This document shows positions 1 to 64,000 of a stretch of 64,000 nucleotides of DNA, piece by piece. Position 1 is the first letter of the stretch. Each line of letters starts with the position of its first letter. The notes beneath the pieces were generated by a model, which was not told the DNA's origin, did not search any database, and saw only the letters and a list, made by a program, of their open reading frames with translations. The translations under genes and the position numbers were made by a program. This stretch comes from Thiolapillus brandeum (GTDB lineage Bacteria > Pseudomonadota > Gammaproteobacteria > Chromatiales > Chromatiaceae): positions 1,178,001-1,242,000 of the forward strand of contig NZ_AP012273.1 of NCBI RefSeq assembly GCF_000828615.1. Direction: 5' to 3'.

Positions 1-1
1 G

Positions 2-238
2 GAAGCGTTGCAGGCAGCTCTGGCCAGCGATGGCGAAAAACTTCTCAGCCCGGAGGAGCGTGCATCCATAGATGCCGCTCTGGGAGAACTCGTGGCGGCC
101 ATCGATGGCAATGATGCCAGCATCATTGAACAGCAGGCCGGGAATGTGGAAAAAACCTGCGAGTTCTATGTGGAACGGCGCATGAACAGCGGTGTCCAGG
201 AAGCCATGGCTGGCCACAATATCAACGAATTTGAATAG
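2..238 (+). CDS. hscA: Fe-S assembly chaperone HscA, C-terminal end (partial)
   Basis: Only the last 78 or so codons lie in the window; the frame is open at the left edge, so the start is upstream. The visible part is the helical lid of an Hsp70 substrate-binding domain, with the HscA-type ending (ERRMN... then AMAGHNINEF). HscA is the specialised Hsp70 that, with HscB, releases Fe-S clusters from the IscU scaffold in the cytoplasm. The direct downstream neighbours fdx and iscX are the usual next genes of the isc operon, which settles the identity against DnaK. Confidence 0.9.
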   Translation, partial: EALQAALASDGEKLLSPEERASIDAALGELVAAIDGNDASIIEQQAGNVEKTCEFYVERRMNSGVQEAMAGHNINEFE

Positions 239-253
239 CAGCAGGACATTTCA

Positions 254-592
254 ATGCCCCAGATCATCTTTCTTCCCCATGAGGAAATCTGCCCCGAAGG
301 CGCGGTCATAGAGACCAGCCCTGGCACCACCATCTGTGACGCCGCCCTGGAGCATGGCATAGAGATCGAACATGCCTGCGAGAAATCCTGTGCCTGCACG
401 ACCTGCCACGTCATCGTGCGGGAGGGTTTCGATTCCCTGAATGAAGCCAGTGAAACCGAAGAGGATTTGTTGGACAAGGCCTGGGGTCTGGAGCCTGAAT
501 CCCGGCTGAGTTGCCAGGCGGAGGTGGGAAAGGATGATCTCGTGGTCGAGATTCCCAAGTACACCATCAACCAGGTTTCGGAGAATCATTGA
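254..592 (+). CDS. fdx: ISC-system [2Fe-2S] ferredoxin
   Basis: A 112-residue adrenodoxin-type ferredoxin that supplies electrons during Fe-S cluster assembly on IscU. Cluster ligands are C42, C48 and C51 (C-x5-C-x2-C) and C87, the same numbering as E. coli Fdx; the extra C46 is also conserved in that family. Length is normal for the family. It lies 15 bp after hscA and 1 bp before iscX, so the three are read together. An AGGA ribosome site lies about 7 nt before the ATG. Confidence 0.96.
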   Translation: MPQIIFLPHEEICPEGAVIETSPGTTICDAALEHGIEIEHACEKSCACTTCHVIVREGFDSLNEASETEEDLLDKAWGLEPESRLSCQAEVGKDDLVVEIPKYTINQVSENH

Positions 593-593
593 G

Positions 594-794
594 ATGGGAT
601 TGCGCTGGACTGACGTACTGGACATTGCTATCGAGCTGGATGAAGCCCATCCGGATGTGGATCCCCTGACCGTCAATTTCGTGGATCTGCGCAACTGGGT
701 CATTGCCTTGGCGGATTTTGACGACGACCCGGACAAAAGCGGTGAAAAGATTCTCGAAGCCATTCAGTTGCATTGGATAGAAGAAAGGGAATAG
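594..794 (+). CDS. iscX: Fe-S cluster assembly protein IscX
   Basis: A 66-residue acidic protein of the IscX (YfhJ) family, which binds IscS and iron and tunes the rate of cluster formation. The start was taken at MGLRWTDV because the family begins with this motif; the frame is open further upstream but those codons overlap fdx. The conserved TDVLDIAIEL and the acidic ADFDDDP stretch are present. It is the last gene of the isc operon; the next gene, a desaturase, follows after 55 bp and is functionally unrelated. Confidence 0.94.
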   Translation: MGLRWTDVLDIAIELDEAHPDVDPLTVNFVDLRNWVIALADFDDDPDKSGEKILEAIQLHWIEERE

Positions 795-849
795 GCTGTT
801 GTTGGCGACAGACTTCTCCGGTTTGACAATGGTTTGAATCCGGAATCCA

Positions 850-1692
850 GTGCTGGCAGAGGGCAAGAAACTTTCGGGCGTTACGCTGTTTCGCATACTG
901 GCTTTTCACCTGTCCGCCCTGTTGGTGTTTTTCACCGGCTACAGCACCACGGCACTGGTGTGTTTTCTGGTTTTGTATGTGACCCGTTTCTGGGCTATCG
1001 CTGGTGGTTATCACCGCTATTTTTCTCATCGCAGCTACGATACTTCCCGGGCGTTCCAGTTCCTGCTGGCGCTGGCCGGAAGCTCTGCCGGACAAAAAGG
1101 CCCGCTTTCCTGGGCCACCAGCCACGTCTGTCATCACCGCTATTCCGATCAGCCTGGAGATCCCCATTCTCCGGTAACCGGCGGGGTGTTTCATGCCTAT
1201 TTGGGCTGGTTGCTGGCCAGGGATGCATTGCCCACGGATGAAAGCCAGGTAAAGGCCTGGGCGGCATATCCCGAAATCCTGTTTCTCAACCGCTATCATT
1301 ATGTCGGCACTCTGGGCCTGATGATTGGACTCTATGCCCTGGGAGAGTATCTTGCTGCGGGTTATCCGAAGCTGGGGACATCCGGATTGCAGTTGCTGGT
1401 CTGGGGATTCATTCTGTCTACCCTGCTGATCCTTCATGGAGCCTGCCTGGTCAATTCAGTCACTCACCTGACGGGGTATCGGCGTTTTGATACGGCTGAC
1501 CAAAGCCGCAACGTATGGTGGCTGCTGCCTGTGCTGTGGGGAGAGAACTGGCACAACAACCACCATCACTACCCGTGTTCGGCAAGAACGACAGTAGCCT
1601 GGTGGGAACTGGATCCCGTCTATCTCGGCTTGCGCCTGTTTGAACGCCTGGGGCTGGTCTGGAATGTGCGGGGCGGTAAATGCCGGGACTGA
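850..1692 (+). CDS. membrane fatty acid (acyl-CoA type) desaturase
   Basis: A 280-residue integral membrane di-iron desaturase. Three histidine boxes are visible: HRYFSH at 55-60, HVCHH at 92-96 and HNNHHHYP from 235; together they hold the di-iron centre that inserts a double bond, by family a delta-9 position, into a saturated acyl chain. Hydrophobic segments lie around residues 12-45 and 150-200. The third box has HHHYP where HHAFP is more usual. The start is GTG, because an in-frame stop lies just upstream and no ATG is available; the ribosome site is poor. Somewhat shorter than typical SCD-like enzymes. Confidence 0.88.
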   Translation: MLAEGKKLSGVTLFRILAFHLSALLVFFTGYSTTALVCFLVLYVTRFWAIAGGYHRYFSHRSYDTSRAFQFLLALAGSSAGQKGPLSWATSHVCHHRYSDQPGDPHSPVTGGVFHAYLGWLLARDALPTDESQVKAWAAYPEILFLNRYHYVGTLGLMIGLYALGEYLAAGYPKLGTSGLQLLVWGFILSTLLILHGACLVNSVTHLTGYRRFDTADQSRNVWWLLPVLWGENWHNNHHHYPCSARTTVAWWELDPVYLGLRLFERLGLVWNVRGGKCRD

Positions 1693-1788
1693 CCGGCCTG
1701 CTAAGGAAGCGGAAATGCAACCACAGGATGCAATCCGGGCTTTTTTTTGAAACAATTGTCTCCGTTTTCAACTCCAGCGAGTAGTTTC

Positions 1789-3030
1789 ATGTCCCTGATC
1801 AAAGCTTTTACCGGCTTGCGCCCCGTTGCGGGCCGTGCCGACGATGTTGTTGCCCCTCCTTACGATGTAATGAATGAAGCCGAAGCCAGGGCTATGGTCG
1901 AGGGCCGTCCCTGGAGCTTCCTGCACATCTCCCGTCCCGAAGTGGACCTGCCTCAGGGCACGGATCCCTACGCACCGGAAGTCTATGCCAAGGGCCGTGA
2001 GAACCTGGACCACATGGTGGAAGAGGGGGTTCTGGCCCGCGAATCCAGTCCCGCCTACTATGTGTACCGCCTGACCATGGGTGATCATGTGCAGACCGGG
2101 CTCATGGCGGTCGCTTCTGTGGAGGCTTATGATCAGGATCGCATCAAAAAACACGAGTTTACCCGTCCGGTGAAGGAAGATGACCGGGTGCGCAATATCG
2201 ATACTCTCAATGCCCAGACCGGACCGGTGTTTCTCGTGTATCCCGCCACGGAAGTCATTGACAGCATTCTTGCCAAAACCACGGAAAACACCCCGGATAT
2301 CGATGTCACTGCCGCCGAAGGCGTGCGGCATGAACTCTGGGTGTTGTCCGATGAAGACACGGTAAAAATGCTTACGGATGCTTTCGATGCGCTGGATGCA
2401 CTCTACGTGGCTGACGGCCATCACCGTTCTGCAGCGGCATCCCGGGTGGCGGCCACGCGCAAGGCAGCCAATCCCGCGCATACGGGAGAAGAAAGTTACA
2501 ACTACTTTCTGAGCGTGATATTTCCTCATGACCAGATGCAGATTCTTGACTACAACCGGGTCATCAGGGATTTGAATGGCCTGTCTCCCGAAGAATTCAT
2601 ATCCCGCGTCAGTGCCGCCTTTGATGTCCAGGCCAGTGATACTCCGGTCAAGCCCACGCATTCCGGGGAATATGGCATGTATCTGGGAGGGCAGTGGTAC
2701 CGATTGACGATCAAGCCGGAACTGATTCCCGGGGATGATCCCGTGGCGCGCCTGGATGTCAGCCTGTTGCAAAACAACCTGATTTCACCTCTGCTGGGTA
2801 TCCAGGACCCCCGCACTGACAACCGTATTGATTTTGTTGGCGGCATCCGCGGTCTGGGAGAGCTGGAGAAGCGGGTGGATTCCGGCGACTGGGCGGTAGC
2901 CTTTTCCCTGTATCCCACTACCATGGAAGCCCTGATGGCAGTGGCGGACGCGGGGGAGGTGATGCCGCCCAAATCCACCTGGTTTGAGCCCAAGCTGGCG
3001 GATGGGCTGGTAAGCCATGTGCTTGACTGA
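1789..3030 (+). CDS. DUF1015 family protein
   Basis: A 413-residue cytoplasmic protein of the DUF1015 (COG4198) family, which usually starts with a short hydrophobic strand then RP...APPYDV, as here (LRPVAGRADDVVAPPYDV, residues 9-26). A DGHHR motif near residue 208 resembles the DGHHR motif of the ParB/sulfiredoxin fold, and some relatives have been tied to serine phosphorylation; no activity can be assigned from this sequence alone. The ATG at 1789 is chosen because it starts the conserved N terminus; an upstream TTG would add 14 unconserved residues. Single gene with loose spacing on both sides. Confidence 0.82.
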   Translation: MSLIKAFTGLRPVAGRADDVVAPPYDVMNEAEARAMVEGRPWSFLHISRPEVDLPQGTDPYAPEVYAKGRENLDHMVEEGVLARESSPAYYVYRLTMGDHVQTGLMAVASVEAYDQDRIKKHEFTRPVKEDDRVRNIDTLNAQTGPVFLVYPATEVIDSILAKTTENTPDIDVTAAEGVRHELWVLSDEDTVKMLTDAFDALDALYVADGHHRSAAASRVAATRKAANPAHTGEESYNYFLSVIFPHDQMQILDYNRVIRDLNGLSPEEFISRVSAAFDVQASDTPVKPTHSGEYGMYLGGQWYRLTIKPELIPGDDPVARLDVSLLQNNLISPLLGIQDPRTDNRIDFVGGIRGLGELEKRVDSGDWAVAFSLYPTTMEALMAVADAGEVMPPKSTWFEPKLADGLVSHVLD

Positions 3031-3200
3031 GTGCCTGAATCAGAGGATTCCGGGTTTCCTTTCCTGGACTGTTGCGGAATAGAGCAGCTTGCGCCAGGCG
3101 GGGAAGAATGAGCCTGTAGGTCGGCTAACCTGGGCGGTTGAATTCCCGCAGGCTGGACAAATATCCGGCGCCCCATCCCTGATGGTCTAGAATTGGCAGT

Positions 3201-3716
3201 ATGAGAGCATATTTACAGGTACGGGTTCTGCTTCTGTTCATGGTGCTGCTGGCTGCCGGTGGATCCGGGGCGGGTGGGCGCGTTTATACGCCCTACCAGG
3301 ATCCCAAGGTGGTTTTTGATTTCTATTTCGATGACCCGCGTCATATCGGCAGCGCTCTGTACTGGCTGCGTTCCTACATGAATCCCCTCATGGAATCGCC
3401 TTACAACCTGGCGCCGGAATTCATGGATATTGTGGTGGTGATGCACGGTACGGAAATCGTTACTGTGGCAAAAGCCAACCAGAAAAAATACCCTGAAGCC
3501 GTAGGACGCATGCAGTATTACGCTTCATTGGGCGTGAAGTTTCGAGTGTGTGGCCTGGCAGCCTCTGATTACGGTTACAGGGACAAGGATTTCCAGGACT
3601 TTGTGGAAGTGGTGCCATCGGCCATCACGGAACTGGCTCACTGGCAACAGAAGGGCTATGGCCTGATTACACCGCGCATACTGGACAAGAAATATTCTAT
3701 TGAGGAAATCCGCTGA
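3201..3716 (+). CDS. exported DsrE/DsrF-like sulfur-relay family protein
   Basis: 171 residues with an N-terminal signal peptide (charged start, hydrophobic core about residues 8-20) followed by a DsrE-fold domain: a first strand DPKVVFDFYFDDP, a mid-domain strand MDIVVVMHGTE, and a single cysteine in the motif VKFRVCGLAA at about 118, the position of the active cysteine in DsrE/TusD relatives. Family members handle sulfane sulfur; the signal peptide puts this one in the periplasm, where a role in sulfide or thiosulfate handling is possible. No dsr or sox genes are adjacent, so substrate and partner are unknown. Confidence 0.75.
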   Translation: MRAYLQVRVLLLFMVLLAAGGSGAGGRVYTPYQDPKVVFDFYFDDPRHIGSALYWLRSYMNPLMESPYNLAPEFMDIVVVMHGTEIVTVAKANQKKYPEAVGRMQYYASLGVKFRVCGLAASDYGYRDKDFQDFVEVVPSAITELAHWQQKGYGLITPRILDKKYSIEEIR

Positions 3717-3797
3717 TTGAGTCGGTTGGGCCGCCGGGTTAACGACGGATGACTGTGGTATCGTAGTTGCAGTTTTGCTTCCGGAAGTCTTCTTGTC

Positions 3798-5981
3798 ATG
3801 GTCAGCATGGTTACCCATCTTCCCGAGACCGGCGCTATCGGTCAGGAACAGCTCACGGCATGGCTCGCTGCCCTGGCCGGGCACCGCAGCCGCAAAGAAA
3901 TCCACCAGATCAACCTGGCCCTGGAGCTGATTCACCGCGTTCATGATGAAGAATCCACACCGGGCGGGGTACAACACCCGCTGGCCCTGATCCAGACCGC
4001 AGATATCCTCGACCAATTGAACTTGGATACGGAAACCCTGGTGGCCGCTCTGCTGTCGGACCTGCCCCTTACCGAGCTGGAGCAGGCCGAGGCTTTCGGG
4101 GATCGCGTGCCAGCCATGATCCGCGATCTCAGCCGTATCCGTACTCTCGCGGTGAGCGGCAGCAGTGCCGGTGACGACAAGCAGAGTGAGAATCTGCGCC
4201 GTATGCTCCTTGGTCTGGCGGATGACGTGCGCGTGGTGCTCATTGTTCTGGCCAAGCGTCTGCAGCTCATGCGCGCCCTTCAGCATCTGGATGATGAGAC
4301 CGAGCGTCGTCTCATTGCAGATATCACCCAGCGTATTCACGCTCCTCTGGCCAATCGGCTGGGGGTCTGGCAGATCAAGTGGGAACTCGAGGATCTTTCC
4401 CTGCGAGTATTGCATCCTGCTGCCTACCGGGACATTGCCCGCTCCCTGGAGCAGAAGCGTGAAGAGCGTGAACGCTTTATCGCCAAGGTCATTGAACGTC
4501 TGCAGTCCCGCTGCACGGAACATGGCATCAAAGCGGATATCAGTGGTCGTCCCAAGCACATTTACAGCATTTGGAAGAAGATGCAGCGCAAGGGGGTGGA
4601 TTTCAGCCAGATTTTCGATGTGCGCGCCGTGCGTGTGCTGGTGGACACGGTTTCCCAGTGTTATGAGGTGTTGGGCATGGTGCATGGTGCCTGGCAGCCC
4701 ATTCCCCAGGAGTTCGACGACTACATCGCCCATCCCAAAGCCAATGGCTACCGTTCTCTGCATACCGCAGTAGTGGGAGAGGATGGCAAGCCCCTGGAAG
4801 TGCAGATCCGTACCCGCGAGATGCACGATCATGCGGAGTGTGGTGTGGCGGCCCACTGGCGCTACAAGGAAGACGGCAAGGGGGATGCCGAGCTGGAGCG
4901 GCGCATCGAGTGGATGCGCGCCTGGCTGGAACAGCCCGGTGATTCGCGGGAAGCGGAAGATGCCGATGCAGAGTTTGAAGCCCGGCGTATCTATGTACTC
5001 ACCCCGGAGGGGAAGGTGGTGGAGTTGCCCAGGGGCGCCACAGCCGTGGATTTTGCCTATGCCATTCACAGTGCCGTGGGACATCGCTGCCGCGGGGCCA
5101 AGGCGGATGGCAAAATGATCTCTCTCACCCAACCCCTGGAAAGTGGGCAGACCGTGGAGATTCTTACGGTCAAGGAAGGCGGCCCCAGCCTGGATTGGCT
5201 GAACACCAGTGCCGGATATGTCACTACCTCCCGGGCGCGCAATCGCATCCGCCACTGGTTCAAACGCCAGGACTATGAACAGCATGTGAGCCTGGGCAGG
5301 GCCAGCCTGGACAAGGAAATCAGCCGTCTGGGCGTCAAGCGTCCGGATCTGGAAAAACTGTTGGGAAAATATAATTTCAAAACAGTGGATGATCTCTATG
5401 CCGCCATGGGGCGGGGCGAAGTATCGGCCACCCAGGTGGCGAATCTCCAGGTAGCTCCAGTGGAAGTGGACGATGATCAGGATATCGCCCTGAAGGCGGA
5501 TAAACGTTCGGTACGCCGCAAGGCCGCAGCGGGAGAAGTGGTGGTGCAGGGAGTGGACGGGCTCATGACCCATACCGCGCGCTGCTGCAAGCCCGTACCC
5601 TATGATCCCATATCGGGTTACATCACCCGGGGCAAGGGAGTGACGATTCATCGCCGGGACTGCCCGGTGCTGCGCCGCCTGAAAAAGGATCAGCCGGAAC
5701 GCCTGATCCCGGTGGTGTGGAGCCAGGATCAGCCCCGGGGTGTGTTTCTGGTGGATGTGCAAATCTATGCCCATGACCGCAAGGGGCTGCTGCGGGACAT
5801 CAGTTCCGTGTTTTCCAATGAGGAAGTGGATGTCCTGGGCGTGAAGACCCATTCTGATCGCAAGCAGGAAACGGCCAGCATGCGTTTCACCCTGGAAGTA
5901 ACAGACATGACCCAGCTCAGCGGGGTGATGGAGAAGCTGGCCCAGGTGCCGGACGTGGTGGAAGTGAAGCGGCAGGTGTAG
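3798..5981 (+). CDS. relA: GTP pyrophosphokinase RelA (synthetase-only type)
   Basis: 727 residues with the full long-RSH layout: an N-terminal HD-fold domain, synthetase (about 235-345), TGS (about 395-455), a cysteine-containing zinc-finger-like stretch (ARCCKP near 594) and a C-terminal ACT domain. It makes (p)ppGpp on stalled ribosomes. The hydrolase HD pair is lost (LLSDLP where bifunctional enzymes have a His-Asp pair), and the synthetase has the acidic EFDD motif at 305-308, typical of monofunctional RelA rather than the RFKD of SpoT. A separate spoT is therefore expected elsewhere. The gene stands alone and converges with dut. Confidence 0.95.
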   Translation: MVSMVTHLPETGAIGQEQLTAWLAALAGHRSRKEIHQINLALELIHRVHDEESTPGGVQHPLALIQTADILDQLNLDTETLVAALLSDLPLTELEQAEAFGDRVPAMIRDLSRIRTLAVSGSSAGDDKQSENLRRMLLGLADDVRVVLIVLAKRLQLMRALQHLDDETERRLIADITQRIHAPLANRLGVWQIKWELEDLSLRVLHPAAYRDIARSLEQKREERERFIAKVIERLQSRCTEHGIKADISGRPKHIYSIWKKMQRKGVDFSQIFDVRAVRVLVDTVSQCYEVLGMVHGAWQPIPQEFDDYIAHPKANGYRSLHTAVVGEDGKPLEVQIRTREMHDHAECGVAAHWRYKEDGKGDAELERRIEWMRAWLEQPGDSREAEDADAEFEARRIYVLTPEGKVVELPRGATAVDFAYAIHSAVGHRCRGAKADGKMISLTQPLESGQTVEILTVKEGGPSLDWLNTSAGYVTTSRARNRIRHWFKRQDYEQHVSLGRASLDKEISRLGVKRPDLEKLLGKYNFKTVDDLYAAMGRGEVSATQVANLQVAPVEVDDDQDIALKADKRSVRRKAAAGEVVVQGVDGLMTHTARCCKPVPYDPISGYITRGKGVTIHRRDCPVLRRLKKDQPERLIPVVWSQDQPRGVFLVDVQIYAHDRKGLLRDISSVFSNEEVDVLGVKTHSDRKQETASMRFTLEVTDMTQLSGVMEKLAQVPDVVEVKRQV

Positions 5982-6006
5982 CGGTTACCCTGGACGGGTC
6001 AAAACA

Positions 6007-6627
6007 TCAGGTGCCGGGGTAGCGGGCTTCCAGTGCCGTGTAGATCTGCTCCTCGAAGTTGTTTTCGTTGGCATCCACTGTGGCGGCAATTTCCGCCAAA
6101 TGCTCGTTGTCCTCACGCCCCTCCCAGGTTTTGATATAGCTGCCGTCCTTGTAGCCGTGATCCTGGCGGAAACGGTTGAGGACGTTCTTGCCCACATAAA
6201 TACGGTACAGGTCGTCGAAGCTGCTGTCCACGTCCCCCAGCAGGGTAAGAAACGCAGGCATGTCCAGGGCCTGCTGTTCAAGGGCGTGACGTGCCAACTG
6301 ATCCACGTTGTTGCGGAAATCATTTTCCCTGGATTGCCGCCCCTGTAACCGCGCCAGCATGTTGGCGGCGGCGCTGGCGTGATCGCCCCGGCAACTGACC
6401 AGTTCTGCGCTGAGCCCGAAATGCCAGATGTCGATGAGTTCCAGGCGGATCTGTTCCAGGTCGTGTTCCTGAGCCTTCCACCATTTCCAGCCATAGTGCT
6501 CCATGAGTTCAGCGCTCTCCAGCCAGATGGCGCGGTACCATTCGTAACCGGCCTGCAGCCAGTCGGGGTTGATCTGACGGTTGAGCTGATCCTGGAGATC
6601 CAGCATGTTCAGGAGTTTCTGTTTCAT
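6007..6627 (-). CDS. dimeric all-alpha dUTP diphosphatase
   Basis: A 206-residue MazG-like dUTPase_2 family protein that hydrolyses dUTP to dUMP, keeping uracil out of DNA and feeding dTMP synthesis. Metal-binding acidic helices are visible: ESAELMEHYGWKWWK early on, ELIDIWHF shortly after, and a later D-x2-DLYRIYVGKN segment. This is the all-alpha enzyme, unrelated to trimeric Dut. The start at MKQKLLNM is preferred, as relatives begin there; an ATG 33 nt upstream is possible. Its promoter region is cut short by the IS element whose left end lies about 70 bp upstream. Confidence 0.85.
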   Translation of the reverse strand: MKQKLLNMLDLQDQLNRQINPDWLQAGYEWYRAIWLESAELMEHYGWKWWKAQEHDLEQIRLELIDIWHFGLSAELVSCRGDHASAAANMLARLQGRQSRENDFRNNVDQLARHALEQQALDMPAFLTLLGDVDSSFDDLYRIYVGKNVLNRFRQDHGYKDGSYIKTWEGREDNEHLAEIAATVDANENNFEEQIYTALEARYPGT

Positions 6628-6705
6628 GAAAATGATGGTTTGGTGGGAAACAGCGTTCATTCTACTAGCAATTTCAGGGAGATGCTGATGGAGATATTAG
6701 ACATG

Positions 6706-6718
6706 ATGTTTTGACCTG
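6706..6718 (+). repeat. left subterminal inverted repeat of the IS
   Basis: ATGTTTTGACCTG, exact complement of 8422-8434. Flanking bases also match partly (CCCAACC here against GGGTTG there, with a one-base gap), so the paired region is about 20 bp long. Position and length fit the subterminal repeats of IS1111-like elements. Confidence 0.75.
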
Positions 6719-6797
6719 CCCAACCTCAACGAACGTGGATTATGCTGGGGTTGGGAAATACACTCCCGACACAGAGCCACATTGAGGAGGACAGGTC

Positions 6798-8006
6798 ATG
6801 AAAGAGTCTATCGCAAAAGCCATTGATAAACAGACAAAAGCGGCGCAGGTGAACACGGCGGATGCAGGCAGCTACGCGGCCTACATCGGGTTGGATGTTC
6901 ACAAAGACACCATTGCGGTGGCTATCGCGTTACCGGGCCGGGAAGAACCGGTCTACCGGGGTGAAATTGCCCATGAAGGCCGAAAGGTGGAAAAATGGCT
7001 GAATCGCCTGAGTGTCGAGTTTGATGGTCAGGTGCTGCAATTCTGCTATGAAGCAGGGCCCTGCGGCTACGGGCTGTATCGCCGCCTGGTGGGGGCGGGT
7101 CATGACTGCCAGGTCGTGGCCCCCTCACTGATTCCGAGGAAGGCTGGTGAGCGGATCAAGACCGATCGGCGGGATGCACTGAAGTTGGCGCGGCTGTTAC
7201 GGGCCGGTGAGCTGACAGCAGTGTGGGTACCGGATGCTGAGCAGGAGGCCATGCGGGATCTGACCCGGGCCCGGGACGACATGAAGAGCCAGGAGCGCAA
7301 GGCGCGTCAGCAGCTTAATGCTTTTGTGTTGCGTCACGGCCACCACTGGCCCCGGGGCAAGAAGCGCTGGACCCAGGCGCATTTCAACTGGCTGGAATCG
7401 ATCCAATTTGAGCAGCCCTGGCTGCAGATTGTGCTGCAGGAATACATCGATGCAGTCAAGGCGGCGACCCGGCGGGTCACCGACCTGACCGAGCAGCTGA
7501 TGCAAGCCTTACCGGGCTGGTCATTGGCCCCGGTGGTGGACGCCCTGGTGGCCCTGCGGGGGGTCGACAAGCTGGCCGCTACCGTCCTGCTGGCGGAGTT
7601 GGGCGATATCAGCCGTTTCGATTCCCCGAAACAGCTGATGGCCTACCTGGGACTGGTGCCGAGCGAGCATAGCAGTGGCGGCCGGCGACGTCAGGGCGCG
7701 ATCACCCTGACCGGCAACGGTCATGCGCGCCGGATGCTGGTGGAGTGTGCCTGGAGCTACCGCTTTCCGGCGCGCCAGACGATGCATCTCAAACGAAAGG
7801 CCAAGGCGGCACCAGAACGGGCCAAGGCGATCGCCTGGCGGGCCCAGAAGCGTCTCTGCGGTCGCTATCGTCAGCTCACGCAGGCCGGCAAGAACGTCAA
7901 GTTGGTGTGTGTCGCGATTGCCCGGGAATTGGTCGGCTTCATCTGGGACATCGTACGGCAGGAGATGCCCCGCCTGATGGCCAAGAGTGGATCGGCGGCT
8001 GGATAA
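6798..8006 (+). CDS. IS110-family transposase (DEDD / Transposase_20)
   Basis: 402 residues, the normal length, apparently intact. The N-terminal RuvC-like DEDD domain shows IGLDVHKD (first Asp), YEAGP (Glu) and KTDRRDALKLARLL (later Asp residues). The C-terminal Transposase_20 domain shows LRGVDKLAATVLLAELGD and SSGGRRRQGAITLTGNG, with the catalytic serine candidate at 292/293. Members recombine DNA guided by a bridge RNA that pairs with donor and target sites. A strong AGGAGG ribosome site lies 8 nt before the ATG. No frameshift or stop is seen, so it could be active. Confidence 0.95.
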   Translation: MKESIAKAIDKQTKAAQVNTADAGSYAAYIGLDVHKDTIAVAIALPGREEPVYRGEIAHEGRKVEKWLNRLSVEFDGQVLQFCYEAGPCGYGLYRRLVGAGHDCQVVAPSLIPRKAGERIKTDRRDALKLARLLRAGELTAVWVPDAEQEAMRDLTRARDDMKSQERKARQQLNAFVLRHGHHWPRGKKRWTQAHFNWLESIQFEQPWLQIVLQEYIDAVKAATRRVTDLTEQLMQALPGWSLAPVVDALVALRGVDKLAATVLLAELGDISRFDSPKQLMAYLGLVPSEHSSGGRRRQGAITLTGNGHARRMLVECAWSYRFPARQTMHLKRKAKAAPERAKAIAWRAQKRLCGRYRQLTQAGKNVKLVCVAIARELVGFIWDIVRQEMPRLMAKSGSAAG

Positions 8007-8421
8007 GCCGTGTGCCGCACGATACGACTGCTACCATAGGAGGAGGAACGACAGGCACCTTGACTCAGGGTCTATCTGGCCGGTGTGGAGAACCCTTGTC
8101 CGGGTTATAACGGCATCGGCCATGACGGGATAACCTCAAGCGAGCATTCCCGGTCGATGATCCCTGACATTAGAGAAAGGCCAGCTCTGCGACGCAGTGA
8201 AGTCCGGTGGTAACCAATCCACGCATATCAGCATGATCCACCGTTGCAATCTGCTGGATGGACCCTGAGCCAAGGTGCTTGAACAATACACCACGAGACT
8301 GACAGATAGATCGAGCATGGGCTTATCCACCCTTTGCCCACCGCTGCGCAATAAGCCAAAGGTTGCTACGCCGTGGACAAAGCGTGGATAAGCCCTCGGG
8401 GCAGTATTAGCCAGGGGTTGA
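8007..8421 (+). ncRNA. candidate bridge-RNA region of the IS (3' arm)
   Basis: This 415-bp stretch inside the IS has no convincing gene. It can fold: AACCC/GGGTT around 8090-8106, CCTTTG/CAAAGG around 8331-8352, and a perfect 12-bp inverted repeat GGGCTTATCCAC (8319-8330) with its complement (8384-8395). In the IS1111 group the guide RNA is encoded in this position, downstream of the transposase, unlike the IS110 group where it is upstream; here only about 90 bp exist upstream. Exact RNA ends and guide loops cannot be fixed by eye. Confidence 0.5.
8319..8395 (+). repeat. 12-bp inverted repeat forming a long hairpin in the IS 3' arm
   Basis: GGGCTTATCCAC at 8319-8330 pairs exactly with 8384-8395. 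The enclosed segment holds a second possible stem (CCTTTG/CAAAGG), and GGCTTAT can alternatively pair with ATAAGCC at about 8351-8357, so two mutually exclusive folds exist. Possible structural core of the bridge RNA. Confidence 0.6.
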
Positions 8422-8434
8422 CAGGTCAAAACAT
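8422..8434 (-). repeat. right subterminal inverted repeat of the IS
   Basis: CAGGTCAAAACAT, exact complement of 6706-6718. It marks the right side of the element; similarity to the TauE/SafE family in the flanking DNA resumes within about 25 bp. Confidence 0.75.
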
Positions 8435-8437
8435 ATC

Positions 8438-8579
8438 AACCCGGCGACAAAATATATCGCCCTCCGCCGCCTGCGATAGCGTCCACGGTGCCCGCCAGGG
8501 TGGCGACTGCCACGAGGAAGAACAAAACAGTTCGAAGGAGATGGATTCCATGGTTGTTTCGGTGGACAATGGGGTTCAT
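8438..8579 (-). pseudogene. N-terminal remnant of a TauE/SafE (TSUP) permease
   Basis: Reading leftwards from the ATG at 8579, the frame encodes a hydrophobic helix and then LAGTVDAIAGGGG, the hallmark first-helix motif of sulfite exporter TauE/SafE family permeases. Similarity fades immediately afterwards (RYILSPG, stop), at the right end of the IS. The remaining 200 or so residues are not on the other side of the IS, so insertion was accompanied or followed by loss of the rest. Family members move sulfite, sulfonates or related anions; this copy cannot be functional. Confidence 0.6.
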
Positions 8580-8600
8580 TTTTCCAAGGCTGTACCCTAG

Positions 8601-8758
8601 GGAACCTCTGAATAAGTCATGAACTCGCATCTCGCGCCCGAGCCGTCCGATAACTGCGTTGAAGTTCTTGCCAATAGCTGGCTATTGGCTGCAAACTTCG
8701 CCTTGTTCTCGAACGGCTCGAACACAATCTGCTTCGTCCAGACTTAATCAGAGGTTCC
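8601..8758. mobile_element. palindromic MITE with CTAG target duplication (IS5-like ends)
   Basis: 158 bp bounded by GGAACCTCTGAATAAGTC (8601-8618) and GACTTAATCAGAGGTTCC (8741-8758), inverted repeats with one mismatch. Both sides carry CTAG (8597-8600 and 8759-8762), which fits the 4-bp CWAR duplications made by IS5-subgroup transposases; the terminal bases GGAA...GAATAAG also resemble the IS5 terminus. Inside are further pairs: CGAGCCGT/ACGGCTCG (8639-8646, 8713-8720) and GCCAATAGC/GCTATTGGC (8670-8678, 8681-8689), so the whole unit folds into one long hairpin. It encodes no protein. It lies one base before the start codon of the ABC ATPase. Confidence 0.8.
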
Positions 8759-8766
8759 CTAGCATG
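8750..8766 (+). promoter_or_regulatory. MITE-supplied ribosome binding site of the ABC ATPase
   Basis: AGAGG at 8750-8754, inside the right terminal repeat of the MITE, is 9 nt from the ATG at 8764. Removing the element and one CTAG would leave AAGG 12 nt from the ATG, a weaker site, so the insertion seems to have replaced the initiation region. Confidence 0.45.
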
Positions 8767-9690
8767 AGCCACGCCATAAGACTTGAGCAACTGACCAAGA
8801 CCTACGCCAACGGCACCCAGGCCCTGAAGGGCATTGATCTGCAGGTGGAACAGGGGGATTTTTTTGCCCTGCTGGGCCCCAATGGGGCAGGCAAGTCCAC
8901 TGCCATCGGAATCCTGAGTTCCCTGGTGCGCAAGACTACCGGCCGGGTCGAGGTATTTGGCCATGACCTGGACAGGGAACCCCAGGAAGTGAAACGCTGT
9001 ATAGGTCTGGTGCCCCAGGATTTCAATTTCAACCAATGGGAACCCGTGGAAGAGATCATCATCAACCAGGCGGGCTACTATGGTATCCCCCGGCGGGAGG
9101 CTTACCGAAAGACCCGGAAGGTGCTCAAGGAGCTGGATCTGTGGGGCAAGCGCCGCGCCCAGGCGCGCAGCCTGTCCGGCGGCATGAAGCGCCGCCTGAT
9201 GATTGCCCGGGCTCTGGTACACGAACCACCATTGATGATTCTGGACGAACCCACAGCGGGGGTGGATATCGAGATCCGGCGCAGCATGTGGGCCTTCATG
9301 GAGGAGATCAACCGGGCGGGCACCACTATTGTTCTCACCACCCATTACCTTGAGGAGGCAGAGAACCTGTGCCGCAGCATTGCCATTATCGATGATGGGC
9401 TGATTGCCGAGAACAGCAGCATGCAGGCGCTGTTGCACCGCCTGCATCGCCAGTCGTTTCTCCTTACTCTGCGCGCTCCGGTAGAATCCCTGCCCGAAGG
9501 AGCGCCGGTTTCCCTGAAAATTCGTGATGAGTACACCCTGGAGACGATATTGGAACAGGAACAGACCCTGAACCGCCTGTTCGAGTGGTTGAATGAGAAG
9601 GGCATGGAAGTGCTGTCCATGCGCAATAAGCAGAACCGCCTGGAACAGTTCTTCCTGGATCGGGTGCAGAAGAAGGTGAATGCCGCATGA
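8764..9690 (+). CDS. yadG: ABC-2 exporter ATP-binding protein, YadG type
   Basis: 308 residues. Walker A (GPNGAGKST, residues 39-47), signature LSGGMKRR and Walker B LMILDEP are all intact, followed by a C-terminal coiled segment usual for YadG-like ATPases. It powers the membrane protein encoded by the next gene, with which it overlaps by 4 bp. The substrate of YadGH exporters is not established. The ATG at 8764 is used because it begins the conserved domain; the same frame is open back into the MITE, and a TTG at 8659 would add 35 transposon-derived residues. Confidence 0.88.
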   Translation: MSHAIRLEQLTKTYANGTQALKGIDLQVEQGDFFALLGPNGAGKSTAIGILSSLVRKTTGRVEVFGHDLDREPQEVKRCIGLVPQDFNFNQWEPVEEIIINQAGYYGIPRREAYRKTRKVLKELDLWGKRRAQARSLSGGMKRRLMIARALVHEPPLMILDEPTAGVDIEIRRSMWAFMEEINRAGTTIVLTTHYLEEAENLCRSIAIIDDGLIAENSSMQALLHRLHRQSFLLTLRAPVESLPEGAPVSLKIRDEYTLETILEQEQTLNRLFEWLNEKGMEVLSMRNKQNRLEQFFLDRVQKKVNAA

Positions 9691-10463
9691 GCAACCGGCA
9701 GCGATACTGGATTGCCTATTCCACCATCGTCATCAGGGAAGTGTTGCGCTTCACGCGCATCTGGGCGCAGACCATTCTGCCTTCGGCCATTACCACCAGT
9801 CTGTATTTTCTGATTTTCGGAACCCTTATCGGCGACCGTATCGGTGAGATGGGAGGCTACAGTTACCAGGCGTTTATCGTGCCGGGACTGATCCTCATGG
9901 CGGTGATCACCAACAGTTATGCCAATAGTGTATCCAGTTTCTTCCAGGCCAAGTACCAGCGTCATGTGGAGGAACTGATTATCGCCCCGGTACCCAACTG
10001 GATCATTCTGGCAGGCTATGTCACCGGCGGAGTGGCCCGGGGGCTGGTAGTGGGCGCGGTAGTCACTGCGGTGACCCTGTATTTCTCCAATGTGGGAATA
10101 GAACATCCCCTTCTCACCCTACTGGTGGTGGTGTTGACCTCCATCCTGTTTGCCCTGGCGGGGTTCATCAATGCGGTGTTCGCCAGGAGTTTTGACGATA
10201 TCAGCATCGTTCCCACCTTTGTGCTCACCCCTCTCACCTATCTGGGTGGAGTGTTCTACTCCATCAGCCTGTTGCCGGACTTCTGGCAGAAGCTGTCCCT
10301 GGCAAACCCGGTGTTGTACATGATCAATGCCTTCCGCTACGGTATTCTCGGGGTATCCGATATTCGCCCGGCCGTTGCCCTGTTGCTCATTTTGGGCTTT
10401 ATCCTGGTGTTGGGAGGTCTGGCTCTGTGGCTGTTGCAGCGCGGCGTGGGTATCAAGAGCTGA
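9687..10463 (+). CDS. yadH: ABC-2 type exporter permease, YadH type
   Basis: 258 residues with six predicted membrane segments and the ABC-2 family signature near the end (FVLTPLTYLGGVFYSISLLPDFWQ). It forms the inner-membrane channel of the exporter with the preceding ATPase. Its start overlaps the ATPase stop (ATGA) and its stop overlaps the next gene's start (TGATG), so the three are translationally coupled. Length and order match E. coli YadG-YadH. Confidence 0.9.
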   Translation: MSNRQRYWIAYSTIVIREVLRFTRIWAQTILPSAITTSLYFLIFGTLIGDRIGEMGGYSYQAFIVPGLILMAVITNSYANSVSSFFQAKYQRHVEELIIAPVPNWIILAGYVTGGVARGLVVGAVVTAVTLYFSNVGIEHPLLTLLVVVLTSILFALAGFINAVFARSFDDISIVPTFVLTPLTYLGGVFYSISLLPDFWQKLSLANPVLYMINAFRYGILGVSDIRPAVALLLILGFILVLGGLALWLLQRGVGIKS

Positions 10464-11695
10464 TGAACCGACGCAGCCGCATGAGCTGGGCCCTGTACGA
10501 TTGGGGCAACTCCGCTTTCGCCACCACGGTAATGGCCGGATTCTTCCCGGTGTTCTTCAAGGAGTATTGGGCGAGCGGGCTGTCTGCCACGGACAGCACC
10601 TTCTGGCTGGGGGTGGGAAATTCCGCCGCCAGTACCCTGATGGTGCTGTTTGCACCACTGATCGGCGCTCTGGCGGATCAGGGCAACCGCAAGAAGCACT
10701 ACCTGTTGCTGTTTGCCTTCCTCGGCGCCCTGATGACCTCTTCCCTGTTCATGATGGCTTCGGGCATGTGGCAGATTGCCCTGCTTTTCTATGCTCTGGG
10801 CATCATCGGCTTTTCCGGCAGCATCATACCTTATGATGCTCTGCTGGTGGACGTGGCGGAAGAAGAGGAACTGGACAAGGTCTCGGCCCTGGGCTATGCC
10901 ATGGGATACCTGGGTGGGGGACTGCTGTTCGCCGTGAACGTATTCATGGTGCTCAAGCCCGGCTACTTCGGTCTGGAGAATCCCGGTCAGGCCGTGCGGG
11001 TTTCTTTCCTCATGGTGGGGATCTGGTGGGCGTTGTTTTCCATCCCCGTAATGTTGTTTGTCCATGAACGCATTCCGCGCCCTGTCAATCCCCATGCATT
11101 ACGCGGCGCCCTGGGTGAGATCCGCGAAAACTTCCGGGAAGTGGGCCGGTATCGCAGGGCCGCTTTGTTCCTGCTGGCCTACTGGCTCTACATCGATGGG
11201 GTGGATACCATCGTGCGCATGGCAGTGGACTATGGGCTGGCGATTGGATTTGAGTCCTCCGATTTGCTTACGGCCCTGTTGATCACCCAGTTTGTGGGTT
11301 TTCCTGCTGCTCTGGCATTTGGCTACGTCGGAGAGCGTTACGGTCCGAAGAAGGGCATCATGATCGCCTTGGCGGTGTATATTCTTATTGTCTTCTGGGC
11401 ATGGCGCATGCAGGCGGCCTGGGAATTTTACGCTCTGGCAGTGGTCATTGGCCTGGTGCAGGGGGGCATACAGTCCCTGAGCCGTTCCCTCTATGCCCGG
11501 CTTATTCCCCGCGACCGGGCCGGCATGTTTTATGGTGTGTACAACATGCTGGGCAAGTTTGCAGCCGTAATCGGCCCTCTGCTGGTGGGCGTGGTGGCAG
11601 CAGCCAGTGGCGATTCACGGCTGGGAATTCTGGCGGTTCTGCTACTATTCGTAGCAGGCTTTGTAGTGCTGCAACGTGTGACTGTTAAGGAGTGA
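10463..11695 (+). CDS. MFS transporter, UMF1 / Atg22-like family
   Basis: 410 residues with about 12 membrane segments. The N terminus MSWALYDWGNSAFATTVMAGFFP is split by the family signature YDWGNSAF, diagnostic of the UMF1 (Atg22-like) branch of the major facilitator superfamily, whose yeast member exports amino acids from the vacuole. Bacterial substrates are mostly unknown. A second motif LSRSLYARLIPRDRAGMFYGVY lies near residue 345. It is coupled to yadH through a TGATG overlap, suggesting one transcript, but a shared function is only inference. Confidence 0.85.
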   Translation: MNRRSRMSWALYDWGNSAFATTVMAGFFPVFFKEYWASGLSATDSTFWLGVGNSAASTLMVLFAPLIGALADQGNRKKHYLLLFAFLGALMTSSLFMMASGMWQIALLFYALGIIGFSGSIIPYDALLVDVAEEEELDKVSALGYAMGYLGGGLLFAVNVFMVLKPGYFGLENPGQAVRVSFLMVGIWWALFSIPVMLFVHERIPRPVNPHALRGALGEIRENFREVGRYRRAALFLLAYWLYIDGVDTIVRMAVDYGLAIGFESSDLLTALLITQFVGFPAALAFGYVGERYGPKKGIMIALAVYILIVFWAWRMQAAWEFYALAVVIGLVQGGIQSLSRSLYARLIPRDRAGMFYGVYNMLGKFAAVIGPLLVGVVAAASGDSRLGILAVLLLFVAGFVVLQRVTVKE

Positions 11696-11703
11696 AATAC
11701 GGG

Positions 11704-13782
11704 ATGAAGATTATCAAGTGGCTGATAGGATTGTTGGTAACCCTGGTCGTGATCGTGGCCCTGGGGGTGGTGGCCCTCAAATGGTTCGTCGATGAAGACA
11801 TGTTGAAGGACAAGGCGAGTATCGCATTCAAGGAGCAGACCGGGCAGGAGCTGAAAATTGCCGGCCCCCTGAACTGGTCGGTATTTCCCTGGGTAGGGCT
11901 GGAGCTCGGTGACGTAACCATTGGCAGTGCCCCCGGCTTTGGCGATACCCCTCTTGCGGTAGTGAAACGTCTGGATGTCAAAGTTGCCCTGAAACCTCTG
12001 CTGCAGAAAAAAGTCGCTGTGGATACAGTGGTGTTGCGCGGCGTGCGCCTGGATCTGCGCCGGGACAGGAATGGCAAGGTCAACTGGGAGGGTTTGGCCA
12101 AAGCAGGGGAAGGAAAGCCTGACACAGCCCCCCGGAAAAAGGCCGAAAAAAGTGATTTCGATATGCAGGATTTCGATTTCCGCCTGCAGGGTGTGGAGGT
12201 GGAAGATGCAAGCTTCCATTTCACCGATGAGCTGGAGGGAAACAATCTTCAGCTGGATGATCTGAATTTCACCATGGGTGAATTGCGCCCCGGAAAACCC
12301 GTGCCCCTGCGGTTGCGTTTCCAGGTGAAGAATTCCAGGCCGCTGGTGAAAGTGGCCCTCGAGCTTTCCACTGATATGGTTTTCCAGGCAGATTTTCAGC
12401 GCCTGGATCTGTCGGCCCTGTCACTGGATGTGGATGCCCAGGGTGAAAACCTGCCTGCCGAGGGCGTCAAACTTGCCCTGGCCAGCAACATCGGCCTGGA
12501 CAGAAAGGCTGGCGTACTGGCCTTGAGCGACTTTTCCCTGTCGGGAATGAATGTTGATGTCACTGGCGACATGAGTGTATCTGCGCTCAACAGCGACCAG
12601 CCCCGCGTGGAAGCCCGCCTGGCGCTGCAGAACACCAACTTGCGTCAGCTGCTGACTCTGGTGGGAGTAGAATTGAAAACCACCGACCCTGACGTATTGA
12701 AAAGGGTCTCGGCCAATTTTTTCGTGGCCCAGGAGGGAGATGGTCTCACGGTGAAACCCTTGTCCATAAGCCTGGATGACTCAAAAATCGATGGCAGCCT
12801 GAAAATACTGTCTTTCAAGGGGCCTGTCGTCCGGGCCGGTTTCAAGCTGGATGCCATGGACCTGGACCGTTACCTGCCGCCAGCAGAACAGGCTCAGGCT
12901 TCATCCGGGGGGGCGGCAGCAAAACCGGCAGGCCAAGGTGGAAAGCCGGATTTCACCGCGTTGCGCAAACTGGATCTTGATGCGGACCTTGGTATTGGCC
13001 GACTCAAAGTGAGTGGCCTGACCATGGAAAACATCGTGTTGAAATTGCGTTCCCACAAAGGGGTATTGAATCTGGATCCCCTTACTGCGGCGCTCTATCA
13101 GGGGAAGCTGAAAATGAATGCGCAACTGGATGTGCGCAAGGACACACCTCGTTTCAATGCCAGGGAAACCCTGTCCGGCATACAGATAGAACCCCTGCTC
13201 AATGACTTGACCGGAAACGCCCAGTTGCGTGGGACGGGTGATATCAAAATGGATATCAACAGTCAGGGGCTCGATGATGCCAGCATCCGCAGGCACCTCA
13301 ACGGCAACTTTGCCATCAACTTCCGCGATGGTGCCTATATCGGTATCAACATCGCCCAAGCCATACGCAAGGCCATGGGCCAGGCTACCACTGATGAGCC
13401 CGAGGAAACGGACTTTGCTGAACTCAAGGGGACTGGCGTTATTCGCAAGGGGGTAGTAGACAATCAGGATCTTTACCTGGCATCCCCCGTGTTGCGCGTG
13501 ACCGGCAAGGGCAAAGTGGACCTGGTGAAGGAACAGGCGGATTACCTGCTCACCACCAAGGTTGTGGATTCCCTGAAGGGGCAGGGCGGGGCGGATGCCA
13601 GCAAGCTCAAGGGAGTTGCAATACCCGTCAGGATCAGTGGCGATATCAGGGATCCTTCCATCCGTGTGGATGTTGCTGCAGCCCTCAAGTCCAATGCTGA
13701 ATACAAGGTCAAGGAAAAGATCCAGGAAAAAGTCAAAGACAAGCTGGGCACGGATGCACTGAAAGGCCTGTTTGGCGGCTGA
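11704..13782 (+). CDS. AsmA family inner-membrane protein
   Basis: 692 residues: a single N-terminal membrane anchor (about residues 5-27) followed by a large periplasmic region beginning with the AsmA/DUF748-like domain (LSVFPWVGLELGDV type motif) and ending with an AsmA C-terminal domain and a lysine-rich tail. AsmA-like proteins form hydrophobic grooves that move phospholipids between the membranes. The ATG at 11704 is preferred over a GTG at 11692, as an AAGGAG site sits 11 nt upstream. The gene converges with a methyltransferase gene and shares spacing of 8 bp with the MFS gene before it. Confidence 0.85.
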   Translation: MKIIKWLIGLLVTLVVIVALGVVALKWFVDEDMLKDKASIAFKEQTGQELKIAGPLNWSVFPWVGLELGDVTIGSAPGFGDTPLAVVKRLDVKVALKPLLQKKVAVDTVVLRGVRLDLRRDRNGKVNWEGLAKAGEGKPDTAPRKKAEKSDFDMQDFDFRLQGVEVEDASFHFTDELEGNNLQLDDLNFTMGELRPGKPVPLRLRFQVKNSRPLVKVALELSTDMVFQADFQRLDLSALSLDVDAQGENLPAEGVKLALASNIGLDRKAGVLALSDFSLSGMNVDVTGDMSVSALNSDQPRVEARLALQNTNLRQLLTLVGVELKTTDPDVLKRVSANFFVAQEGDGLTVKPLSISLDDSKIDGSLKILSFKGPVVRAGFKLDAMDLDRYLPPAEQAQASSGGAAAKPAGQGGKPDFTALRKLDLDADLGIGRLKVSGLTMENIVLKLRSHKGVLNLDPLTAALYQGKLKMNAQLDVRKDTPRFNARETLSGIQIEPLLNDLTGNAQLRGTGDIKMDINSQGLDDASIRRHLNGNFAINFRDGAYIGINIAQAIRKAMGQATTDEPEETDFAELKGTGVIRKGVVDNQDLYLASPVLRVTGKGKVDLVKEQADYLLTTKVVDSLKGQGGADASKLKGVAIPVRISGDIRDPSIRVDVAAALKSNAEYKVKEKIQEKVKDKLGTDALKGLFGG

Positions 13783-13797
13783 CAGGCGTCTCGGGCT

Positions 13798-14625
13798 TCA
13801 GCCTGGCTGTTTCTCCGCCACGATATAGGCAATCCATCCTGCATCCGAATCTGCATCGGTTGCAGGATGGAACTCACCGTCGGGCTCGCCATCTTCATCC
13901 CAGCCCTGCCAGTACACGGTGACCTTGAAGCCGCTGTCTTCCAGCAATTCCCGGATCTCCGGCAAGGTCCACAGACGCCAGTGATAGCTGAAAGCCTTGT
14001 CCAGTCGAGAATCATCCTCGAAGTGGAAATGGATGTGGCAGGTCAGGTCATGATTGATGGGATTGAAGTCGGCCTGTTCCCAAATGTAGGTGACATCTCC
14101 CAGGGGAGTTTCAATTTCCCGTTCCTCCTGACATTCGCGGAAGCTTTCATAGCCACCATAGATGTCCAGAAAAAAGATGCCATCGTTCTTGAGTGATTGG
14201 TAGGCGCGGGAAAAGTATTGTCTGAGAGTGTCCCTGTCCTTGAACAGCCAATAGCTGAAATTCATGGCTGAAAGGATATCCGGCTGATCGGTTTGGGCGC
14301 AGAGTACATCATCATTGATCAGGGTGATGCGCGCCTGTTGTTCCTTGTTCAAACGGGACAGGTTGTTTTTTCTGCCCCAGTCCAGAACATCCTGATCCAG
14401 ATCCACCCCAATAGCCCGGTTCTCCTGGTGCCGACGTACCCATTCGCAACAGACATTGGCTGTACCGCAGAAATCCTCACGCAGGATACGCGCATCCCGG
14501 CCACGCAGTTCCCGGTAGGTTTCCGAGACAAAATCGACCTCTGCTTCTGAGCACTGTACGGAAAGCTCATAGAGATCGTGACGGTCTGCCTGTTCGGCCA
14601 GAGAAGGCTTTGTTTTTCTTTTCAT
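13798..14625 (-). CDS. class I SAM-dependent methyltransferase
   Basis: 275 residues with a Rossmann-fold methyltransferase domain: motif I LREDFCGTANVCCEW (residues 48-62), the acidic end of strand 2 AIGVDLD, motif around LINDDVL, and FFLDIYGG after the fourth strand. The C-terminal half (HWRLWTLPEIRELLEDSGF) is typical of small-molecule methyltransferases. The substrate cannot be told. The gene stands alone, convergent with asmA, with its promoter in the spacer before tRNA-Ser. Confidence 0.8.
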   Translation of the reverse strand: MKRKTKPSLAEQADRHDLYELSVQCSEAEVDFVSETYRELRGRDARILREDFCGTANVCCEWVRRHQENRAIGVDLDQDVLDWGRKNNLSRLNKEQQARITLINDDVLCAQTDQPDILSAMNFSYWLFKDRDTLRQYFSRAYQSLKNDGIFFLDIYGGYESFRECQEEREIETPLGDVTYIWEQADFNPINHDLTCHIHFHFEDDSRLDKAFSYHWRLWTLPEIRELLEDSGFKVTVYWQGWDEDGEPDGEFHPATDADSDAGWIAYIVAEKQPG

Positions 14626-14719
14626 TGAGTTGGGTTGAAAGGAGGAAAGACAGAACTATACTCAATCTTGCTGCGCAATGGAATTGACCCGTAAATGTTG
14701 AGGAAATTACTATCGGGCA

Positions 14720-14748
14720 TTGCACATCCGGGTAAAGTGGTTTAATCT
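14720..14748 (+). promoter_or_regulatory. possible promoter of tRNA-Ser
   Basis: TTGCAC (14720-14725), 17-bp spacer, TAATCT (14743-14748), followed by a GC-rich discriminator TCGCCCCC, which is the pattern of stable-RNA promoters under stringent control. It would give a leader of roughly 95 nt. The hexamer matches are only moderate. Confidence 0.35.
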
Positions 14749-14849
14749 TCGCCCCCTGTTTTGCTGCAGCGGGCTCCGAATAGGTAACCGGAAGTCGGCT
14801 GTGCTACAGGGATGTTGCTTGCGATGCAGGCAAAATGAAGTATCAAATT

Positions 14850-14940
14850 GGAGAGGTGTCCGAGTGGCTGAAGGAGCACGCCTGGAAAGTGTGTATACGG
14901 TAATCCCGTATCGAGGGTTCGAATCCCTCCCTCTCCGCCA
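14850..14940 (+). tRNA. tRNA-Ser (anticodon GGA)
   Basis: 91 nt including an encoded CCA. The acceptor stem GGAGAGG pairs with CCTCTCC, the discriminator base is G, the anticodon loop reads CTGGAAA (anticodon GGA, decoding UCC/UCU), there is a long variable arm (GTATACGG...CCGTATC) typical of class II tRNA, and the T arm is GAGGGTTCGAATCCCTC. It closely resembles E. coli tRNA-Ser(GGA). Its 3' end is repeated downstream. Confidence 0.97.
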
Positions 14941-15101
14941 GGCAATGTAAGGCGGTGTCAGAATTGGCACCGCCTTTTATTTTGTCCACGTTGGGAGGGG
15001 GTCGAACCCGAGAGATCAAAAGAGCCGGTTCGACCGCGCAGGCGCGTAGCGCCGTAGCAGTGGCGACCGTAGGGAGCCCATCCCTCCCTCTCCGCCAGGC
15101 A
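14923..15101 (+). repeat. direct repeat of the tRNA-Ser 3' end (attachment-site-like)
   Basis: A 22-bp block covering the end of the T arm, the acceptor strand, CCA and GGCA is present at 14923-14944 and again, exactly, at 15080-15101, a 157-bp step. The following terminator-like sequence is also repeated in degraded form. Duplicated tRNA 3' ends are what tyrosine-recombinase elements leave on integration. Between the copies lies GC-rich sequence including a T-arm-like GGGTTCGACCCCCTCCC on the minus strand (about 14990-15006). Confidence 0.75.
14949..14978 (+). terminator. intrinsic terminator of tRNA-Ser
   Basis: AAGGCGGTG (14949-14957) pairs with CACCGCCTT (14968-14976), followed by a T-rich tract. 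A decayed copy of the same terminator lies at about 15106-15136, where the stem no longer pairs fully. Confidence 0.85.
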
Positions 15102-15175
15102 TAGAAAGGCAATGTCAGTGATGGCACCGCTTTTTGGGTTTACACAACGCTCCTCGATTTTTCTCGCCACGGTGA

Positions 15176-15373
15176 ATCGAAGGGAAGGGAAAATCATCGC
15201 TTCAAAACGACTGTATCAGGATATGCCGTGCATCACCTGGCAGAAACCTACCAAAGCGTGCAAAATCCCCTCAGTTGCTTCCGGGTTCTGCCAGTTCGCC
15301 GAATAACCAAGTGATTGATGCTCTGTCCGGGCAGAATGATGAAGTAATCCGGCTTTTGGAAAACAACCTTTGA
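15176..15373 (+). pseudogene. C-terminal fragment of an unknown gene
   Basis: The frame ends with the plausible protein tail NNQVIDALSGQNDEVIRLLE then NNL and a stop at 15371-15373, but it has no start codon with a ribosome site and no recognisable domain upstream. Tight spacing to the next broken frame suggests the two were once neighbours in one operon, possibly of an integrated phage or island. Family not recognised. Confidence 0.35.
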
Positions 15374-15388
15374 TAGAGAGACAGCCCC

Positions 15389-15601
15389 ATGGCCCGTGAT
15401 TTATCTGCCAGAGATTATTACATCATCAATGCCCAGGATGCCGATGCGGCTCTTGCCCTTGCTTCCCTGTAAGAAGCGGTACAGACCTGGCTGGATGACA
15501 AGCCCGGCTGGCAGCCTTGTGGCGGGGTGTCGCTCACTTACCAGCCTGAATTGGATCACTATATTGCCGCACAAGCGCTTATGACCTTGTTGGAACGGTA
15601 A
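15389..15601 (+). pseudogene. small unknown gene interrupted by an in-frame stop
   Basis: From the ATG at 15389 the frame reads MARDLSARDYYIINAQDADA and on to a TAA at 15470-15472, then continues in the same frame with EAVQTWLDDKPGWQPCGG and ends at 15601. Both halves have protein-like composition, so this looks like a 70-codon gene with one nonsense change. It is not recognised. It lies in the debris downstream of the duplicated tRNA end; restart downstream of the stop is not supported by a ribosome site. Confidence 0.45.
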
Positions 15602-15698
15602 AGTCGATCATTCAGGGCATTTCCTGATCCATTGGTTGTACAATCACTTGTCTGCAGTATTTTCGATTGAATTGCTGGTAGGAGCCAGGGAAATACCC

Positions 15699-16406
15699 AT
15701 GAAATTTGACGAGTTTTTGAACATGATCGGTTTTGGTCGGTACAGGATCAATTACCGGGACAACCTGATTTCCACGATCGGCGGCTTTTTGGGGATCTTC
15801 GGAATTTTCATGAGCGCCCAGTGGCTCCTGGATCCCGAGGTGGCTGTAATGATCGTGCCGTCCATGGGGGCGAGTGCTGTTCTATTGTTTGCCGCGCCGC
15901 ATGCGCCTTTTTCGCAACCCTGGAATCTGGTAGGCGGCCACGCCATATCAGCCATTGTCGGTGTTGCCTGTTGGCAATTCATTCCTGACTATGTGGTGGC
16001 CGCATCGGCCAGTGTTGGTCTGGCGATCGGCGCCATGTATTTTACCCGTTGCATACATCCCCCGGGAGGGGCGACGGCGCTGGCAGCAGTGATTGGGTCA
16101 GAAAAGCTGCATCATTTGGGATATACCTATGAATACGCGCCTATCATGCTCAATGCATTGACTATATTGCTGGTGGCGGTGGTATTCAACGCTCTGTTTC
16201 ACTGGCGACGCTACCCCGTGCATTGGCATGCCAGGAAAAAGGCCGCAGAAAAGAAGATTACTGGGTATGAGCCCATTAGCCATGAAGATTTTGTATATGC
16301 ACTGAGTCACATTGATACTTTCGTCGATATCACTGAAGAGGATTTGCTTAAGATATACGAACTGGCAACCCGTCGGCAGGTAAAGGAAACTGATGGATTC
16401 GGCTGA
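15699..16406 (+). CDS. HPP family membrane protein
   Basis: 235 residues with four or five membrane helices and the family motif CIHPPGGATAL near residue 125. HPP proteins of bacteria and chloroplasts are small integral membrane proteins; plant and cyanobacterial members have been linked to nitrite transport. A soluble C-terminal tail of about 60 residues (from KKAAEKK on) contains acidic EEDLLKIYELA. The ATG at 15699 has an AGGG site before it; an upstream TTG in frame is less likely. Single gene, convergent with the DUF47 gene. Confidence 0.82.
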   Translation: MKFDEFLNMIGFGRYRINYRDNLISTIGGFLGIFGIFMSAQWLLDPEVAVMIVPSMGASAVLLFAAPHAPFSQPWNLVGGHAISAIVGVACWQFIPDYVVAASASVGLAIGAMYFTRCIHPPGGATALAAVIGSEKLHHLGYTYEYAPIMLNALTILLVAVVFNALFHWRRYPVHWHARKKAAEKKITGYEPISHEDFVYALSHIDTFVDITEEDLLKIYELATRRQVKETDGFG

Positions 16407-16538
16407 GCTGACCACTCTTCCTGCAATCAGGGTAGTCTCAAGGATATTGTCCCGGCGGGCAATTCTGTTTCCATGTCCTGCCAGGCATGGGTGTGAGGTG
16501 TTGGCCGTTTCTATCCCGTGTATTCTGCGAGCGCGCCA

Positions 16539-17159
16539 TCATATGACTTTGATGGCCATATCCTCCAGCGTATTTGCCGTGACCTGAATACGCTTCCCGA
16601 TCTCCTTCAATTGGGCCAGTATGTCCTTGTGCTTGATGATGTGTTTGCAGTCTTCTTCTGATAGCAGGCGGGCAGTGGTCCTGGCGCAACTTTCAACCAC
16701 CTGATCGTAAGCGAGATGAATGCGGCTGATGGGCTTTGTGATGGCAGGGAGCTTCCTGCCCTCCAGGGCCGCTATTCCCTGTTCCAGGTCGGTACTCATG
16801 GTGACCAGTATCTTCAGTATGGGCTCATAGTCCCCAAGGCAGTGAATGTTATAGCTGCGAACCTCAAGAAAAAAGTGTTTCACGCTCAGTATCAGCCAGT
16901 CCAGCTGGGTGATCATCCGGTAGATGGATTCTTTGTCATAGGGGGTGATAAAGACATCGAGCAGTTCTTCCATGTTCCGGGATTTGAGTTTTTCCGCCCG
17001 TTGGGTGATGCGGTGGATATTTTCATCGGAGATGGGCAAGTCCCTGGTGCCAATCCTGTACAGGTCGGCCACCACCACGTGCCCCAGCCGCGCCTGATCC
17101 AGGAGATAGGCATTGAAGTCGATTTCCTTGGGTAGGATATATTTCCTGATAAAACTCAT
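16539..17159 (-). CDS. DUF47 (PhoU-like) partner of a Pit transporter
   Basis: 206 residues, all alpha-helical, of the DUF47 / TIGR00153 family. Such proteins are related to PhoU and are encoded next to Pit phosphate permeases, whose activity they modulate. The start MSFIRKYILPK is chosen because the pit stop codon overlaps it (ATGA, 4 bp) and the family begins there; longer in-frame extension upstream lies inside pit and is spurious. Translational coupling supports equal production with the transporter. Confidence 0.87.
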   Translation of the reverse strand: MSFIRKYILPKEIDFNAYLLDQARLGHVVVADLYRIGTRDLPISDENIHRITQRAEKLKSRNMEELLDVFITPYDKESIYRMITQLDWLILSVKHFFLEVRSYNIHCLGDYEPILKILVTMSTDLEQGIAALEGRKLPAITKPISRIHLAYDQVVESCARTTARLLSEEDCKHIIKHKDILAQLKEIGKRIQVTANTLEDMAIKVI

Positions 17160-18196
17160 GCGGGACTCCACAAGGCCAGGTAGACAAAGCAGTAAGTTGC
17201 GCCCAGAAGCATGGACACGGGAATGTTCAACCACCATCCGGCGACGATGCCGGCGGCTTTTCCCCAGCGTACATGCTGGGGTTTTTCGGCGGCGCCATTT
17301 CCCAGCAGGGTGGCGGTTACCACCTGGGTGGTCGAAGTGGGAGCGCCGATGGATGTGGCCAGGCTGTTGACCAGAGCAGAGCCGAGCTGGTTGGCTACGG
17401 CATGTATGGTGCGCAACCGGTACAGGCCAAAACCCAGGGTCTTGATGATGCTCCAGCCGCCAAACATGGTCCCCAGGGTTATGGATACGGCGCACAACAG
17501 GATCGCCCAGTCCGGTACGCTGAAAACCTGGGTATGCCCACTGGCCAGCAGCATCATGCCGATAATGGCCATGCCTTTCTGGGCGTCATTGGCTCCGTGG
17601 GAGAAGCCCAGCCAGGCAACACTGAAGTACTGGGTGATGATGAACAGCGGCCGGATTCTTACACTGAAATGCCGGAACACCAGGAAAATCAGTTTCATGA
17701 TCAGATAGCCTATGATGAAACCAAACAGGGGGGAAACCAGCAACCCCGCACCAACCTTCATCAGGCCTTCCAATTGAAACTGTTGCAATGCCTCCCAACC
17801 CCAGTTGATATGGCTGGTGCCGGCAGCGTACAGACCCGCACCGGTCAAACCACCGGCCAGGGAGTTGGATGATGATGAGGGGTATCCCAGTTTCCAGGTA
17901 ATGAGGTTATAGCTGATGGCAGCAAGGAGGGCCGCAATGACAATGGCTTCACCCAGTTGGTGAGACAGGTCTGAAATGTCAATAAAGGTTCCTACGGTAT
18001 CGGCAACGGCAAGCCCCACAGTAAAAGGTGCCATCAGGGTGAAGATGCTGACGATGGTGATGGCCGTGGCAGGACGCATGGCGCGGGAGGCAATGGCTGT
18101 TGCCACCATGTCCGCAGCATCATGAAACCCATTGGTGAAGTCATAGGCAGCCACGGTGATGACAACAAGAACCAGTGCAATGCTCAGACTTTCCAC
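17156..18196 (-). CDS. pit: inorganic phosphate transporter, Pit family
   Basis: 346 residues with about ten membrane helices and the two inverted Pit signatures: AAYDFTNGFHDAADMVATAI near the N terminus and FSHGANDAQKGMAII in the second half, both with the conserved G-x-ND/HDA core. Pit carriers import phosphate as a metal complex using the proton or sodium gradient. It is shorter than E. coli PitA and matches the compact type that pairs with DUF47 proteins, which is the next gene. Confidence 0.92.
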   Translation of the reverse strand: MESLSIALVLVVITVAAYDFTNGFHDAADMVATAIASRAMRPATAITIVSIFTLMAPFTVGLAVADTVGTFIDISDLSHQLGEAIVIAALLAAISYNLITWKLGYPSSSSNSLAGGLTGAGLYAAGTSHINWGWEALQQFQLEGLMKVGAGLLVSPLFGFIIGYLIMKLIFLVFRHFSVRIRPLFIITQYFSVAWLGFSHGANDAQKGMAIIGMMLLASGHTQVFSVPDWAILLCAVSITLGTMFGGWSIIKTLGFGLYRLRTIHAVANQLGSALVNSLATSIGAPTSTTQVVTATLLGNGAAEKPQHVRWGKAAGIVAGWWLNIPVSMLLGATYCFVYLALWSPA

Positions 18197-18211
18197 GGCA
18201 AGGCTTCCGGT

Positions 18212-18658
18212 TCAATCATCGGTTGGTGCAGACCGGCTTTTGAGAGTTTGCCGCATGGTGTTCTGCAGAGCGGTCATCAGAGCGGAAGTGGAAAGACCGA
18301 TCATCAGGATGCCGTTTACGGATTCCAGGGGCCCCAGGAGGCGATGCCTGGCGGACATGACCAGGTCACCATACCCCAGGGTCGAAAAATTGACGGCGGA
18401 ATGATAGAACGCATCAGCAAAGGTTTGGAACTCATCCAGATACTGGAACAGCATGCCCCAGATGCCGATTTGGATCAGGTTGCCCAGCACCAGCAGCAGC
18501 ATGATACTTCCGGCGGCGGACAGGTTGGCGCTGAAAGACCGCGCTGGCTTGCGCTGTTGCCGGCGTTGGTAATGACGTATGACCGCCAGCAGGAGAATGA
18601 TCTGCAAACCCAGGCAGATCAGCATGATGGATAAGCCCATAAGAAGGTTGATCAACAT
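18212..18658 (-). CDS. two-TM potassium channel family protein
   Basis: 148 residues. Two long hydrophobic helices flank a pore loop with the selectivity filter STLGYGD (canonical TVGYGD), so this is a minimal Ion_trans_2 potassium channel. A third N-terminal helix (MLINLLMGLSIMLI) precedes it. There is no RCK or other regulatory domain. Its start codon overlaps the DUF2955 stop codon (TGATG), placing it at the end of the efflux operon. The first methionine of the hydrophobic segment is used; codons upstream belong to DUF2955 in another frame. Confidence 0.78.
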   Translation of the reverse strand: MLINLLMGLSIMLICLGLQIILLLAVIRHYQRRQQRKPARSFSANLSAAGSIMLLLVLGNLIQIGIWGMLFQYLDEFQTFADAFYHSAVNFSTLGYGDLVMSARHRLLGPLESVNGILMIGLSTSALMTALQNTMRQTLKSRSAPTDD

Positions 18659-19692
18659 CAGCCTGGCTCCGTTTGCAGAGAATGGCCAAGGCGCCGATGG
18701 CGCCAGGCATCGAGAATGGAAAGGGTCCACCACGCATACAGGGAAACAAAGACATACAGGCTGAGGCGTACGAATGAGGCCGTGTACACGTCCTTGCCGC
18801 TGGATACATCAGCCACTGCCGGGCCAATGAGTATCAGCAGGGTAGTCATCACATTGACCCAGAAAGAAGCCGTGAAGCGGGTGGCCAGAACGCCATAGAT
18901 CTTGGCGGCAATGTAAATGCCGGTCAGGAATGTCCAGAGAAAGAACATCCACAGGTTGGGCAGGATGCTCAACCCCTGCCAGAAAAGCATCGCGAATACC
19001 GCCGCAAGAAAGGTGGAACCCAACAGCTCGCGCCCGGCGTGAGCGGCATCCAGATCATTGGCCTGTTGTCCCAGGGACACGGATTTCATGATGGTGGCAA
19101 TGAACAGGGGGGGATTGGTCAGTGCCATGAAATACAGGGGGAGTACGATAAGAGTGCTGCGGATGCCGATCCAGCGTGATTCTGTGGGATCGGGCGGAGG
19201 TGAGGGAGGGGGCGCCCGGAGCACCTCTGGATCTTCCGGAAAAAAGGGATAAACCAGCCATTGGCAGATGATGGCGATCATCATGCTGCTGGCCAGGGAC
19301 TCCAGCAGGGCCTGGCCCAGAGCAAAATTGTACAGGCCGGCTGCCGATATGAGGGTGATTCCCATGGCCATGAACAGTCCCAGGGCGGCCTGGCCCAGGA
19401 TCAGGGTCAGGTGAGCGCTGAGATACAGGCCCAGGGCGGCCAGGGTCATGGCTACCAGGGGATAGTTGATGAGCAGGGGAACCAGCAGCAGGCCCGCCGC
19501 CGAAGTCAGTACGATAACCGTCATGGCCACCAGCAGTCCCTTGACCCCGGTGGGAGGCGCGGGCTTCAAAGTGACAATAAACGCAAACAGGGGCGCGAGA
19601 AACGCAAACAACCCGCCCATGCCGTAGGCCAGGGCAAGGGCCAGGGCAGTGGTCAGGGCGAGTCGGAATACGCGTCTGCTGCTGAGGCTCAT
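18658..19692 (-). CDS. DUF2955 (FUSC-like) inner-membrane efflux protein
   Basis: 344 residues with two blocks of five to six membrane helices and a proline-rich linker (RAPPPSPPPDP near residue 160). This is the DUF2955 family, related to the FUSC/aromatic-acid-exporter superfamily that includes AaeB. It would be the inner-membrane pump working with the HlyD-type adaptor encoded 3 bp upstream and the NodT-type outer-membrane factor before that. Substrate unknown; the superfamily suggests aromatic or amphipathic acids. Confidence 0.75.
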   Translation of the reverse strand: MSLSSRRVFRLALTTALALALAYGMGGLFAFLAPLFAFIVTLKPAPPTGVKGLLVAMTVIVLTSAAGLLLVPLLINYPLVAMTLAALGLYLSAHLTLILGQAALGLFMAMGITLISAAGLYNFALGQALLESLASSMMIAIICQWLVYPFFPEDPEVLRAPPPSPPPDPTESRWIGIRSTLIVLPLYFMALTNPPLFIATIMKSVSLGQQANDLDAAHAGRELLGSTFLAAVFAMLFWQGLSILPNLWMFFLWTFLTGIYIAAKIYGVLATRFTASFWVNVMTTLLILIGPAVADVSSGKDVYTASFVRLSLYVFVSLYAWWTLSILDAWRHRRLGHSLQTEPG

Positions 19693-19695
19693 GGT

Positions 19696-20805
19696 TCAGT
19701 ACGCATAGGACAGCCAGCTCATGAAACGGATAAACAGCTTGCCCATAGTCCGCAACAGGGAGGCATCTTCACTGTAGGCGATCACTTCCGCCTGGCCGCC
19801 CACACGCAGTTTTTCTGCGTCCAGGCCGTCCTGGTTGGTATCGAATTGTATTTCCACCGGAAATCTCTGCGCCTGACGCAGCCAGTCACGGTTGTTCTCG
19901 ATGCTGGGCAGGGAGCCGGGTTGGGGCGGGTTGCCGGTGCTGACGCCCAGACCAATGCTGCGGACCCTGCCGGCAAAGACCCTGCCGGGGAAAACATCCA
20001 GTACGAATTCCACGGGAGTGCCTTTCTCAAGGTGTCCCAGGTTGTTTTCCGTGAACTGGACTTCTATCCATACATTGTGAATGGCTACCAGGGTCATGAC
20101 CGGGGTGCCGGTACCGGCGTACCGGCCTACATCGGCGGCCAAATCCGTGATGACGCCTTCGGAAGATGCACGAACCAGGGTGTTGTCCAAATCCAGCCTG
20201 GCCTTGTCCAGGGCGCTCTTGGCTGCCTGAAGGCTTTGTTCGACGCCTTTCCTGTTGTCCAGGGCTTTTTGCAACTCGGCCCGCTGGCCGGCGACGCGTG
20301 CCTGGGCATCCTTGAATGTTGCCTGGGCGATCTCCACCCGGCGTACGGAAATGGCGCCGGGGTCTTTTTTGTGCAAGCTTTCCTGGCGTATGGCGTCCTT
20401 GCGGGCCTTTTCCTCGTTGGCCAGAGCGGAAGCCAGCTTGGCCCTGGCCCCTTCAATGGTGCTCTGCGCCGCCTGCAACTGACTGCGAGCATTCTCCAAA
20501 TCCGCCTGGGCGCGCAGCAGGGCAATTTCATACGGCTGCCGGTCGATCTGGAACAAGGGGCTTCCCTGGGTGACATACTGGTCGTTCTTTACCCAGACTT
20601 TCGTAATGACGCCAGCCACCTTGGGCGCTACGCCCACCACAAAAGCCTTTACCCGCGCCTGTTGAGTGTAGGGAGTGTAGCGGTCAGCGGCCAGGTACCA
20701 GATCAGGGTGCCGATGATGAGTATCAGCACAATGCTGGTGCCGGTCAGCAATGACCGGTCTTGTGTGGGTGGTTGGGTTTCCTGTTCGGCTTCTGGGCTG
20801 CTCAT
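19696..20805 (-). CDS. HlyD/EmrA-type periplasmic adaptor
   Basis: 369 residues: an N-terminal membrane anchor (about 18-40), a split lipoyl/biotinyl domain (VAPKVAGVITKVWVKN and later GVITDLAADVGRY), a long alanine-rich coiled-coil hairpin (about 95-215) and a beta-barrel domain. It bridges the inner-membrane pump and the outer-membrane channel. It overlaps the NodT gene's stop by 4 bp on the minus strand and is followed by DUF2955, the common adaptor-pump pairing. Confidence 0.9.
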   Translation of the reverse strand: MSSPEAEQETQPPTQDRSLLTGTSIVLILIIGTLIWYLAADRYTPYTQQARVKAFVVGVAPKVAGVITKVWVKNDQYVTQGSPLFQIDRQPYEIALLRAQADLENARSQLQAAQSTIEGARAKLASALANEEKARKDAIRQESLHKKDPGAISVRRVEIAQATFKDAQARVAGQRAELQKALDNRKGVEQSLQAAKSALDKARLDLDNTLVRASSEGVITDLAADVGRYAGTGTPVMTLVAIHNVWIEVQFTENNLGHLEKGTPVEFVLDVFPGRVFAGRVRSIGLGVSTGNPPQPGSLPSIENNRDWLRQAQRFPVEIQFDTNQDGLDAEKLRVGGQAEVIAYSEDASLLRTMGKLFIRFMSWLSYAY

Positions 20806-22385
20806 GGTGCTTCCTTGTGAATATCCTGCGTCATGATGTCCGGTGGTGAGGCCAGGGGACTGTCCAGGAGTTCTCCCCAGTCCACACGTTGTTTCATTTC
20901 CTGTCTCAGTGTATCAGGGAGCAGGTCGCTGGCCTGGCGAGGGCGCCAGCCGCCCCCCAGGCCCTTGTATAGCGCGATAATGGCGCTGATGTTGTCGCCC
21001 CGGGTGCTGATGAGGCGGTCTGTCTGGCCAAACAGAGCGCGCTGGGCATCCAGTACCCGTTGGAAACCCGCGTATCCTTCCTTGTAGTTGGTATTGGCAA
21101 TTTCCAGGGCTCTTTCAGCGGATTTCACCGACTCCTCCAGCAGGGCGATCCGTTCTGCGCTCTTGAGCACGGCAATGGCGGCATTGTCCACTTCTGCCGC
21201 TGCCTGGAGTACCGTGTTCTGATACGCTTCGATCAATTGTTCCAGGCGGGCATCCTGTACGCGGATATTGTTGCTGATGAAGCCATGATCGAACAGGTTC
21301 CATTTTATGGCCGGGCCCAGAGCCAGTGTGCTGGTGCCTGCCGTGGCGATACTGCTGCCTGCCCAACCCAGGGTGCCCAGCAGGGAAATACTGGGATAGA
21401 AATCCGCTTCGGCGATGCCAATCCGGGCCGACTGTGCGGCCACCAGCCATGCGGCAGCGTGGACATCCGGACGGCGCAGCAACAGCTTTGATGGCAGGAT
21501 GGCTACTTTTGCAGAATCCGCTTTGGGCAGCTCATAGTTCGGATCGTCGAGTATTTTCAAATTGCCGGGGGCACGTCCCAGAAGAACGCTCAAGGCGTTG
21601 CGTATTTGCACCAGCGTCTGTTCCAACGCAGGGATGGCCGCCAGGGTGGACAGGTACTGGGTTTTGGCCTGCTGCACATCCAGTTCTGATGTGTTGCCGC
21701 TATTGAATTGTTCTGTGGTGATGTTGAAACTGCGTTTCTGTATCTCGGCGTTTTTACGTGCGATACGGATGCGGGCCTGGGTGACCTGGTAGGAAAAATA
21801 CAGGTCAGTGATCCGGGCATTGATCAGCACCTGAATGGCGCGCTGGTTTTCCACCGAAGCAAAGAAAGCCGCATCGGCCGATTCGATGCTGCGCTGGAAG
21901 CGCCCCCAGAAATCCAGTTCCCAGCCGATGTTGAATCCACCCTGGTAACTGCCCAGGCTGCGGGTGCTGCTCATTTCATGATTTCTGGACTCGACGTGGG
22001 TGGCAGAGCCTGTCAGCTGCTGCAGCTGGGGATAGAGGCTGCTGCCGGCCATGCCTTGCAGGGCCCGGCTTTCAAATATGCGTAATGCGGCTATGCGCAG
22101 TTGAGGATTGGCCCGCTGTGCTTCTGCAATCAGCTGTTGCAGAACCGGATCATTGAACAGGCCGTTCCAGAAAGTTGCTTCGTCAAGTTCAGTGTCGGGC
22201 TGCTCCGTATCGGCCAGCCCATGCAATGACAGCTCCCAGTGATCCAGCCAGTTGCTGGCCGGAGTCTTGAAGTCCGGGCCCAATGTGGTGCATCCCCCAA
22301 GCACAAAGATGCTTGCGGCCGCAATCAAGCGCAATACAAAGGCAGCGAATCGTGACTCGTATTGTCGCCCGGATCTGTCAGGCAT
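20802..22385 (-). CDS. NodT-type outer-membrane efflux lipoprotein
   Basis: 527 residues of the RND outer-membrane lipoprotein (NodT) family: signal peptide with lipobox VLGGC followed by TTLGPDFKTP, then two outer-membrane efflux repeats with long helices. It forms the TolC-like exit duct for the neighbouring adaptor and pump. The start at 22385 overlaps the AI-2E permease gene by 8 bp; an in-frame ATG at 22406 is an alternative. The order outer-membrane factor, adaptor, pump is complete on one strand. Confidence 0.87.
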   Translation of the reverse strand: MPDRSGRQYESRFAAFVLRLIAAASIFVLGGCTTLGPDFKTPASNWLDHWELSLHGLADTEQPDTELDEATFWNGLFNDPVLQQLIAEAQRANPQLRIAALRIFESRALQGMAGSSLYPQLQQLTGSATHVESRNHEMSSTRSLGSYQGGFNIGWELDFWGRFQRSIESADAAFFASVENQRAIQVLINARITDLYFSYQVTQARIRIARKNAEIQKRSFNITTEQFNSGNTSELDVQQAKTQYLSTLAAIPALEQTLVQIRNALSVLLGRAPGNLKILDDPNYELPKADSAKVAILPSKLLLRRPDVHAAAWLVAAQSARIGIAEADFYPSISLLGTLGWAGSSIATAGTSTLALGPAIKWNLFDHGFISNNIRVQDARLEQLIEAYQNTVLQAAAEVDNAAIAVLKSAERIALLEESVKSAERALEIANTNYKEGYAGFQRVLDAQRALFGQTDRLISTRGDNISAIIALYKGLGGGWRPRQASDLLPDTLRQEMKQRVDWGELLDSPLASPPDIMTQDIHKEAP

Positions 22386-23445
22386 CCTGTGATGTGGGTT
22401 TATCATCCAGCCACAGGGTGAACAGGGTGTAGGCGAGCACCAACACCACTGCGCCGACGAACAATCCCACCAGACCATGGGCGATCAATCCGCCAATGGC
22501 GCCGATGAAGATGATAGCCATGGGAGCCTTCACTCCACGGGCCAGGAGGATGGGTTTCAGAATGTTGTTCATCAGTCCAACAGCGATGTTCCAGATCAGG
22601 AAGAGGACAGCGGCGCCGGTTCCTGCACTGCTGAAGGCATAGATGGACAGTGGGATGAGTATGATAAGAATATCGATCTGTACCACGGCCAGCACCAGGC
22701 AGATCAGAGCCAGGATGCCTGCGCCGGGAATGCCCATGGCCAAAAAGCCCAGGCCTGCAAGCAGGGTCTGGATGATGGCGATACCCAGAATCCCGTTGAC
22801 CACGCTGCGTACTGTGGAGCGGGACAGATTGGTGAGTTCTTCACCACGATTTCCGGTGAGACGGTCGAATATAGCCACGGAAGCCGCCCTGCCTTTGCTG
22901 GCGGTGGCAAGAAAAATACCGGCGATGATGATGGAAAAGATGAACATCAGTATCCCCAACCCTGTTCCGGCAGCGGCCCCGATGAGCCATTTTCCCAGCA
23001 TTTTCAGTTGAGGTTCGATGTTGCCCAGAGCTTCCCTGGGATTTTCAGCCGCATGGGTCCAGAAACTGTGCAGCTTGCGGCCCACTACCGGCCAGTTGGC
23101 AACATTGTCGGGTGGGGGAGGAATGCTGAGTTCGTGTCCATCCTGCATATAGCCCGAGATATCACTGGCTTCTTCAATCAGGGCTCCGCTGAGCATGACC
23201 GATGGCACGACAAGTATCGTCAGCATCACCAGGGTGAGCACGGTGGCAGCCATGTTTTTGCCCAGGCCGGTCTTTTTCTGCAACCATTGGTAGAGTGGAT
23301 AACTGCCAATGGCAATGATGCCACCCCAGACCACGGCACCGATAAAAGGCGAGGCGATATAAATCGACCAGCCCGCGAGCAGGGCGATGAGTCCAATCCG
23401 AATGGCAGCATCGATGGGGTCGCATTGTTGATGATTGTCGCTCAT
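22378..23445 (-). CDS. AI-2E family permease
   Basis: 355 residues with the family pattern: paired helices at the N terminus, a soluble middle segment (about 90-180, with the proline run IPPPPDN), then five to six helices with GILGIAIIQTLLAGLGFL and the PILLARGVKAP motif. AI-2E permeases include autoinducer-2 exporter TqsA and Na+/H+ antiporters; the substrate here cannot be told. The start MSDNHQQ follows other members; extra upstream codons are unlikely. First gene of the minus-strand efflux operon. Confidence 0.85.
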   Translation of the reverse strand: MSDNHQQCDPIDAAIRIGLIALLAGWSIYIASPFIGAVVWGGIIAIGSYPLYQWLQKKTGLGKNMAATVLTLVMLTILVVPSVMLSGALIEEASDISGYMQDGHELSIPPPPDNVANWPVVGRKLHSFWTHAAENPREALGNIEPQLKMLGKWLIGAAAGTGLGILMFIFSIIIAGIFLATASKGRAASVAIFDRLTGNRGEELTNLSRSTVRSVVNGILGIAIIQTLLAGLGFLAMGIPGAGILALICLVLAVVQIDILIILIPLSIYAFSSAGTGAAVLFLIWNIAVGLMNNILKPILLARGVKAPMAIIFIGAIGGLIAHGLVGLFVGAVVLVLAYTLFTLWLDDKPTSQDA

Positions 23446-23699
23446 GGAGAAATTTGCTCTGGTATGAATGATGGGGAATGTTGACGTGATGCCATGCGTG
23501 GAACACAAGTCAAGCCGATTCAAGTTGCAGCCGGGAATCTCTGAGTTCAGGTCACGAAGGTATTTCCGGAGAAGAATATAGGCTGGACAGGCAAAAGTCT
23601 ATCCTTCCGGCGCGTGCTCAACCATGAACCGGCTTCAAAAGGAATGAGTGCTGCCGGAGGGTTTTCCGGGTATTGGATACGCAGGAACCATCCCGCAGC

Positions 23700-25055
23700 T
23701 CAGTCATCCAGATGATCCTGTTCGGTGGTCCCTCCCGTAAAGTGCAGCCTGATATTGCGTTTGCGCCGCCGGTGGGTCGCCCAGGCGCTGGGCAGATTCT
23801 TGAGGAAGGTGATGTAATAGATGATCTTGAACAAATTCAATCCTTTCTGCACGGGGGTATCTCGATACAGATCACCAGCCAGTAAAGAGATCAGTGATTC
23901 CTGAATGCGCCATTGGTTGGATGGCGCCATGAAGAGTTTCCGGATGGCCGGGGAATTGAATCTGTGGATCAGCCAGGAGAATGTTTTGAGGGCAGAATCG
24001 ACGTGTTGTTGATACTGTTGCAGGGCCTGGCGGCAGTCCTCAGGTTTTTGCAGGCATTGATCAATAGATTCTGCAGCTTTCACCGCGCCGCTCATGGCGA
24101 TGTGGATACCGCTGGAGAAAACCGGATCGATGAAGGCATAAGCATCTCCCACCAGAAGCCAGTTCTCGCCTGGTGGGCCATACATGCGTGAGGAGGTGTA
24201 CGAGAAATTGCCCGTGGCCCTGACTTCACCCACCAGGACGGCATTTTTCATGCGCTGGCGAATTTCCGGCACCATGTCGATGGTTTGCTGCAAAAAGCTT
24301 TCCGTGGAGCCGCTGCGGGTCTTCAGGTATTCCGGGTAACACACGGCCCCAACGCTCATGCGCCCGCCCTTGAGAGGAATCATCCAGAACCAGCCGTGTT
24401 CAAACCAGTATATTGAAATGTTGCCCTCGTCCTTGCCGGGCCGGCGTTCCACATTGTCGAAATGTCCGAAGATGGCAGCGCTGTTGTGATTATTGCTTTT
24501 CTGCTTCAATTTGAAGCGGCGCGAGAGAAAAGTTTCCCTGCCACTGGCATCGATAAGGTATTGGGCTCTGAATTGGTGGGTCTCTCCCGTCTCGTTCTGC
24601 GCGGTTACCAGAGCGGAACCATCCTTGTGGAAAGAAACCTTGGATACCTTGATTCCTTCCCGGGCATCTACGCCCTTTTCTTTGGCATTGTTGAACAGGA
24701 TCTGATCGAACTCCGGACGATGAATCTCGTAGGCATGCGGGTGGTTTTTATCCAGAGCAAAATCAAAGTAAAAGGTTTCCCGCCGCTTTTCGCCTGCAGG
24801 TGCATTGAACTCGGCGCCATATTTGAGAATGCCGATGTTTCGGATCTTGTCGGATACCCCCAGCTGTTCAAAAATGGGCAAGGTCATGGGGAGCAGGGAC
24901 TCCCCGATATGAAAGCGTGGATGGTGTCCCATTTCCAGCAGGATGACAGAGTGGCCTTTTTGCGCCAGCAGTGTGGATACGGTGCTTCCGGCGGGGCCAC
25001 CACCAATGATCAGAACATCCGTTTCTTCCGGGGCCGGGGGGGTGTTTGCTTTCAT
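23700..25055 (-). CDS. flavin-dependent halogenase-like oxidoreductase of a polyene cluster
   Basis: 451 residues. An FAD-binding GxGxxG (GGGPAGS, 18-24) is followed by HIGESLLP, a lysine at 78 in ILKYGAEF that matches the catalytic lysine of flavin halogenases, and WFWMIP at 222-227, the WxWxIP signature that separates halogenases from monooxygenases. It resembles phenolic, carrier-protein-dependent halogenases and the halogenase-like genes of xanthomonadin clusters. It is divergent from the ACP gene with 133 bp between. Halogenation of a carrier-bound aryl group is inference; a plain oxidoreductase role remains possible. A flavin reductase is not adjacent. Confidence 0.78.
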   Translation of the reverse strand: MKANTPPAPEETDVLIIGGGPAGSTVSTLLAQKGHSVILLEMGHHPRFHIGESLLPMTLPIFEQLGVSDKIRNIGILKYGAEFNAPAGEKRRETFYFDFALDKNHPHAYEIHRPEFDQILFNNAKEKGVDAREGIKVSKVSFHKDGSALVTAQNETGETHQFRAQYLIDASGRETFLSRRFKLKQKSNNHNSAAIFGHFDNVERRPGKDEGNISIYWFEHGWFWMIPLKGGRMSVGAVCYPEYLKTRSGSTESFLQQTIDMVPEIRQRMKNAVLVGEVRATGNFSYTSSRMYGPPGENWLLVGDAYAFIDPVFSSGIHIAMSGAVKAAESIDQCLQKPEDCRQALQQYQQHVDSALKTFSWLIHRFNSPAIRKLFMAPSNQWRIQESLISLLAGDLYRDTPVQKGLNLFKIIYYITFLKNLPSAWATHRRRKRNIRLHFTGGTTEQDHLDD

Positions 25056-25188
25056 GAGCCGTTATTCGATAACCGTACGAAAAATGAGATTATGCCACAA
25101 GCCTGAAGTCTGATGCGTATTCCCAATCGTCAGGTCAAATGCGATAATCCGATGTTTTGAATAGTGCTGAGTGTGTATGGGAGGGGGA
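25056..25188. promoter_or_regulatory. divergent control region of the polyene cluster
   Basis: 133 bp between the halogenase start and the ACP start, the only long spacer in the cluster, so promoters for both directions should lie here. It is AT-richer than the genes. No hexamer pair is clear enough to name, nor is an operator repeat seen. Confidence 0.45.
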
Positions 25189-25449
25189 ATGAACGAATTC
25201 CAGAGGGAAATGGCTGCGCTGATTATCGAAGCAGTCAACCTGGAAGAGGTCAATGTGGATGATATCGATCCACAAGCACCACTGTTTGGCGATGGTCTGG
25301 GGCTGGACTCCATCGATGCTTTGGAGTTGGCATTGGCCATTGCTCAGAACTACGGGGTGCAGATTAAATCCGATGATCAGAACAACCAGCAGATATTCAG
25401 TTCACTGGCCGCTCTGAGCGAGTTTGTCGAGGCTCAGCGCCAAGCCTGA
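25189..25449 (+). CDS. acyl carrier protein of the aryl polyene cluster
   Basis: 86 residues with the phosphopantetheine site GLGLDSIDALELALAI (Ser near residue 42). It carries the starter and growing polyene chain between ligase, ketosynthase, reductase and dehydratases. The ATG at 25189 has GGAGGGGG directly upstream; earlier in-frame GTG and ATG would put the ribosome site inside the gene. It is the first of eleven same-strand genes and corresponds to the ApeE/ApeF-type carriers; only one ACP is found here, whereas known clusters usually have two. Confidence 0.9.
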   Translation: MNEFQREMAALIIEAVNLEEVNVDDIDPQAPLFGDGLGLDSIDALELALAIAQNYGVQIKSDDQNNQQIFSSLAALSEFVEAQRQA

Positions 25450-25457
25450 TTACTTTG

Positions 25458-26078
25458 ATGCGCTTCCTCTTCAGCTTGTTGCTGATTGTTTCCCCATTTC
25501 TCATTCATGGTCTGATACTGGCCAACCGGATCGATTGGGCCATGTATTGGCTGGCAGGACTGATCTGCATCTGGGGGCTGGTGTATCTGGCTGGCCAGGG
25601 TTGGCATTCATTCACGGGATATCTGGTCATTGGCGCTGGCATGGCCCTGCTGCTGTTGCCCGCATGGCAGGGCCAGCAGTTGTTCAAATTCCTCCCTCTT
25701 GCCCTGTATCTGTCGCTGGCCACGCTGTTTTTCACTACTCTGTTGCCGGGACGGGTGCCTCTCATCACCCGGCTCGCTTCGCTCATGCGCCAGGGACAGA
25801 TGCCAGTAGCGGTGATTCGCTATACCCGCAGGGTGACTCAGCTGTGGGTGTTGTTTTTTTTCTGCATGGGAGTGGCAACACTGTGGCTGGCCCTGTATGG
25901 CAGCTTCGGCCAGTGGTCCCTGTTTGTGAATGTCATAAGCTATGCTCTTATGGCTGCGATGTTTTTGCTTGAGTTTCTGTGCCGCCGTCGGGTTTTGGGC
26001 AATCTGGTGGACTATAGTTTCAATGAATTTCTCCGGGGGCTGCTGCGATTGGATTATGCTCGGCTGTTCAAAAGCTGA
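25458..26078 (+). CDS. COG4648-type membrane protein (ApeG-like)
   Basis: 206 residues with about five or six membrane helices and a conserved C-terminal motif (LEFLCRRRVLGNLVDYSFNEFLRG split over residues 175-200). Such proteins are constant members of aryl polyene clusters though their task is unknown; anchoring the synthase to the membrane is one idea. The ATG at 25458 is used; a TTG one codon earlier is equivalent. The stop overlaps the next start (TGATGA), 8 bp after the ACP gene. Confidence 0.8.
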   Translation: MRFLFSLLLIVSPFLIHGLILANRIDWAMYWLAGLICIWGLVYLAGQGWHSFTGYLVIGAGMALLLLPAWQGQQLFKFLPLALYLSLATLFFTTLLPGRVPLITRLASLMRQGQMPVAVIRYTRRVTQLWVLFFFCMGVATLWLALYGSFGQWSLFVNVISYALMAAMFLLEFLCRRRVLGNLVDYSFNEFLRGLLRLDYARLFKS

Positions 26079-27403
26079 TGAGCGGGTTTTCCCTGTTTCA
26101 TCCCGAAGCGTTACCACGGTCGTTGTTGTTGAACGGTGGCCAGGAGTTGACTTACTCCGAGGTTCTGTACCGCGCCAGCCAGCTTGCGCAGACATTGCCT
26201 GATGCGCGTTACTGTATTCTCCGCTCTGAAGGGCTGGATCATTTCATTTATGGCTGGCTGGCGGCGCTCATGCGGGGACAGACGCTGTTGTTGCCTCCCA
26301 GCCGCGCGGCGGTGGCCATCGAAGAGATTCACCGGCAGTATCCGGACAGCTACTGTCTGAACAGGGTTGATGACAAGGCTGCTTCAACACCCGTCATTGC
26401 AACAGAATGGCTGGAAGCACTTTCAGGAAAGATGCATGAACTGCCCAGGCTACCGGCTGACCACCTGGCTGCGGTAGTGTTTACGTCCGGAAGTACCGGG
26501 CAGCCGGAACCCAACCTGAAATACTGGGGAGACCTGGTTCAGGGCTCACGGGCTCTGCAGGCCCGCCTGGGAATATCCCGCCAGAGCCGGATTATGGCGA
26601 CTGTGCCCGCACAGCATATGTACGGACTTGAAACCAGCGTCCTGGCGCCATTGCTCTCGGGCGCCAGTGTACATGCCCAAAGCCTGTTTTTTCCCGCGGA
26701 TATCCATCAAGCCATGGAGAATCTGTCCAGCCCACCCGTGCTGGTTACCACGCCTTTGCATCTGCGCGCCCTGGTCAACGCCGGGTTGGAATGGCCTCGG
26801 ATCCGGATGATACTTTCGGCCACGGCTCCGTTGCAGAAAGAGCTGGCCTCTGAGGCCGAAAATTGTTTCCAGGCTCCAGTGATGGAGGTATTTGGCTGCT
26901 CGGAAGCCGGCTCATTCTCCAGCAGACGCCCGGCCATGGAAACAGACTGGTTCCTGTATGATTCGGTCACCCTTCGGCAACAGGGCAAACACTTTCTGCT
27001 CGATGCGGATCATCTGCCGTCTCCGGTGAGGCTCACTGATCGTCTTGAGCTGATGGATCACAGACACTTCCGGTTTCTGGGACGCCAACAGGATATGATC
27101 AAGGTGGCTGGAAAGCGCATTTCCCTGACGGAGCTGAATACACGTCTGCTGCAGATTCCGGGGGTGGAGGATGGAGTTTTCCTGCTGCGCAACGGCGCAG
27201 GCCGGGAAAGGCAACGCCTGATGGCTCTGGTGGTCGCGCCGGACATGGTGCCGGAGGCTATTCGTCAGGAATTGCTGGGGCTCATCGACCCGGTTTTCCT
27301 GCCCCGGCCCTTGGTGAAAGTCGCCAGCCTGCCGCGCAATCCCACGGGAAAATTGCCTCAGGGGGCGTTGGACCGCTTGATTCAGGAGTTGAACACCGGA
27401 TGA
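26078..27403 (+). CDS. AMP-dependent aryl/acyl ligase (ApeH-like)
   Basis: 441 residues, shorter than most ANL enzymes but with the key motifs: the P-loop FTSGSTGQPEP (near 135-145), VFGCSEAGS (A5-like), FLGRQQDMIKVAGKRIS (A7/A8) and the catalytic lysine motif NPTGKLPQ near the C terminus. It would activate the aromatic starter acid and load it on the ACP. It overlaps both neighbours by 1-4 bp. The starter (for example 4-hydroxybenzoate or a cinnamate) cannot be read from sequence. Confidence 0.86.
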   Translation: MSGFSLFHPEALPRSLLLNGGQELTYSEVLYRASQLAQTLPDARYCILRSEGLDHFIYGWLAALMRGQTLLLPPSRAAVAIEEIHRQYPDSYCLNRVDDKAASTPVIATEWLEALSGKMHELPRLPADHLAAVVFTSGSTGQPEPNLKYWGDLVQGSRALQARLGISRQSRIMATVPAQHMYGLETSVLAPLLSGASVHAQSLFFPADIHQAMENLSSPPVLVTTPLHLRALVNAGLEWPRIRMILSATAPLQKELASEAENCFQAPVMEVFGCSEAGSFSSRRPAMETDWFLYDSVTLRQQGKHFLLDADHLPSPVRLTDRLELMDHRHFRFLGRQQDMIKVAGKRISLTELNTRLLQIPGVEDGVFLLRNGAGRERQRLMALVVAPDMVPEAIRQELLGLIDPVFLPRPLVKVASLPRNPTGKLPQGALDRLIQELNTG

Positions 27404-27699
27404 AAGAGAACCGTCATCATGAGTTTGAATTCACCGTGGATGTGAATCATCCCTGCATCGAGGGACATTTCCCCGATAATCCGATAGTGCCTGCCGTGGT
27501 ATTGCTGGACCAGGTGCTGACAGGAATAGACCGCGTCTGGAGCTGTCAGCCACGGCATTTGTCTCAGGCCAAATTCCTCCGTCCTCTGGTTCCCGGAGAG
27601 CGGGCCACTGTCTGCCTCGAACGTGATGCCACGCGTATCAGGTTCTCTGCCAAAAGCGGTGCAGAGTTGCTGTTCAACGGCAGTTTCCTGCTTTCATGA
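27400..27699 (+). CDS. hot-dog 3-hydroxyacyl-ACP dehydratase (ApeI-like)
   Basis: 99 residues with the FabZ/FabA-like motif HPCIEGHFPDNPIVPAVVLL; the His in EGHFP is the catalytic histidine position. It is one of two dehydratases of the cluster; in studied systems the ApeI and ApeP types act together. It overlaps the ligase gene and the acyltransferase gene by 4 bp each. Confidence 0.82.
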   Translation: MKENRHHEFEFTVDVNHPCIEGHFPDNPIVPAVVLLDQVLTGIDRVWSCQPRHLSQAKFLRPLVPGERATVCLERDATRIRFSAKSGAELLFNGSFLLS

Positions 27700-28586
27700 G
27701 TACCGCATGGTTTGCACAAAAGGAGCGTAGTACCACTTTCTGGCTGAGGGTGATTATCTGGATAGCCCGGCATCTTGGGCGCGGGGTGGCGCGTGGACTG
27801 CTCTATCCCATTACCGGATACTTTGTCGTCAGTTCTCCGGCTACCCGCAAAGCATCGAGGGATTTTCTGCAAAGAGTGCTGGACAGACCGCCGGGATGGA
27901 AAGATGTTTTTCGTCACCATCACTGTTTTGCCAGTGTCATCCTCGATCGGGTATTCCTGCTGACCGGGAGGGAGTCTTTGCTGGATATCCAGGTGCATGG
28001 CTACGAGATGGCTCTGGAACAGCTGGCCAAAGGCAAGGGCGCCATTTTGCTGGGTTCGCACCTGGGCAGTTTTGAAGCCCTGCGGGTTCTGGGCATGTAT
28101 GACGCGCAGTTGTCACTCAAGGTGTTGATGATTGTTGAACACAATCAGATGATTACCCGCATGCTGAATCTGCTCAATCCGGAGGTGGCCCGGTCGGTGA
28201 TCCCGGTGGGACAGCCGGATACCTTTCTAAGGGTCAAGGAAGCCCTGGACAAGGGAGAGATTGTGGGGATGCTGGGTGACCGGGTGGTGGACAAGGAAAA
28301 ACAGTTGCGTTGTGATTTCCTCGGTGAGCCGGCAGGTTTTCCCATGGGGCCTATGCAGTTGGCGGTAGCCCTCAAAGTGCCGGTGATCATGTTCTACGGC
28401 ATTTATGCCGGAGGCAATCGCTACCAGGTGTATTTTGAACTACTTACCCCAGGCTTCGACGGATCCCGGGAACAGCGCCAGACGGCCATACAGGAACTGG
28501 TTTGTCGCTATGCGACTCATCTGGAAGCCAAGGCGAAAATGGCACCGTACAATTGGTTCAACTTTTACGACTACTGGCGTGATTGA
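27696..28586 (+). CDS. LpxL/HtrB-like lysophospholipid acyltransferase
   Basis: 296 residues with the acyltransferase HX4(D/E) motif in LLGSHLGSFEALR (near residue 112) and the later GMLGDRVVDKEKQ and FPMGPMQLA segments typical of lipid A late acyltransferase relatives. In aryl polyene clusters such enzymes, sometimes fused to a glycosyltransferase (ApeJ), attach acyl or polyene chains to a lipid anchor. Here no glycosyltransferase part is present. Tightly coupled to ApeI-like upstream. Confidence 0.84.
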   Translation: MSTAWFAQKERSTTFWLRVIIWIARHLGRGVARGLLYPITGYFVVSSPATRKASRDFLQRVLDRPPGWKDVFRHHHCFASVILDRVFLLTGRESLLDIQVHGYEMALEQLAKGKGAILLGSHLGSFEALRVLGMYDAQLSLKVLMIVEHNQMITRMLNLLNPEVARSVIPVGQPDTFLRVKEALDKGEIVGMLGDRVVDKEKQLRCDFLGEPAGFPMGPMQLAVALKVPVIMFYGIYAGGNRYQVYFELLTPGFDGSREQRQTAIQELVCRYATHLEAKAKMAPYNWFNFYDYWRD

Positions 28587-28621
28587 GCAGGCGCTTTGTG
28601 AGGGGGCATGGGTTCAAGCAG

Positions 28622-29209
28622 ATGAATGTAAACGGAGCCAAAGTGGTATTCGGCGTACTGCTGACCGGAATTCTTGGTTGTCTGACGGCCATTTCCCCGT
28701 CCTGGGCCGGGCAGGATCTGCGCGGATTGATGGATGCTCTGGCCAAAGGCGGCACAAGCCGGGTCGCTTTTGTAGAAGAGAAGCACCTGGATATGCTGGA
28801 TGTGCCGCTGATCCAGAAAGGCAGTCTCCGTTTCACTCCTCCGGATCGTTTTGAACGTGTCCTCGATGGCTCCGGCGGAGGCCGCTTCACCATCGACGGG
28901 GAACGGGTGTTGCAACAGCAGGGCGGGGTACACCGGGAACTGGACCTGGGTCAGTTGCCGGCAGTGAAGGCATTTGCGGCATCCTTCGGGGCGACACTGC
29001 GAGGCGATCTGGAAATGTTGCAAAAGTATTATCAGATCCAATTTGGCGGATCGAGGGATTCCTGGGAGTTGGAGCTGGTGCCAAAGGATCCGCAACTTCA
29101 GCGATTCGTGACCCGGATTGTGATCCGGGGACAGGACGCACGGGTGATGGGCATGGAGATCCATGAAGTCAATGGCGACTGGTCGGATATGAGGTTGTTG
29201 TATGAATAG
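28622..29209 (+). CDS. LolA-like periplasmic carrier protein (ApeL-like)
   Basis: 195 residues: signal peptide (hydrophobic core at about 8-25, cleavage near PSWAG) then a LolA-fold domain (GSLRFTPPDRFERVL and FTIDGERV). LolA relatives in pigment and glycolipid clusters shuttle hydrophobic cargo across the periplasm rather than general lipoproteins. The ATG at 28622 gives a proper signal peptide; an upstream TTG overlaps the previous gene. The product probably works with the MMPL exporter encoded next. Confidence 0.83.
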   Translation: MNVNGAKVVFGVLLTGILGCLTAISPSWAGQDLRGLMDALAKGGTSRVAFVEEKHLDMLDVPLIQKGSLRFTPPDRFERVLDGSGGGRFTIDGERVLQQQGGVHRELDLGQLPAVKAFAASFGATLRGDLEMLQKYYQIQFGGSRDSWELELVPKDPQLQRFVTRIVIRGQDARVMGMEIHEVNGDWSDMRLLYE

Positions 29210-29248
29210 CCGGTTGCTCCTGAGCGATTTCCCCGGGCGGACACCCTG

Positions 29249-31594
29249 ATGGCCCGGCGTCCGGGAATCATCCTGGTGTTGGTGATCCTGCTGGTGGCGC
29301 TGGCGCAGCTTGTGTTCCGCACCCAGGTACAAACGGACATGAGCGCATTCATGCCTCATGATCATGACCGGCTGCAGTCCCTGCTGTTGTCACAGCTGGA
29401 GCAGGGTCCGGCGGCAAGAGTATGGTTGCTGGCGCTCAGTGGTGCCTCCCCCGGAATGTTGGCCACGGCGAGTCGCCTGTTTTCCCGCAAGGCCGCAGAT
29501 TCAGGGCATTTCACCCAGGTGCTGAATGGGCAGCAGCAGGTGGATGAGGCCACCCGGAAGCTGTTGTTCCAGTACCGCTATCTGCTCAGTGATCGAATCC
29601 GTCCAGACAGCTACAGCATCGATGCGCTGCATCGCATGTTTCTCGGCTTGCTGGAAACCCTGCGCAGCCCGTTGTCCACCTTCAGCAAGGCTCTGGCGTC
29701 CAGGGATCCCGGCGGTGAGAGCCTGTATCTGATGCAGAAGCTGATGCCCGGGAACAGCACCCTGCGCATGGAGCAGGGTGTCTGGATGGACAGGAACGCC
29801 CATACGGCGTTGCTGTTACTGCAAACCAGGGCCTCGGGAACAGACCTGGATGCCCAGTTGGCTTTGCGCCATGAGATGCTGGGCTGGCTGGAGAACCTCA
29901 GCGAGGTATCTGGAGAGCGAGGCCTGAAACTGCAGTTTGCCGGGGTGCCGGCCCTGAGTCTGGAAACCCGTCAGCGTATCCGTGAGGCCAGCCAGCGCCT
30001 CGGGATCTTGGCGGGTGGCATCATGTTGCTGTACATGTTTCTCGTGTTTCGCAGTCCCCGCCGGGTGCTGATGACCGCCTTTCCCCTGCTGGCTGGCGTT
30101 GTCTTTGGAGCCGCTTTGGTGTCCTTCTGTTTTTCCGGTATCCATGGCATCACTCTGGCTTTCGGCACGACACTGCTGGGGGTGGCCATCGATTATCCGG
30201 TGCACCTGCTGACGCATCAGCAGCGGGGGGAAACCCTGCTGCAGACCATGGGGCGAATTCGGCCCACCCTGTTTCAAGGGGTGCTGAGTACCATGCTTGG
30301 ATTTTCCGCCATGCTGTGGAGTGATTTCCCCGGACTGGTGCAACTGGGGCTGTTCGCCATCAGTGGGCTGTTCATGGCCGTCTGGGTGACGGCTTTCGTC
30401 CTGCCCCTGCTCGATGGCCGAAGCAATCCCGGATCCATGCCCTTGTTGAAGCGTATGCCTGGATCAACATGGCATCCGGATACCCGCATCCAATTCGCCC
30501 TGGTGACAGTTATTCCGGGCCTGTTTCTCTGGACCCTTCAGGTTCATCCCATCTGGTCCGGGGATATTCGTGCGCTCAGCCCGGTGCCGGAGGTGCTCAA
30601 GGAACAGGACAGGCGTTTGCGTACCGCCATGGGGGCTGCAGATCCCTCCGCAGTGTTGCTGGTGGAAGGAAAGAATGTTCAGGAGGTGCTGCAGCGGGAG
30701 GAATCCCTGCTGCCAGAATTGCAGGAGGCGGTTGAGAAGGGCCTGCTCAAGGGTGTGGAATCCGCTGCTCTTCTGGTGCCAGCTATCCAGCGTCAACGGC
30801 AGCGCCAGTCCTGGATTCCCGCACACCACGAACTGGTCTCGCGTCTGAATGAAGCGCTGGCAGACCTGCCTTTCAAGCCTGGCGTATTTGCGCCTTTTAT
30901 CGGTGATCTGGACAACAGCCGCAGCCTGGTTCCTCTTACCCCTGATGTCTTGCAGGGTACGCTCCTCGATTTGCGCCTGCAGGCGTTACTGTTGCCTGCG
31001 TCGGGAAGTGTTATAGGGGTCATGCCCCTGGTGGGGCTACAGGATTTTGCACAGCTTCGCACACTGCTGGGTGATATTGCCGGAAAAGGCGTCTGGTTGT
31101 TTGATATCCCGAAGGAGACTGCCCGGATGATGGCTGGTTTCAGGGATGACATGGTGCATAAGGCCAGCTGGGCCTTTCTGGCCATTGCAGGGTTATTGGT
31201 GGTCTGGCTGAGGGATTGGCGGCGCTGCCTGGGCGTACTGCTGCCCGTCAGTCTGGCTGTGTTGGTTTCCGTAATGGCGGTGTTGCAGTCGGGCAGGGGA
31301 ATGAACCTTTTTCATATTGTCGGATTGCTGCTGGTGGCCGGCATCGGTCTGGATTATGCTTTGTTTTTTTCCCGCAAGGTGGACTCTGCGGAAGAGGAGC
31401 GCCGCACCCTGTATGCGCTGGTGATTTGCTGTTTGTCCACGGTAACTGTGTTCGTATTGTTGGGCCTGTCCGGTATTCCTGTGCTTCAGGCTATCGGTAT
31501 CACAGTGGCCGTGGGCTGCCTGGCGGCATTTCTGCTGTCCTGGCTGCTGGCGCCGGCAGTCTTGTCCCATTCCACCTGCATGACTCATGGTTGA
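29249..31594 (+). CDS. MMPL/RND-type lipid exporter (ApeM-like)
   Basis: 781 residues with the MMPL duplicated layout: one N-terminal helix, a periplasmic domain, six helices (about 255-405), a second periplasmic domain and six more helices (about 635-775). GLDYALFFSRKVDS in the second block and VAIDYPVHLLTHQQR in the first carry the conserved proton-relay Asp-Tyr pairs. It would use the proton gradient to take the polyene lipid out of the inner membrane, with the LolA-like protein as acceptor. Confidence 0.86.
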   Translation: MARRPGIILVLVILLVALAQLVFRTQVQTDMSAFMPHDHDRLQSLLLSQLEQGPAARVWLLALSGASPGMLATASRLFSRKAADSGHFTQVLNGQQQVDEATRKLLFQYRYLLSDRIRPDSYSIDALHRMFLGLLETLRSPLSTFSKALASRDPGGESLYLMQKLMPGNSTLRMEQGVWMDRNAHTALLLLQTRASGTDLDAQLALRHEMLGWLENLSEVSGERGLKLQFAGVPALSLETRQRIREASQRLGILAGGIMLLYMFLVFRSPRRVLMTAFPLLAGVVFGAALVSFCFSGIHGITLAFGTTLLGVAIDYPVHLLTHQQRGETLLQTMGRIRPTLFQGVLSTMLGFSAMLWSDFPGLVQLGLFAISGLFMAVWVTAFVLPLLDGRSNPGSMPLLKRMPGSTWHPDTRIQFALVTVIPGLFLWTLQVHPIWSGDIRALSPVPEVLKEQDRRLRTAMGAADPSAVLLVEGKNVQEVLQREESLLPELQEAVEKGLLKGVESAALLVPAIQRQRQRQSWIPAHHELVSRLNEALADLPFKPGVFAPFIGDLDNSRSLVPLTPDVLQGTLLDLRLQALLLPASGSVIGVMPLVGLQDFAQLRTLLGDIAGKGVWLFDIPKETARMMAGFRDDMVHKASWAFLAIAGLLVVWLRDWRRCLGVLLPVSLAVLVSVMAVLQSGRGMNLFHIVGLLLVAGIGLDYALFFSRKVDSAEEERRTLYALVICCLSTVTVFVLLGLSGIPVLQAIGITVAVGCLAAFLLSWLLAPAVLSHSTCMTHG

Positions 31595-31597
31595 ACA

Positions 31598-32782
31598 ATG
31601 AAGCGAGCTTTGCAGTTGACGGCTTACACCCTGACCAGTGCTCTCGGCCAGGGTTTGCAGGCGCAGATGGAGGCGCTGTATTCCGGCCGCAGTGGCCTGC
31701 GCCCCTGTGATCTGGAAGATGTGGATCTTTCCACCTGGATTGGCCGGGTGCCTGAGGTGGAGGAAGTGTCACTCCCTGAGGCTTTGCAGGAGTATCACTG
31801 CCGCAATCACCAGCTGGCCTGGCTGGGGCTGAATCAGGATGATTTTCCTGTGGCAGTGGCTGAGGCGGCTGAAAAATATGGCGCACATCGGGTGGGCGTG
31901 TTCATGGGCACTTCGACTTCCGGGGTCCAGCAAATGGAGAGGGCTTACGAAGAGTCGGTCGATGGCCAGCATCTGGCCAACTTCAATTACCGCACCACCC
32001 AGAATATATTTTCCCTGGGGGATTTCGTCTCCCGCAGCCTGGGTTTAAATGGGCCGGTACAGGTGATATCCACCGCCTGTTCTTCCAGCGCCAAGGTATT
32101 TGCCGCCGCCTATCGGCATATGCAGGCAGGTTTCTGTGATTGCGCGGTGGTTGGCGGCGTGGACAGCCTGTGCAAGATGACCCTGTATGGATTCAACGCC
32201 CTGCAGTTGGTGTCATCACAACCCTGTCGTCCCGCGGATGCCGAGCGGGATGGTTTGAGTATCGGTGAGGCAGCGGGTTTTGCCCTGCTGGAGTGGCAGA
32301 AACCGCAGCACAGGGGCGTAAGCCTGATTGGCTATGGTGAGAGTGCTGATGCCTATCACATGTCCAGCCCCCACCCTGATGGCCTGGGGGCGGCCATGTC
32401 CATGGGGCAGGCCCTGGCATCTGCCGGATTGAAGAAATCGGATATTCACTATGTCAACCTGCATGGCACGGCTACCCCGGCCAACGACCTGTCTGAAGAC
32501 AAGGCCATGATGCGCCTGTTTGGTGACGAATTGCCATGCTCATCCACCAAGGGTTTTACCGGGCATACTCTGGGGGCTGCGGGTATCGTGGAAGCCCTGT
32601 TCAGTGCCCAGGTATTGCAGCACCAATACCTTCCGCCAAGTGCGCAAACCCGCAGTGTTGACCCGCGCATCAACTCCAATATCCTACTCGATGGCCGGGA
32701 ACGGCAGGTTCGCCGGGTCATGAGTAATTCCTTTGGTTTTGGCGGTAGCAACATCAGCCTGGTGTTCGGGAGCGGACAATGA
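31598..32782 (+). CDS. beta-ketoacyl-ACP synthase (ApeO-like)
   Basis: 394 residues, FabF fold. The catalytic triad is intact: C161 in STACSSSA, H289 in HGTATPAND and H323 in FTGHTLGAAG. It elongates the polyene by decarboxylative condensation with malonyl-ACP. The next gene encodes a truncated partner lacking the cysteine, so the two likely form the heterodimer known for ApeO-ApeC. It starts 3 bp after the exporter gene. Confidence 0.92.
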   Translation: MKRALQLTAYTLTSALGQGLQAQMEALYSGRSGLRPCDLEDVDLSTWIGRVPEVEEVSLPEALQEYHCRNHQLAWLGLNQDDFPVAVAEAAEKYGAHRVGVFMGTSTSGVQQMERAYEESVDGQHLANFNYRTTQNIFSLGDFVSRSLGLNGPVQVISTACSSSAKVFAAAYRHMQAGFCDCAVVGGVDSLCKMTLYGFNALQLVSSQPCRPADAERDGLSIGEAAGFALLEWQKPQHRGVSLIGYGESADAYHMSSPHPDGLGAAMSMGQALASAGLKKSDIHYVNLHGTATPANDLSEDKAMMRLFGDELPCSSTKGFTGHTLGAAGIVEALFSAQVLQHQYLPPSAQTRSVDPRINSNILLDGRERQVRRVMSNSFGFGGSNISLVFGSGQ

Positions 32783-33552
32783 AAGCAGTGGTCGCAGGAA
32801 TAGGCATGGCCATGCCCGGGGTGGATGGTTGGGAGCAGGGCCGGAAGGTGTTGCAACAGGATACGGTGGATCTGAGCCTGCCCCTGCCTGCCATGGCGAA
32901 GAACCTGTTGCCGGCGAATGAACGGCGGCGCACCACACCCTTGATACAAATGGCCTTGCATGTGGCAGAACAGGCCCTGCAGGGACGCCAGGGGGATTTT
33001 TCCAGCGTATTTGCTTCCTCCTGCGGAGATCTGGCCGTCGTCGACAAGATCATGTCGGCCCTGACAATGCCAGGCAGGCCCGTTTCTCCCATCCAGTTTC
33101 ACAACTCGGTACACAATGCACCCGCAGGCTACTGGTCCATTTTGACGGGATCGAATATGCCATCCACCAGCATTTCGGCCTGGGATGAAAGCTTTTCCGT
33201 GGGCCTGGTGGAAGCCCTGAGTCAGTTGCTCACGGAACACCAGTCCGTACTCCTTGTCAGTTATGATCTTCCCGGTCCGCAGCGTTTGCGCAAGCATCGG
33301 CCCGTGTGCCGGCCTTTTGCCCTGGCCATGATGCTCAGTACCCGGGGTCGAGGTTTCAGTCTGGAACTCAGCGTGGAGATGGACGGCGCCAGGGTCAGCA
33401 CCATGGATACTCCTGCATGGGAACACTTGAGACAGGACAATCCGGCTGCGCGTGCTCTGCCTTTGCTGCAATTGTTGGCAAGGGGTAAGCCCGGGAGCAT
33501 CTTTTTACCCTATACCCATGGGCAATCACTCAGGGTAGAGTTGAAATCATGA
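32779..33552 (+). CDS. truncated ketosynthase-like chain-length factor (ApeC-like)
   Basis: 257 residues covering only the first part of a ketosynthase fold (Ketoacyl-synt_2 type). Aligning SPIQFHNSVHNAPAGYWS with FabF puts a tryptophan (W135, in SISAWDESF) where the nucleophile cysteine belongs, and the two histidines of the triad lie beyond its end, so it cannot condense. That is the pattern of a chain-length factor that pairs with the active synthase, here its immediate upstream neighbour (4-bp overlap). Confidence 0.83.
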   Translation: MKAVVAGIGMAMPGVDGWEQGRKVLQQDTVDLSLPLPAMAKNLLPANERRRTTPLIQMALHVAEQALQGRQGDFSSVFASSCGDLAVVDKIMSALTMPGRPVSPIQFHNSVHNAPAGYWSILTGSNMPSTSISAWDESFSVGLVEALSQLLTEHQSVLLVSYDLPGPQRLRKHRPVCRPFALAMMLSTRGRGFSLELSVEMDGARVSTMDTPAWEHLRQDNPAARALPLLQLLARGKPGSIFLPYTHGQSLRVELKS

Positions 33553-33977
33553 ATCCGGATAAGGCGGCTATATGCGCACTTGTCCCCCATTCAGGCAGCA
33601 TGTGCCTGATCGATGAAGTGGTGTCCTGGGATGAAACCCGTATTGTGTGCAGAGCCCGGATCCCGGCGATGGCAGGCAGCCCATTACGCAGTGCGCACGG
33701 CCTCGCTGCCATCAATGGTGTGGAATATGCCGCCCAGGCTCTGGCACTGCAGGCGGCGCTGTCAGCCGATGATAAAGCTGTTGCCAAAGGGGGCTATCTG
33801 GTGGCCTTGAAAGACGTGTCCTGGAACAGGGAGTTCCTGGACGAGTGCGGAGAGGTTTTGACGATTGAAGCAAGCGTACTCATGCGCAGTGATGCCGCGA
33901 TGATTGGCGCTTTTGAACTCAAGGTGGACGGCGACATGTTGGTACGCGGACGCCTGACTGTGATGAACGAGGACTGA
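33549..33977 (+). CDS. hot-dog 3-hydroxyacyl-ACP dehydratase (ApeP-like)
   Basis: 142 residues, single hot-dog domain with PHSGSMCLIDEV at the N terminus and HGLAAINGVEYAAQALAL around the central helix, as in ApeP-type dehydratases. It should dehydrate the 3-hydroxyacyl-ACP together with the ApeI-like protein, building conjugated double bonds. It overlaps the chain-length factor gene by 4 bp and precedes the ketoreductase gene by 2 bp. Confidence 0.84.
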   Translation: MNPDKAAICALVPHSGSMCLIDEVVSWDETRIVCRARIPAMAGSPLRSAHGLAAINGVEYAAQALALQAALSADDKAVAKGGYLVALKDVSWNREFLDECGEVLTIEASVLMRSDAAMIGAFELKVDGDMLVRGRLTVMNED

Positions 33978-33979
33978 GC

Positions 33980-34705
33980 ATGGAAAACAAGCGCGCACTG
34001 GTTACCGGAGGAAGTGGGGATATCGGTTCGGCCATATGCCGGGAGCTTGCAGAGCAGGGGTTTCAGGTGCTGGTGCATTGCAACAGGAATCGGGACAGGG
34101 CTGAAGCAGTGGCCAGGGAAATCCTCAGTGCCGGGGGTAGGGCCGAAGCCGTATGTTTCGACCTGGCGGACAGCGCAGGCTGTCAGTCCTCGATTGAGGA
34201 AATACTGCATGCTGGCGTGATACAGGTGCTGGTAAGCAATGCCGGGGTGCATGACGATGCGCCCTTGGCTGGCATGGGCTTTGAGCGTTGGGAGCAGGTC
34301 ATCGACATCAATCTGCATGGTTTCCATCGGGTATGCCAGCCTTTGCTGTTGCCCATGATGCGCACCCGCTGGGGCAGGGTGATCGCCATTTCCTCCATTG
34401 CCGGGCAGGCAGGCAACCGGGGGCAGGCCAACTATGCAGCGGCCAAGGCGGGGTTGCACGGGGCGATCAAGAGTTTGTCCATCGAATTGGCATCACGGGG
34501 CATTACCGCCAATGTGGTGGCGCCGGGCATCATTGCCGGACAGATGAGTGACGGTGTATTCGATTCATCCTTCATCGAGCAGAATGTGCCCGCTGGCAGG
34601 GCGGGGCGTCCGGATGAGGTTGCCGGCCTGGTAGCATTCCTGGCTTCCACCCAGGCGAGTTATATCAGCGGCCAGATCATTGGTGTGAATGGCGGTATGT
34701 ACTGA
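33980..34705 (+). CDS. 3-oxoacyl-ACP reductase, FabG type (ApeQ-like)
   Basis: 241 residues of the short-chain dehydrogenase family: NADPH motif VTGGSGDIGSAI (8-19), NAG in SNAGVHDDA, catalytic Ser in ISSIAG and YAAAKAG for the Tyr-Lys pair. It reduces the 3-keto group in each elongation round. It is the last gene of the cluster; an ApeR-type ketosynthase that often follows is absent. Its stop lies one base from the convergent nadB stop. Confidence 0.92.
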   Translation: MENKRALVTGGSGDIGSAICRELAEQGFQVLVHCNRNRDRAEAVAREILSAGGRAEAVCFDLADSAGCQSSIEEILHAGVIQVLVSNAGVHDDAPLAGMGFERWEQVIDINLHGFHRVCQPLLLPMMRTRWGRVIAISSIAGQAGNRGQANYAAAKAGLHGAIKSLSIELASRGITANVVAPGIIAGQMSDGVFDSSFIEQNVPAGRAGRPDEVAGLVAFLASTQASYISGQIIGVNGGMY

Positions 34706-34706
34706 A

Positions 34707-36353
34707 CTACGCTGTTTCCTCGTGGGTGGTAACCCGCGTATTGCGCACATAGTTGTCCGGGATCAATATGGTTGGCTGGCGCTGGGTTTCATCACGCCAT
34801 GGAAAATCCAGATTGTAGTGCAGCCCGCGGCTTTCACGGCGGTGCTGGGCCGAAAGTATGATGAGTTCGGCGACATCCGCCAGGTTGCGCAGTTCCAGCA
34901 GGTCATTGGTGACGCGGAAATTGCTGTAATACTCCCGGATCTCGTGCTGTAAAAGGTTGATCCGCCGCCGCGCCCTTGCCAGGCGCTTGTTACGCCGCAC
35001 GATACCCACATAGTCCCACATGAAGCGGCGCAGTTCCTCCCAGTTGTGAGCGACCACGACTTCCTCGTCCGAATCCCTGACCCGGCTTTCATCCCAGTGG
35101 GGCAGAGGGGGAAGGGTGTCGTCGTTGTCCTGTAACTGCCGGGCAATATCCCGGGCGGCAAGTTCACTGAACACCAGGCATTCGAGGAGGGAGTTGCTGG
35201 CCATACGGTTGGCGCCGTGCAGGCCGGTGTATGCGGTTTCCCCTACGGCATAAAGCCCCCGGACATCCGTGCGTGCCTTGTGATCGGTCCAGATTCCCCC
35301 GCAGGTGTAGTGGGCTGCAGGCACCACGGGAATAGGTTCGCGGGTGATATCCACCCCAAATTCGAGGCAGCGTTTGTATATGGTGGGAAAATGCTCCCGG
35401 ATGAAGGCGGCGTCTCTGTGACTGATGTCCAGATAGACATTGTCCAGGCCCTGTTTTTTCATCTCGTTGTCGATTGCCCGGGCGACGATATCCCTGGGTG
35501 CCAGTTCCCCGCGCTGGTCGTATTGATCCATGAACCGCTGTCCGTCGGGCAGAACCAGTTTTCCCCCTTCGCCGCGAACAGCCTCGGTAATCAAAAATGA
35601 TTTCGCATCGGGATGGTACAGGCAGGTGGGGTGGAACTGAATGAATTCCATGTTGGCGACCCGGCAACCGGCACGCCAGCCCATGGCAATGCCGTCTCCG
35701 GTGGCCACATCCGGATTGCTGGTGTACAGGTAGACCTTGTTGGAGCCACCGGTAGCCAGAACCACGAAGCGGGCACCAATTGTTCTGACCTGGTCATTTT
35801 TCAGGTCCAGCAGGTAGGCGCCATGGCAACGGCGGGCCTGGTGGCCGTCTCCCCGGGGAGTGCATATCAGATCGATGGCAATATGGTGTTCCATGAGGTG
35901 GATATTCGCCTGGTGGCGGGCCTGATCCTCCAGGCTCAGTTCCACGACTTTTCCCGTGGCATCGGCGGCATGAATAACCCTGCGGTGGCTGTGGCCTCCC
36001 TCCCGGGTCAGGTGGTAGCCCGATGAACCTGTGGGAGGCTGCTGGGTGAACTCCACTCCCTGATTCAGCAACCAGCGGATATTCTGCGGGCCGTGTTCCA
36101 CCACCAGTTTGACGACCTCTTCGTCACAAAGGTCGGCACCGGCCTCCAGGGTGTCCTGGATATGGGATTCCATGGAGTCGGCCTCGTCCAGCACGGCAGA
36201 GATGCCGCCTTGGGCGTAGAGGGTGTTGCCTTCCTTGAGTTCACGTTTGGAAACCACGGCGATCCGTGCGTGTTCCGGCAGTCGCAGGGCCAGACTGAGC
36301 CCGGCGGCGCCGCTGCCGATAATTAGAACATCATAATCGTAATTTTTTGACAT
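34707..36353 (-). CDS. nadB: L-aspartate oxidase
   Basis: 548 residues, normal for NadB. FAD-binding [11 protein letters not shown] (13-23), [23 protein letters not shown]-like HAADATGK and the C-terminal helical domain with [10 protein letters not shown] are all visible. It oxidises L-aspartate to iminoaspartate, the first step of NAD synthesis, feeding NadA. The nadB-rpoE divergent order is the usual one in Gammaproteobacteria. Confidence 0.96.
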
Positions 36354-36420
36354 AATAGGGCCTGACCAACCATCTGCTCCCGAGCTCCCGGGGAGACTTA
36401 GAATAAAGTATTCATGAAAC

Positions 36421-36448
36421 AGAACTTTATGACAATAAGCATGTCACA
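36421..36448 (+). promoter_or_regulatory. candidate sigma-E autoregulatory promoter of rpoE
   Basis: AGAACTT at 36421-36427, then a 16-bp spacer, then TCACA at 36444-36448; the sigma-E consensus is GGAACTT, 16 bp, TCAAA, so there is one mismatch in each box and the spacing is exact. It lies 49 bp before the rpoE start codon, where self-activated promoters of this operon are found in E. coli and Pseudomonas. Confidence 0.6.
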
Positions 36449-36496
36449 TTGGCATAAGAGAAGAAAGCCATGGGGACGTGGCCCAGGGAGTATGCC

Positions 36497-37075
36497 ATGA
36501 CCTCGAGCGCCGAAGCCGACCTCAGGTTGGTGGAAAAAGTAAAAAAAGGCGACAAGAAGGCTTTTGACCTGCTGGTTCTGAAATACCAGCAGAAGGTGGC
36601 GAATATTATCTCGCGCTATATTCATGACAGCAGCGAGGTGTTTGATGTCAGTCAGGAGGCTTTCATCAAGGCCTACCGGGCATTGCCGAAGTTTCGTGGT
36701 GACAGTGCTTTTTATACATGGCTGTACCGTATTGCCATCAATACCGCCAAGAACCACCTGGCGGCCAAAGGACGCCGACCTCCGGCAGATGATGTGGAGG
36801 CGGCGACGGCAGAACAACTGGATTCCGGCGCCAGACTCAAGGAGTTCGATACGCCGGAACACCTGTTGCTGCAGGATGAAATAGCCCGTACGATTCGGGA
36901 TGCCCTGAATGAGCTGCCGGATGACCTGCGAACCGCCATCAGTTTGCGGGAACTGGAAGGATTGAGCTATGAAGAGATTGCCCAGGCCATGGATTGTCCT
37001 ATCGGCACCGTACGTTCACGGATCTTTCGTGCACGGGATGCCATTGAAAAGAAACTGAGACCCTTGTTGAGTTAG
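36497..37075 (+). CDS. rpoE: RNA polymerase sigma factor RpoE (AlgU type)
   Basis: 192 residues, the standard length. Region 2 includes DVSQEAFIKAYRALPKFRGDSAFYTWLYRIA split over about 50-80, and region 4 includes LSYEEIAQAMDCPIGTVRSRIFRAR. It directs the envelope-stress response and is held inactive by RseA, encoded next. The ATG at 36497 has AGGGAG 8 nt upstream and gives the conserved start; an ATG 27 nt earlier is possible. Confidence 0.96.
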   Translation: MTSSAEADLRLVEKVKKGDKKAFDLLVLKYQQKVANIISRYIHDSSEVFDVSQEAFIKAYRALPKFRGDSAFYTWLYRIAINTAKNHLAAKGRRPPADDVEAATAEQLDSGARLKEFDTPEHLLLQDEIARTIRDALNELPDDLRTAISLRELEGLSYEEIAQAMDCPIGTVRSRIFRARDAIEKKLRPLLS

Positions 37076-37081
37076 AACGAG

Positions 37082-37696
37082 ATGCACACCATGCCTGAAA
37101 ATGGAAACAACTTGCAGAAAGACCGCCTGTCGGCGCTCATTGACAACGAGCTCGATGAACTGGATATGCTCAAGGCGAGCCACGAAATCAGCCGGGATCC
37201 GGAAATGCGGGATCTGCTGGCACGTTATCAGATGATCAGTGACAGCTTGCGGGGAGAGGATGTTCAGCTTTCCTCCATGATGCTGGTGAACCGTGTCAGT
37301 GAACGCCTGGAATCCGAGCCCACTGTACTGGCGCCGAAGAACACATCAGCACGGCTGCCGCGTTGGGTGCAGCCGGTAGCAGGCACCGCTCTGGCCGCTT
37401 CTGTGGCGGCAGTGGGGATATTGCTGGGACCCCAGCTCATCAATGGGGGCAATCAACCCCTGGCCCCGGCAGACATGGGGCGGCAGATCGTGGCCCAGCC
37501 CATCGGTGAGGTGAAGCCTGAGCCGGTGATGGTTTCCCAGGAGGAAAATCACTGGAAAACCATTGATGACAAGACCACCCGCAACCGCCTGGATCGCTAC
37601 CTGGAGCAGCACAGTCAGTATGCGGCAGCACCCGGTGGCGTGCAGGGTGTCATGCCTTACACATCGTTCGTAAGTTATGGCCAACCTCCCAAGTAG
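37082..37696 (+). CDS. rseA: sigma-E anti-sigma factor RseA (MucA type)
   Basis: 204 residues: a cytoplasmic anti-sigma domain (DRLSALIDNELDELDM onward), one membrane helix (about 98-118) and a periplasmic tail that RseB and DegS recognise. It sequesters RpoE at the membrane until cleaved under stress. It starts 6 bp after rpoE; ATGs at 37082 and 37091 are both possible. Confidence 0.92.
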   Translation: MHTMPENGNNLQKDRLSALIDNELDELDMLKASHEISRDPEMRDLLARYQMISDSLRGEDVQLSSMMLVNRVSERLESEPTVLAPKNTSARLPRWVQPVAGTALAASVAAVGILLGPQLINGGNQPLAPADMGRQIVAQPIGEVKPEPVMVSQEENHWKTIDDKTTRNRLDRYLEQHSQYAAAPGGVQGVMPYTSFVSYGQPPK

Positions 37697-37700
37697 GCTG

Positions 37701-38714
37701 ATGAAGGGCCTGTTGCTCCTGCTGCTGAGTTTTTCCGGCGTTGTTGCCGCTGCCACGGAACAAAGCAGTCACAATGAGGCAATTCAGTGGCTGGAGCGCA
37801 TGAATCAGGCTGTCCTGAGCGTGAACTATGAGGGGCATTTTGTCTACCAGTGCGGCGGAACCCTGGAAGCCATGTATATCCGCCATCAAAATGGGGAACA
37901 GGGTTCCCGTGAATCTCTATCCTCCCTTACCGGACTGCCCAGAGAAGTCATTCGAGACTCGCGATCCATTACGGTCATCACCAATCGCAATGGCAAGCTG
38001 CAGGTTTCTCAGCAACCAGCGGTAGGCAGATTGTCGCCGCTGAAGTCTTTGCAACTGGGTGAGTTGGAAAAGAATTACGATCTGCGCATGGGCAGTACAA
38101 CGAGGGTGGCTGGTCGTACCGGTGTGGCTGTCCTGTTATTGCCCAGGGATGATTTGCGCTATGGCTATCGCCTGGTCCTGGACAAGATGAGTGCTCTGCC
38201 CCTGGATCTTACGGTAGTCGATAGCAGGAATGAGGTGCAGTCCCACATCATGTTTACGGATCTGCGCATTACCGATGTGGATCTTGCCTCGATTCAGCAA
38301 TCGGGGAGTCAGTCACCACCAGATCAGCAAACGACTGTCAGTGTCACTCTGGCGGGACTGGAGGCGAAAGACAGTACTGCCAAAATCCCTCACAAACAGC
38401 CTTTGCAGGATGTGTCGCAACCGGAGTCATCCTGGCAGTTTGAAGCGGTTCCAAAAGGCTTCCGTCTCATCAATCACCAACGCCTGTCCCGGAATGGCCT
38501 GTATCATTTTGTGTTTTCGGATGGGTTGGCCACTGTTTCTGTTTATCTGGAGCCTATTGGGAAAGGGGAGCATGCTTTTGAAGGCTTCACAACCCTGGGT
38601 TCCATGAATGTCCTGGGGCGGCGTTTTGACCAGTACCAATTGACGGTTGTGGGGGAGGTTCCTTCACGAACCCTCGAACTGCTGGCCAGCGGCATCAAAC
38701 CGCACCATTCCTGA
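37701..38714 (+). CDS. rseB: sigma-E regulatory protein RseB (MucB type)
   Basis: 337 residues with a signal peptide (KGLLLLLLSFSGVVAAA) and the two MucB/RseB domains: an N-terminal LolA-like lipid-sensing domain (NYEGHFVYQCGGTLEAMYI) and a C-terminal domain that binds RseA. It shields RseA from proteolysis. The ATG at 37701 is chosen; an in-frame ATG at 37677 would overlap rseA by 20 bp and also give a usable signal peptide. Confidence 0.92.
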   Translation: MKGLLLLLLSFSGVVAAATEQSSHNEAIQWLERMNQAVLSVNYEGHFVYQCGGTLEAMYIRHQNGEQGSRESLSSLTGLPREVIRDSRSITVITNRNGKLQVSQQPAVGRLSPLKSLQLGELEKNYDLRMGSTTRVAGRTGVAVLLLPRDDLRYGYRLVLDKMSALPLDLTVVDSRNEVQSHIMFTDLRITDVDLASIQQSGSQSPPDQQTTVSVTLAGLEAKDSTAKIPHKQPLQDVSQPESSWQFEAVPKGFRLINHQRLSRNGLYHFVFSDGLATVSVYLEPIGKGEHAFEGFTTLGSMNVLGRRFDQYQLTVVGEVPSRTLELLASGIKPHHS

Positions 38715-38725
38715 GGAGGCCTGCC

Positions 38726-39226
38726 GTGCTGGAGGAAGAAGGCGTAGTGCTGGAGATCAACAACGGCTTGGCCGAAGTTCTGACCCAAAGAAAATCCGCC
38801 TGCGGCAGCTGTGCTGCAAAAAATGGTTGTGGTACATCCCTGGTGGAAAGTTTGTTTCCTCAGCGATCCAGGGCCTTCCTTGCAAAAAATGAAGTCGGCG
38901 CGAAGGAGGGGGATCAGGTGATTCTTGGTCTGGATGAAGCAGCGTTGCAGATGGCTTCCCTGCTGGTTTACCTGGTTCCAATACTGGGTTTGATTGCAGG
39001 AGCCATGTTGGGTACCTGGCTGGGATCCAAACTAGCCACTGGCTATGTGGAAATATTAAGTATTCTTGGCGGCTCAGGCGGCTTTTTCGTTTCTCTGTCC
39101 GTGGTGCGGCACTATAGTGACGCCCTTTCAGGGAAGCATGAATATCAGGCGCAGATTTTGCGTGTAATTCCTCGTGAGAGGATTGTGGTATCTGACATAG
39201 AATTGCAGGGAATGTCAAAAGGATGA
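38726..39226 (+). CDS. rseC: SoxR-reducing / sigma-E modulator RseC (MucC type)
   Basis: 166 residues: a cysteine-rich N-terminal segment (CGSCAAKNGCG, near 29-39), two membrane helices (about 78-125) and a short tail. RseC family proteins modulate sigma-E signalling and, as RsxC partners, reduction of SoxR. GTG start with a near-perfect GAGGAGG site 6 nt upstream. It overlaps mucD by 4 bp. Confidence 0.9.
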   Translation: MLEEEGVVLEINNGLAEVLTQRKSACGSCAAKNGCGTSLVESLFPQRSRAFLAKNEVGAKEGDQVILGLDEAALQMASLLVYLVPILGLIAGAMLGTWLGSKLATGYVEILSILGGSGGFFVSLSVVRHYSDALSGKHEYQAQILRVIPRERIVVSDIELQGMSKG

Positions 39227-40656
39227 AATTAGCAGGTATGAAAACAGCATTTCTGATGCTCCTGATGCTGCTGGCACCGGGAATTCAAGCTCACGGGTTG
39301 CCGGATTTCACCGGGCTGGTGGAGCAGAATGCTCCTGCGGTGGTGAACATCAGCACTGTCTCTCACGGCAGCACCTCCCAGGCTCACTCCTTCCATTCTC
39401 CTGAAAATATGCCACTGCCGGAGACCAGCCCGTTCAATGAGCTGTTCAGGCGCTTTTTCGAAGAGCAGCAGGGAGCACTTCCTCCGGAGGAAACCGAGTC
39501 TCTGGGGTCCGGCTTCATTGTGTCCCCGGATGGATATGTGCTCACCAACCGTCATGTGGTGGATGGCGCGGACGAGGTCATAGTGCGGTTGAGCAACCGC
39601 AAGTCCTATGAGGCAAAGGTTGTTGGTTCGGATCAGGCCAGTGATATCGCATTGTTGAAAATCGACGCCACGGATCTTCCTGTTGTGAAAATAGGCAGTA
39701 GCAAGGATCTCAAGATTGGAGAATGGGTGTTAGCCATTGGTTCTCCTTTTGGTTTTGAGGCAACGGTTACTGCTGGTATCGTCAGCGCCAAAGGGCGCAG
39801 CCTGCCGAGTGAGAACTACGTGCCCTATATCCAGACTGATGTGGCCATTAATCCAGGCAATTCCGGTGGCCCGTTGTTCAATCTTCAGGGCGAGGTGGTG
39901 GGTATCAATTCACAGATATTCAGTCGTTCCGGGGGCTTTATGGGGCTTTCCTTTGCGGTACCCATAGAACTGGCGATGAACGTGGTCAACCAGTTGCGCA
40001 AGGATGGTCATGTTACCCGGGGTTATCTGGGCGTGTTGATTCAGGATATCGATCGAAATCTGGCTGAATCCTTTGGCATGGACTATCCCAGAGGTGCGTT
40101 AGTGGCCAAAGTCATCGAGGATTCACCAGCTGCTCGCGGTGGATTGCAGGCCGGCGATGTAATTCTTGAATTCAATGGTCGGTTACTGAGGGATTCTTCC
40201 CAGTTGCCGCCCATGGTGGGCACCACTCCTGTGGGCAGCGACGTGATGTTGAAGGTATTACGCCATGGCAGGGAAATGCCCCTGACCGTCCGTTTAGCGG
40301 AGCTGCCGCCTCAGGATGAAGCAGACGATTCCGGGCAGGAAGAAGCGGCTGGTGAAGAAAAAGCGCAAAAAAGTAATCGGTTGGGGCTGGTGTTTTCCGA
40401 ATTGAAGAAAGAAGAACGCCAGGAATTGGGTATTCCTGATGATCAGGGAGTCCTGGTGAGCCAGGTAACCGCAGAAGCTGCGGCGGCCTCCATTCAGCCG
40501 GGGGATGTGATCCTGATGATGGATGGACAAAAGATCACCTCAATTGCCCAGCTGCAGAAACTCATAGAAGCGGCTCCTGCCGGCAAGAGTGTGGCATTTC
40601 TGGTGCAAAAAGCCTCCGGACCGGTTTTCCTTGCCTTGCACATGCCTGGTGACTGA
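39223..40656 (+). CDS. mucD: periplasmic serine protease, DegP/MucD family
   Basis: 477 residues: signal peptide ending near QAHG, trypsin-like domain with catalytic H111 (TNRHVVDG), D141 (SDIALLKID) and S214 (GNSGGPLF), and two PDZ domains (about 265-350 and 385-470). It degrades misfolded envelope proteins and dampens sigma-E, and as the fifth gene of the rpoE operon fits the MucD position of Pseudomonas. The long Q-linker of DegP is short here, nearer to DegQ. Confidence 0.94.
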   Translation: MKLAGMKTAFLMLLMLLAPGIQAHGLPDFTGLVEQNAPAVVNISTVSHGSTSQAHSFHSPENMPLPETSPFNELFRRFFEEQQGALPPEETESLGSGFIVSPDGYVLTNRHVVDGADEVIVRLSNRKSYEAKVVGSDQASDIALLKIDATDLPVVKIGSSKDLKIGEWVLAIGSPFGFEATVTAGIVSAKGRSLPSENYVPYIQTDVAINPGNSGGPLFNLQGEVVGINSQIFSRSGGFMGLSFAVPIELAMNVVNQLRKDGHVTRGYLGVLIQDIDRNLAESFGMDYPRGALVAKVIEDSPAARGGLQAGDVILEFNGRLLRDSSQLPPMVGTTPVGSDVMLKVLRHGREMPLTVRLAELPPQDEADDSGQEEAAGEEKAQKSNRLGLVFSELKKEERQELGIPDDQGVLVSQVTAEAAAASIQPGDVILMMDGQKITSIAQLQKLIEAAPAGKSVAFLVQKASGPVFLALHMPGD

Positions 40657-40765
40657 GAGGGTTTCCAGTAAATCTGCCGGGAAATCCTCGCCGATCCAGA
40701 GTATCATTCGCGGTTGCTGTTTTTGCAGAACCCCCCGTCCAGCGGGGCATGTTGCCTGAGGCCCG

Positions 40766-42571
40766 ATGTCCAAACTCGATCATATCCGAAACTTTTCCAT
40801 CATCGCTCATATCGATCACGGAAAATCCACTATCGCAGACCGTTTCATACAGATTTGTGGCGGTCTGACCGAAAGGGAGATGGAGGCTCAGGTGCTGGAC
40901 TCCATGGACCTGGAGCGGGAGCGGGGTATTACCATCAAGGCCCAGAGTGTCACTCTGGACTTCAAGGCAAAAGATGGAGAAACCTACAAACTGAACTTCA
41001 TCGATACCCCAGGGCATGTGGACTTCTCCTATGAGGTGTCCCGTTCCCTTGCCGCCTGTGAAGGTGCATTGTTGGTGGTGGATGCTGCACAAGGGGTCGA
41101 AGCACAAAGTGTTGCGAACTGTTACACAGCCATCGAACAGGGTCTGGAAGTCGTGCCAGTGCTCAACAAGATCGACCTGCCTTCCGCTGAACCCGAGCGG
41201 GTCATCACCGAAATCGAGGAAATCATCGGGATCGAAGCCGAGGATGCCCTGCGTGTGAGCGCCAAGACCGGCATGGGTATCGAAGAACTTCTGGAAAGTC
41301 TGGTGGAGAGAGTGCCGCCGCCTTCCGGTGACCCCGAAGGCCCCCTGCAGGCATTGATCATAGACTCATGGTTCGATCCCTATGTGGGAGTCATATCCCT
41401 GATACGGGTCATGAATGGCAGCATCAAGCGTCGTGACAAGTTTGTGATCATGTCTACCGGCCGAACCTATCAGGCAGAGAAGGTCGGGGTGTTCACTCCC
41501 AAGCGTACGGATATGCCCGAGCTGGCTACCGGTGAAGTCGGTTATGTTATTGCCGGAATCAAGGAAATCGATGCCGCTCCCGTGGGTGATACCATCACTC
41601 TGGCGGACAACTCCGCCACTGAACCGTTGCCGGGATTCAAGGAAATGCAGCCCCGGGTGTTTGCAGGCTTGTATCCCATCAGTTCTGATGACTACGAAAA
41701 CTTTCGGGAAGCCTTGCATAAGCTGCGCCTCAATGATGCAGCCCTGCATTTTGAACCCGAAACCTCCCAGGCGCTTGGGTTTGGTTTCCGTTGTGGTTTC
41801 CTGGGTATGTTGCACATGGAGATCATCCAGGAACGCCTGGAACGGGAATACGATCTGGATCTGATCACCACGGCGCCCACGGTTATCTACGAAGTGGAAA
41901 AGAGTGATGGCAGCATCATTATGGTGGACAACCCAGCAGATCTTCCGGATCCCGGGCAAATTGCGGAAATCCGCGAACCCATCATCACTGCACACATCCT
42001 GGTGCCTCAGGACTACCTTGGGAATGTTATCAGCCTGTGTATTGAAAAACGCGGTGTGCAGAAAAACATGCAATACCTGGGTGGCCAGGTGCAATTGGTC
42101 TACGATCTTCCCATGAACGAAGTGGTGCTCGATTTCTTCGACCGCCTCAAGTCGGTCAGCCGGGGTTATGCGTCTTTTGAATACGAGCTCGACCGCTTTC
42201 AGCCAGCCAACCTGGTGAAACTGGATATTCTCATCAACGGTGAACGTGTGGATGCCCTGTCTCTCATCGTACATCGTGACTACGCGGAAAGCCGGGGCAG
42301 GGATCTGACTGAGAAAATGAAGGAGATCATTCCCCGGCAGATGTTTGAGGTGGCGATACAGGCGGCTTTGGGCAGCAAGATTATTGCCCGCTCTACGGTC
42401 AAGGCTCTGCGCAAGAATGTGACAGCCAAATGCTATGGCGGCGATATCACGCGCAAACGGAAGTTGCTGGAGAAACAAAAAGCTGGCAAGAAGCGTATGA
42501 AGCAGGTGGGACGTGTTGAAATACCACAGGAAGCTTTTCTTGCCGTCCTCAATGTGGGCAAGGATAAATAA
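40766..42571 (+). CDS. lepA: elongation factor 4 (LepA)
   Basis: 601 residues. GTPase motifs [17 protein letters not shown] and NKIDLPSA are present, followed by the EF-G-like domains and the LepA-specific C-terminal domain rich in Lys and Arg ([18 protein letters not shown]). It acts on ribosomes during initiation or stalled elongation under stress. It follows mucD after 109 bp and precedes lepB by 17 bp, the usual pair. Confidence 0.97.
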
Positions 42572-42588
42572 TTGGAGCAATTCAGCTT

Positions 42589-43497
42589 ATGAGCCAGGAA
42601 AAAAAAGATGTATCCATCGTGGATTTTGTCGTTCTTATTGGTGTCACGGCAGGTTTTGTCTGGTTGCTGATCCGCCGTGATATCGAATCGGCGCTGGCAT
42701 TTGCCACCGTAGCCTCGGGCCTGATTTGGGTTGGATACTGGCTGTTGGGAAAGAAGGCCGGCAAAGCCGCGGCAGACCAGACAGATGGAGCAAAAACAGA
42801 AACAAAAGAGCCTCTCATGGTGGATTATGCACGCTCTTTTTTTCCCATATTCCTGTTTGTACTGTTACTGCGGGCGTTCGTGGTGGAGCCTTTTCGGATT
42901 CCCTCCGGATCCATGATGCCGACCTTGCTGGTAGGTGACTTCATACTGGTGAACAAATTCGCCTATGGTTTACGTATGCCCGTTACCAAGACCAAGCTGG
43001 TCGAGATCGATGAACCCGAACGGGGGGATGTGGTTGTATTCCGCTATCCCAAGAATCCAAAGATCGACTACATAAAACGGCTCATCGGATTGCCGGGAGA
43101 TCATATCTTTTATCGCAACAAGACCGTGTACGTGAATGGGGTGGCAATGCCTCAGGAACCCGTTGGTGTATATCATGCCGTAGGGTCGGGTATGCGCTCG
43201 GATGGCACCAATGAAATGCGTGAGAACCTGGACGGGGTGCAGCATTCCATACTTGTGGATCCTCGCAGACCGGATCTGCCCCCGGCCTGTTACGTGTTGG
43301 CCAGAGGCGAGATCACTGTTCCCCAGGGACACTATTTTGTCATGGGAGATAACCGCGACAACAGCAATGACAGTCGCTGCTGGGGCTTCGTACCCGAAGA
43401 GAATTTGGTTGGCAAGGCCTTTATGATATGGTTAAGTTTTGATCCGAATCGTTCGGGCATATTTGACTGGTCGCGTGTTGGCCAGGCCATTCATTGA
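42589..43497 (+). CDS. lepB: signal peptidase I
   Basis: 302 residues with two N-terminal membrane helices and a periplasmic catalytic domain. The nucleophile is S108 in PSGSMMPTL and the general base is K163 in YIKRLIGLPGD; the GDNRDNSNDSR box near the C terminus is also intact. It removes signal peptides from exported proteins. Normal place between lepA and rnc. Confidence 0.96.
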   Translation: MSQEKKDVSIVDFVVLIGVTAGFVWLLIRRDIESALAFATVASGLIWVGYWLLGKKAGKAAADQTDGAKTETKEPLMVDYARSFFPIFLFVLLLRAFVVEPFRIPSGSMMPTLLVGDFILVNKFAYGLRMPVTKTKLVEIDEPERGDVVVFRYPKNPKIDYIKRLIGLPGDHIFYRNKTVYVNGVAMPQEPVGVYHAVGSGMRSDGTNEMRENLDGVQHSILVDPRRPDLPPACYVLARGEITVPQGHYFVMGDNRDNSNDSRCWGFVPEENLVGKAFMIWLSFDPNRSGIFDWSRVGQAIH

Positions 43498-43523
43498 AAC
43501 GCCGCCCAAAAGAGAGGACGCTA

Positions 43524-43895
43524 ATGCAGTATCTGAAAAAAAATCAGCAGGGTATGAGTATTACTACCTGGATTATGCTTATTGCCATTGCGCTATTCCT
43601 GGTGCTGCTGGGGGTCAGGATGGTTCCAAGCTACATGGAGTATTATTCCATGGCCAAAATAATGGAAAGCATCAAGGACGACCCCCAGTATCGAAAGGCC
43701 CCCCCCAAGCAACTGCGTAAAATTTTCAATCGGCGGGTGAATATCAATGCCATATATGACTTTGATCAGAAATATCTGAAGATCGATCGCAGCAAGGGCA
43801 AAACCAGCATGATTCTGGATTATGAGATCAGAAAGCCGGTTGCCGGCAATGTTTCGGTTCTCATGCATTTCCATAAGGAAGTTGACTGGAAATAG
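43524..43895 (+). CDS. DUF4845 single-pass membrane protein
   Basis: 123 residues, with one N-terminal membrane helix (about 13-33, preceded by KKNQQGMS, a pilin-like basic start) and a small extracytoplasmic domain. DUF4845 proteins are found between lepB and rnc across Gammaproteobacteria and have no established function. The ATG at 43524 has GAGAGGA upstream; codons before it overlap lepB's end. Confidence 0.85.
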   Translation: MQYLKKNQQGMSITTWIMLIAIALFLVLLGVRMVPSYMEYYSMAKIMESIKDDPQYRKAPPKQLRKIFNRRVNINAIYDFDQKYLKIDRSKGKTSMILDYEIRKPVAGNVSVLMHFHKEVDWK

Positions 43896-43911
43896 TCCGG
43901 GGGACAACGGC

Positions 43912-44592
43912 GTGGCCGATTTGAAACGCCTGCAGCGGATGCTGGGATACCAATTCCAGGATGAAGGCTTGCTTGTCCAGGCATTGACCCACCGTAGTGT
44001 CGGATCAAAAAACAACGAACGTATGGAATTCCTGGGGGACGCAATTCTCGGATTTGAGATTGCGGAAAACCTGTTTCAGCGGCATCCCCATGCCAGCGAA
44101 GGGGAACTCAGCCGCGCTCGTGCTCAGTTGGTAAAAAGGGAAACTTTAGCCTCAGTGGCGAGAGATCTCCAGTTGGGTGAATACCTCATTCTGGGAGTGG
44201 GTGAATTGCGTAGCGGTGGTCAGACTCGTGATTCCATTCTTTCAGATGCGGTGGAGGCACTCATTGCCGCAGTATACCTCGATGCGGATATTGACTCGGC
44301 AAGAGCCCTGGTTCGGCGTGTGCTGAAGGATCGTATTGCCAGTTGTTCTCCCCGGGAGCAGCTCAAAGACGCCAAGACACGTTTGCAGGAGCTGTTACAG
44401 GCCCAGGGCAAGGCGCTTCCGGTATACGAAGTGGTATCCGTCGAGGGGCACGCCCATGAACAGCGTTTTATGGTGAAATGTGTTGTGGATAGCCTGGGGA
44501 TTACTCAGTCCGGAGAAGGAAGCAGCCGACGCAAGGCAGAGCAACAGGCCGCCAGAAATGTTCTGATTGAAACGGGAGAGCATCTTTCGTGA
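43912..44592 (+). CDS. rnc: ribonuclease III
   Basis: 226 residues. The signature ERMEFLGDAILGFEIAE carries the metal-binding acids and a later D/E pair (DAVEALIAAVYLD) completes the site; a C-terminal double-stranded RNA-binding domain follows (about 155-222). It processes rRNA precursors and structured mRNAs. The GTG at 43912 with GGGGGA upstream is chosen, as the longer frame would run into DUF4845. It overlaps era by 4 bp. Confidence 0.95.
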   Translation: MADLKRLQRMLGYQFQDEGLLVQALTHRSVGSKNNERMEFLGDAILGFEIAENLFQRHPHASEGELSRARAQLVKRETLASVARDLQLGEYLILGVGELRSGGQTRDSILSDAVEALIAAVYLDADIDSARALVRRVLKDRIASCSPREQLKDAKTRLQELLQAQGKALPVYEVVSVEGHAHEQRFMVKCVVDSLGITQSGEGSSRRKAEQQAARNVLIETGEHLS

Positions 44593-45476
44593 AACATCGA
44601 GCTGGACATGTAGCCCTGGTGGGGCGCCCAAATGTGGGTAAGTCCACTTTATTGAATCGCCTGCTTGGACAGAAGCTGGCGATTACCTCTCATAAGCCCC
44701 AAACCACCAGACATAGCATTCTTGGCATCAATACCCTCGATGATGGTCAGATCGTTTATATCGATACCCCGGGGATACACCAGCGTGGCGACAAGGCCAT
44801 GAACCGCTATCTGAACAGAACCGCGACCAGTGTGCTTGCGGGTGTTGATCTGGTTGTCATGCTTGTGGACAGCAGCAACTGGACTGATGAAGATGAAATG
44901 GTGTTGCAGCGTGTACATCGCAGCAAGTTGCCACTGATGCTTGTCGTCAACAAGATAGATACCTTGAAACAGCGTGAAGATTTGTTGCCGTTGCTGGCGT
45001 CTCTTTCCGAGAAAACCGGGATTGAAACGGTTATCCCCATTTCGGCCCGCAATGGGGATAACTGCGATCATCTGGAAGATACCATTCTGCAGGCGCTGCC
45101 GGAAGGGGACAATTTTTACGCAGAAGATCAGATCACTGATCGACCCGAACGCTTTTTTGCCGCCGAATTGATTCGTGAGCAGATTACCCGGCGTTATCAC
45201 AAGGAACTGCCATACTCTGCGACGGTGGAGATAGAAGAGTTTGATGTGCAACCACATATCTACCGTATCAGCGCCATCATTTGGGTGGAGCGGCAGAATC
45301 AGAAGGGCATACTCGTGGGCAAGGGTGGCCAGGCATTGAAGGAAACCGCCACAGAAGCACGCAAGGAACTGCAGAAATTTTTCCAGAACAAAGTGTATCT
45401 GCGCCTGTGGGTGAAGGTAAAAAAGAGCTGGTCTGCCGATCAGGCCAGCCTCTCCCGCCTGGGCTATTCTGACTGA
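44589..45476 (+). CDS. era: GTPase Era
   Basis: 295 residues: G1 GRPNVGKST, switch and G3 DTPGIHQ, G4 NKID and a C-terminal KH domain (ILVGKGGQALKETATEARKEL). It binds the 3' end of 16S rRNA and couples ribosome assembly to the cell cycle. GTG start overlapping the rnc stop (GTGA), as in most relatives. Confidence 0.96.
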   Translation: MKHRAGHVALVGRPNVGKSTLLNRLLGQKLAITSHKPQTTRHSILGINTLDDGQIVYIDTPGIHQRGDKAMNRYLNRTATSVLAGVDLVVMLVDSSNWTDEDEMVLQRVHRSKLPLMLVVNKIDTLKQREDLLPLLASLSEKTGIETVIPISARNGDNCDHLEDTILQALPEGDNFYAEDQITDRPERFFAAELIREQITRRYHKELPYSATVEIEEFDVQPHIYRISAIIWVERQNQKGILVGKGGQALKETATEARKELQKFFQNKVYLRLWVKVKKSWSADQASLSRLGYSD

Positions 45477-45483
45477 GTCCGTC

Positions 45484-46200
45484 TTGTCTGCGCCAGAATC
45501 TACCCCGGCTTTTGTTTTGCATGCCCGTAGATATGGTGAATCTCACCTGATACTGGATATGCTGACCCTTTCGGCAGGGAGACTGTCGTTGATGGCACGG
45601 GGTGCGGCTTCTCCCAGGAGCGTCCGGCGGGGGATTCTGCAGCCATTTGTGCCCCTGCAGGTGGAATGGTCCGGAAAAGGCAGTATTCCCAATCTCCGGC
45701 AGGTGGATGCCAGGGGTGCCCATGCGCGTCTCCTGGGATCCGCCTTGTTCAGTGGTTTCTATGTCAATGAATTGACCACACGCCTCCTGGGTGAGCATGA
45801 ACCCGTGCCTGATCTGTTTATTGCGTATGAGAGTTGTCTCAGAGAACTTGCGCAGGGCGTGGAGCCTGATGCCGCCTTGCGTCAGTACGAGTTGTCCCTG
45901 CTTGAAGTTCTGGGTTATGGCGTGGAGCTTGAGACAGAGGCAGGCAGTGGCCACCCGGTTCGTGCGGAGTACAGGTACACTTACGAAACGGAGTATGGAG
46001 TGCGAAAGCTGCAGGCCAGTGATTCACTCCAGGTTGGAGGCGATACCCTTCTTGCCTTGTCAGCAAGGCAGCCACTGGATTCCCGGCAATGTCAGGAAGC
46101 CAGGCGACTCATGCGCCACGTTATCGGTTACTATCTTGGAAACCGTCCCTTGCGCAGCAGGGAACTCTTCCATACACAACAGATTCAGGAGAGACACTAG
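45484..46200 (+). CDS. recO: DNA repair protein RecO
   Basis: 238 residues: N-terminal OB fold (AFVLHARRYGESHLILDMLT) and a helical C-terminal part. It loads RecA on SSB-coated DNA with RecR. The start is a TTG 7 bp after era; no ATG or GTG allows the conserved N terminus. The cysteine zinc site found in some RecO proteins is not seen. Confidence 0.9.
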   Translation: MSAPESTPAFVLHARRYGESHLILDMLTLSAGRLSLMARGAASPRSVRRGILQPFVPLQVEWSGKGSIPNLRQVDARGAHARLLGSALFSGFYVNELTTRLLGEHEPVPDLFIAYESCLRELAQGVEPDAALRQYELSLLEVLGYGVELETEAGSGHPVRAEYRYTYETEYGVRKLQASDSLQVGGDTLLALSARQPLDSRQCQEARRLMRHVIGYYLGNRPLRSRELFHTQQIQERH

Positions 46201-46929
46201 ATGCCTCAGGGTATGTTACTCGGTGTGAACATCGATCATGTAGCCACTTTGCGCCAGGCGCGAGGGACACGTTATCCCGATCCCATCCAGGCGGCTCTGG
46301 TAGCAGAGCAGGCAGGGGCGGATGCCATTACCTTGCACCTGCGCGAAGACAGGCGCCACATTCAGGATCGGGACGTGACCATGCTCAGAGATATCCTGCA
46401 GACGCGTATGAACCTGGAGATGGCGGCAACGGAAGAAATGCTTGGCATTGCCCGTAGCATTGGTCCGCAGGACTGTTGCCTGGTGCCTGAAAAGCGAGAG
46501 GAGCTGACTACGGAAGGTGGACTGGATGTTGTTGGAAATCTGGGATACCTCAAGGATTATTGTGCTGCGTTGAGTGAACTGGGTACGCGGGTATCCCTGT
46601 TTATCGATGCTGATCCGGAACAGTTGTCTGCGGCGGCTGAAACCGGCGCCCCCGTGATTGAGATACATACAGGGCATTTCGCTGATGCCGCTGACAATGT
46701 CCAGCGACAGAAAGAGTTGTCCCGCATTATCGATGCCGTGTCTTTGGGGCGGTCATTGGGCCTGCAGGTGAATGCCGGTCATGGGCTGGATTACCACAAT
46801 GTGGTTTCGGTAGCGTCAATCAACGGGTTGACGGAGTTGAATATCGGCCATGCCATCATATCCCGGGCGGTTTTCACCGGACTGGACGAGTCGGTACGGG
46901 AAATGAAACGTCTGCTTCAATCTGCGTAG
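46201..46929 (+). CDS. pdxJ: pyridoxine 5'-phosphate synthase
   Basis: 242 residues, a TIM-barrel enzyme that condenses 1-deoxyxylulose 5-phosphate with 3-amino-2-oxopropyl phosphate to give pyridoxine 5'-phosphate. Motifs [30 protein letters not shown] and [12 protein letters not shown] are intact. It begins directly after the recO stop and its last 13 bp overlap the convergent barA end. Confidence 0.96.
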
Positions 46930-49661
46930 GTATTCAGCAAATCATTCGCGCAGCTTTGGGCTTCGTCGAGTCTGTTACTACATTCAGACGGGTTCCGGTT
47001 TTCTGCGGCAAGCTGTAGTCTGTGCAATGCATGGGAGAGTGCGGGCACGGCACACAGTGCTGTCATGCCCTGCAACTTGTGTATGGCCTGCCATAACTCC
47101 TGCCATTTCTGTTGCCGGGCAAGAAGGTCTATCTCTTCCATGGCTTCAGGCAAGGCTCCTGATAGCTGGCTGAGCAAATTGTCAGCCATGGTCTGAGAGC
47201 CGCCGGTGATGCGCAGAGCCTTATCCGGATCATAAACGACCAGGGATTCAGTCGTTCCTTCATTTGCATGATCCACAGTGTTTTCTCTTGACAGTCCCGG
47301 TTCCCCCTTGCCTTCCAGTTCGCTGATCTGCAGCAGCAGTTCCTGAACGTTGATGGGTTTGGTGACGCAGATATCAAAAGCATTCCGGCGGACTTCCACC
47401 TGGTTATTGCCCATGACATCTGCCGTCATGGCAATCAGTGGAATGGACTCCCCTCCCGGAAGCTTCCGTATCCTTTCCACAGCTTCAAAACCATCCATAA
47501 CCGGCATATGGATATCAATGAAAGCCATGTCCACGTGGGTTTCTGAGATTTGATCAACTGCTTCACGACCGTTCTCAACGCAGATGATTTGTGCACCTCT
47601 GGCCTCCAGCAGAGAATGAATGAGCTGTCGGTTGGCTTTGTTGTCATCAGCTACGAGAACCACTTTACCTTCCATGTCCAGGTTGCTGAAGACCTCTGTG
47701 TTATCCAGGCTGTAATCAGGGGCTAAGGTGTTTTCAGCATACAGGATCTCACTTATGGCCTGCGCTAAAACTACCGGCTTGACCGGTTTTCCAAGGCAAC
47801 GGGCCGCGCCCAAATCAAGTATGGAGTAAAGATCTTCCTGTCGGGAACTGCCAAGCAATACCAATACCGGCGCAACGGACTGTTCTATCAACTCGGACAA
47901 GATCTCCATATGGTCGGGATTCATATAACTGCTTGCGCTCATGGCGACGATCAACAGGTCAGGCTGTTCCCTGTGCCGTAAAGCAGTCAGAGCCGTTGCA
48001 TAATCTGACAGCTCCCGGCATACCACTCCTAGATCCGAGAGCATGTTGCGGAGTGCGAGAAGACTGGTATGTACCGGTTCAACCACCCATATGTTGTTTC
48101 CGGAAAACAAGCTGCTGGTTTCCTGGGAGGAGATGCATTGGTCTTCCTTGTCAAGCTGGATATTGAATTCAAAGCAGCTTCCTTTGCCCGGAGTGCTCTG
48201 CAGTGATATGGAGCCATTCATTTCTGATATCAGACGTTTGCAAATGCTCAACCCCAGACCGGTGCCGCTGATAGTCTTCTCACTGAAAATTCTTCCCTGT
48301 GAAAACGCCGAGAATATTTCGTCCTGTTCGTTGATGGGGATGCCTATGCCGGTATCGGTAACGGAAATGCTCAAGGTGATGCTGTGGTCATCTTCGGACT
48401 CCATCATGGCGCGTAATACGACTTCTCCTTCATCCGTGAATTTTATGGCGTTGCTTACCAGATTGGTGATGATCTGCGCTACCCGGGTAGAGTCCCCCAA
48501 CAGGCAGTCTGGTACGTCGTTGTAGATCAATGACACCAGCTCAAGTTTTTTTTCATGGGCCATGGGGGCGAGTAAAGCGATGGCGGTATAGATGCATTGG
48601 CGCAGAGAAAAAGTGGATTTCTCCAACACCAGTTTGCCAGCCTCGAGTTTGGAGAGATCGAGAATGTCATTGATGATGGTAAGCAGATTGTGAGAAGAGG
48701 TTTTGATGGTGTCCAGGTATTCCGCCTGAGTCTGGTTGAGAGGGGTGCTGCGCAACAGATCGGTAAAGCCCAGAATGCCATTCATGGGGGTGCGAATTTC
48801 ATGGCTCATGTTGGCAAGAAACTCTGATTTTACCCTGCTGGCCTCCAGAGCCCTCTTGCGTGCCAGATCGAGCTCGACATTCTTTATCTCCAGAATTTCC
48901 ATGCTTTCCTGAAGCTCGCCAGTGGCCTGATCAACCTGGGCGTGCAAATGTTCACTGGCGATTGCAATCTCATTGGCCATTTCGTTGAAGGCAGACTGCA
49001 GCTCTCCTATCTCTCCGCTGTCTGTTACCGGTACCCTGATGCCCATCTTTCCAGCGCGCAGACTGCGAGCGGCTTGGGTCAGTTGTTCCAGAGGTTTGGC
49101 CAGTCTGCGGCTCAAAAACAGCGCCAACAGGGCGGTTATCAACAAACCGATCAAGGTGAGTATCAACGTGGTGGTGATGATGTGTTTCTTTTCCTGGATA
49201 AGTGGTGTTGAATCCAGCCACAGTTCGATCTCTCCCAGCTTGAGCTTTCCGTCCACGGGCTTGGGTACCGGTTGATCCGGGTAGTAGCGGTATATGGCTT
49301 TGATATCGTTGGCCGTGGATATATCTGAGGAAAAATGATTGTTTATGCTGGAGACGGGCAGGTTTTTGTTTCCGGATCGCAGCAATACCAAACCATGGGA
49401 GTCCAATATTCTCAGTCCCAGGACATCGGGATTGGTGTTCCGGGTCTCTTGCGCCAACAGCAACAGCGCGTCATGCTTGTTGGAGAGCAGGCCATTCAGT
49501 GAGGCCGTGGCCAATTGTCTGGCCAAAGACTGACCACGGGTTTGAAACTGGGTTTCAAGATCCTGAAGGCGCGTATACAGCAGGTAGATGGCGACCACAG
49601 CCACCAGAATCATGGCCGGAAGCAGGGAAATGAACAGAATCTGTTGGCGGATATTGCGCAT
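46917..49661 (-). CDS. barA: BarA/GacS-type hybrid sensor histidine kinase
   Basis: 914 residues: membrane helix (about 8-28), periplasmic sensor, second helix near 170, HAMP, HisKA with H287 (HEIRTPMNG), HATPase, a receiver-like domain (about 520-640), a true receiver (about 665-785, D716 in [10 protein letters not shown]) and a C-terminal Hpt domain with the His in AIHKLQG. The first receiver lacks the phospho-acceptor Asp. It should phosphorylate a UvrY/GacA-type regulator that drives Csr/Rsm small RNAs; that gene is not in the window. Confidence 0.9.
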
Positions 49662-49710
49662 CGACCAGTCCTTGTGGTTTCTGTTGCAAAATACGGGTTG
49701 TGGTTAGCAG

Positions 49711-49870
49711 CAGGCTGTTGAAAAACACCATTTTTCGGCAGCCTGATTGCCGCACAAGGATGTGCGGCCATTCTCAACGACCATAAGTCATTGAAAATGG
49801 AGGAAAGACAAAATCACATTTTTGTCTTTCCGAGTTGAAAAAGTCCAAGGAAGGGCTTTTTCAACATCTT
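49711..49870. repeat. array of palindromes between barA and cysM
   Basis: Outer pair TGTTGAAAAA (49716-49725) and TTTTTCAACA (49857-49866) enclose three perfect hairpins: GCCGCACA/TGTGCGGC with loop AGGA (49749-49768), GGAAAGACAAAA with its complement (49802-49831), and GTTGAAAAAG with its complement around a 12-nt loop TCCAAGGAAGGG (49834-49865), plus an imperfect one at about 49768-49800. The ends resemble dispersed repeats seen in related bacteria, so a MITE-like element is likely. Two hairpins present CAAGGA-type loops. Confidence 0.7.
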
Positions 49871-49987
49871 GTTAGATCAGAAATGCCTTTGTGACTATAT
49901 CAACTCAGGTCGTGGAACAACAGAAAGATATTGGCGTCCCGGGTTTGAAGGTAAAATAGGCGCAAGCTCAATTTAGAAGGCATCACA

Positions 49988-50887
49988 ATGAACTATCCGA
50001 CCATTTCTTCTACAGTAGGCCATACGCCGCTGGTGCGTTTACAGCGGCTTCCCGGCCAGACCGGCAATACGCTTCTGGTAAAACTGGAAGGAAACAATCC
50101 GGCAGGTTCGGTCAAGGATCGACCTGCCATGAATATGATTCATCAGGCGGAAAAACGGGGGGAGATCCATCCCGGAGACACCCTGATCGAAGCTACCAGC
50201 GGCAATACCGGCATTGCTCTGGCCATGGCAGCAGCCATACGCGGATATCACCTGAAGCTGCTGATGCCCGACAACATGAGCATGGAGCGAAAGGCGGCCA
50301 TGGCGGCCTATGGGGCGGAGCTGGTGCTGGTGAGTGAAGAGGGTGGCATGGAAGCCGCCCGGGATCTGGGCCTGTCCATGGCGGCCCGAGGTGAAGGCAA
50401 GTTGTTGAACCAGTTCGACAACCCGGACAATCCTCAGGCGCACTACAAGGGCACGGGGCCGGAAATATGGAAAGATACCCAGGGGCAGGTCACCCACTTC
50501 ATCAGCGCCATGGGCACCACAGGCACCATCATGGGGGTAGCGAGATTTCTGAAAGAGCAGAATCAGGAGGTACGGATCATTGGTGTACAACCGGAAGAGG
50601 GTGCACAGATTCCCGGGATACGCCGTTGGCCTACGGAGTATCTGCCTGCCATATTTGATGAGTCCCTGGTGGATCGGGAAATGGATGTCTCGCAGGAGGA
50701 AGCCGAGGAAACCACCCGCCGGCTGGCGGCTGAAGAAGGCATCTTCTGCGGGATTTCTTCCGGAGGGGCGGTAGCGGCCATGCTGCGTTTGTCCCGGGAA
50801 GTGGAGCATGCCGTGCTGGTTGCCATCATCTGCGATCGAGGCGACCGCTATCTGTCCACAGGTATCTTTGACCCGGAGAGCCACTGA
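49988..50887 (+). CDS. cysM: cysteine synthase B
   Basis: 299 residues of the PLP fold-type II family. The PLP lysine is K43 in AGSVKDRPA; the substrate loop is EATSGNTGIALA, and the phosphate-binding loop GTTGTIMG lies near 178. CysM-type length and the ending CDRGDRYLSTGIF favour CysM over CysK; it can use thiosulfate to make S-sulfocysteine. AGAAGG lies 7 nt before the ATG. Its stop overlaps the rlmD start (TGATG). Confidence 0.94.
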   Translation: MNYPTISSTVGHTPLVRLQRLPGQTGNTLLVKLEGNNPAGSVKDRPAMNMIHQAEKRGEIHPGDTLIEATSGNTGIALAMAAAIRGYHLKLLMPDNMSMERKAAMAAYGAELVLVSEEGGMEAARDLGLSMAARGEGKLLNQFDNPDNPQAHYKGTGPEIWKDTQGQVTHFISAMGTTGTIMGVARFLKEQNQEVRIIGVQPEEGAQIPGIRRWPTEYLPAIFDESLVDREMDVSQEEAEETTRRLAAEEGIFCGISSGGAVAAMLRLSREVEHAVLVAIICDRGDRYLSTGIFDPESH

Positions 50888-52218
50888 TGGGTCGGCGTGG
50901 TCGTCACCGGCGTTTGCCCCAGGAACCTGTGGAGGCCATGGTTGAGTCCCTGAGCCATGATGGCCGGGGTGTGGCCCGGGTGGATGGCAAAGCCACCTTT
51001 ATCCATGGCGCCTTGCCCGGTGAGAAGGTGATGTTTCGCTATACAGGCAGGCGCAAGAAGCATGATGAAGCTGAGGTATTGGAGGTTCTTCAGCCCAGTG
51101 AACACCGTGTCGAACCTCGTTGTCCCCACTTTGGTTTGTGTGGCGGATGCAGTCTGCAGCATCTGGATGCCGCAGAACAGATCCGCTACAAGCAGCAGAC
51201 TCTGGCGGATGCCTTCACCCATATCGGTAAGGTGCAACCGGAAACCTGGCTGCTGCCCTTGACCGGTGACAGCCCCTGGGGATACCGGCGCAAGGCCCGT
51301 CTTGGAGTGAAGAATGTGCCAAAGAAGGGCCGGGTACTGGTGGGTTTTCGGGAGCGAAGCTCGGGTTTCCTTGCTGACATGAACAGTTGCGAGGTGCTGC
51401 ATCCGCTTATCGGCGGCGCTTTGAACGAGCTGTCGGCCCTCGTGGGGAGTCTGAGCATCGCCAGCCGGGTGCCTCAAATCGAGGTGGCCATGGATGATGA
51501 GCGCTGTGTACTGGTGTTTCGGGTCCTTGATGCCCTGGCCGATGATGACAGAGAAAAACTGCGGCGCTTTGCCCGGGAACATGGATTTATCATCTATATA
51601 CAGGAGGGCGGGCCGGATAGTGTGGCGCCTCTTGACCAGGATGCCGATCTGCATTATGCCCTGCCGGAGTTCAATCTGGTTCTGCATTTTCAGCCCACAG
51701 ACTTTACCCAGGTCAATAGTGACATCAACCGCCGCATGCTGCATCAGGCCATGGAGTTGTTGCAACCTGAGGCCAGGGACACCGTCCTGGATCTGTTCTG
51801 TGGTATTGGCAACTTTACCCTGCCTCTGGCGACACGGGCGGGAACAGTGGTCGGCGTGGAAGGCGCTGCTGAACTGGTGGCCCGGGCCAGGGACAACGCC
51901 AGGCGCAATGACCTGGACAATGTGAGTTTTCATGCCGCCAATCTGTATGAATCCCTGGAGACGGAGTCCTGGATGAAACAGTCCTTCAACAAGGCCCTGC
52001 TGGATCCGCCACGCAGCGGTGCTTTTGAGATACTGCAACATCTGCCAGCGATGGGCGTGGAACGGATGGTCTATGTTTCCTGCTATCCTGGAACGCTTGG
52101 CCGGGATGCGGGAGAGTTGGTACACAAGCTGGGTTACCGCCTGGTTAGTGCCGGAGTTATGGACATGTTTCCCCATACCGCCCATGTGGAATCCATTGCG
52201 CTGTTTGAGAAGGGTTGA
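50887..52218 (+). CDS. rlmD: 23S rRNA (uracil-1939-C5) methyltransferase
   Basis: 443 residues: N-terminal TRAM domain, a [4Fe-4S] cysteine cluster (CPHFGLCGGCSLQHL near 80-95 plus an upstream Cys position) and a C-terminal methyltransferase domain with DLFCGIGNFTLPLA, LDPPRSG and the catalytic cysteine in VYVSCYPGTL. Coupled to cysM, an order found in other Gammaproteobacteria. Confidence 0.94.
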   Translation: MGRRGRHRRLPQEPVEAMVESLSHDGRGVARVDGKATFIHGALPGEKVMFRYTGRRKKHDEAEVLEVLQPSEHRVEPRCPHFGLCGGCSLQHLDAAEQIRYKQQTLADAFTHIGKVQPETWLLPLTGDSPWGYRRKARLGVKNVPKKGRVLVGFRERSSGFLADMNSCEVLHPLIGGALNELSALVGSLSIASRVPQIEVAMDDERCVLVFRVLDALADDDREKLRRFAREHGFIIYIQEGGPDSVAPLDQDADLHYALPEFNLVLHFQPTDFTQVNSDINRRMLHQAMELLQPEARDTVLDLFCGIGNFTLPLATRAGTVVGVEGAAELVARARDNARRNDLDNVSFHAANLYESLETESWMKQSFNKALLDPPRSGAFEILQHLPAMGVERMVYVSCYPGTLGRDAGELVHKLGYRLVSAGVMDMFPHTAHVESIALFEKG

Positions 52219-52220
52219 AC

Positions 52221-52700
52221 ATGGGTGTCGAAATCGAGAGAAAATTTCTGCTGGCTTCCGATGACTGGAGAAAGTGCGTGGAAAATACCCTGGAGATGCG
52301 CCAGGGCTATCTGAGCCGCGATGCCCAGTCCTCAGTGCGCGTGCGCATTTGTGGCGAGAGGGCGGATATCAATATCAAGAGCACCCGGGATGGTATCTAC
52401 CGCCTCGAGTACGAGTATCCCATTCCCATGCAGGACGCTCTGGATCTGATCAGGCATGTGGCGCATCGGCCCATCATTGAAAAAAACCGGCATATCGTGC
52501 ATTTGGGTCGGCATTGCTGGGAGATCGACGAGTTTTTTGGGGAAAATGAAGGCTTGGTGGTGGCAGAAGTGGAACTGGGGGCCGTGGATGAACCCTATGA
52601 AAGACCTGATTGGCTGGGTAGGGAAGTATCTACGGATTCCCGCTATTACAACAGCAATCTCAGCAAGCTGCCCTACAAATACTGGAAGGATGAAGGATGA
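52221..52700 (+). CDS. CYTH domain protein
   Basis: 159 residues. The N-terminal EIERKFL is the ExExK signature of the CYTH/triphosphate tunnel metalloenzyme fold, with basic and acidic strands (RVRICGERADINIKS, VVAEVELGAVDEP). Members include inorganic triphosphatases and adenylyl cyclases; the short single-domain type, as here, is usually a triphosphatase. The ATG at 52221 is preferred to a TTG two codons earlier. It overlaps the next gene by 4 bp. Confidence 0.87.
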   Translation: MGVEIERKFLLASDDWRKCVENTLEMRQGYLSRDAQSSVRVRICGERADINIKSTRDGIYRLEYEYPIPMQDALDLIRHVAHRPIIEKNRHIVHLGRHCWEIDEFFGENEGLVVAEVELGAVDEPYERPDWLGREVSTDSRYYNSNLSKLPYKYWKDEG

Positions 52701-53170
52701 ATCAACTGCGTGTCAGCCTGGCGCAGCAGAAACTGGAACTTTGGCGGGATGGCATTCTTGCGGCATGCTATCCGGTTTCCACGGCAGCGCCGGGAGAAGC
52801 GCAGGATAGTGGTTGCACGCCCCGGGGACGGCACCGCATCCGTCTCAAGATTGGCGCAGGCTGTCCGCTCAATACCGTATTCGTCGCACGACGCCCCAGT
52901 GGTGAAATCTACACCCCGGAACTGGCCGGGAATTTCCCGCAAAGGGACTGGATACTGACCCGTATTCTATGGCTGAGCGGAGAGGAATCCGGGCGAAATC
53001 GTGGTCCGGGATGTGATACGCTGAAACGCTATATCTATATTCATGGCACGGATCGGGAAGACCTTATAGGCCAGCCCGTTTCCCATGGATGCATAAGAAT
53101 GAAAAATGCTGATCTGCTGGAACTGTTCGACCTGGTTTCGAATGGTGACAGGGTCATCATCGAAGAATAG
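52697..53170 (+). CDS. L,D-transpeptidase (YkuD) fold protein without signal peptide
   Basis: 157 residues with the YkuD catalytic motif HGTDREDLIGQPVSHGCIRM, where the cysteine of SHGCIRM is the nucleophile and the first His is part of the site. Most such enzymes are exported to crosslink peptidoglycan or anchor lipoprotein, but the N terminus here (MNQLRVSLAQQKLELWRDG) has no signal peptide or anchor and starts with the first strand of the domain. It is next to nagZ, a cytoplasmic recycling enzyme, so action on recycled muropeptides in the cytoplasm (like an L,D-carboxypeptidase) is a possible role. Confidence 0.82.
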   Translation: MNQLRVSLAQQKLELWRDGILAACYPVSTAAPGEAQDSGCTPRGRHRIRLKIGAGCPLNTVFVARRPSGEIYTPELAGNFPQRDWILTRILWLSGEESGRNRGPGCDTLKRYIYIHGTDREDLIGQPVSHGCIRMKNADLLELFDLVSNGDRVIIEE

Positions 53171-53185
53171 AGGATACTGCCTGCC

Positions 53186-54235
53186 ATGACCCACGGCCCC
53201 CTGATGCTGGATCTGGAATCCACTATCCTGACTGCGGAAGAGCGGGAACGCCTGTTGCACCCCGCCGTCGGTGGAGTGATCCTGTTCACCCGCAACTATG
53301 AATCTCCCCGACAACTGGAGACGCTGGTGACAGAGATTCATCAACTGCGTTCTCCGGCACTTCTGGTGGCGGTTGATCAGGAAGGAGGCCGGGTGCAGCG
53401 TTTCCGGGAAGGCTTCACTGAACTCCCCAGTGCCAGCACTCTGGGAACCCTGTATCGGCAGCATCCCCAACAGGCGTTGGATGCCGCCCGCCATCTTGGC
53501 TGGCTGATGGCTACGGAACTGCGTGCAACAGGTGTGGATTTCAGTTTTGCACCGGTACTGGATTTGCAGACGGATATCAGCCGGGTCATCGGGGATCGTG
53601 CCTTTTCTTCAGCCCCGACCATTGTTGGCAAGCTGGCCTTTCAATGGGCCAGAGGCGCAAGGGAAGGTGGCATGCCTTCCGTGGGTAAGCATTATCCCGG
53701 GCATGGTTGTGTCGAGGCTGACTCCCATGTGGATCTTCCTGTGGATGAACGGCATTTCTCCGAGCTGTGGGACTCTGATCTTCTCCCGTTTCGCCACATG
53801 ATCGCCAATGGCATCGAGGCCCTGATGCCTGCCCACGTCATCTATGCCAATGTGGACGACAAACCTGCCGGTTACTCGCAGTATTGGATACAGGAAGTGC
53901 TGCGTCAGCGCATGGCGTTTCAGGGAGTGGTGTTCAGTGATGATCTGAGCATGGCTGCCGCTGGTACTGCCGGAACCTATGCGGAAAGAGCGGCACAGGC
54001 GCTCGATGCGGGTTGTGACATGATCCTGGTGTGTAACAATCCTCAAGGTGCAGAGCAGGTGCTGGCCAGCCTGAATGACTACTGCGAACCCGTGAGCCAG
54101 GCGCGCATGGCGAGAATGCACGGCAAGGGCCATCCGGATATGGCAGAGATTCGTGAAGATCCCCGCTGGCGCCAGGCCATGGATTACCTCAACCTGCTGG
54201 AGGCACATGACTCCCTCGATCTGGAACTGGAATAA
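53186..54235 (+). CDS. nagZ: beta-N-acetylhexosaminidase NagZ
   Basis: 349 residues, family 3 glycoside hydrolase, single domain. GVDFSFAPVLDL, the catalytic histidine loop KHYPGHGCVEADSHVDLP and the nucleophile Asp in GVVFSDDLSMAA are intact. It removes N-acetylglucosamine from anhydro-muropeptides during cell-wall recycling. Its stop shares a base with the hpt start (TAATG). Order nagZ-hpt-phosphorylase matches Pseudomonas. Confidence 0.95.
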   Translation: MTHGPLMLDLESTILTAEERERLLHPAVGGVILFTRNYESPRQLETLVTEIHQLRSPALLVAVDQEGGRVQRFREGFTELPSASTLGTLYRQHPQQALDAARHLGWLMATELRATGVDFSFAPVLDLQTDISRVIGDRAFSSAPTIVGKLAFQWARGAREGGMPSVGKHYPGHGCVEADSHVDLPVDERHFSELWDSDLLPFRHMIANGIEALMPAHVIYANVDDKPAGYSQYWIQEVLRQRMAFQGVVFSDDLSMAAAGTAGTYAERAAQALDAGCDMILVCNNPQGAEQVLASLNDYCEPVSQARMARMHGKGHPDMAEIREDPRWRQAMDYLNLLEAHDSLDLELE

Positions 54236-54795
54236 TGAGTGTCGCTATTGATGAAATCAACCGGGTAAGGCAGCAGGCTCGCAGGATCTGCTCCAGGGCT
54301 GAAGTCGAAGACGCCCTGAACCACATGGCTGAGCGTATCACGGCCCGGACCGCTGGCCGCAATCCGCTGCTGCTGGCGGTGATGAATGGTGGCCTGGTGC
54401 CACTGGGCATGTTGCTGCCGCGCCTGGATTTCCCCCTGCGCGTGGATTACCTGCACGCCACTCGTTACCGGGAACGCACATTCGGCACTGATCTGCAGTG
54501 GAAAAAGCGGCCGGAGACCTCCCTGGAGGGAGAAACGGTAGTCATTGTGGATGACATCCTCGATGAAGGATATACCCTGGATGCCATCGCCGCGTACTGC
54601 CGGGAGCAGGGAGCCAGGGAGGTCATCAGCGTGGTTCTGGTGCATAAACAACATGATCGCAGCAATGGTTTCGAGGCCGATATCGTGGGTATGACCATGC
54701 CGGATCAATACCTGTTCGGTTATGGTATGGACTATAAGGGGTACTGGCGCAATGCCCCGGGGATATTTGCCGTTGGAGAAGAACATGAACACTGA
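54235..54795 (+). CDS. hpt: hypoxanthine-guanine phosphoribosyltransferase
   Basis: 186 residues, type I PRTase. The PRPP-binding motif VVIVDDILDEGYTL is present near 100-113, MNGGLVPLGMLL near the N terminus, and LFGYGMDYKGYWRNAPGIFAV at the C-terminal purine site (split across residues 161-181). It salvages hypoxanthine and guanine. It overlaps the next gene by 11 bp; the product of that gene releases hypoxanthine, its substrate, so the two act in sequence. Confidence 0.9.
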   Translation: MSVAIDEINRVRQQARRICSRAEVEDALNHMAERITARTAGRNPLLLAVMNGGLVPLGMLLPRLDFPLRVDYLHATRYRERTFGTDLQWKKRPETSLEGETVVIVDDILDEGYTLDAIAAYCREQGAREVISVVLVHKQHDRSNGFEADIVGMTMPDQYLFGYGMDYKGYWRNAPGIFAVGEEHEH

Positions 54796-55522
54796 ACGCA
54801 CCGCCATCGTTGGTGGTTCCGGCCTGACCTGGCTGGATACCCTGAAAGTGGAGCAACAGAAAATCGTTGTTACCCCTTATGGTGATCCTTCTGCGCCATT
54901 GACCTTTGGCCAGTTTGGCGAGCTTCCCGTGGTGTTTCTGCCACGGCATGGAGCAGGGCACACCATTCCACCTCACAAGGTCAATTACCGGGCCAACATC
55001 TGGGCGCTGAAGCAGGTTGGCGTCAAGCGGATCATCAGCGTGGCGTCTGTAGGTGGCATCACCATGGAACCAGGCATTCTCTGTATTCCTGATCAGATCA
55101 TTGACTATACCTGGGGCCGGGAACATACCTATGTGGAACCTGGCCAGTCACCCGTCAAGCATGTGGATTTCACTGAGCCATACTGCGAGGATCTGCGCCA
55201 GGCACTCATCGAAGCGGGTATGAATGCCAGTGTGCGCTTGAAAAAAGACGGCTGCTATGGGGCGACTCAGGGACCGCGTCTCGAAACTTCCGCCGAGGTA
55301 CAGCGCATGCATCGCGATGGTTGCGACCTGGTGGGTATGACAGGCATGCCCGAGGCAGCTCTGGCCCGGGAGCTTGATCTTTGCTTTGCGCACCTGACCC
55401 TGGTGGTGAACTGGGCTGCAGGTTTGGGCAAGGGTCCCATCACCATGCAGGACATCCAGTCCCACCTGGAGCAGTCCATTGAGGCGGTAAAGCTTTTGAT
55501 TACACATATGGAACCTTGCTGA
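54785..55522 (+). CDS. S-methyl-5'-thioinosine phosphorylase
   Basis: 245 residues of the PNP/MTAP family, with IVGGSGL at the phosphate site, RHGAGHTIPPHKVNYRANI and the purine site segment near the C terminus reading VVNWAAGLG. Methylthioadenosine phosphorylases have an Asp pair there (TDYD type); an Asn with no Asp favours 6-oxopurines, i.e. methylthioinosine or inosine. Same length and neighbours as the Pseudomonas enzyme. It would return methylthioribose phosphate plus hypoxanthine, which hpt rescues. Confidence 0.88.
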   Translation: MNTERTAIVGGSGLTWLDTLKVEQQKIVVTPYGDPSAPLTFGQFGELPVVFLPRHGAGHTIPPHKVNYRANIWALKQVGVKRIISVASVGGITMEPGILCIPDQIIDYTWGREHTYVEPGQSPVKHVDFTEPYCEDLRQALIEAGMNASVRLKKDGCYGATQGPRLETSAEVQRMHRDGCDLVGMTGMPEAALARELDLCFAHLTLVVNWAAGLGKGPITMQDIQSHLEQSIEAVKLLITHMEPC

Positions 55523-55725
55523 ACGATCCCCTGGCAGAATCAGCTCCTGCTACAGATCCCGGGGAAGGGACCAGGCTTTTCAGCGCCTGTGAGTGCCAAG
55601 TGCCCTGGCCAAGATGAAAAAACCAATGTTCCTTTCATGGATTGTGGATAGAATGCCGGAGTAGACAATTTCCTGGTATTTTTCATGGATGCCGGGTTCT
55701 CCGGTTATGCGACCCGGCAGGTGCT
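55523..55725. other. spacer before the kinase gene
   Basis: 203 bp with no gene. It is AT-richer in the middle (AAAAAACCAATG and ATTTTTCATGG patches) and should hold the kinase-sigma promoter; no standard hexamer pair or terminator hairpin could be picked with confidence. Confidence 0.4.
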
Positions 55726-58335
55726 ATGGATAAGGAACAATGGGAGAAAATCAAGCGTATATTTTCTGAAGCCTCAGATCTTCCGGTTCCTGAGCGAGAG
55801 GCCTGTGTCCGGCGGTTGGCGGATCATGACGAAGGCCTGATAGACGAGGTAATGAATCTGTTGCAAGCGGATGGATCTTCCGCATGCTTTCTTGATGTCC
55901 CTACATCCCCGTTGTCTGCCGGGTCAGGCAATGGGCTGGAAGGCCGGTCGGTAGGAAGTTATCTTGTTCACCATCGTCTGGGGCAGGGTGGTATGGGAGT
56001 GGTTTACCTTGCCAGTCGTGATGATGGTGTTCATGAACAGCGAGTGGCGCTCAAGGTCCTGTTGGATCACTATGAACCCGTCATGCGCCAACGATTTCAC
56101 CAGGAGCGCCGGATCCTGGCGCAACTCGATCATCCTGGTATTGCGCGATTGCTCGATGGTGGAGATCTGCCTGACGGACATCCTTTCTATGTAATGGATT
56201 ATGTAGAAGGCCTGGCGCTGGACGAGTATTGCCGAAGCAGAAAGCTCGGTGTCCACCAGATACTGGGTTTGTTCATGGATGTTTGCCGCGCCATTCACTA
56301 TGCCCATCAAAATCTGATTGTTCACCGTGATATCAAGCCTGGAAATATTCTTGTGACCCGCAAGGGAGAAGTAAAGCTGCTGGATTTTGGTATTGCCAAA
56401 TTGCTGAATGCAGACAGTCCCGCTTCTGTATCGGATGCAACCATCTTGCAGCAATCCATGGTTACGCCATCCTATGCCAGCCCTGAACAAGTGATGGGCA
56501 AAACAGTAGGAACGTCTTCAGATATATATTCTCTGGGCGTATTGCTTTATCAGTTGTTGACCGGCCGCCTGCCGTATGACCTGGATGATGAAGCGCCACA
56601 CACACTCACTCATGCCATTTGCACCCAGGAACCCAAACCGCCTTCTGCTGTCAGCCAGGGGGATCCCAAGGCCTTGCGAGGCGACCTGGACAACATGGTT
56701 CTCATGGCCTTGCGCAAGGAGCCGTCCCGGCGCTATGCCAGTGCCGAGGCTTTTGCCGAAGATCTCGGGAATTACCTCAACAATTATCCAGTGGCCGCAA
56801 CACCGGACAGCCTGGGCTATCAGTTCAGAAAGTTTGTCCGCAGAAATACGGGTGGAGTCCTGGTTGCCGGGATCTTCTCTCTGTTGATGCTGGGTTTTGG
56901 TGTTCACATCTACCAGCAGAATAACAAGATTCGTTTACAAGCTGCGCTGACCAAAATGGAACGGGATGCAGCCCTCAGGGCCAAAGCTCTGGCAGAAACG
57001 GAAAAGGCAACGGCAGAAGCCGCAGTCAAATTTATGCAGGAGATGTTTACTTCGGTGGATCCCGGAAAATCCAAGGGCAGGGAGGTAACCGCCAGGGAAA
57101 TCCTCAGTAAAGCCAGTGATAAGCTCAGAAAGGAAAAAACCCTTGGGAATCAGCCCCAGGTGAAAGCCATGCTGCACCACACCCTTGGGCTGACCTATAT
57201 GCAGTTGGGGGACTATCCGTTGGCAGAGTTGCATCAGAAAAGTGCTTTGGAGTTGAGGCGGGAAGTGTTGGGCAATGACGATCCTGAAACCCTCAGGGCG
57301 ATGAACCTGCTGGGTATCCTCTATTTCAGGCAAGGCAAACTTGCAAAGACAGAGGAGCTATGGACAGAGGCGCTGAATACACGGCGGGAAGTGCTGGGCC
57401 CCGAAGCCCACCGCACTCTCAGTTCCATGAGCAACCTGGCCATATTGTACATTCGTATGAACCAATTCGCTGCGGCTGAAGATATGTTGAAACGTACTTT
57501 GGAAATTGAACGGCGGACCCTGGGCGCGGCACATGCGGAAACCCTGATCACGCAAAACAATCTGGCGGGATTCCTGAACGAGAGGGGACGATATGAAGAA
57601 TCAGAAAAACTGCACAGGGCCACCTTGAATGCCCGGATTGGGAGTCTTGGCAGAAATCACCCGGACACCCTTCAGAGCCAGTACAACATAGGGCTGTTGC
57701 TGATGGATCAGAATAAATATCCACTGGCAGTGAAACAGTTCAGGAAAACCCTTTCAGGGCGGCAGAAAGTGCTGGGGCCAACTCATCCGAAAACGCTACG
57801 CACCCTGCTGATGTTGGCGCAGGCTCTGGCCAGGGCTGGCAATGTGGCCGAGGCCAGGCCCCGATTCGAGCAAAGTCTTGAACTGCTGTCTCAGCAAACA
57901 TCGGCCAATACGGAGGATTTGGTGCGGGCAGAGTTGTACTATGGCTTGCTGTTGCTCGAACCGGGTCAGGATGCCGGTGACCGAGCCGCGACCCTGATTC
58001 AGAGTGCCTGGCAGGGAAGCCATGAGAAAGACCAGGCCCATCCATTGGCCATAGAGGCTTCGCTGGGTATGGCACAGTTGGCATTGAGCCGGGATGACTT
58101 GCGCCAGGCTCTGAAAATCACTGTCGAAGCAGAAACCGCTTCCAATCGGGATCATGGTATGGAATATCCCGACACTCTGGCTGCCCGGAAAATGCGGGTT
58201 GAAATCCTGTTGTTGATGGGACGCAAGGATGAAGCCCATCCACTGGCGGATGAATGGCTTGCTGCCAGCACAGCCTTTTTTGGCAGGGATCATCCTGAAA
58301 CGGAGTATGCAAGAAAGGTGCGGCATGTCTTTTGA
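55726..58335 (+). CDS. transmembrane Ser/Thr kinase with C-terminal TPR region
   Basis: 869 residues. A short N-terminal acidic helix is followed by a kinase domain: Gly loop GQGGMGVVYLA (86-96), K110 in VALK, HRDIKPGN with D202, DFG at 220-222 and APE-like SYASPEQV. One membrane helix (about 374-394) separates it from a long TPR region with about nine tetratricopeptide-like units (roughly 470-860) of kinesin-light-chain style (EVLG..HP.TL). All catalytic residues are intact. The kinase is cytoplasmic and the TPR half likely periplasmic. It overlaps the sigma factor gene by 11 bp, so the sigma factor is the probable substrate. Confidence 0.9.
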   Translation: MDKEQWEKIKRIFSEASDLPVPEREACVRRLADHDEGLIDEVMNLLQADGSSACFLDVPTSPLSAGSGNGLEGRSVGSYLVHHRLGQGGMGVVYLASRDDGVHEQRVALKVLLDHYEPVMRQRFHQERRILAQLDHPGIARLLDGGDLPDGHPFYVMDYVEGLALDEYCRSRKLGVHQILGLFMDVCRAIHYAHQNLIVHRDIKPGNILVTRKGEVKLLDFGIAKLLNADSPASVSDATILQQSMVTPSYASPEQVMGKTVGTSSDIYSLGVLLYQLLTGRLPYDLDDEAPHTLTHAICTQEPKPPSAVSQGDPKALRGDLDNMVLMALRKEPSRRYASAEAFAEDLGNYLNNYPVAATPDSLGYQFRKFVRRNTGGVLVAGIFSLLMLGFGVHIYQQNNKIRLQAALTKMERDAALRAKALAETEKATAEAAVKFMQEMFTSVDPGKSKGREVTAREILSKASDKLRKEKTLGNQPQVKAMLHHTLGLTYMQLGDYPLAELHQKSALELRREVLGNDDPETLRAMNLLGILYFRQGKLAKTEELWTEALNTRREVLGPEAHRTLSSMSNLAILYIRMNQFAAAEDMLKRTLEIERRTLGAAHAETLITQNNLAGFLNERGRYEESEKLHRATLNARIGSLGRNHPDTLQSQYNIGLLLMDQNKYPLAVKQFRKTLSGRQKVLGPTHPKTLRTLLMLAQALARAGNVAEARPRFEQSLELLSQQTSANTEDLVRAELYYGLLLLEPGQDAGDRAATLIQSAWQGSHEKDQAHPLAIEASLGMAQLALSRDDLRQALKITVEAETASNRDHGMEYPDTLAARKMRVEILLLMGRKDEAHPLADEWLAASTAFFGRDHPETEYARKVRHVF

Positions 58336-58900
58336 CGGTGCTTCAGATCCGGAAATCACCCAGATGCTGCACTGCCTGCAAACGGAAGATCATCAGAGTG
58401 AAGAAGCGCTGTATGCAGCGGTCTACCATGAACTCAGAAGAATTGCCCGCAACCTGAAAACAAAGGAACGGCAGGAACATACCCTATGCACTTGTTCCCT
58501 GGTGCATGAAGCCTATATGCACCTGTCTGTTCAGCAGCAAACCCAGTGGAAGAACCGTAGCCATTTCTTTGCGGTTGCTTCAATGACCATGCGCCGTGTC
58601 CTGATCAACTATGCCCGGGACCGCGTAGCAGCCAAGCGGGGAGGGGGCATGATCCCAGAGCCGTTGGATGAATCCACCTGTATTGCTCCGGGGCTGAATT
58701 TGGAGCAGCTTCTTGAAGTGGATCAGCTGCTCACCGAGATGGAACAATTCGATCCGGCCATGGTTCGGGTAATCGAGTGCCGTTATTTTACCGGGCTTAC
58801 GATTGAAGAATCTGCAGATGCCCTGGGTATCAGCCCCAGTACGGTCAAGCGCCAATGGCAACTGGGCCGGGCCTGGATCAAACACAAGGCGGAAGGATAA
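58325..58900 (+). CDS. ECF sigma factor of the kinase-paired type
   Basis: 191 residues, Sigma70_ECF / TIGR02999-like. Region 2 reads YHELRRIARNLK then TLCTCSLVHEAYMHL, with almost none of the acidic residues that most ECF factors use in region 2.2 to hold the polymerase; region 4 is intact (LTIEESADALGISPSTVKRQW). In Vibrio and others such factors become active only when phosphorylated by a neighbouring kinase. There is no anti-sigma gene nearby. The start MSFDGASDPEITQ fits the family and overlaps the kinase stop. Confidence 0.9.
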   Translation: MSFDGASDPEITQMLHCLQTEDHQSEEALYAAVYHELRRIARNLKTKERQEHTLCTCSLVHEAYMHLSVQQQTQWKNRSHFFAVASMTMRRVLINYARDRVAAKRGGGMIPEPLDESTCIAPGLNLEQLLEVDQLLTEMEQFDPAMVRVIECRYFTGLTIEESADALGISPSTVKRQWQLGRAWIKHKAEG

Positions 58901-58917
58901 TCCGGCTATCAGGGTTG

Positions 58918-58940
58918 AGGTCCATCCCTGGACCTTGTTT
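58918..58940 (+). terminator. possible terminator after the sigma factor gene
   Basis: AGGTCCA, loop TCCC, TGGACCT (58918-58935), then TTGTTTC. The stem is 7 bp and the T tract short, so it may be weak; it also lies in the right place to serve the convergent kelch-SLH gene. Confidence 0.45.
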
Positions 58941-58988
58941 CGGATTTGATGGTATCGGCTTGGCTGAACCCGACATGCCTGGCCAAAA

Positions 58989-61900
58989 CTACAGGTTGAA
59001 CACCCTCACCAGAAACACCGCCATTTCTGCGCGGGTGACCTGTGCATCCGGGCAGTAGTTGTTGGCGCCACAACCCTGGGTAACGTCCTCGCTGGCCAGT
59101 TGTTCGATCCACCCGGCTGCCCAATGAGTTGTCGGGACATCATCAAAAGCCGTTCCGGTCGCGGGTGGTGGCGTGTAACTTGCGCCGTGTTCCGAGCGTA
59201 GCAGGAATACGGCCATTTCTGCGCGGGTTACGTCATTGTCAGGGCAATAGTTGCCGCCGCCGCAACCTGAGGTGATTCCATCCGAGGCCAATTGTTCCAC
59301 CCAATCCGCCGCCCAGTAACTGACAGGAACATCGGTAAATACACCGCCACTGGCGGCAGGTGGGGTATAGGTACCGCCATTCATGCCCCGTTCCAGGAAT
59401 ACGGCCATTTCCGCCCGGCTGACATTGCTTGCGGGGCAGTAGTTGCCACTCCCACAACCCTGGGTGATGCCTGCTGCGCCCAGGGCCTGGATCCAGTCGT
59501 AAGCCCAGTGATCCACACCGACATCTGCAAACAGATCCACACAGGAAACCATGATATCGGACACGTCTGCGCCATTGATGGTGCCGTCGCCACTGCTCAC
59601 ACTGCAGATTTTTTTCGGCGAAGCTGGCTGTGACAATACCGTTACAGCATAGTCGCTGCCATTCACCAGATCGGTATCAAACACAAAACTACCGTTGGTA
59701 CTGAGGCTGAGGTTATCGCCCTGGTTGTTCTGCAGCACCACCGAGGTTCCCGGTGCCAGTCCGGTCAGGGTGCCGCCAAGCAGGTAACTGGCGTAGGGGT
59801 AGTAGATACCCATGGATCTTTGTGGAGTGTAGCTGCCATCCAATCCTCCCCAGATGATCATTTCCCTTCCGGTCCAGACGGCTGAGATCAGTTTGCGAGG
59901 GCCTGGGCCTGCTTGTGTCGAAGTAGCTGTCCAGCTGTTGGACACGGGGTTATAGCGTCCTCCAGTATTGGTCAGGTCACCCAGGGTGTTGCTTTTTTCC
60001 CCACCCCAGACAATCATTTCGCCCTGATCATCAGCCCATATTGCCGAGTGCTGGGAACGGCCTTCGGGGGCATTGTTGGTGGCCATGGCAAGCCAGGTAT
60101 TTGTGGCTGCGTTGTAGCGTCCGCCGCTACGCAGATAGTAGTGATTGGAACCATCAACGAACAGCCCGCCCCATACGATCATCCCCTGTCCTGCCCAGAC
60201 CGCTGAATGATAGGCACGGGGAGAGGGAGCATCGGTATTGGAAATCGGGGTCCAGCTGTCGGCTGTCGGGTCATACTGCGCACCAGTCTGCAGGTATACA
60301 TTGTCGGTATCATAGTAATACCCCCCCCATACCAGCATCCTGTTGCCCGTCCAGACGGCTGTGTGATGGACGCGGGCGGCCAGTGTTCCGGGAATCATTC
60401 CTGACCAACTGTCTGTTGCAGGATCATAGCGGCCTCCGTCAGCGAGATAGTTGCTGCCATCCCAGCCGCCCCAAATGATCATTTCGTTACCAGTCCAGAC
60501 AGCAGTATGCAGGTTGCGTCCGGAAGGGGCATTCGTAGGGGCCAGGGTCTGCCAACTGTCTGTTGCCGGATTGTAGCGCCCTCCATCCTGATAATAGTTG
60601 GCGCTTCCATTCCAATTATATCCACCCCAGATCAACATCTCGGTACCGGTCCATATGCCGGTATGCTCCTGCCGTGCCGCAGGGCCATCAGTGAGTGAGG
60701 TGGCCAGCCAGTTGTCAGTTACTGGATCGTAGCGTCCGCCGGAATCCAGCTGATTCCATTCTGCGCCGCCCCAAATGATCATTTCATTGCCGGTCCAGAC
60801 AGCACTGTGCCCCGTGCGTCCGGCAGGGCCCCATTTTGAGGCGGTAGCCTGCCAGCTGTCGCTGGCGGGATCATACCGGCCACCCGTGCGGGAGGGGTAG
60901 TCTTTCGCCAATTCCCATCCTCCCCAGATGATCATTTCACTACCGGTCCATACGACCGTGTATACAGAGCGTGCAGCAGGTGCATTGACCGTGCTGGTGG
61001 CGCTCCACTGGTCAGTTGCCGGATCATAGATGCCGCCACTACTGTTGACGTTGGTTCCGCTACCACCCCAGATGATCATTTTGTCCCCGGTCCATACCGC
61101 TGTATGTGAAACGCGGGCTACAGGGGCCCCTGTGATAGTGGTTTCTGTCCAGGTGTTGTTGGACGGGTTATAGATGCGCCCCTGATTGGTAGTTGATATC
61201 CCATCACTACCACCCCAGATGATCATGTGACTGCCGGTCCACACCGCAGTGTGGTTACTTAGCGATATGGTGGCGTCTGTCATGGCTGACCAGGTATCGC
61301 TGCCGGGGTTGTAGCGGCGACCATTATGCAAAGTATTGAAGGCAGAGTCTTCACCACCAAAGATGATCATTTCACTGCCAGTCCAAACGGCGGTATGGTC
61401 ATTGCGGGGGGTAGGCGCGCCGGACAGGGATATGCCCGTCCAGGTGTCGGAGGAAGGGTTGTAGCGCCCACCCTTGTCTGTTGCGTCTCCTCCAGGTTCT
61501 CTCCCGCCCCAAACGAGCATCAAACTGCCGGTCCAAACGGCGGTATGGGATGTCAGAGCCTGAGGTGAAGATGCCATTGGTGTCCAGGTGTTCGTCAGGG
61601 GATTGTATCTTGCTCCATCACCTACAGCCTTCAGAGGCGTTGGGGTTTCGTTCGTTGTGGGCATCGGCCCCGCGATATAGGGGGTTGCATCGTAACCCCC
61701 CCAGATAATCATTTCAGAACCGGTCCATATGGCCGTATGGTTCAAACGGGGCGACGGTGCGCCAGCCAGGGCGGTTGCGCTCCAGGTGTCTGTAACAGGG
61801 TCATAGCGGCTGCCGGTGTTGAGATAGGTGTCTTGCTGGCCACCCCAGATGATCATCTCCGAGCCTGTCCATACAGCTGAATGCCGGTAGCGTTCCGTCG

Positions 61901-62876
61901 GATAGTCCGGAACTCTCCAGGAATCGGCTGTAAGCATTGCCTGGGGATTCCAGGTGGCAGATGCGTGTTTACCGGATATCCCGATGACAGGGAGTGTAAA
62001 ATCCGTGGCACTCTGCTTGCTTTTTGCCAGGGACCAGTTTGAAACTTCCGTTTTCCACCAGGCATCAAAGCTGCGCTTCTTCCACACCTGTCGAATCAAT
62101 CGGATACGGGTGGGGCTTTTCTGCAAAACCTTTTCATAGACAAAAGTCGTGGGGGTTTCATGGAGTCCTGGGGTGCTTGAGGCCCGACTCAGGCGTGTGG
62201 CCTCCCGCTGAAAACCGGTTTTATCCATTTCAATGAGCCCACCATGAAGGGTGTTCTCCTGGGCTGTCTGCTCTTTTTCGCCTGTCAGGGCCAATTCAAT
62301 TATATGGCCTTTGAAATCTGCTGGATCCTGAAGCTGTTTTGCGGAAGCTTTTGCCGTCATGCGTAAATCACTATGTTCGTGAGCATCCCATTCATAGCGT
62401 TCGCGCAGCAGGCGCTTGACCAGCAGAGGTCGGGCCAGGCATTCAGCAACTTTCAGCGGATCGTTGTCAAGGGCCTTGAACAGCTCCTGCAGCCGGTCCG
62501 GGATCCTGCTGTTGCTGCCCATGCGGTTGATCTCTGACTGCAGCATACTTTGGGTAATTGCTATTCCATAGCGTCCCGCGAGAGCGGCTTCCAGGCGCAG
62601 GTTGTCCTCAACCTGGGCACGTATCTGTGCTTCATCCATTACCTCCATGCGGGATGGTTTTGGCTGTGTATTCGATTCAGGCCATATACTGTGCGACCAG
62701 CGAACATCCTCGATTCTGGATTGGCAGGAAACACGCTGTTCCAGTGTAAAGGTAGTGGTGTGAAACTGCCCGGCCGCTAACGGCCCTGAGCCGATCAGAA
62801 TCAGCAAGCCAATCATCAACCAGCGCCAGCAACTCGCCGCCTGATTCTTTGTGGAGTCCGATGAAATGTAACGCAT
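58989..62876 (-). CDS. large exported protein with kelch-like repeats and SLH domains
   Basis: 1295 residues: signal peptide (to about 36), an N-terminal domain with SurA-like helices (about 80-170), then 14 repeats of about 50 residues with HTAVWTGSEMIIWGG followed by GGRYDP..D.W (about 325-1060), i.e. two seven-bladed kelch-type propellers, a short beta domain (about 1060-1110) and three C-terminal SLH repeats (about 1115-1295), each ending in CGxxNYCP...V(S/T)RAEMAVFL. SLH repeats anchor proteins to the envelope. AGGA 6 nt before the ATG sets the start. The partner ligand is unknown. It converges with the kinase-sigma pair. Confidence 0.87.
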   Translation of the reverse strand: MRYISSDSTKNQAASCWRWLMIGLLILIGSGPLAAGQFHTTTFTLEQRVSCQSRIEDVRWSHSIWPESNTQPKPSRMEVMDEAQIRAQVEDNLRLEAALAGRYGIAITQSMLQSEINRMGSNSRIPDRLQELFKALDNDPLKVAECLARPLLVKRLLRERYEWDAHEHSDLRMTAKASAKQLQDPADFKGHIIELALTGEKEQTAQENTLHGGLIEMDKTGFQREATRLSRASSTPGLHETPTTFVYEKVLQKSPTRIRLIRQVWKKRSFDAWWKTEVSNWSLAKSKQSATDFTLPVIGISGKHASATWNPQAMLTADSWRVPDYPTERYRHSAVWTGSEMIIWGGQQDTYLNTGSRYDPVTDTWSATALAGAPSPRLNHTAIWTGSEMIIWGGYDATPYIAGPMPTTNETPTPLKAVGDGARYNPLTNTWTPMASSPQALTSHTAVWTGSLMLVWGGREPGGDATDKGGRYNPSSDTWTGISLSGAPTPRNDHTAVWTGSEMIIFGGEDSAFNTLHNGRRYNPGSDTWSAMTDATISLSNHTAVWTGSHMIIWGGSDGISTTNQGRIYNPSNNTWTETTITGAPVARVSHTAVWTGDKMIIWGGSGTNVNSSGGIYDPATDQWSATSTVNAPAARSVYTVVWTGSEMIIWGGWELAKDYPSRTGGRYDPASDSWQATASKWGPAGRTGHSAVWTGNEMIIWGGAEWNQLDSGGRYDPVTDNWLATSLTDGPAARQEHTGIWTGTEMLIWGGYNWNGSANYYQDGGRYNPATDSWQTLAPTNAPSGRNLHTAVWTGNEMIIWGGWDGSNYLADGGRYDPATDSWSGMIPGTLAARVHHTAVWTGNRMLVWGGYYYDTDNVYLQTGAQYDPTADSWTPISNTDAPSPRAYHSAVWAGQGMIVWGGLFVDGSNHYYLRSGGRYNAATNTWLAMATNNAPEGRSQHSAIWADDQGEMIVWGGEKSNTLGDLTNTGGRYNPVSNSWTATSTQAGPGPRKLISAVWTGREMIIWGGLDGSYTPQRSMGIYYPYASYLLGGTLTGLAPGTSVVLQNNQGDNLSLSTNGSFVFDTDLVNGSDYAVTVLSQPASPKKICSVSSGDGTINGADVSDIMVSCVDLFADVGVDHWAYDWIQALGAAGITQGCGSGNYCPASNVSRAEMAVFLERGMNGGTYTPPAASGGVFTDVPVSYWAADWVEQLASDGITSGCGGGNYCPDNDVTRAEMAVFLLRSEHGASYTPPPATGTAFDDVPTTHWAAGWIEQLASEDVTQGCGANNYCPDAQVTRAEMAVFLVRVFNL

Positions 62877-63206
62877 ATTCTTTCCTCGTGGTCATGCCTG
62901 GAAGCTAAAAAGCCCGCAGGAATCCAATATTTGATCGCAAAGATCCCATGGCGTGGGGCGCTTATCTATATATCGCACCAGACCCGAGGAAAGTGGGTCA
63001 GGAAAGTTGAATGACTTTGGAGGTTGCTGCTGACTACCGGCCCGGCAATACCGGATTTTTCCACCGGCACGAGGGTGGTGGTGTCCCTGTAGTCACCATG
63101 GTATCTACGGAAAACCTGGCACGAATCTGGACTGGCCGTGACGAGGGCATGCGGAGCCTGTAGAACGGCAAACTGGCACTCCTGGGGGGCGGAAAACCGC
63201 ACCCCG
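62877..63206. other. non-coding spacer upstream of the kelch-SLH gene
   Basis: No convincing gene. The part near 62955-62985 is AT-rich (CTTATCTATATATCGCACC on the plus strand), a candidate promoter area for the minus-strand kelch-SLH gene. The rest, 63000-63200, is mixed sequence without repeats or RNA-like folds that could be seen apart from a short CCGGCAATACCGG. Confidence 0.4.
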
Positions 63207-63230
63207 AAAAAAAGCCCCCGTAAAGGGGGC
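63207..63230 (-). terminator. intrinsic terminator of the lipoprotein gene
   Basis: On the minus strand GCCCCC, loop TTTAC, GGGGGC is followed by a run of seven T (plus-strand A 63207-63213). It lies 11 bp after the lipoprotein stop codon. Confidence 0.88.
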
Positions 63231-63241
63231 TTACAGACGGA

Positions 63242-63655
63242 TCAGCGGCGCCGCCCGCCACCCCGGGGCATGGCGCGGGGTGTGCGCATGGGCTGGACCG
63301 AGGGTCGCGGTCGTCCGATGTTGCTGGGCGGCCTGGGTTTCGCCGGCTGGATGCTGGGACGTGTGGAAGGCTTGTTGATGGGCTGGATAGTTACCGGACC
63401 ATCCGGGCCGCCTGTGGGTGGCTTGGGCTTGTTCGGACGGTCAGGCCTGTCCGGGCGGTGATGATCGTCATCGTCGTCCCAGCAGCAGGGATAGGGATAG
63501 TAGCCCCAGCCGGGGCCGTAATAGGGGTAGCCGTACCCGTACCCGACACCGACGCTGGTGTAGCCGGTGCCGGAGCCATTCGAACTACAGCCGATGGAGA
63601 GCAGGGCAATGCCCGCCGTGGACAAGGCCAGTAGTCCTCTGATGCGCTTGTTCAT
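63242..63655 (-). CDS. low-complexity putative lipoprotein
   Basis: 137 residues. A lipoprotein signal peptide ends in LLSIGC (Cys about 23). The mature part begins with a Gly-Tyr-rich run (GVGYGYGYPYYGPGWGYYPY), then CCWDDDDDHH and a long Pro/Arg/Lys-rich tail (RPDRPDRPNKPKPP, later PRGGGRRR). No folded domain is recognised; the charge switch from acidic to strongly basic suggests binding to polyanions such as lipopolysaccharide, which is a guess. It lies 2 bp after the VOC gene on the minus strand and ends at a strong terminator. Confidence 0.75.
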   Translation of the reverse strand: MNKRIRGLLALSTAGIALLSIGCSSNGSGTGYTSVGVGYGYGYPYYGPGWGYYPYPCCWDDDDDHHRPDRPDRPNKPKPPTGGPDGPVTIQPINKPSTRPSIQPAKPRPPSNIGRPRPSVQPMRTPRAMPRGGGRRR

Positions 63656-63657
63656 GA

Positions 63658-64000
63658 TCAGTGCGCCTCCTTGTCGGATGGAAAGGTCCAGCGCTGCAGG
63701 ATCAGCAGTGAGCCGCTGTTGTCGGTGATGAGCGCCGTGTCCTCGCTGGCACCCTCCTGGCCGGGAGCCAGCAGCACGCTACCCCCCAGCTTGCGTACCT
63801 TGTCGAGCAGGCTGGCAGGGTCCTCCACTCTCACTGCGGGTACCCAGCGGCCGGCATAGGCCTTCTGTGCGATGGGGCGGATTCCGGCACGCCAGTGGCC
63901 TTCATTAAGGAGTATCATGTCTTCGTCACCCTGCAATGTATCTTCGTACTGGCCTACTTCCGTGTAAAAGCTCACGAGGGGGCCGGGTTCCAGCGTCCAG
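63658..64000 (-). CDS. VOC (glyoxalase-like) domain protein, C-terminal part (partial)
   Basis: The frame is open to the right edge, so the start is outside the window; 113 codons are visible. The pattern FYTEVGQYE...DMILLNEG...RWVPAVRVEDPASLLDKVRKLGGSVLLAP...ALITDNSGSLLILQRW is one VOC module (beta-alpha-beta-beta-beta) of glyoxalase/bleomycin-resistance type proteins. Metal ligands and substrate cannot be told. It probably shares a transcript with the lipoprotein gene. Confidence 0.7.
   Translation of the reverse strand, partial: WTLEPGPLVSFYTEVGQYEDTLQGDEDMILLNEGHWRAGIRPIAQKAYAGRWVPAVRVEDPASLLDKVRKLGGSVLLAPGQEGASEDTALITDNSGSLLILQRWTFPSDKEAH

Follow-up and report, generated by a model that had tools for sequence, protein, structure and literature searches.

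A complete IS1111-type insertion sequence (IS) lies at positions 6699–8437 of the window, the 64-kb stretch of the Thiolapillus brandeum genome that was analysed as a whole. It is preceded by an ORF (3798–5981) which we take, from its translation, to be RelA/SpoT-like, and by a 217-aa ORF on the opposite strand. The ORF that follows it (8659–9690) is presumably ABC-transporter-like, and was again named from its translation. Between the IS and the latter ORF there is an inverted repeat at 8597–8762, imperfect (74%) and with arms of 58 nt, possibly another small mobile repeat. The features in and next to the element are as follows.

6007–6660, minus strand: 217-aa ORF preceding the element
6699–6705, plus strand: left terminal extension AGACATG, 7 bp, common to six of six genomic copies and placed with the aid of empty sites
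6706–6718, plus strand: left subterminal inverted repeat ATGTTTTGACCTG, 13 bp
6798–8006, plus strand: DEDD transposase/recombinase, 402 aa, recognized by Pfam, NCBIfam, protein alignment and a PDB match
8007–8421, plus strand: 3' non-coding region, exactly 415 bp from the stop codon to the right repeat
8319–8395, no strand assigned: variable hairpin with 33-nt arms, within the element and outside the predicted RNA
8422–8434, plus strand: right subterminal inverted repeat CAGGTCAAAACAT, 13 bp
8435–8437, plus strand: right terminal extension ATC, 3 bp, placed from the genomic copies and empty sites
8438–8471, plus strand: target, outside the IS; 34 bp left over from a MITE terminal repeat, 91% identical across this length to an intact MITE end

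The left and right subterminal repeats are perfect over 13 bp, which falls within the 11–13 bp range of the IS1111 group. The longer non-coding side is downstream of the transposase gene, also a feature of this group: 415 bp, against 99 bp upstream (position 6699 up to the start codon; 92 bp when counted from the left repeat). An intact DEDD transposase, perfect 13-bp repeats, about 90 bp upstream and 415 bp of gene-free, foldable DNA downstream had been described in a sequence-only reading of this DNA, and the present coordinates agree with that description.

Sixteen uninterrupted target ends were compared. Ten are exactly TATT|AACCCGGC, and the other six are variants with TATC, AATT, a shifted TATTA or changes within AACCCGGC. 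The ends of the element were placed at 6699 and 8437 because these empty sites show the target uninterrupted; there is a one-base ambiguity because an A is present at both junctions. Within that ambiguity, the empty sites give a 7-bp left and a 3-bp right extension and no target duplication, as in the IS1111 group.

Copies in the host genome

The host genome (3.15 Mb, three contigs) contains six copies of the element. All six have AGACATG and the 13-bp repeat at the left end, and the 13-bp repeat and ATC at the right. The aligned copies extend far beyond the transposase stop codon and, together with the empty sites, they bear out the earlier description of a complete IS1111-like element at 6699–8437, to within one base. 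Five copies retain the full 402-aa frame. In the remaining copy, L005 (contig C1 of the host genome, G000, 778121–779859), 246 bases are out of register and the C terminus of the transposase is altered, giving 392 aa. Compared with the window copy, L002 has one substitution and one inserted base, L003 and L004 (identical to each other in sequence) differ at 5 of 1726 positions, and L006 differs at 18 positions. The target guides and the right donor guide, described below, are free of differences in L002, L003 and L004. Since near-identical copies occupy different sites and the frame is intact in five of the six, the element may be active.

Transposase

The transposase matches PF01548 (DEDD_Tnp_IS110) and PF02371 (Transposase_20), which places it in the IS110 superfamily. 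It scores 268.9 bits against NCBIfam NF033542 (IS110 RNA-guided transposase; cutoff 140), and a phmmer search of the PDB retrieved the IS621 structure 8wt6 (E 3.7e-6). A weak NCBIfam match of the same ORF to the TIGR-Tas endonuclease (30.7 bits) is below the cutoff of 100. Residues D33, E85, D123 and D126, presumably the catalytic residues, are invariant in 10 aligned proteins, including that of IS4321. Identity to the IS4321 transposase is 25%, in an alignment covering residues 28 to 321 only. The C-terminal motif GLVPSEHSSG fits the GL-P----S(t)G motif of IS1111-group transposases, as given in extracts of PMC11187229. The length of 402 aa is outside the 330–350 aa range of the group, which is descriptive and not defining.

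Predicted RNA in the 3' arm

The 3' arms of relatives could be aligned over positions 8039–8293 (17 sequences), and a bridge RNA is predicted here. The features of this RNA, and of the promoter that would be formed by the joined ends of the element, are listed below.

8039–8293, plus strand: predicted bridge RNA (seekRNA-type guide RNA), from its fold, covariation and RNA model R1
8054–8072 and 8261–8278, plus strand: arms of the closing stem of the predicted RNA
8099–8107, plus strand: right target guide TCCGGGTTA, complement of T|AACCCGGA
8168–8173, plus strand: left target guide CATTAG, in the same sense as the left flank ATT|AG
8199–8204, plus strand: candidate left donor guide GAAGTC (GTC against GAC of AGACATG)
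8224–8231, plus strand: right donor guide CATATCAG, which is the right end CATATC followed by the first AG of the left end
8418–8423, plus strand: TTGACA, candidate -35 element of the junction promoter; all 15 aligned elements have it at their right end
6702–6707, plus strand: candidate -10 element CATGAT of the junction promoter, at 17-nt spacing to TTGACA

The predicted fold of the window RNA has an energy of -105.3 kcal/mol (z -4.5), and none of 200 dinucleotide shuffles was as good. The consensus structure has 62 pairs, of which 25 differ at both bases, compared with 12.1 such pairs in shuffles and 8–13 when the structure is slid, and 93.8% of paired cells are filled by pairs, against 34–42% in the slid structure; the structure was obtained from the alignment on which these counts were made, to the advantage of the unslid version. 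A conserved structure within 8007–8421, for which the sequence-only reading had suggested a search, is therefore present and includes compensatory pairs. The rest of the 3' arm, beyond 8039–8293, varies among relatives in length and content. The hairpin at 8319–8395 is similar in L014 and L016, gives way to different sequence in L018 and L022, and is absent in L015 and L043. A search of 6500–8800 against Rfam, with E values up to 1, found no family within 8039–8293. Two sub-threshold microRNA matches to the minus strand of the hairpin, at 8315–8399, were treated as chance.

The model R1 was built from training loci and then searched for in other loci. It matches 42 of 45 loci that had been selected by their transposase, 23 of them being the window's own copies or training loci. 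Outside training, 19 of 22 loci match (the misses are L034, L059 and L061), and at least four of these 19 (L045, L048, L049 and L051) seem to be duplicates of training loci, with equal scores and flanks. Among the untrained matches are loci of Xaviernesmea, Formimonas, Limnoglobus and Agrobacterium, at 50–52% transposase identity. In genome surveys R1 was found in 20 of 369 genomes of the class, 20 of 210 of the family and 12 of 398 of the phylum, in partly overlapping samples with stricter filters, each count including the window's own genome. Weak matches were seen in L186 (17.1 bits) and in L184 (32.9 bits), a relative on a Marinobacter plasmid; the latter match overlaps an IS630 transposase gene, and the locus was excluded from the guide tests. 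No R1 match was found in IS4321 (L185), a canonical IS1111 member, so the RNA is not simply that of all IS1111 elements.

Target guides

The right target guide matches the MITE target at six of seven variable bases. In copies L004 and L006 the match is also six of seven, with wobble at +2. For comparison among relatives, 87 RNA matches were reduced to 42 distinct rows with recognizable ends, using accepted types of right extension that had been drawn up after inspection of the matches; the ends of L052, whose repeats are imperfect, were placed by means of a typed motif. The guide parser passed 32 of the 42 rows (it skipped L028, L029, L056, L057, L162, L163, L166, L168, L169 and the second copy of L125). 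With the row of the self-inserted L125 dropped, the test comprised 31 insertions, 16 distinct right guides and 17 guide pairs.

Guide and right flank agree at 78.8 of 112 positions, against 52.0 (SD 5.0) when permuted, and none of 20,000 permutations was as good, in a test from which relatedness among rows was only partly removed. When the guide is slid by one base, 35.3 or 43.6 matches are obtained, the latter being the best of the shifted registers. There is a signal at each target position from +2 to +7 (P from 0 to 0.034) and none at +8 (P 0.88; 31 insertions). On the left, position -2 matches in 15.4 of 17 guide pairs, with 6.6 expected (0 of 10,000 permutations), position -3 matches in 9.6 of 17 (P 0.004), and no signal was found at -4 in the same 17 pairs. 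Covariation of the left guide can be followed within a single genome, G529, in which a GTT guide accompanies a GTT flank (L128) and GCT accompanies CCT (L126 and L127). The sequence-only reading had proposed comparing guide loops with both flanks; both are matched in the window element, and the guides co-vary with the flanks of related elements.

Among the 17 aligned RNAs, GGGCTA is present in 10, GGGTTA in two (the window element and L014) and other sequences in five. Other targets that have their complement at the same position of the RNA are AGGAGCC, AGCGGA and AGCCTG in the parsed set, with AACGCCC and AGGGGACG identified by eye. Several of the rows skipped by the parser match by eye, namely L056, L163, L028, L029 and L057 (in which the guide is two bases off its usual place), as does L168 over AGCGT; its sister copies L166 and L169 do not. 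The right guide of L129 does not fit its own flank, the fit is partial in L027, L046 and L134, and it depends on wobble in L014 and L127.

Donor guides

The junction test compared the RNA with the joined ends of each element, taken as a 7-mer of the right end plus the first two bases of the left end. All 30 distinct RNA sequences contain the 7-mer of their own element, and the 7-mers of the other five junction classes are found in none of 150 comparisons (six classes). As 24 of the 30 share ATATCAG, discrimination comes from the other six elements, which fall into five classes: ATAGGAG (L162), ATGAGAG (L057), ATAAGAG (L166), ATAGGTG (L055 and L058) and ATGAGTG (L053). The 30 sequences include two each from the window's genome and G529. 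A total of 34 loci had been left out by hand, their ends not being fixable (or, for L125, because of self-insertion), and five further loci were skipped as no repeat was found. The change of the right donor match with the element ends across six classes supports a bridging RNA in this IS1111-type subfamily.

A complement of the left end, 5–6 nt long, occurs in six of the 30 RNAs, all from distant relatives (L029, L053, L055, L057, L058 and L162). As a general feature a left donor guide was not found, the longest match being just 2–4 nt in the other 24 RNAs. The left-end complement of the window element is 3 nt, and the sequence at 8199–8204 is kept only as a candidate because 3-nt matches are at chance level in the 38-nt stretch searched. 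A single suggestive change at this guide is seen in L052, where AGGC is found with GCC.

At L192 (286–2219) in G529, a 283-bp repeat of the element's 3' part comes after the element. The right end of the element abuts AGAATCC within the guide-RNA gene, which would fit recombination, at an AG, between the element and its own RNA gene.

Insertion sites and MITE families

A search of the host genome with the right-flank consensus, allowing up to three mismatches, found 20 sites, against none for the control. Sixteen of these form eight facing pairs about 254 bp apart and four are single, the site of the window copy included. The sites correspond to terminal repeats of a MITE about 280 bp long. 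Seventeen MITE-like loci were fetched; both ends are present in 14 and one end in three. The two-ended loci span 280–282 bp in 11 cases and 129–138 bp in three, and all 14 have TA on both sides. L083, L085 and L086 are >99% identical to L084, and L087 is 74% identical; L172–L180 form a second subfamily with short forms. These MITEs (for example L083–L087 and L172–L180) are on the G000 chromosome and have TTAACCCGGC terminal repeats.

Three of the six copies (L002, L003 and L005) are inserted in the ends of MITEs that retain their other end. L006 is in the end of a different inverted-repeat element of about 128 bp, at CAGCT|AGCCCGGATATTTCAC, a motif with 26 matches at up to two mismatches, against none for the control. 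The target of L004 is AATT|AGCCCGGAGATC; no inverted-repeat element was recognized at this locus, where there is a 6-bp stem only.

The sequence TTAACCCGG occurs 53 times in the host genome, against nine for its reversed control, and 32 of the occurrences form 16 facing pairs of 129–282 bp. TTAGCCCGG is present five times and its control 16 times. If the guide changed from C to U, the presumed direction, the perfect match would have moved from TAGCCC (the five TTAGCCCGG) to TAACCC (the 53 TTAACCCGG), and wobble would keep the old TAGCCC site usable. G529, which has a GGGTTA guide, contains 34 TTAACCCGG, against eight for the control, and its target motif has 168 matches at up to two mismatches, against three. 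G012, of the same genus as the host (L014, guide GGGTTA), has eight against five, and its sole element is at AGCCC. The count is 38 against 18 in G059 (L016, guide GGGCTA), 16 against 24 in G089, 5 against 27 in G037 and 2 against 25 in G093. These counts are mixed: two genomes bear out a link of the guide to an abundant repeat, and across the sample the link is not general. We offer as a hypothesis that guide drift is related to MITE ends: it is possible, if somewhat doubtful, that in this IS1111-like subfamily, with its distinct 3' bridge RNA of about 225–255 nt, the guide drifts after the terminal repeats of an abundant small inverted-repeat element. The motif with 168 matches on the G529 chromosome is a YTARCCCRAATGTTTC repeat; in three fetched examples (L188–L190) it forms facing pairs of about 168 bp, and L126 and L128 are inserted in it.

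Proposed mechanism and alternatives

The locus very probably holds an autonomous IS1111-type IS of the IS110 superfamily, in which a 3' bridge RNA guides the DEDD recombinase. The comparisons indicate that this RNA specifies both the insertion site (mostly MITE ends here) and one of the element's own ends. A bridge RNA in the 3' arm had been proposed from the sequence alone, and the proposal is strengthened by the conserved fold, by guides that co-vary with the flanks and by the presence of the joined-end sequence in the RNA.

The gene, ends, empty sites, copies, RNA fold and covariation of the target and right donor guides are read from sequence comparison; for transcription, complex formation, a circular intermediate and catalysis we extrapolate from studied relatives, as follows. 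The ends of the element would join as a circle and so create the promoter TTGACA-17 nt-CATGAT; junction promoters are reported for IS1111 elements in extracts of PMC11187229. A transcript from this promoter would supply the transposase and a bridge RNA of about 225–255 nt from 8039–8293. In the 5'–3' direction the RNA would carry the right target guide, the left target guide, possibly the left donor guide, and the right donor guide. The right target guide would pair with the top strand of T|ARCCCGG; the left target guide would have the same sense as ATT|AG, and the right donor guide CATATCAG would correspond to the circle junction. The recombinase may then bring junction and target together and swap strands around T|A, without target duplication. 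Four insertions have AACCC on the right; their base at +2 is G on the left (from the element) and A on the right (from the target). This suggests that the top-strand switch takes place no later than the A of T|A, the inferred exchange point.

The recombinase might instead recognize MITE ends by protein–DNA contact or as a palindrome, with the RNA serving stability or regulation. For five of the six copies the insertion site is indeed the end, intact or as a remnant, of an inverted-repeat element, and some IS1111 relatives target folded REP or attC sites (PMC11187229, in part). A fixed protein specificity would not predict a complement that tracks differing targets across relatives, however, and L004 is outside any recognizable inverted-repeat element; we consider this explanation very improbable. 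That the 3' arm is ordinary non-coding DNA, such as a terminator or cruciform, with guide matches arising by chance, is scarcely credible: the 33-nt arms of the hairpin at 8319–8395 would suit such a view, but not the covariation specific to one register, unequalled in 20,000 permutations, the joined-end match in every one of the 30 RNAs or the compensatory pairs.

A further possibility accepts the sequence and its RNA as genuine but holds that the lineage is no longer mobile. This is unlikely, although less so than the other two. It would account for the altered 392-aa transposase of L005 and the 18 differences in L006, but less well for full 402-aa frames in five of six copies and for L002–L004, which are nearly identical to the window copy and have unchanged guides.

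Comparison with known elements

The element resembles the IS1111 seekRNA elements ISEc11, ISPa11 and ISKpn4, as they are described in sections of PMC11187229, in its subterminal repeats, 7- and 3-bp extensions, 3' non-coding region, specific target without duplication and candidate junction promoter. As in the IS1111 seekRNAs of the same sections, the predicted RNA matches the target twice, and the complement of the top strand (8099–8107) comes before the bottom-strand match (8168–8173). It differs from the elements described there in its transposase (402 aa, against 330–350), in its predicted RNA (about 225–255 nt, against 82–154 nt) and in having an evident donor-junction match. The element belongs to a known RNA-guided type. 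With IS621, an IS110 element with a bridge RNA (PMC11208160, in part; PDB 8wt6), it shares a DEDD recombinase and an RNA in which target guides are separate from a donor guide (here the right one). Unlike in IS621, the predicted RNA is 3' and not 5' of the gene, and there are long subterminal repeats.

Insertion into the ends of other mobile elements recalls IS4321/IS5075, which target Tn21-type terminal repeats according to the title of a reference in PMC11208160. The four acidic residues and the GLVP motif of the transposase are also shared with IS4321; the identity of just 25% and the lack of an R1 match in IS4321 set the two apart.

Target matches in IS1111 RNAs were described in the seekRNA study (extracts of PMC11187229), and donor-binding nucleotides were predicted for many IS1111 orthologues in the bridge-RNA study (extracts of PMC11208160). 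The present comparative data bear on the question of whether IS1111-type RNAs also read the element's own ends. They also provide a natural series of guides and targets from which important guide positions could be mapped; one of its differences is a single base associated with a MITE family. Among the best 40 of at least 5000 records, the closest relative with an IS name belongs to the ISSso6 family (IS110-like in the PLSDB annotation), at 48.8% identity.
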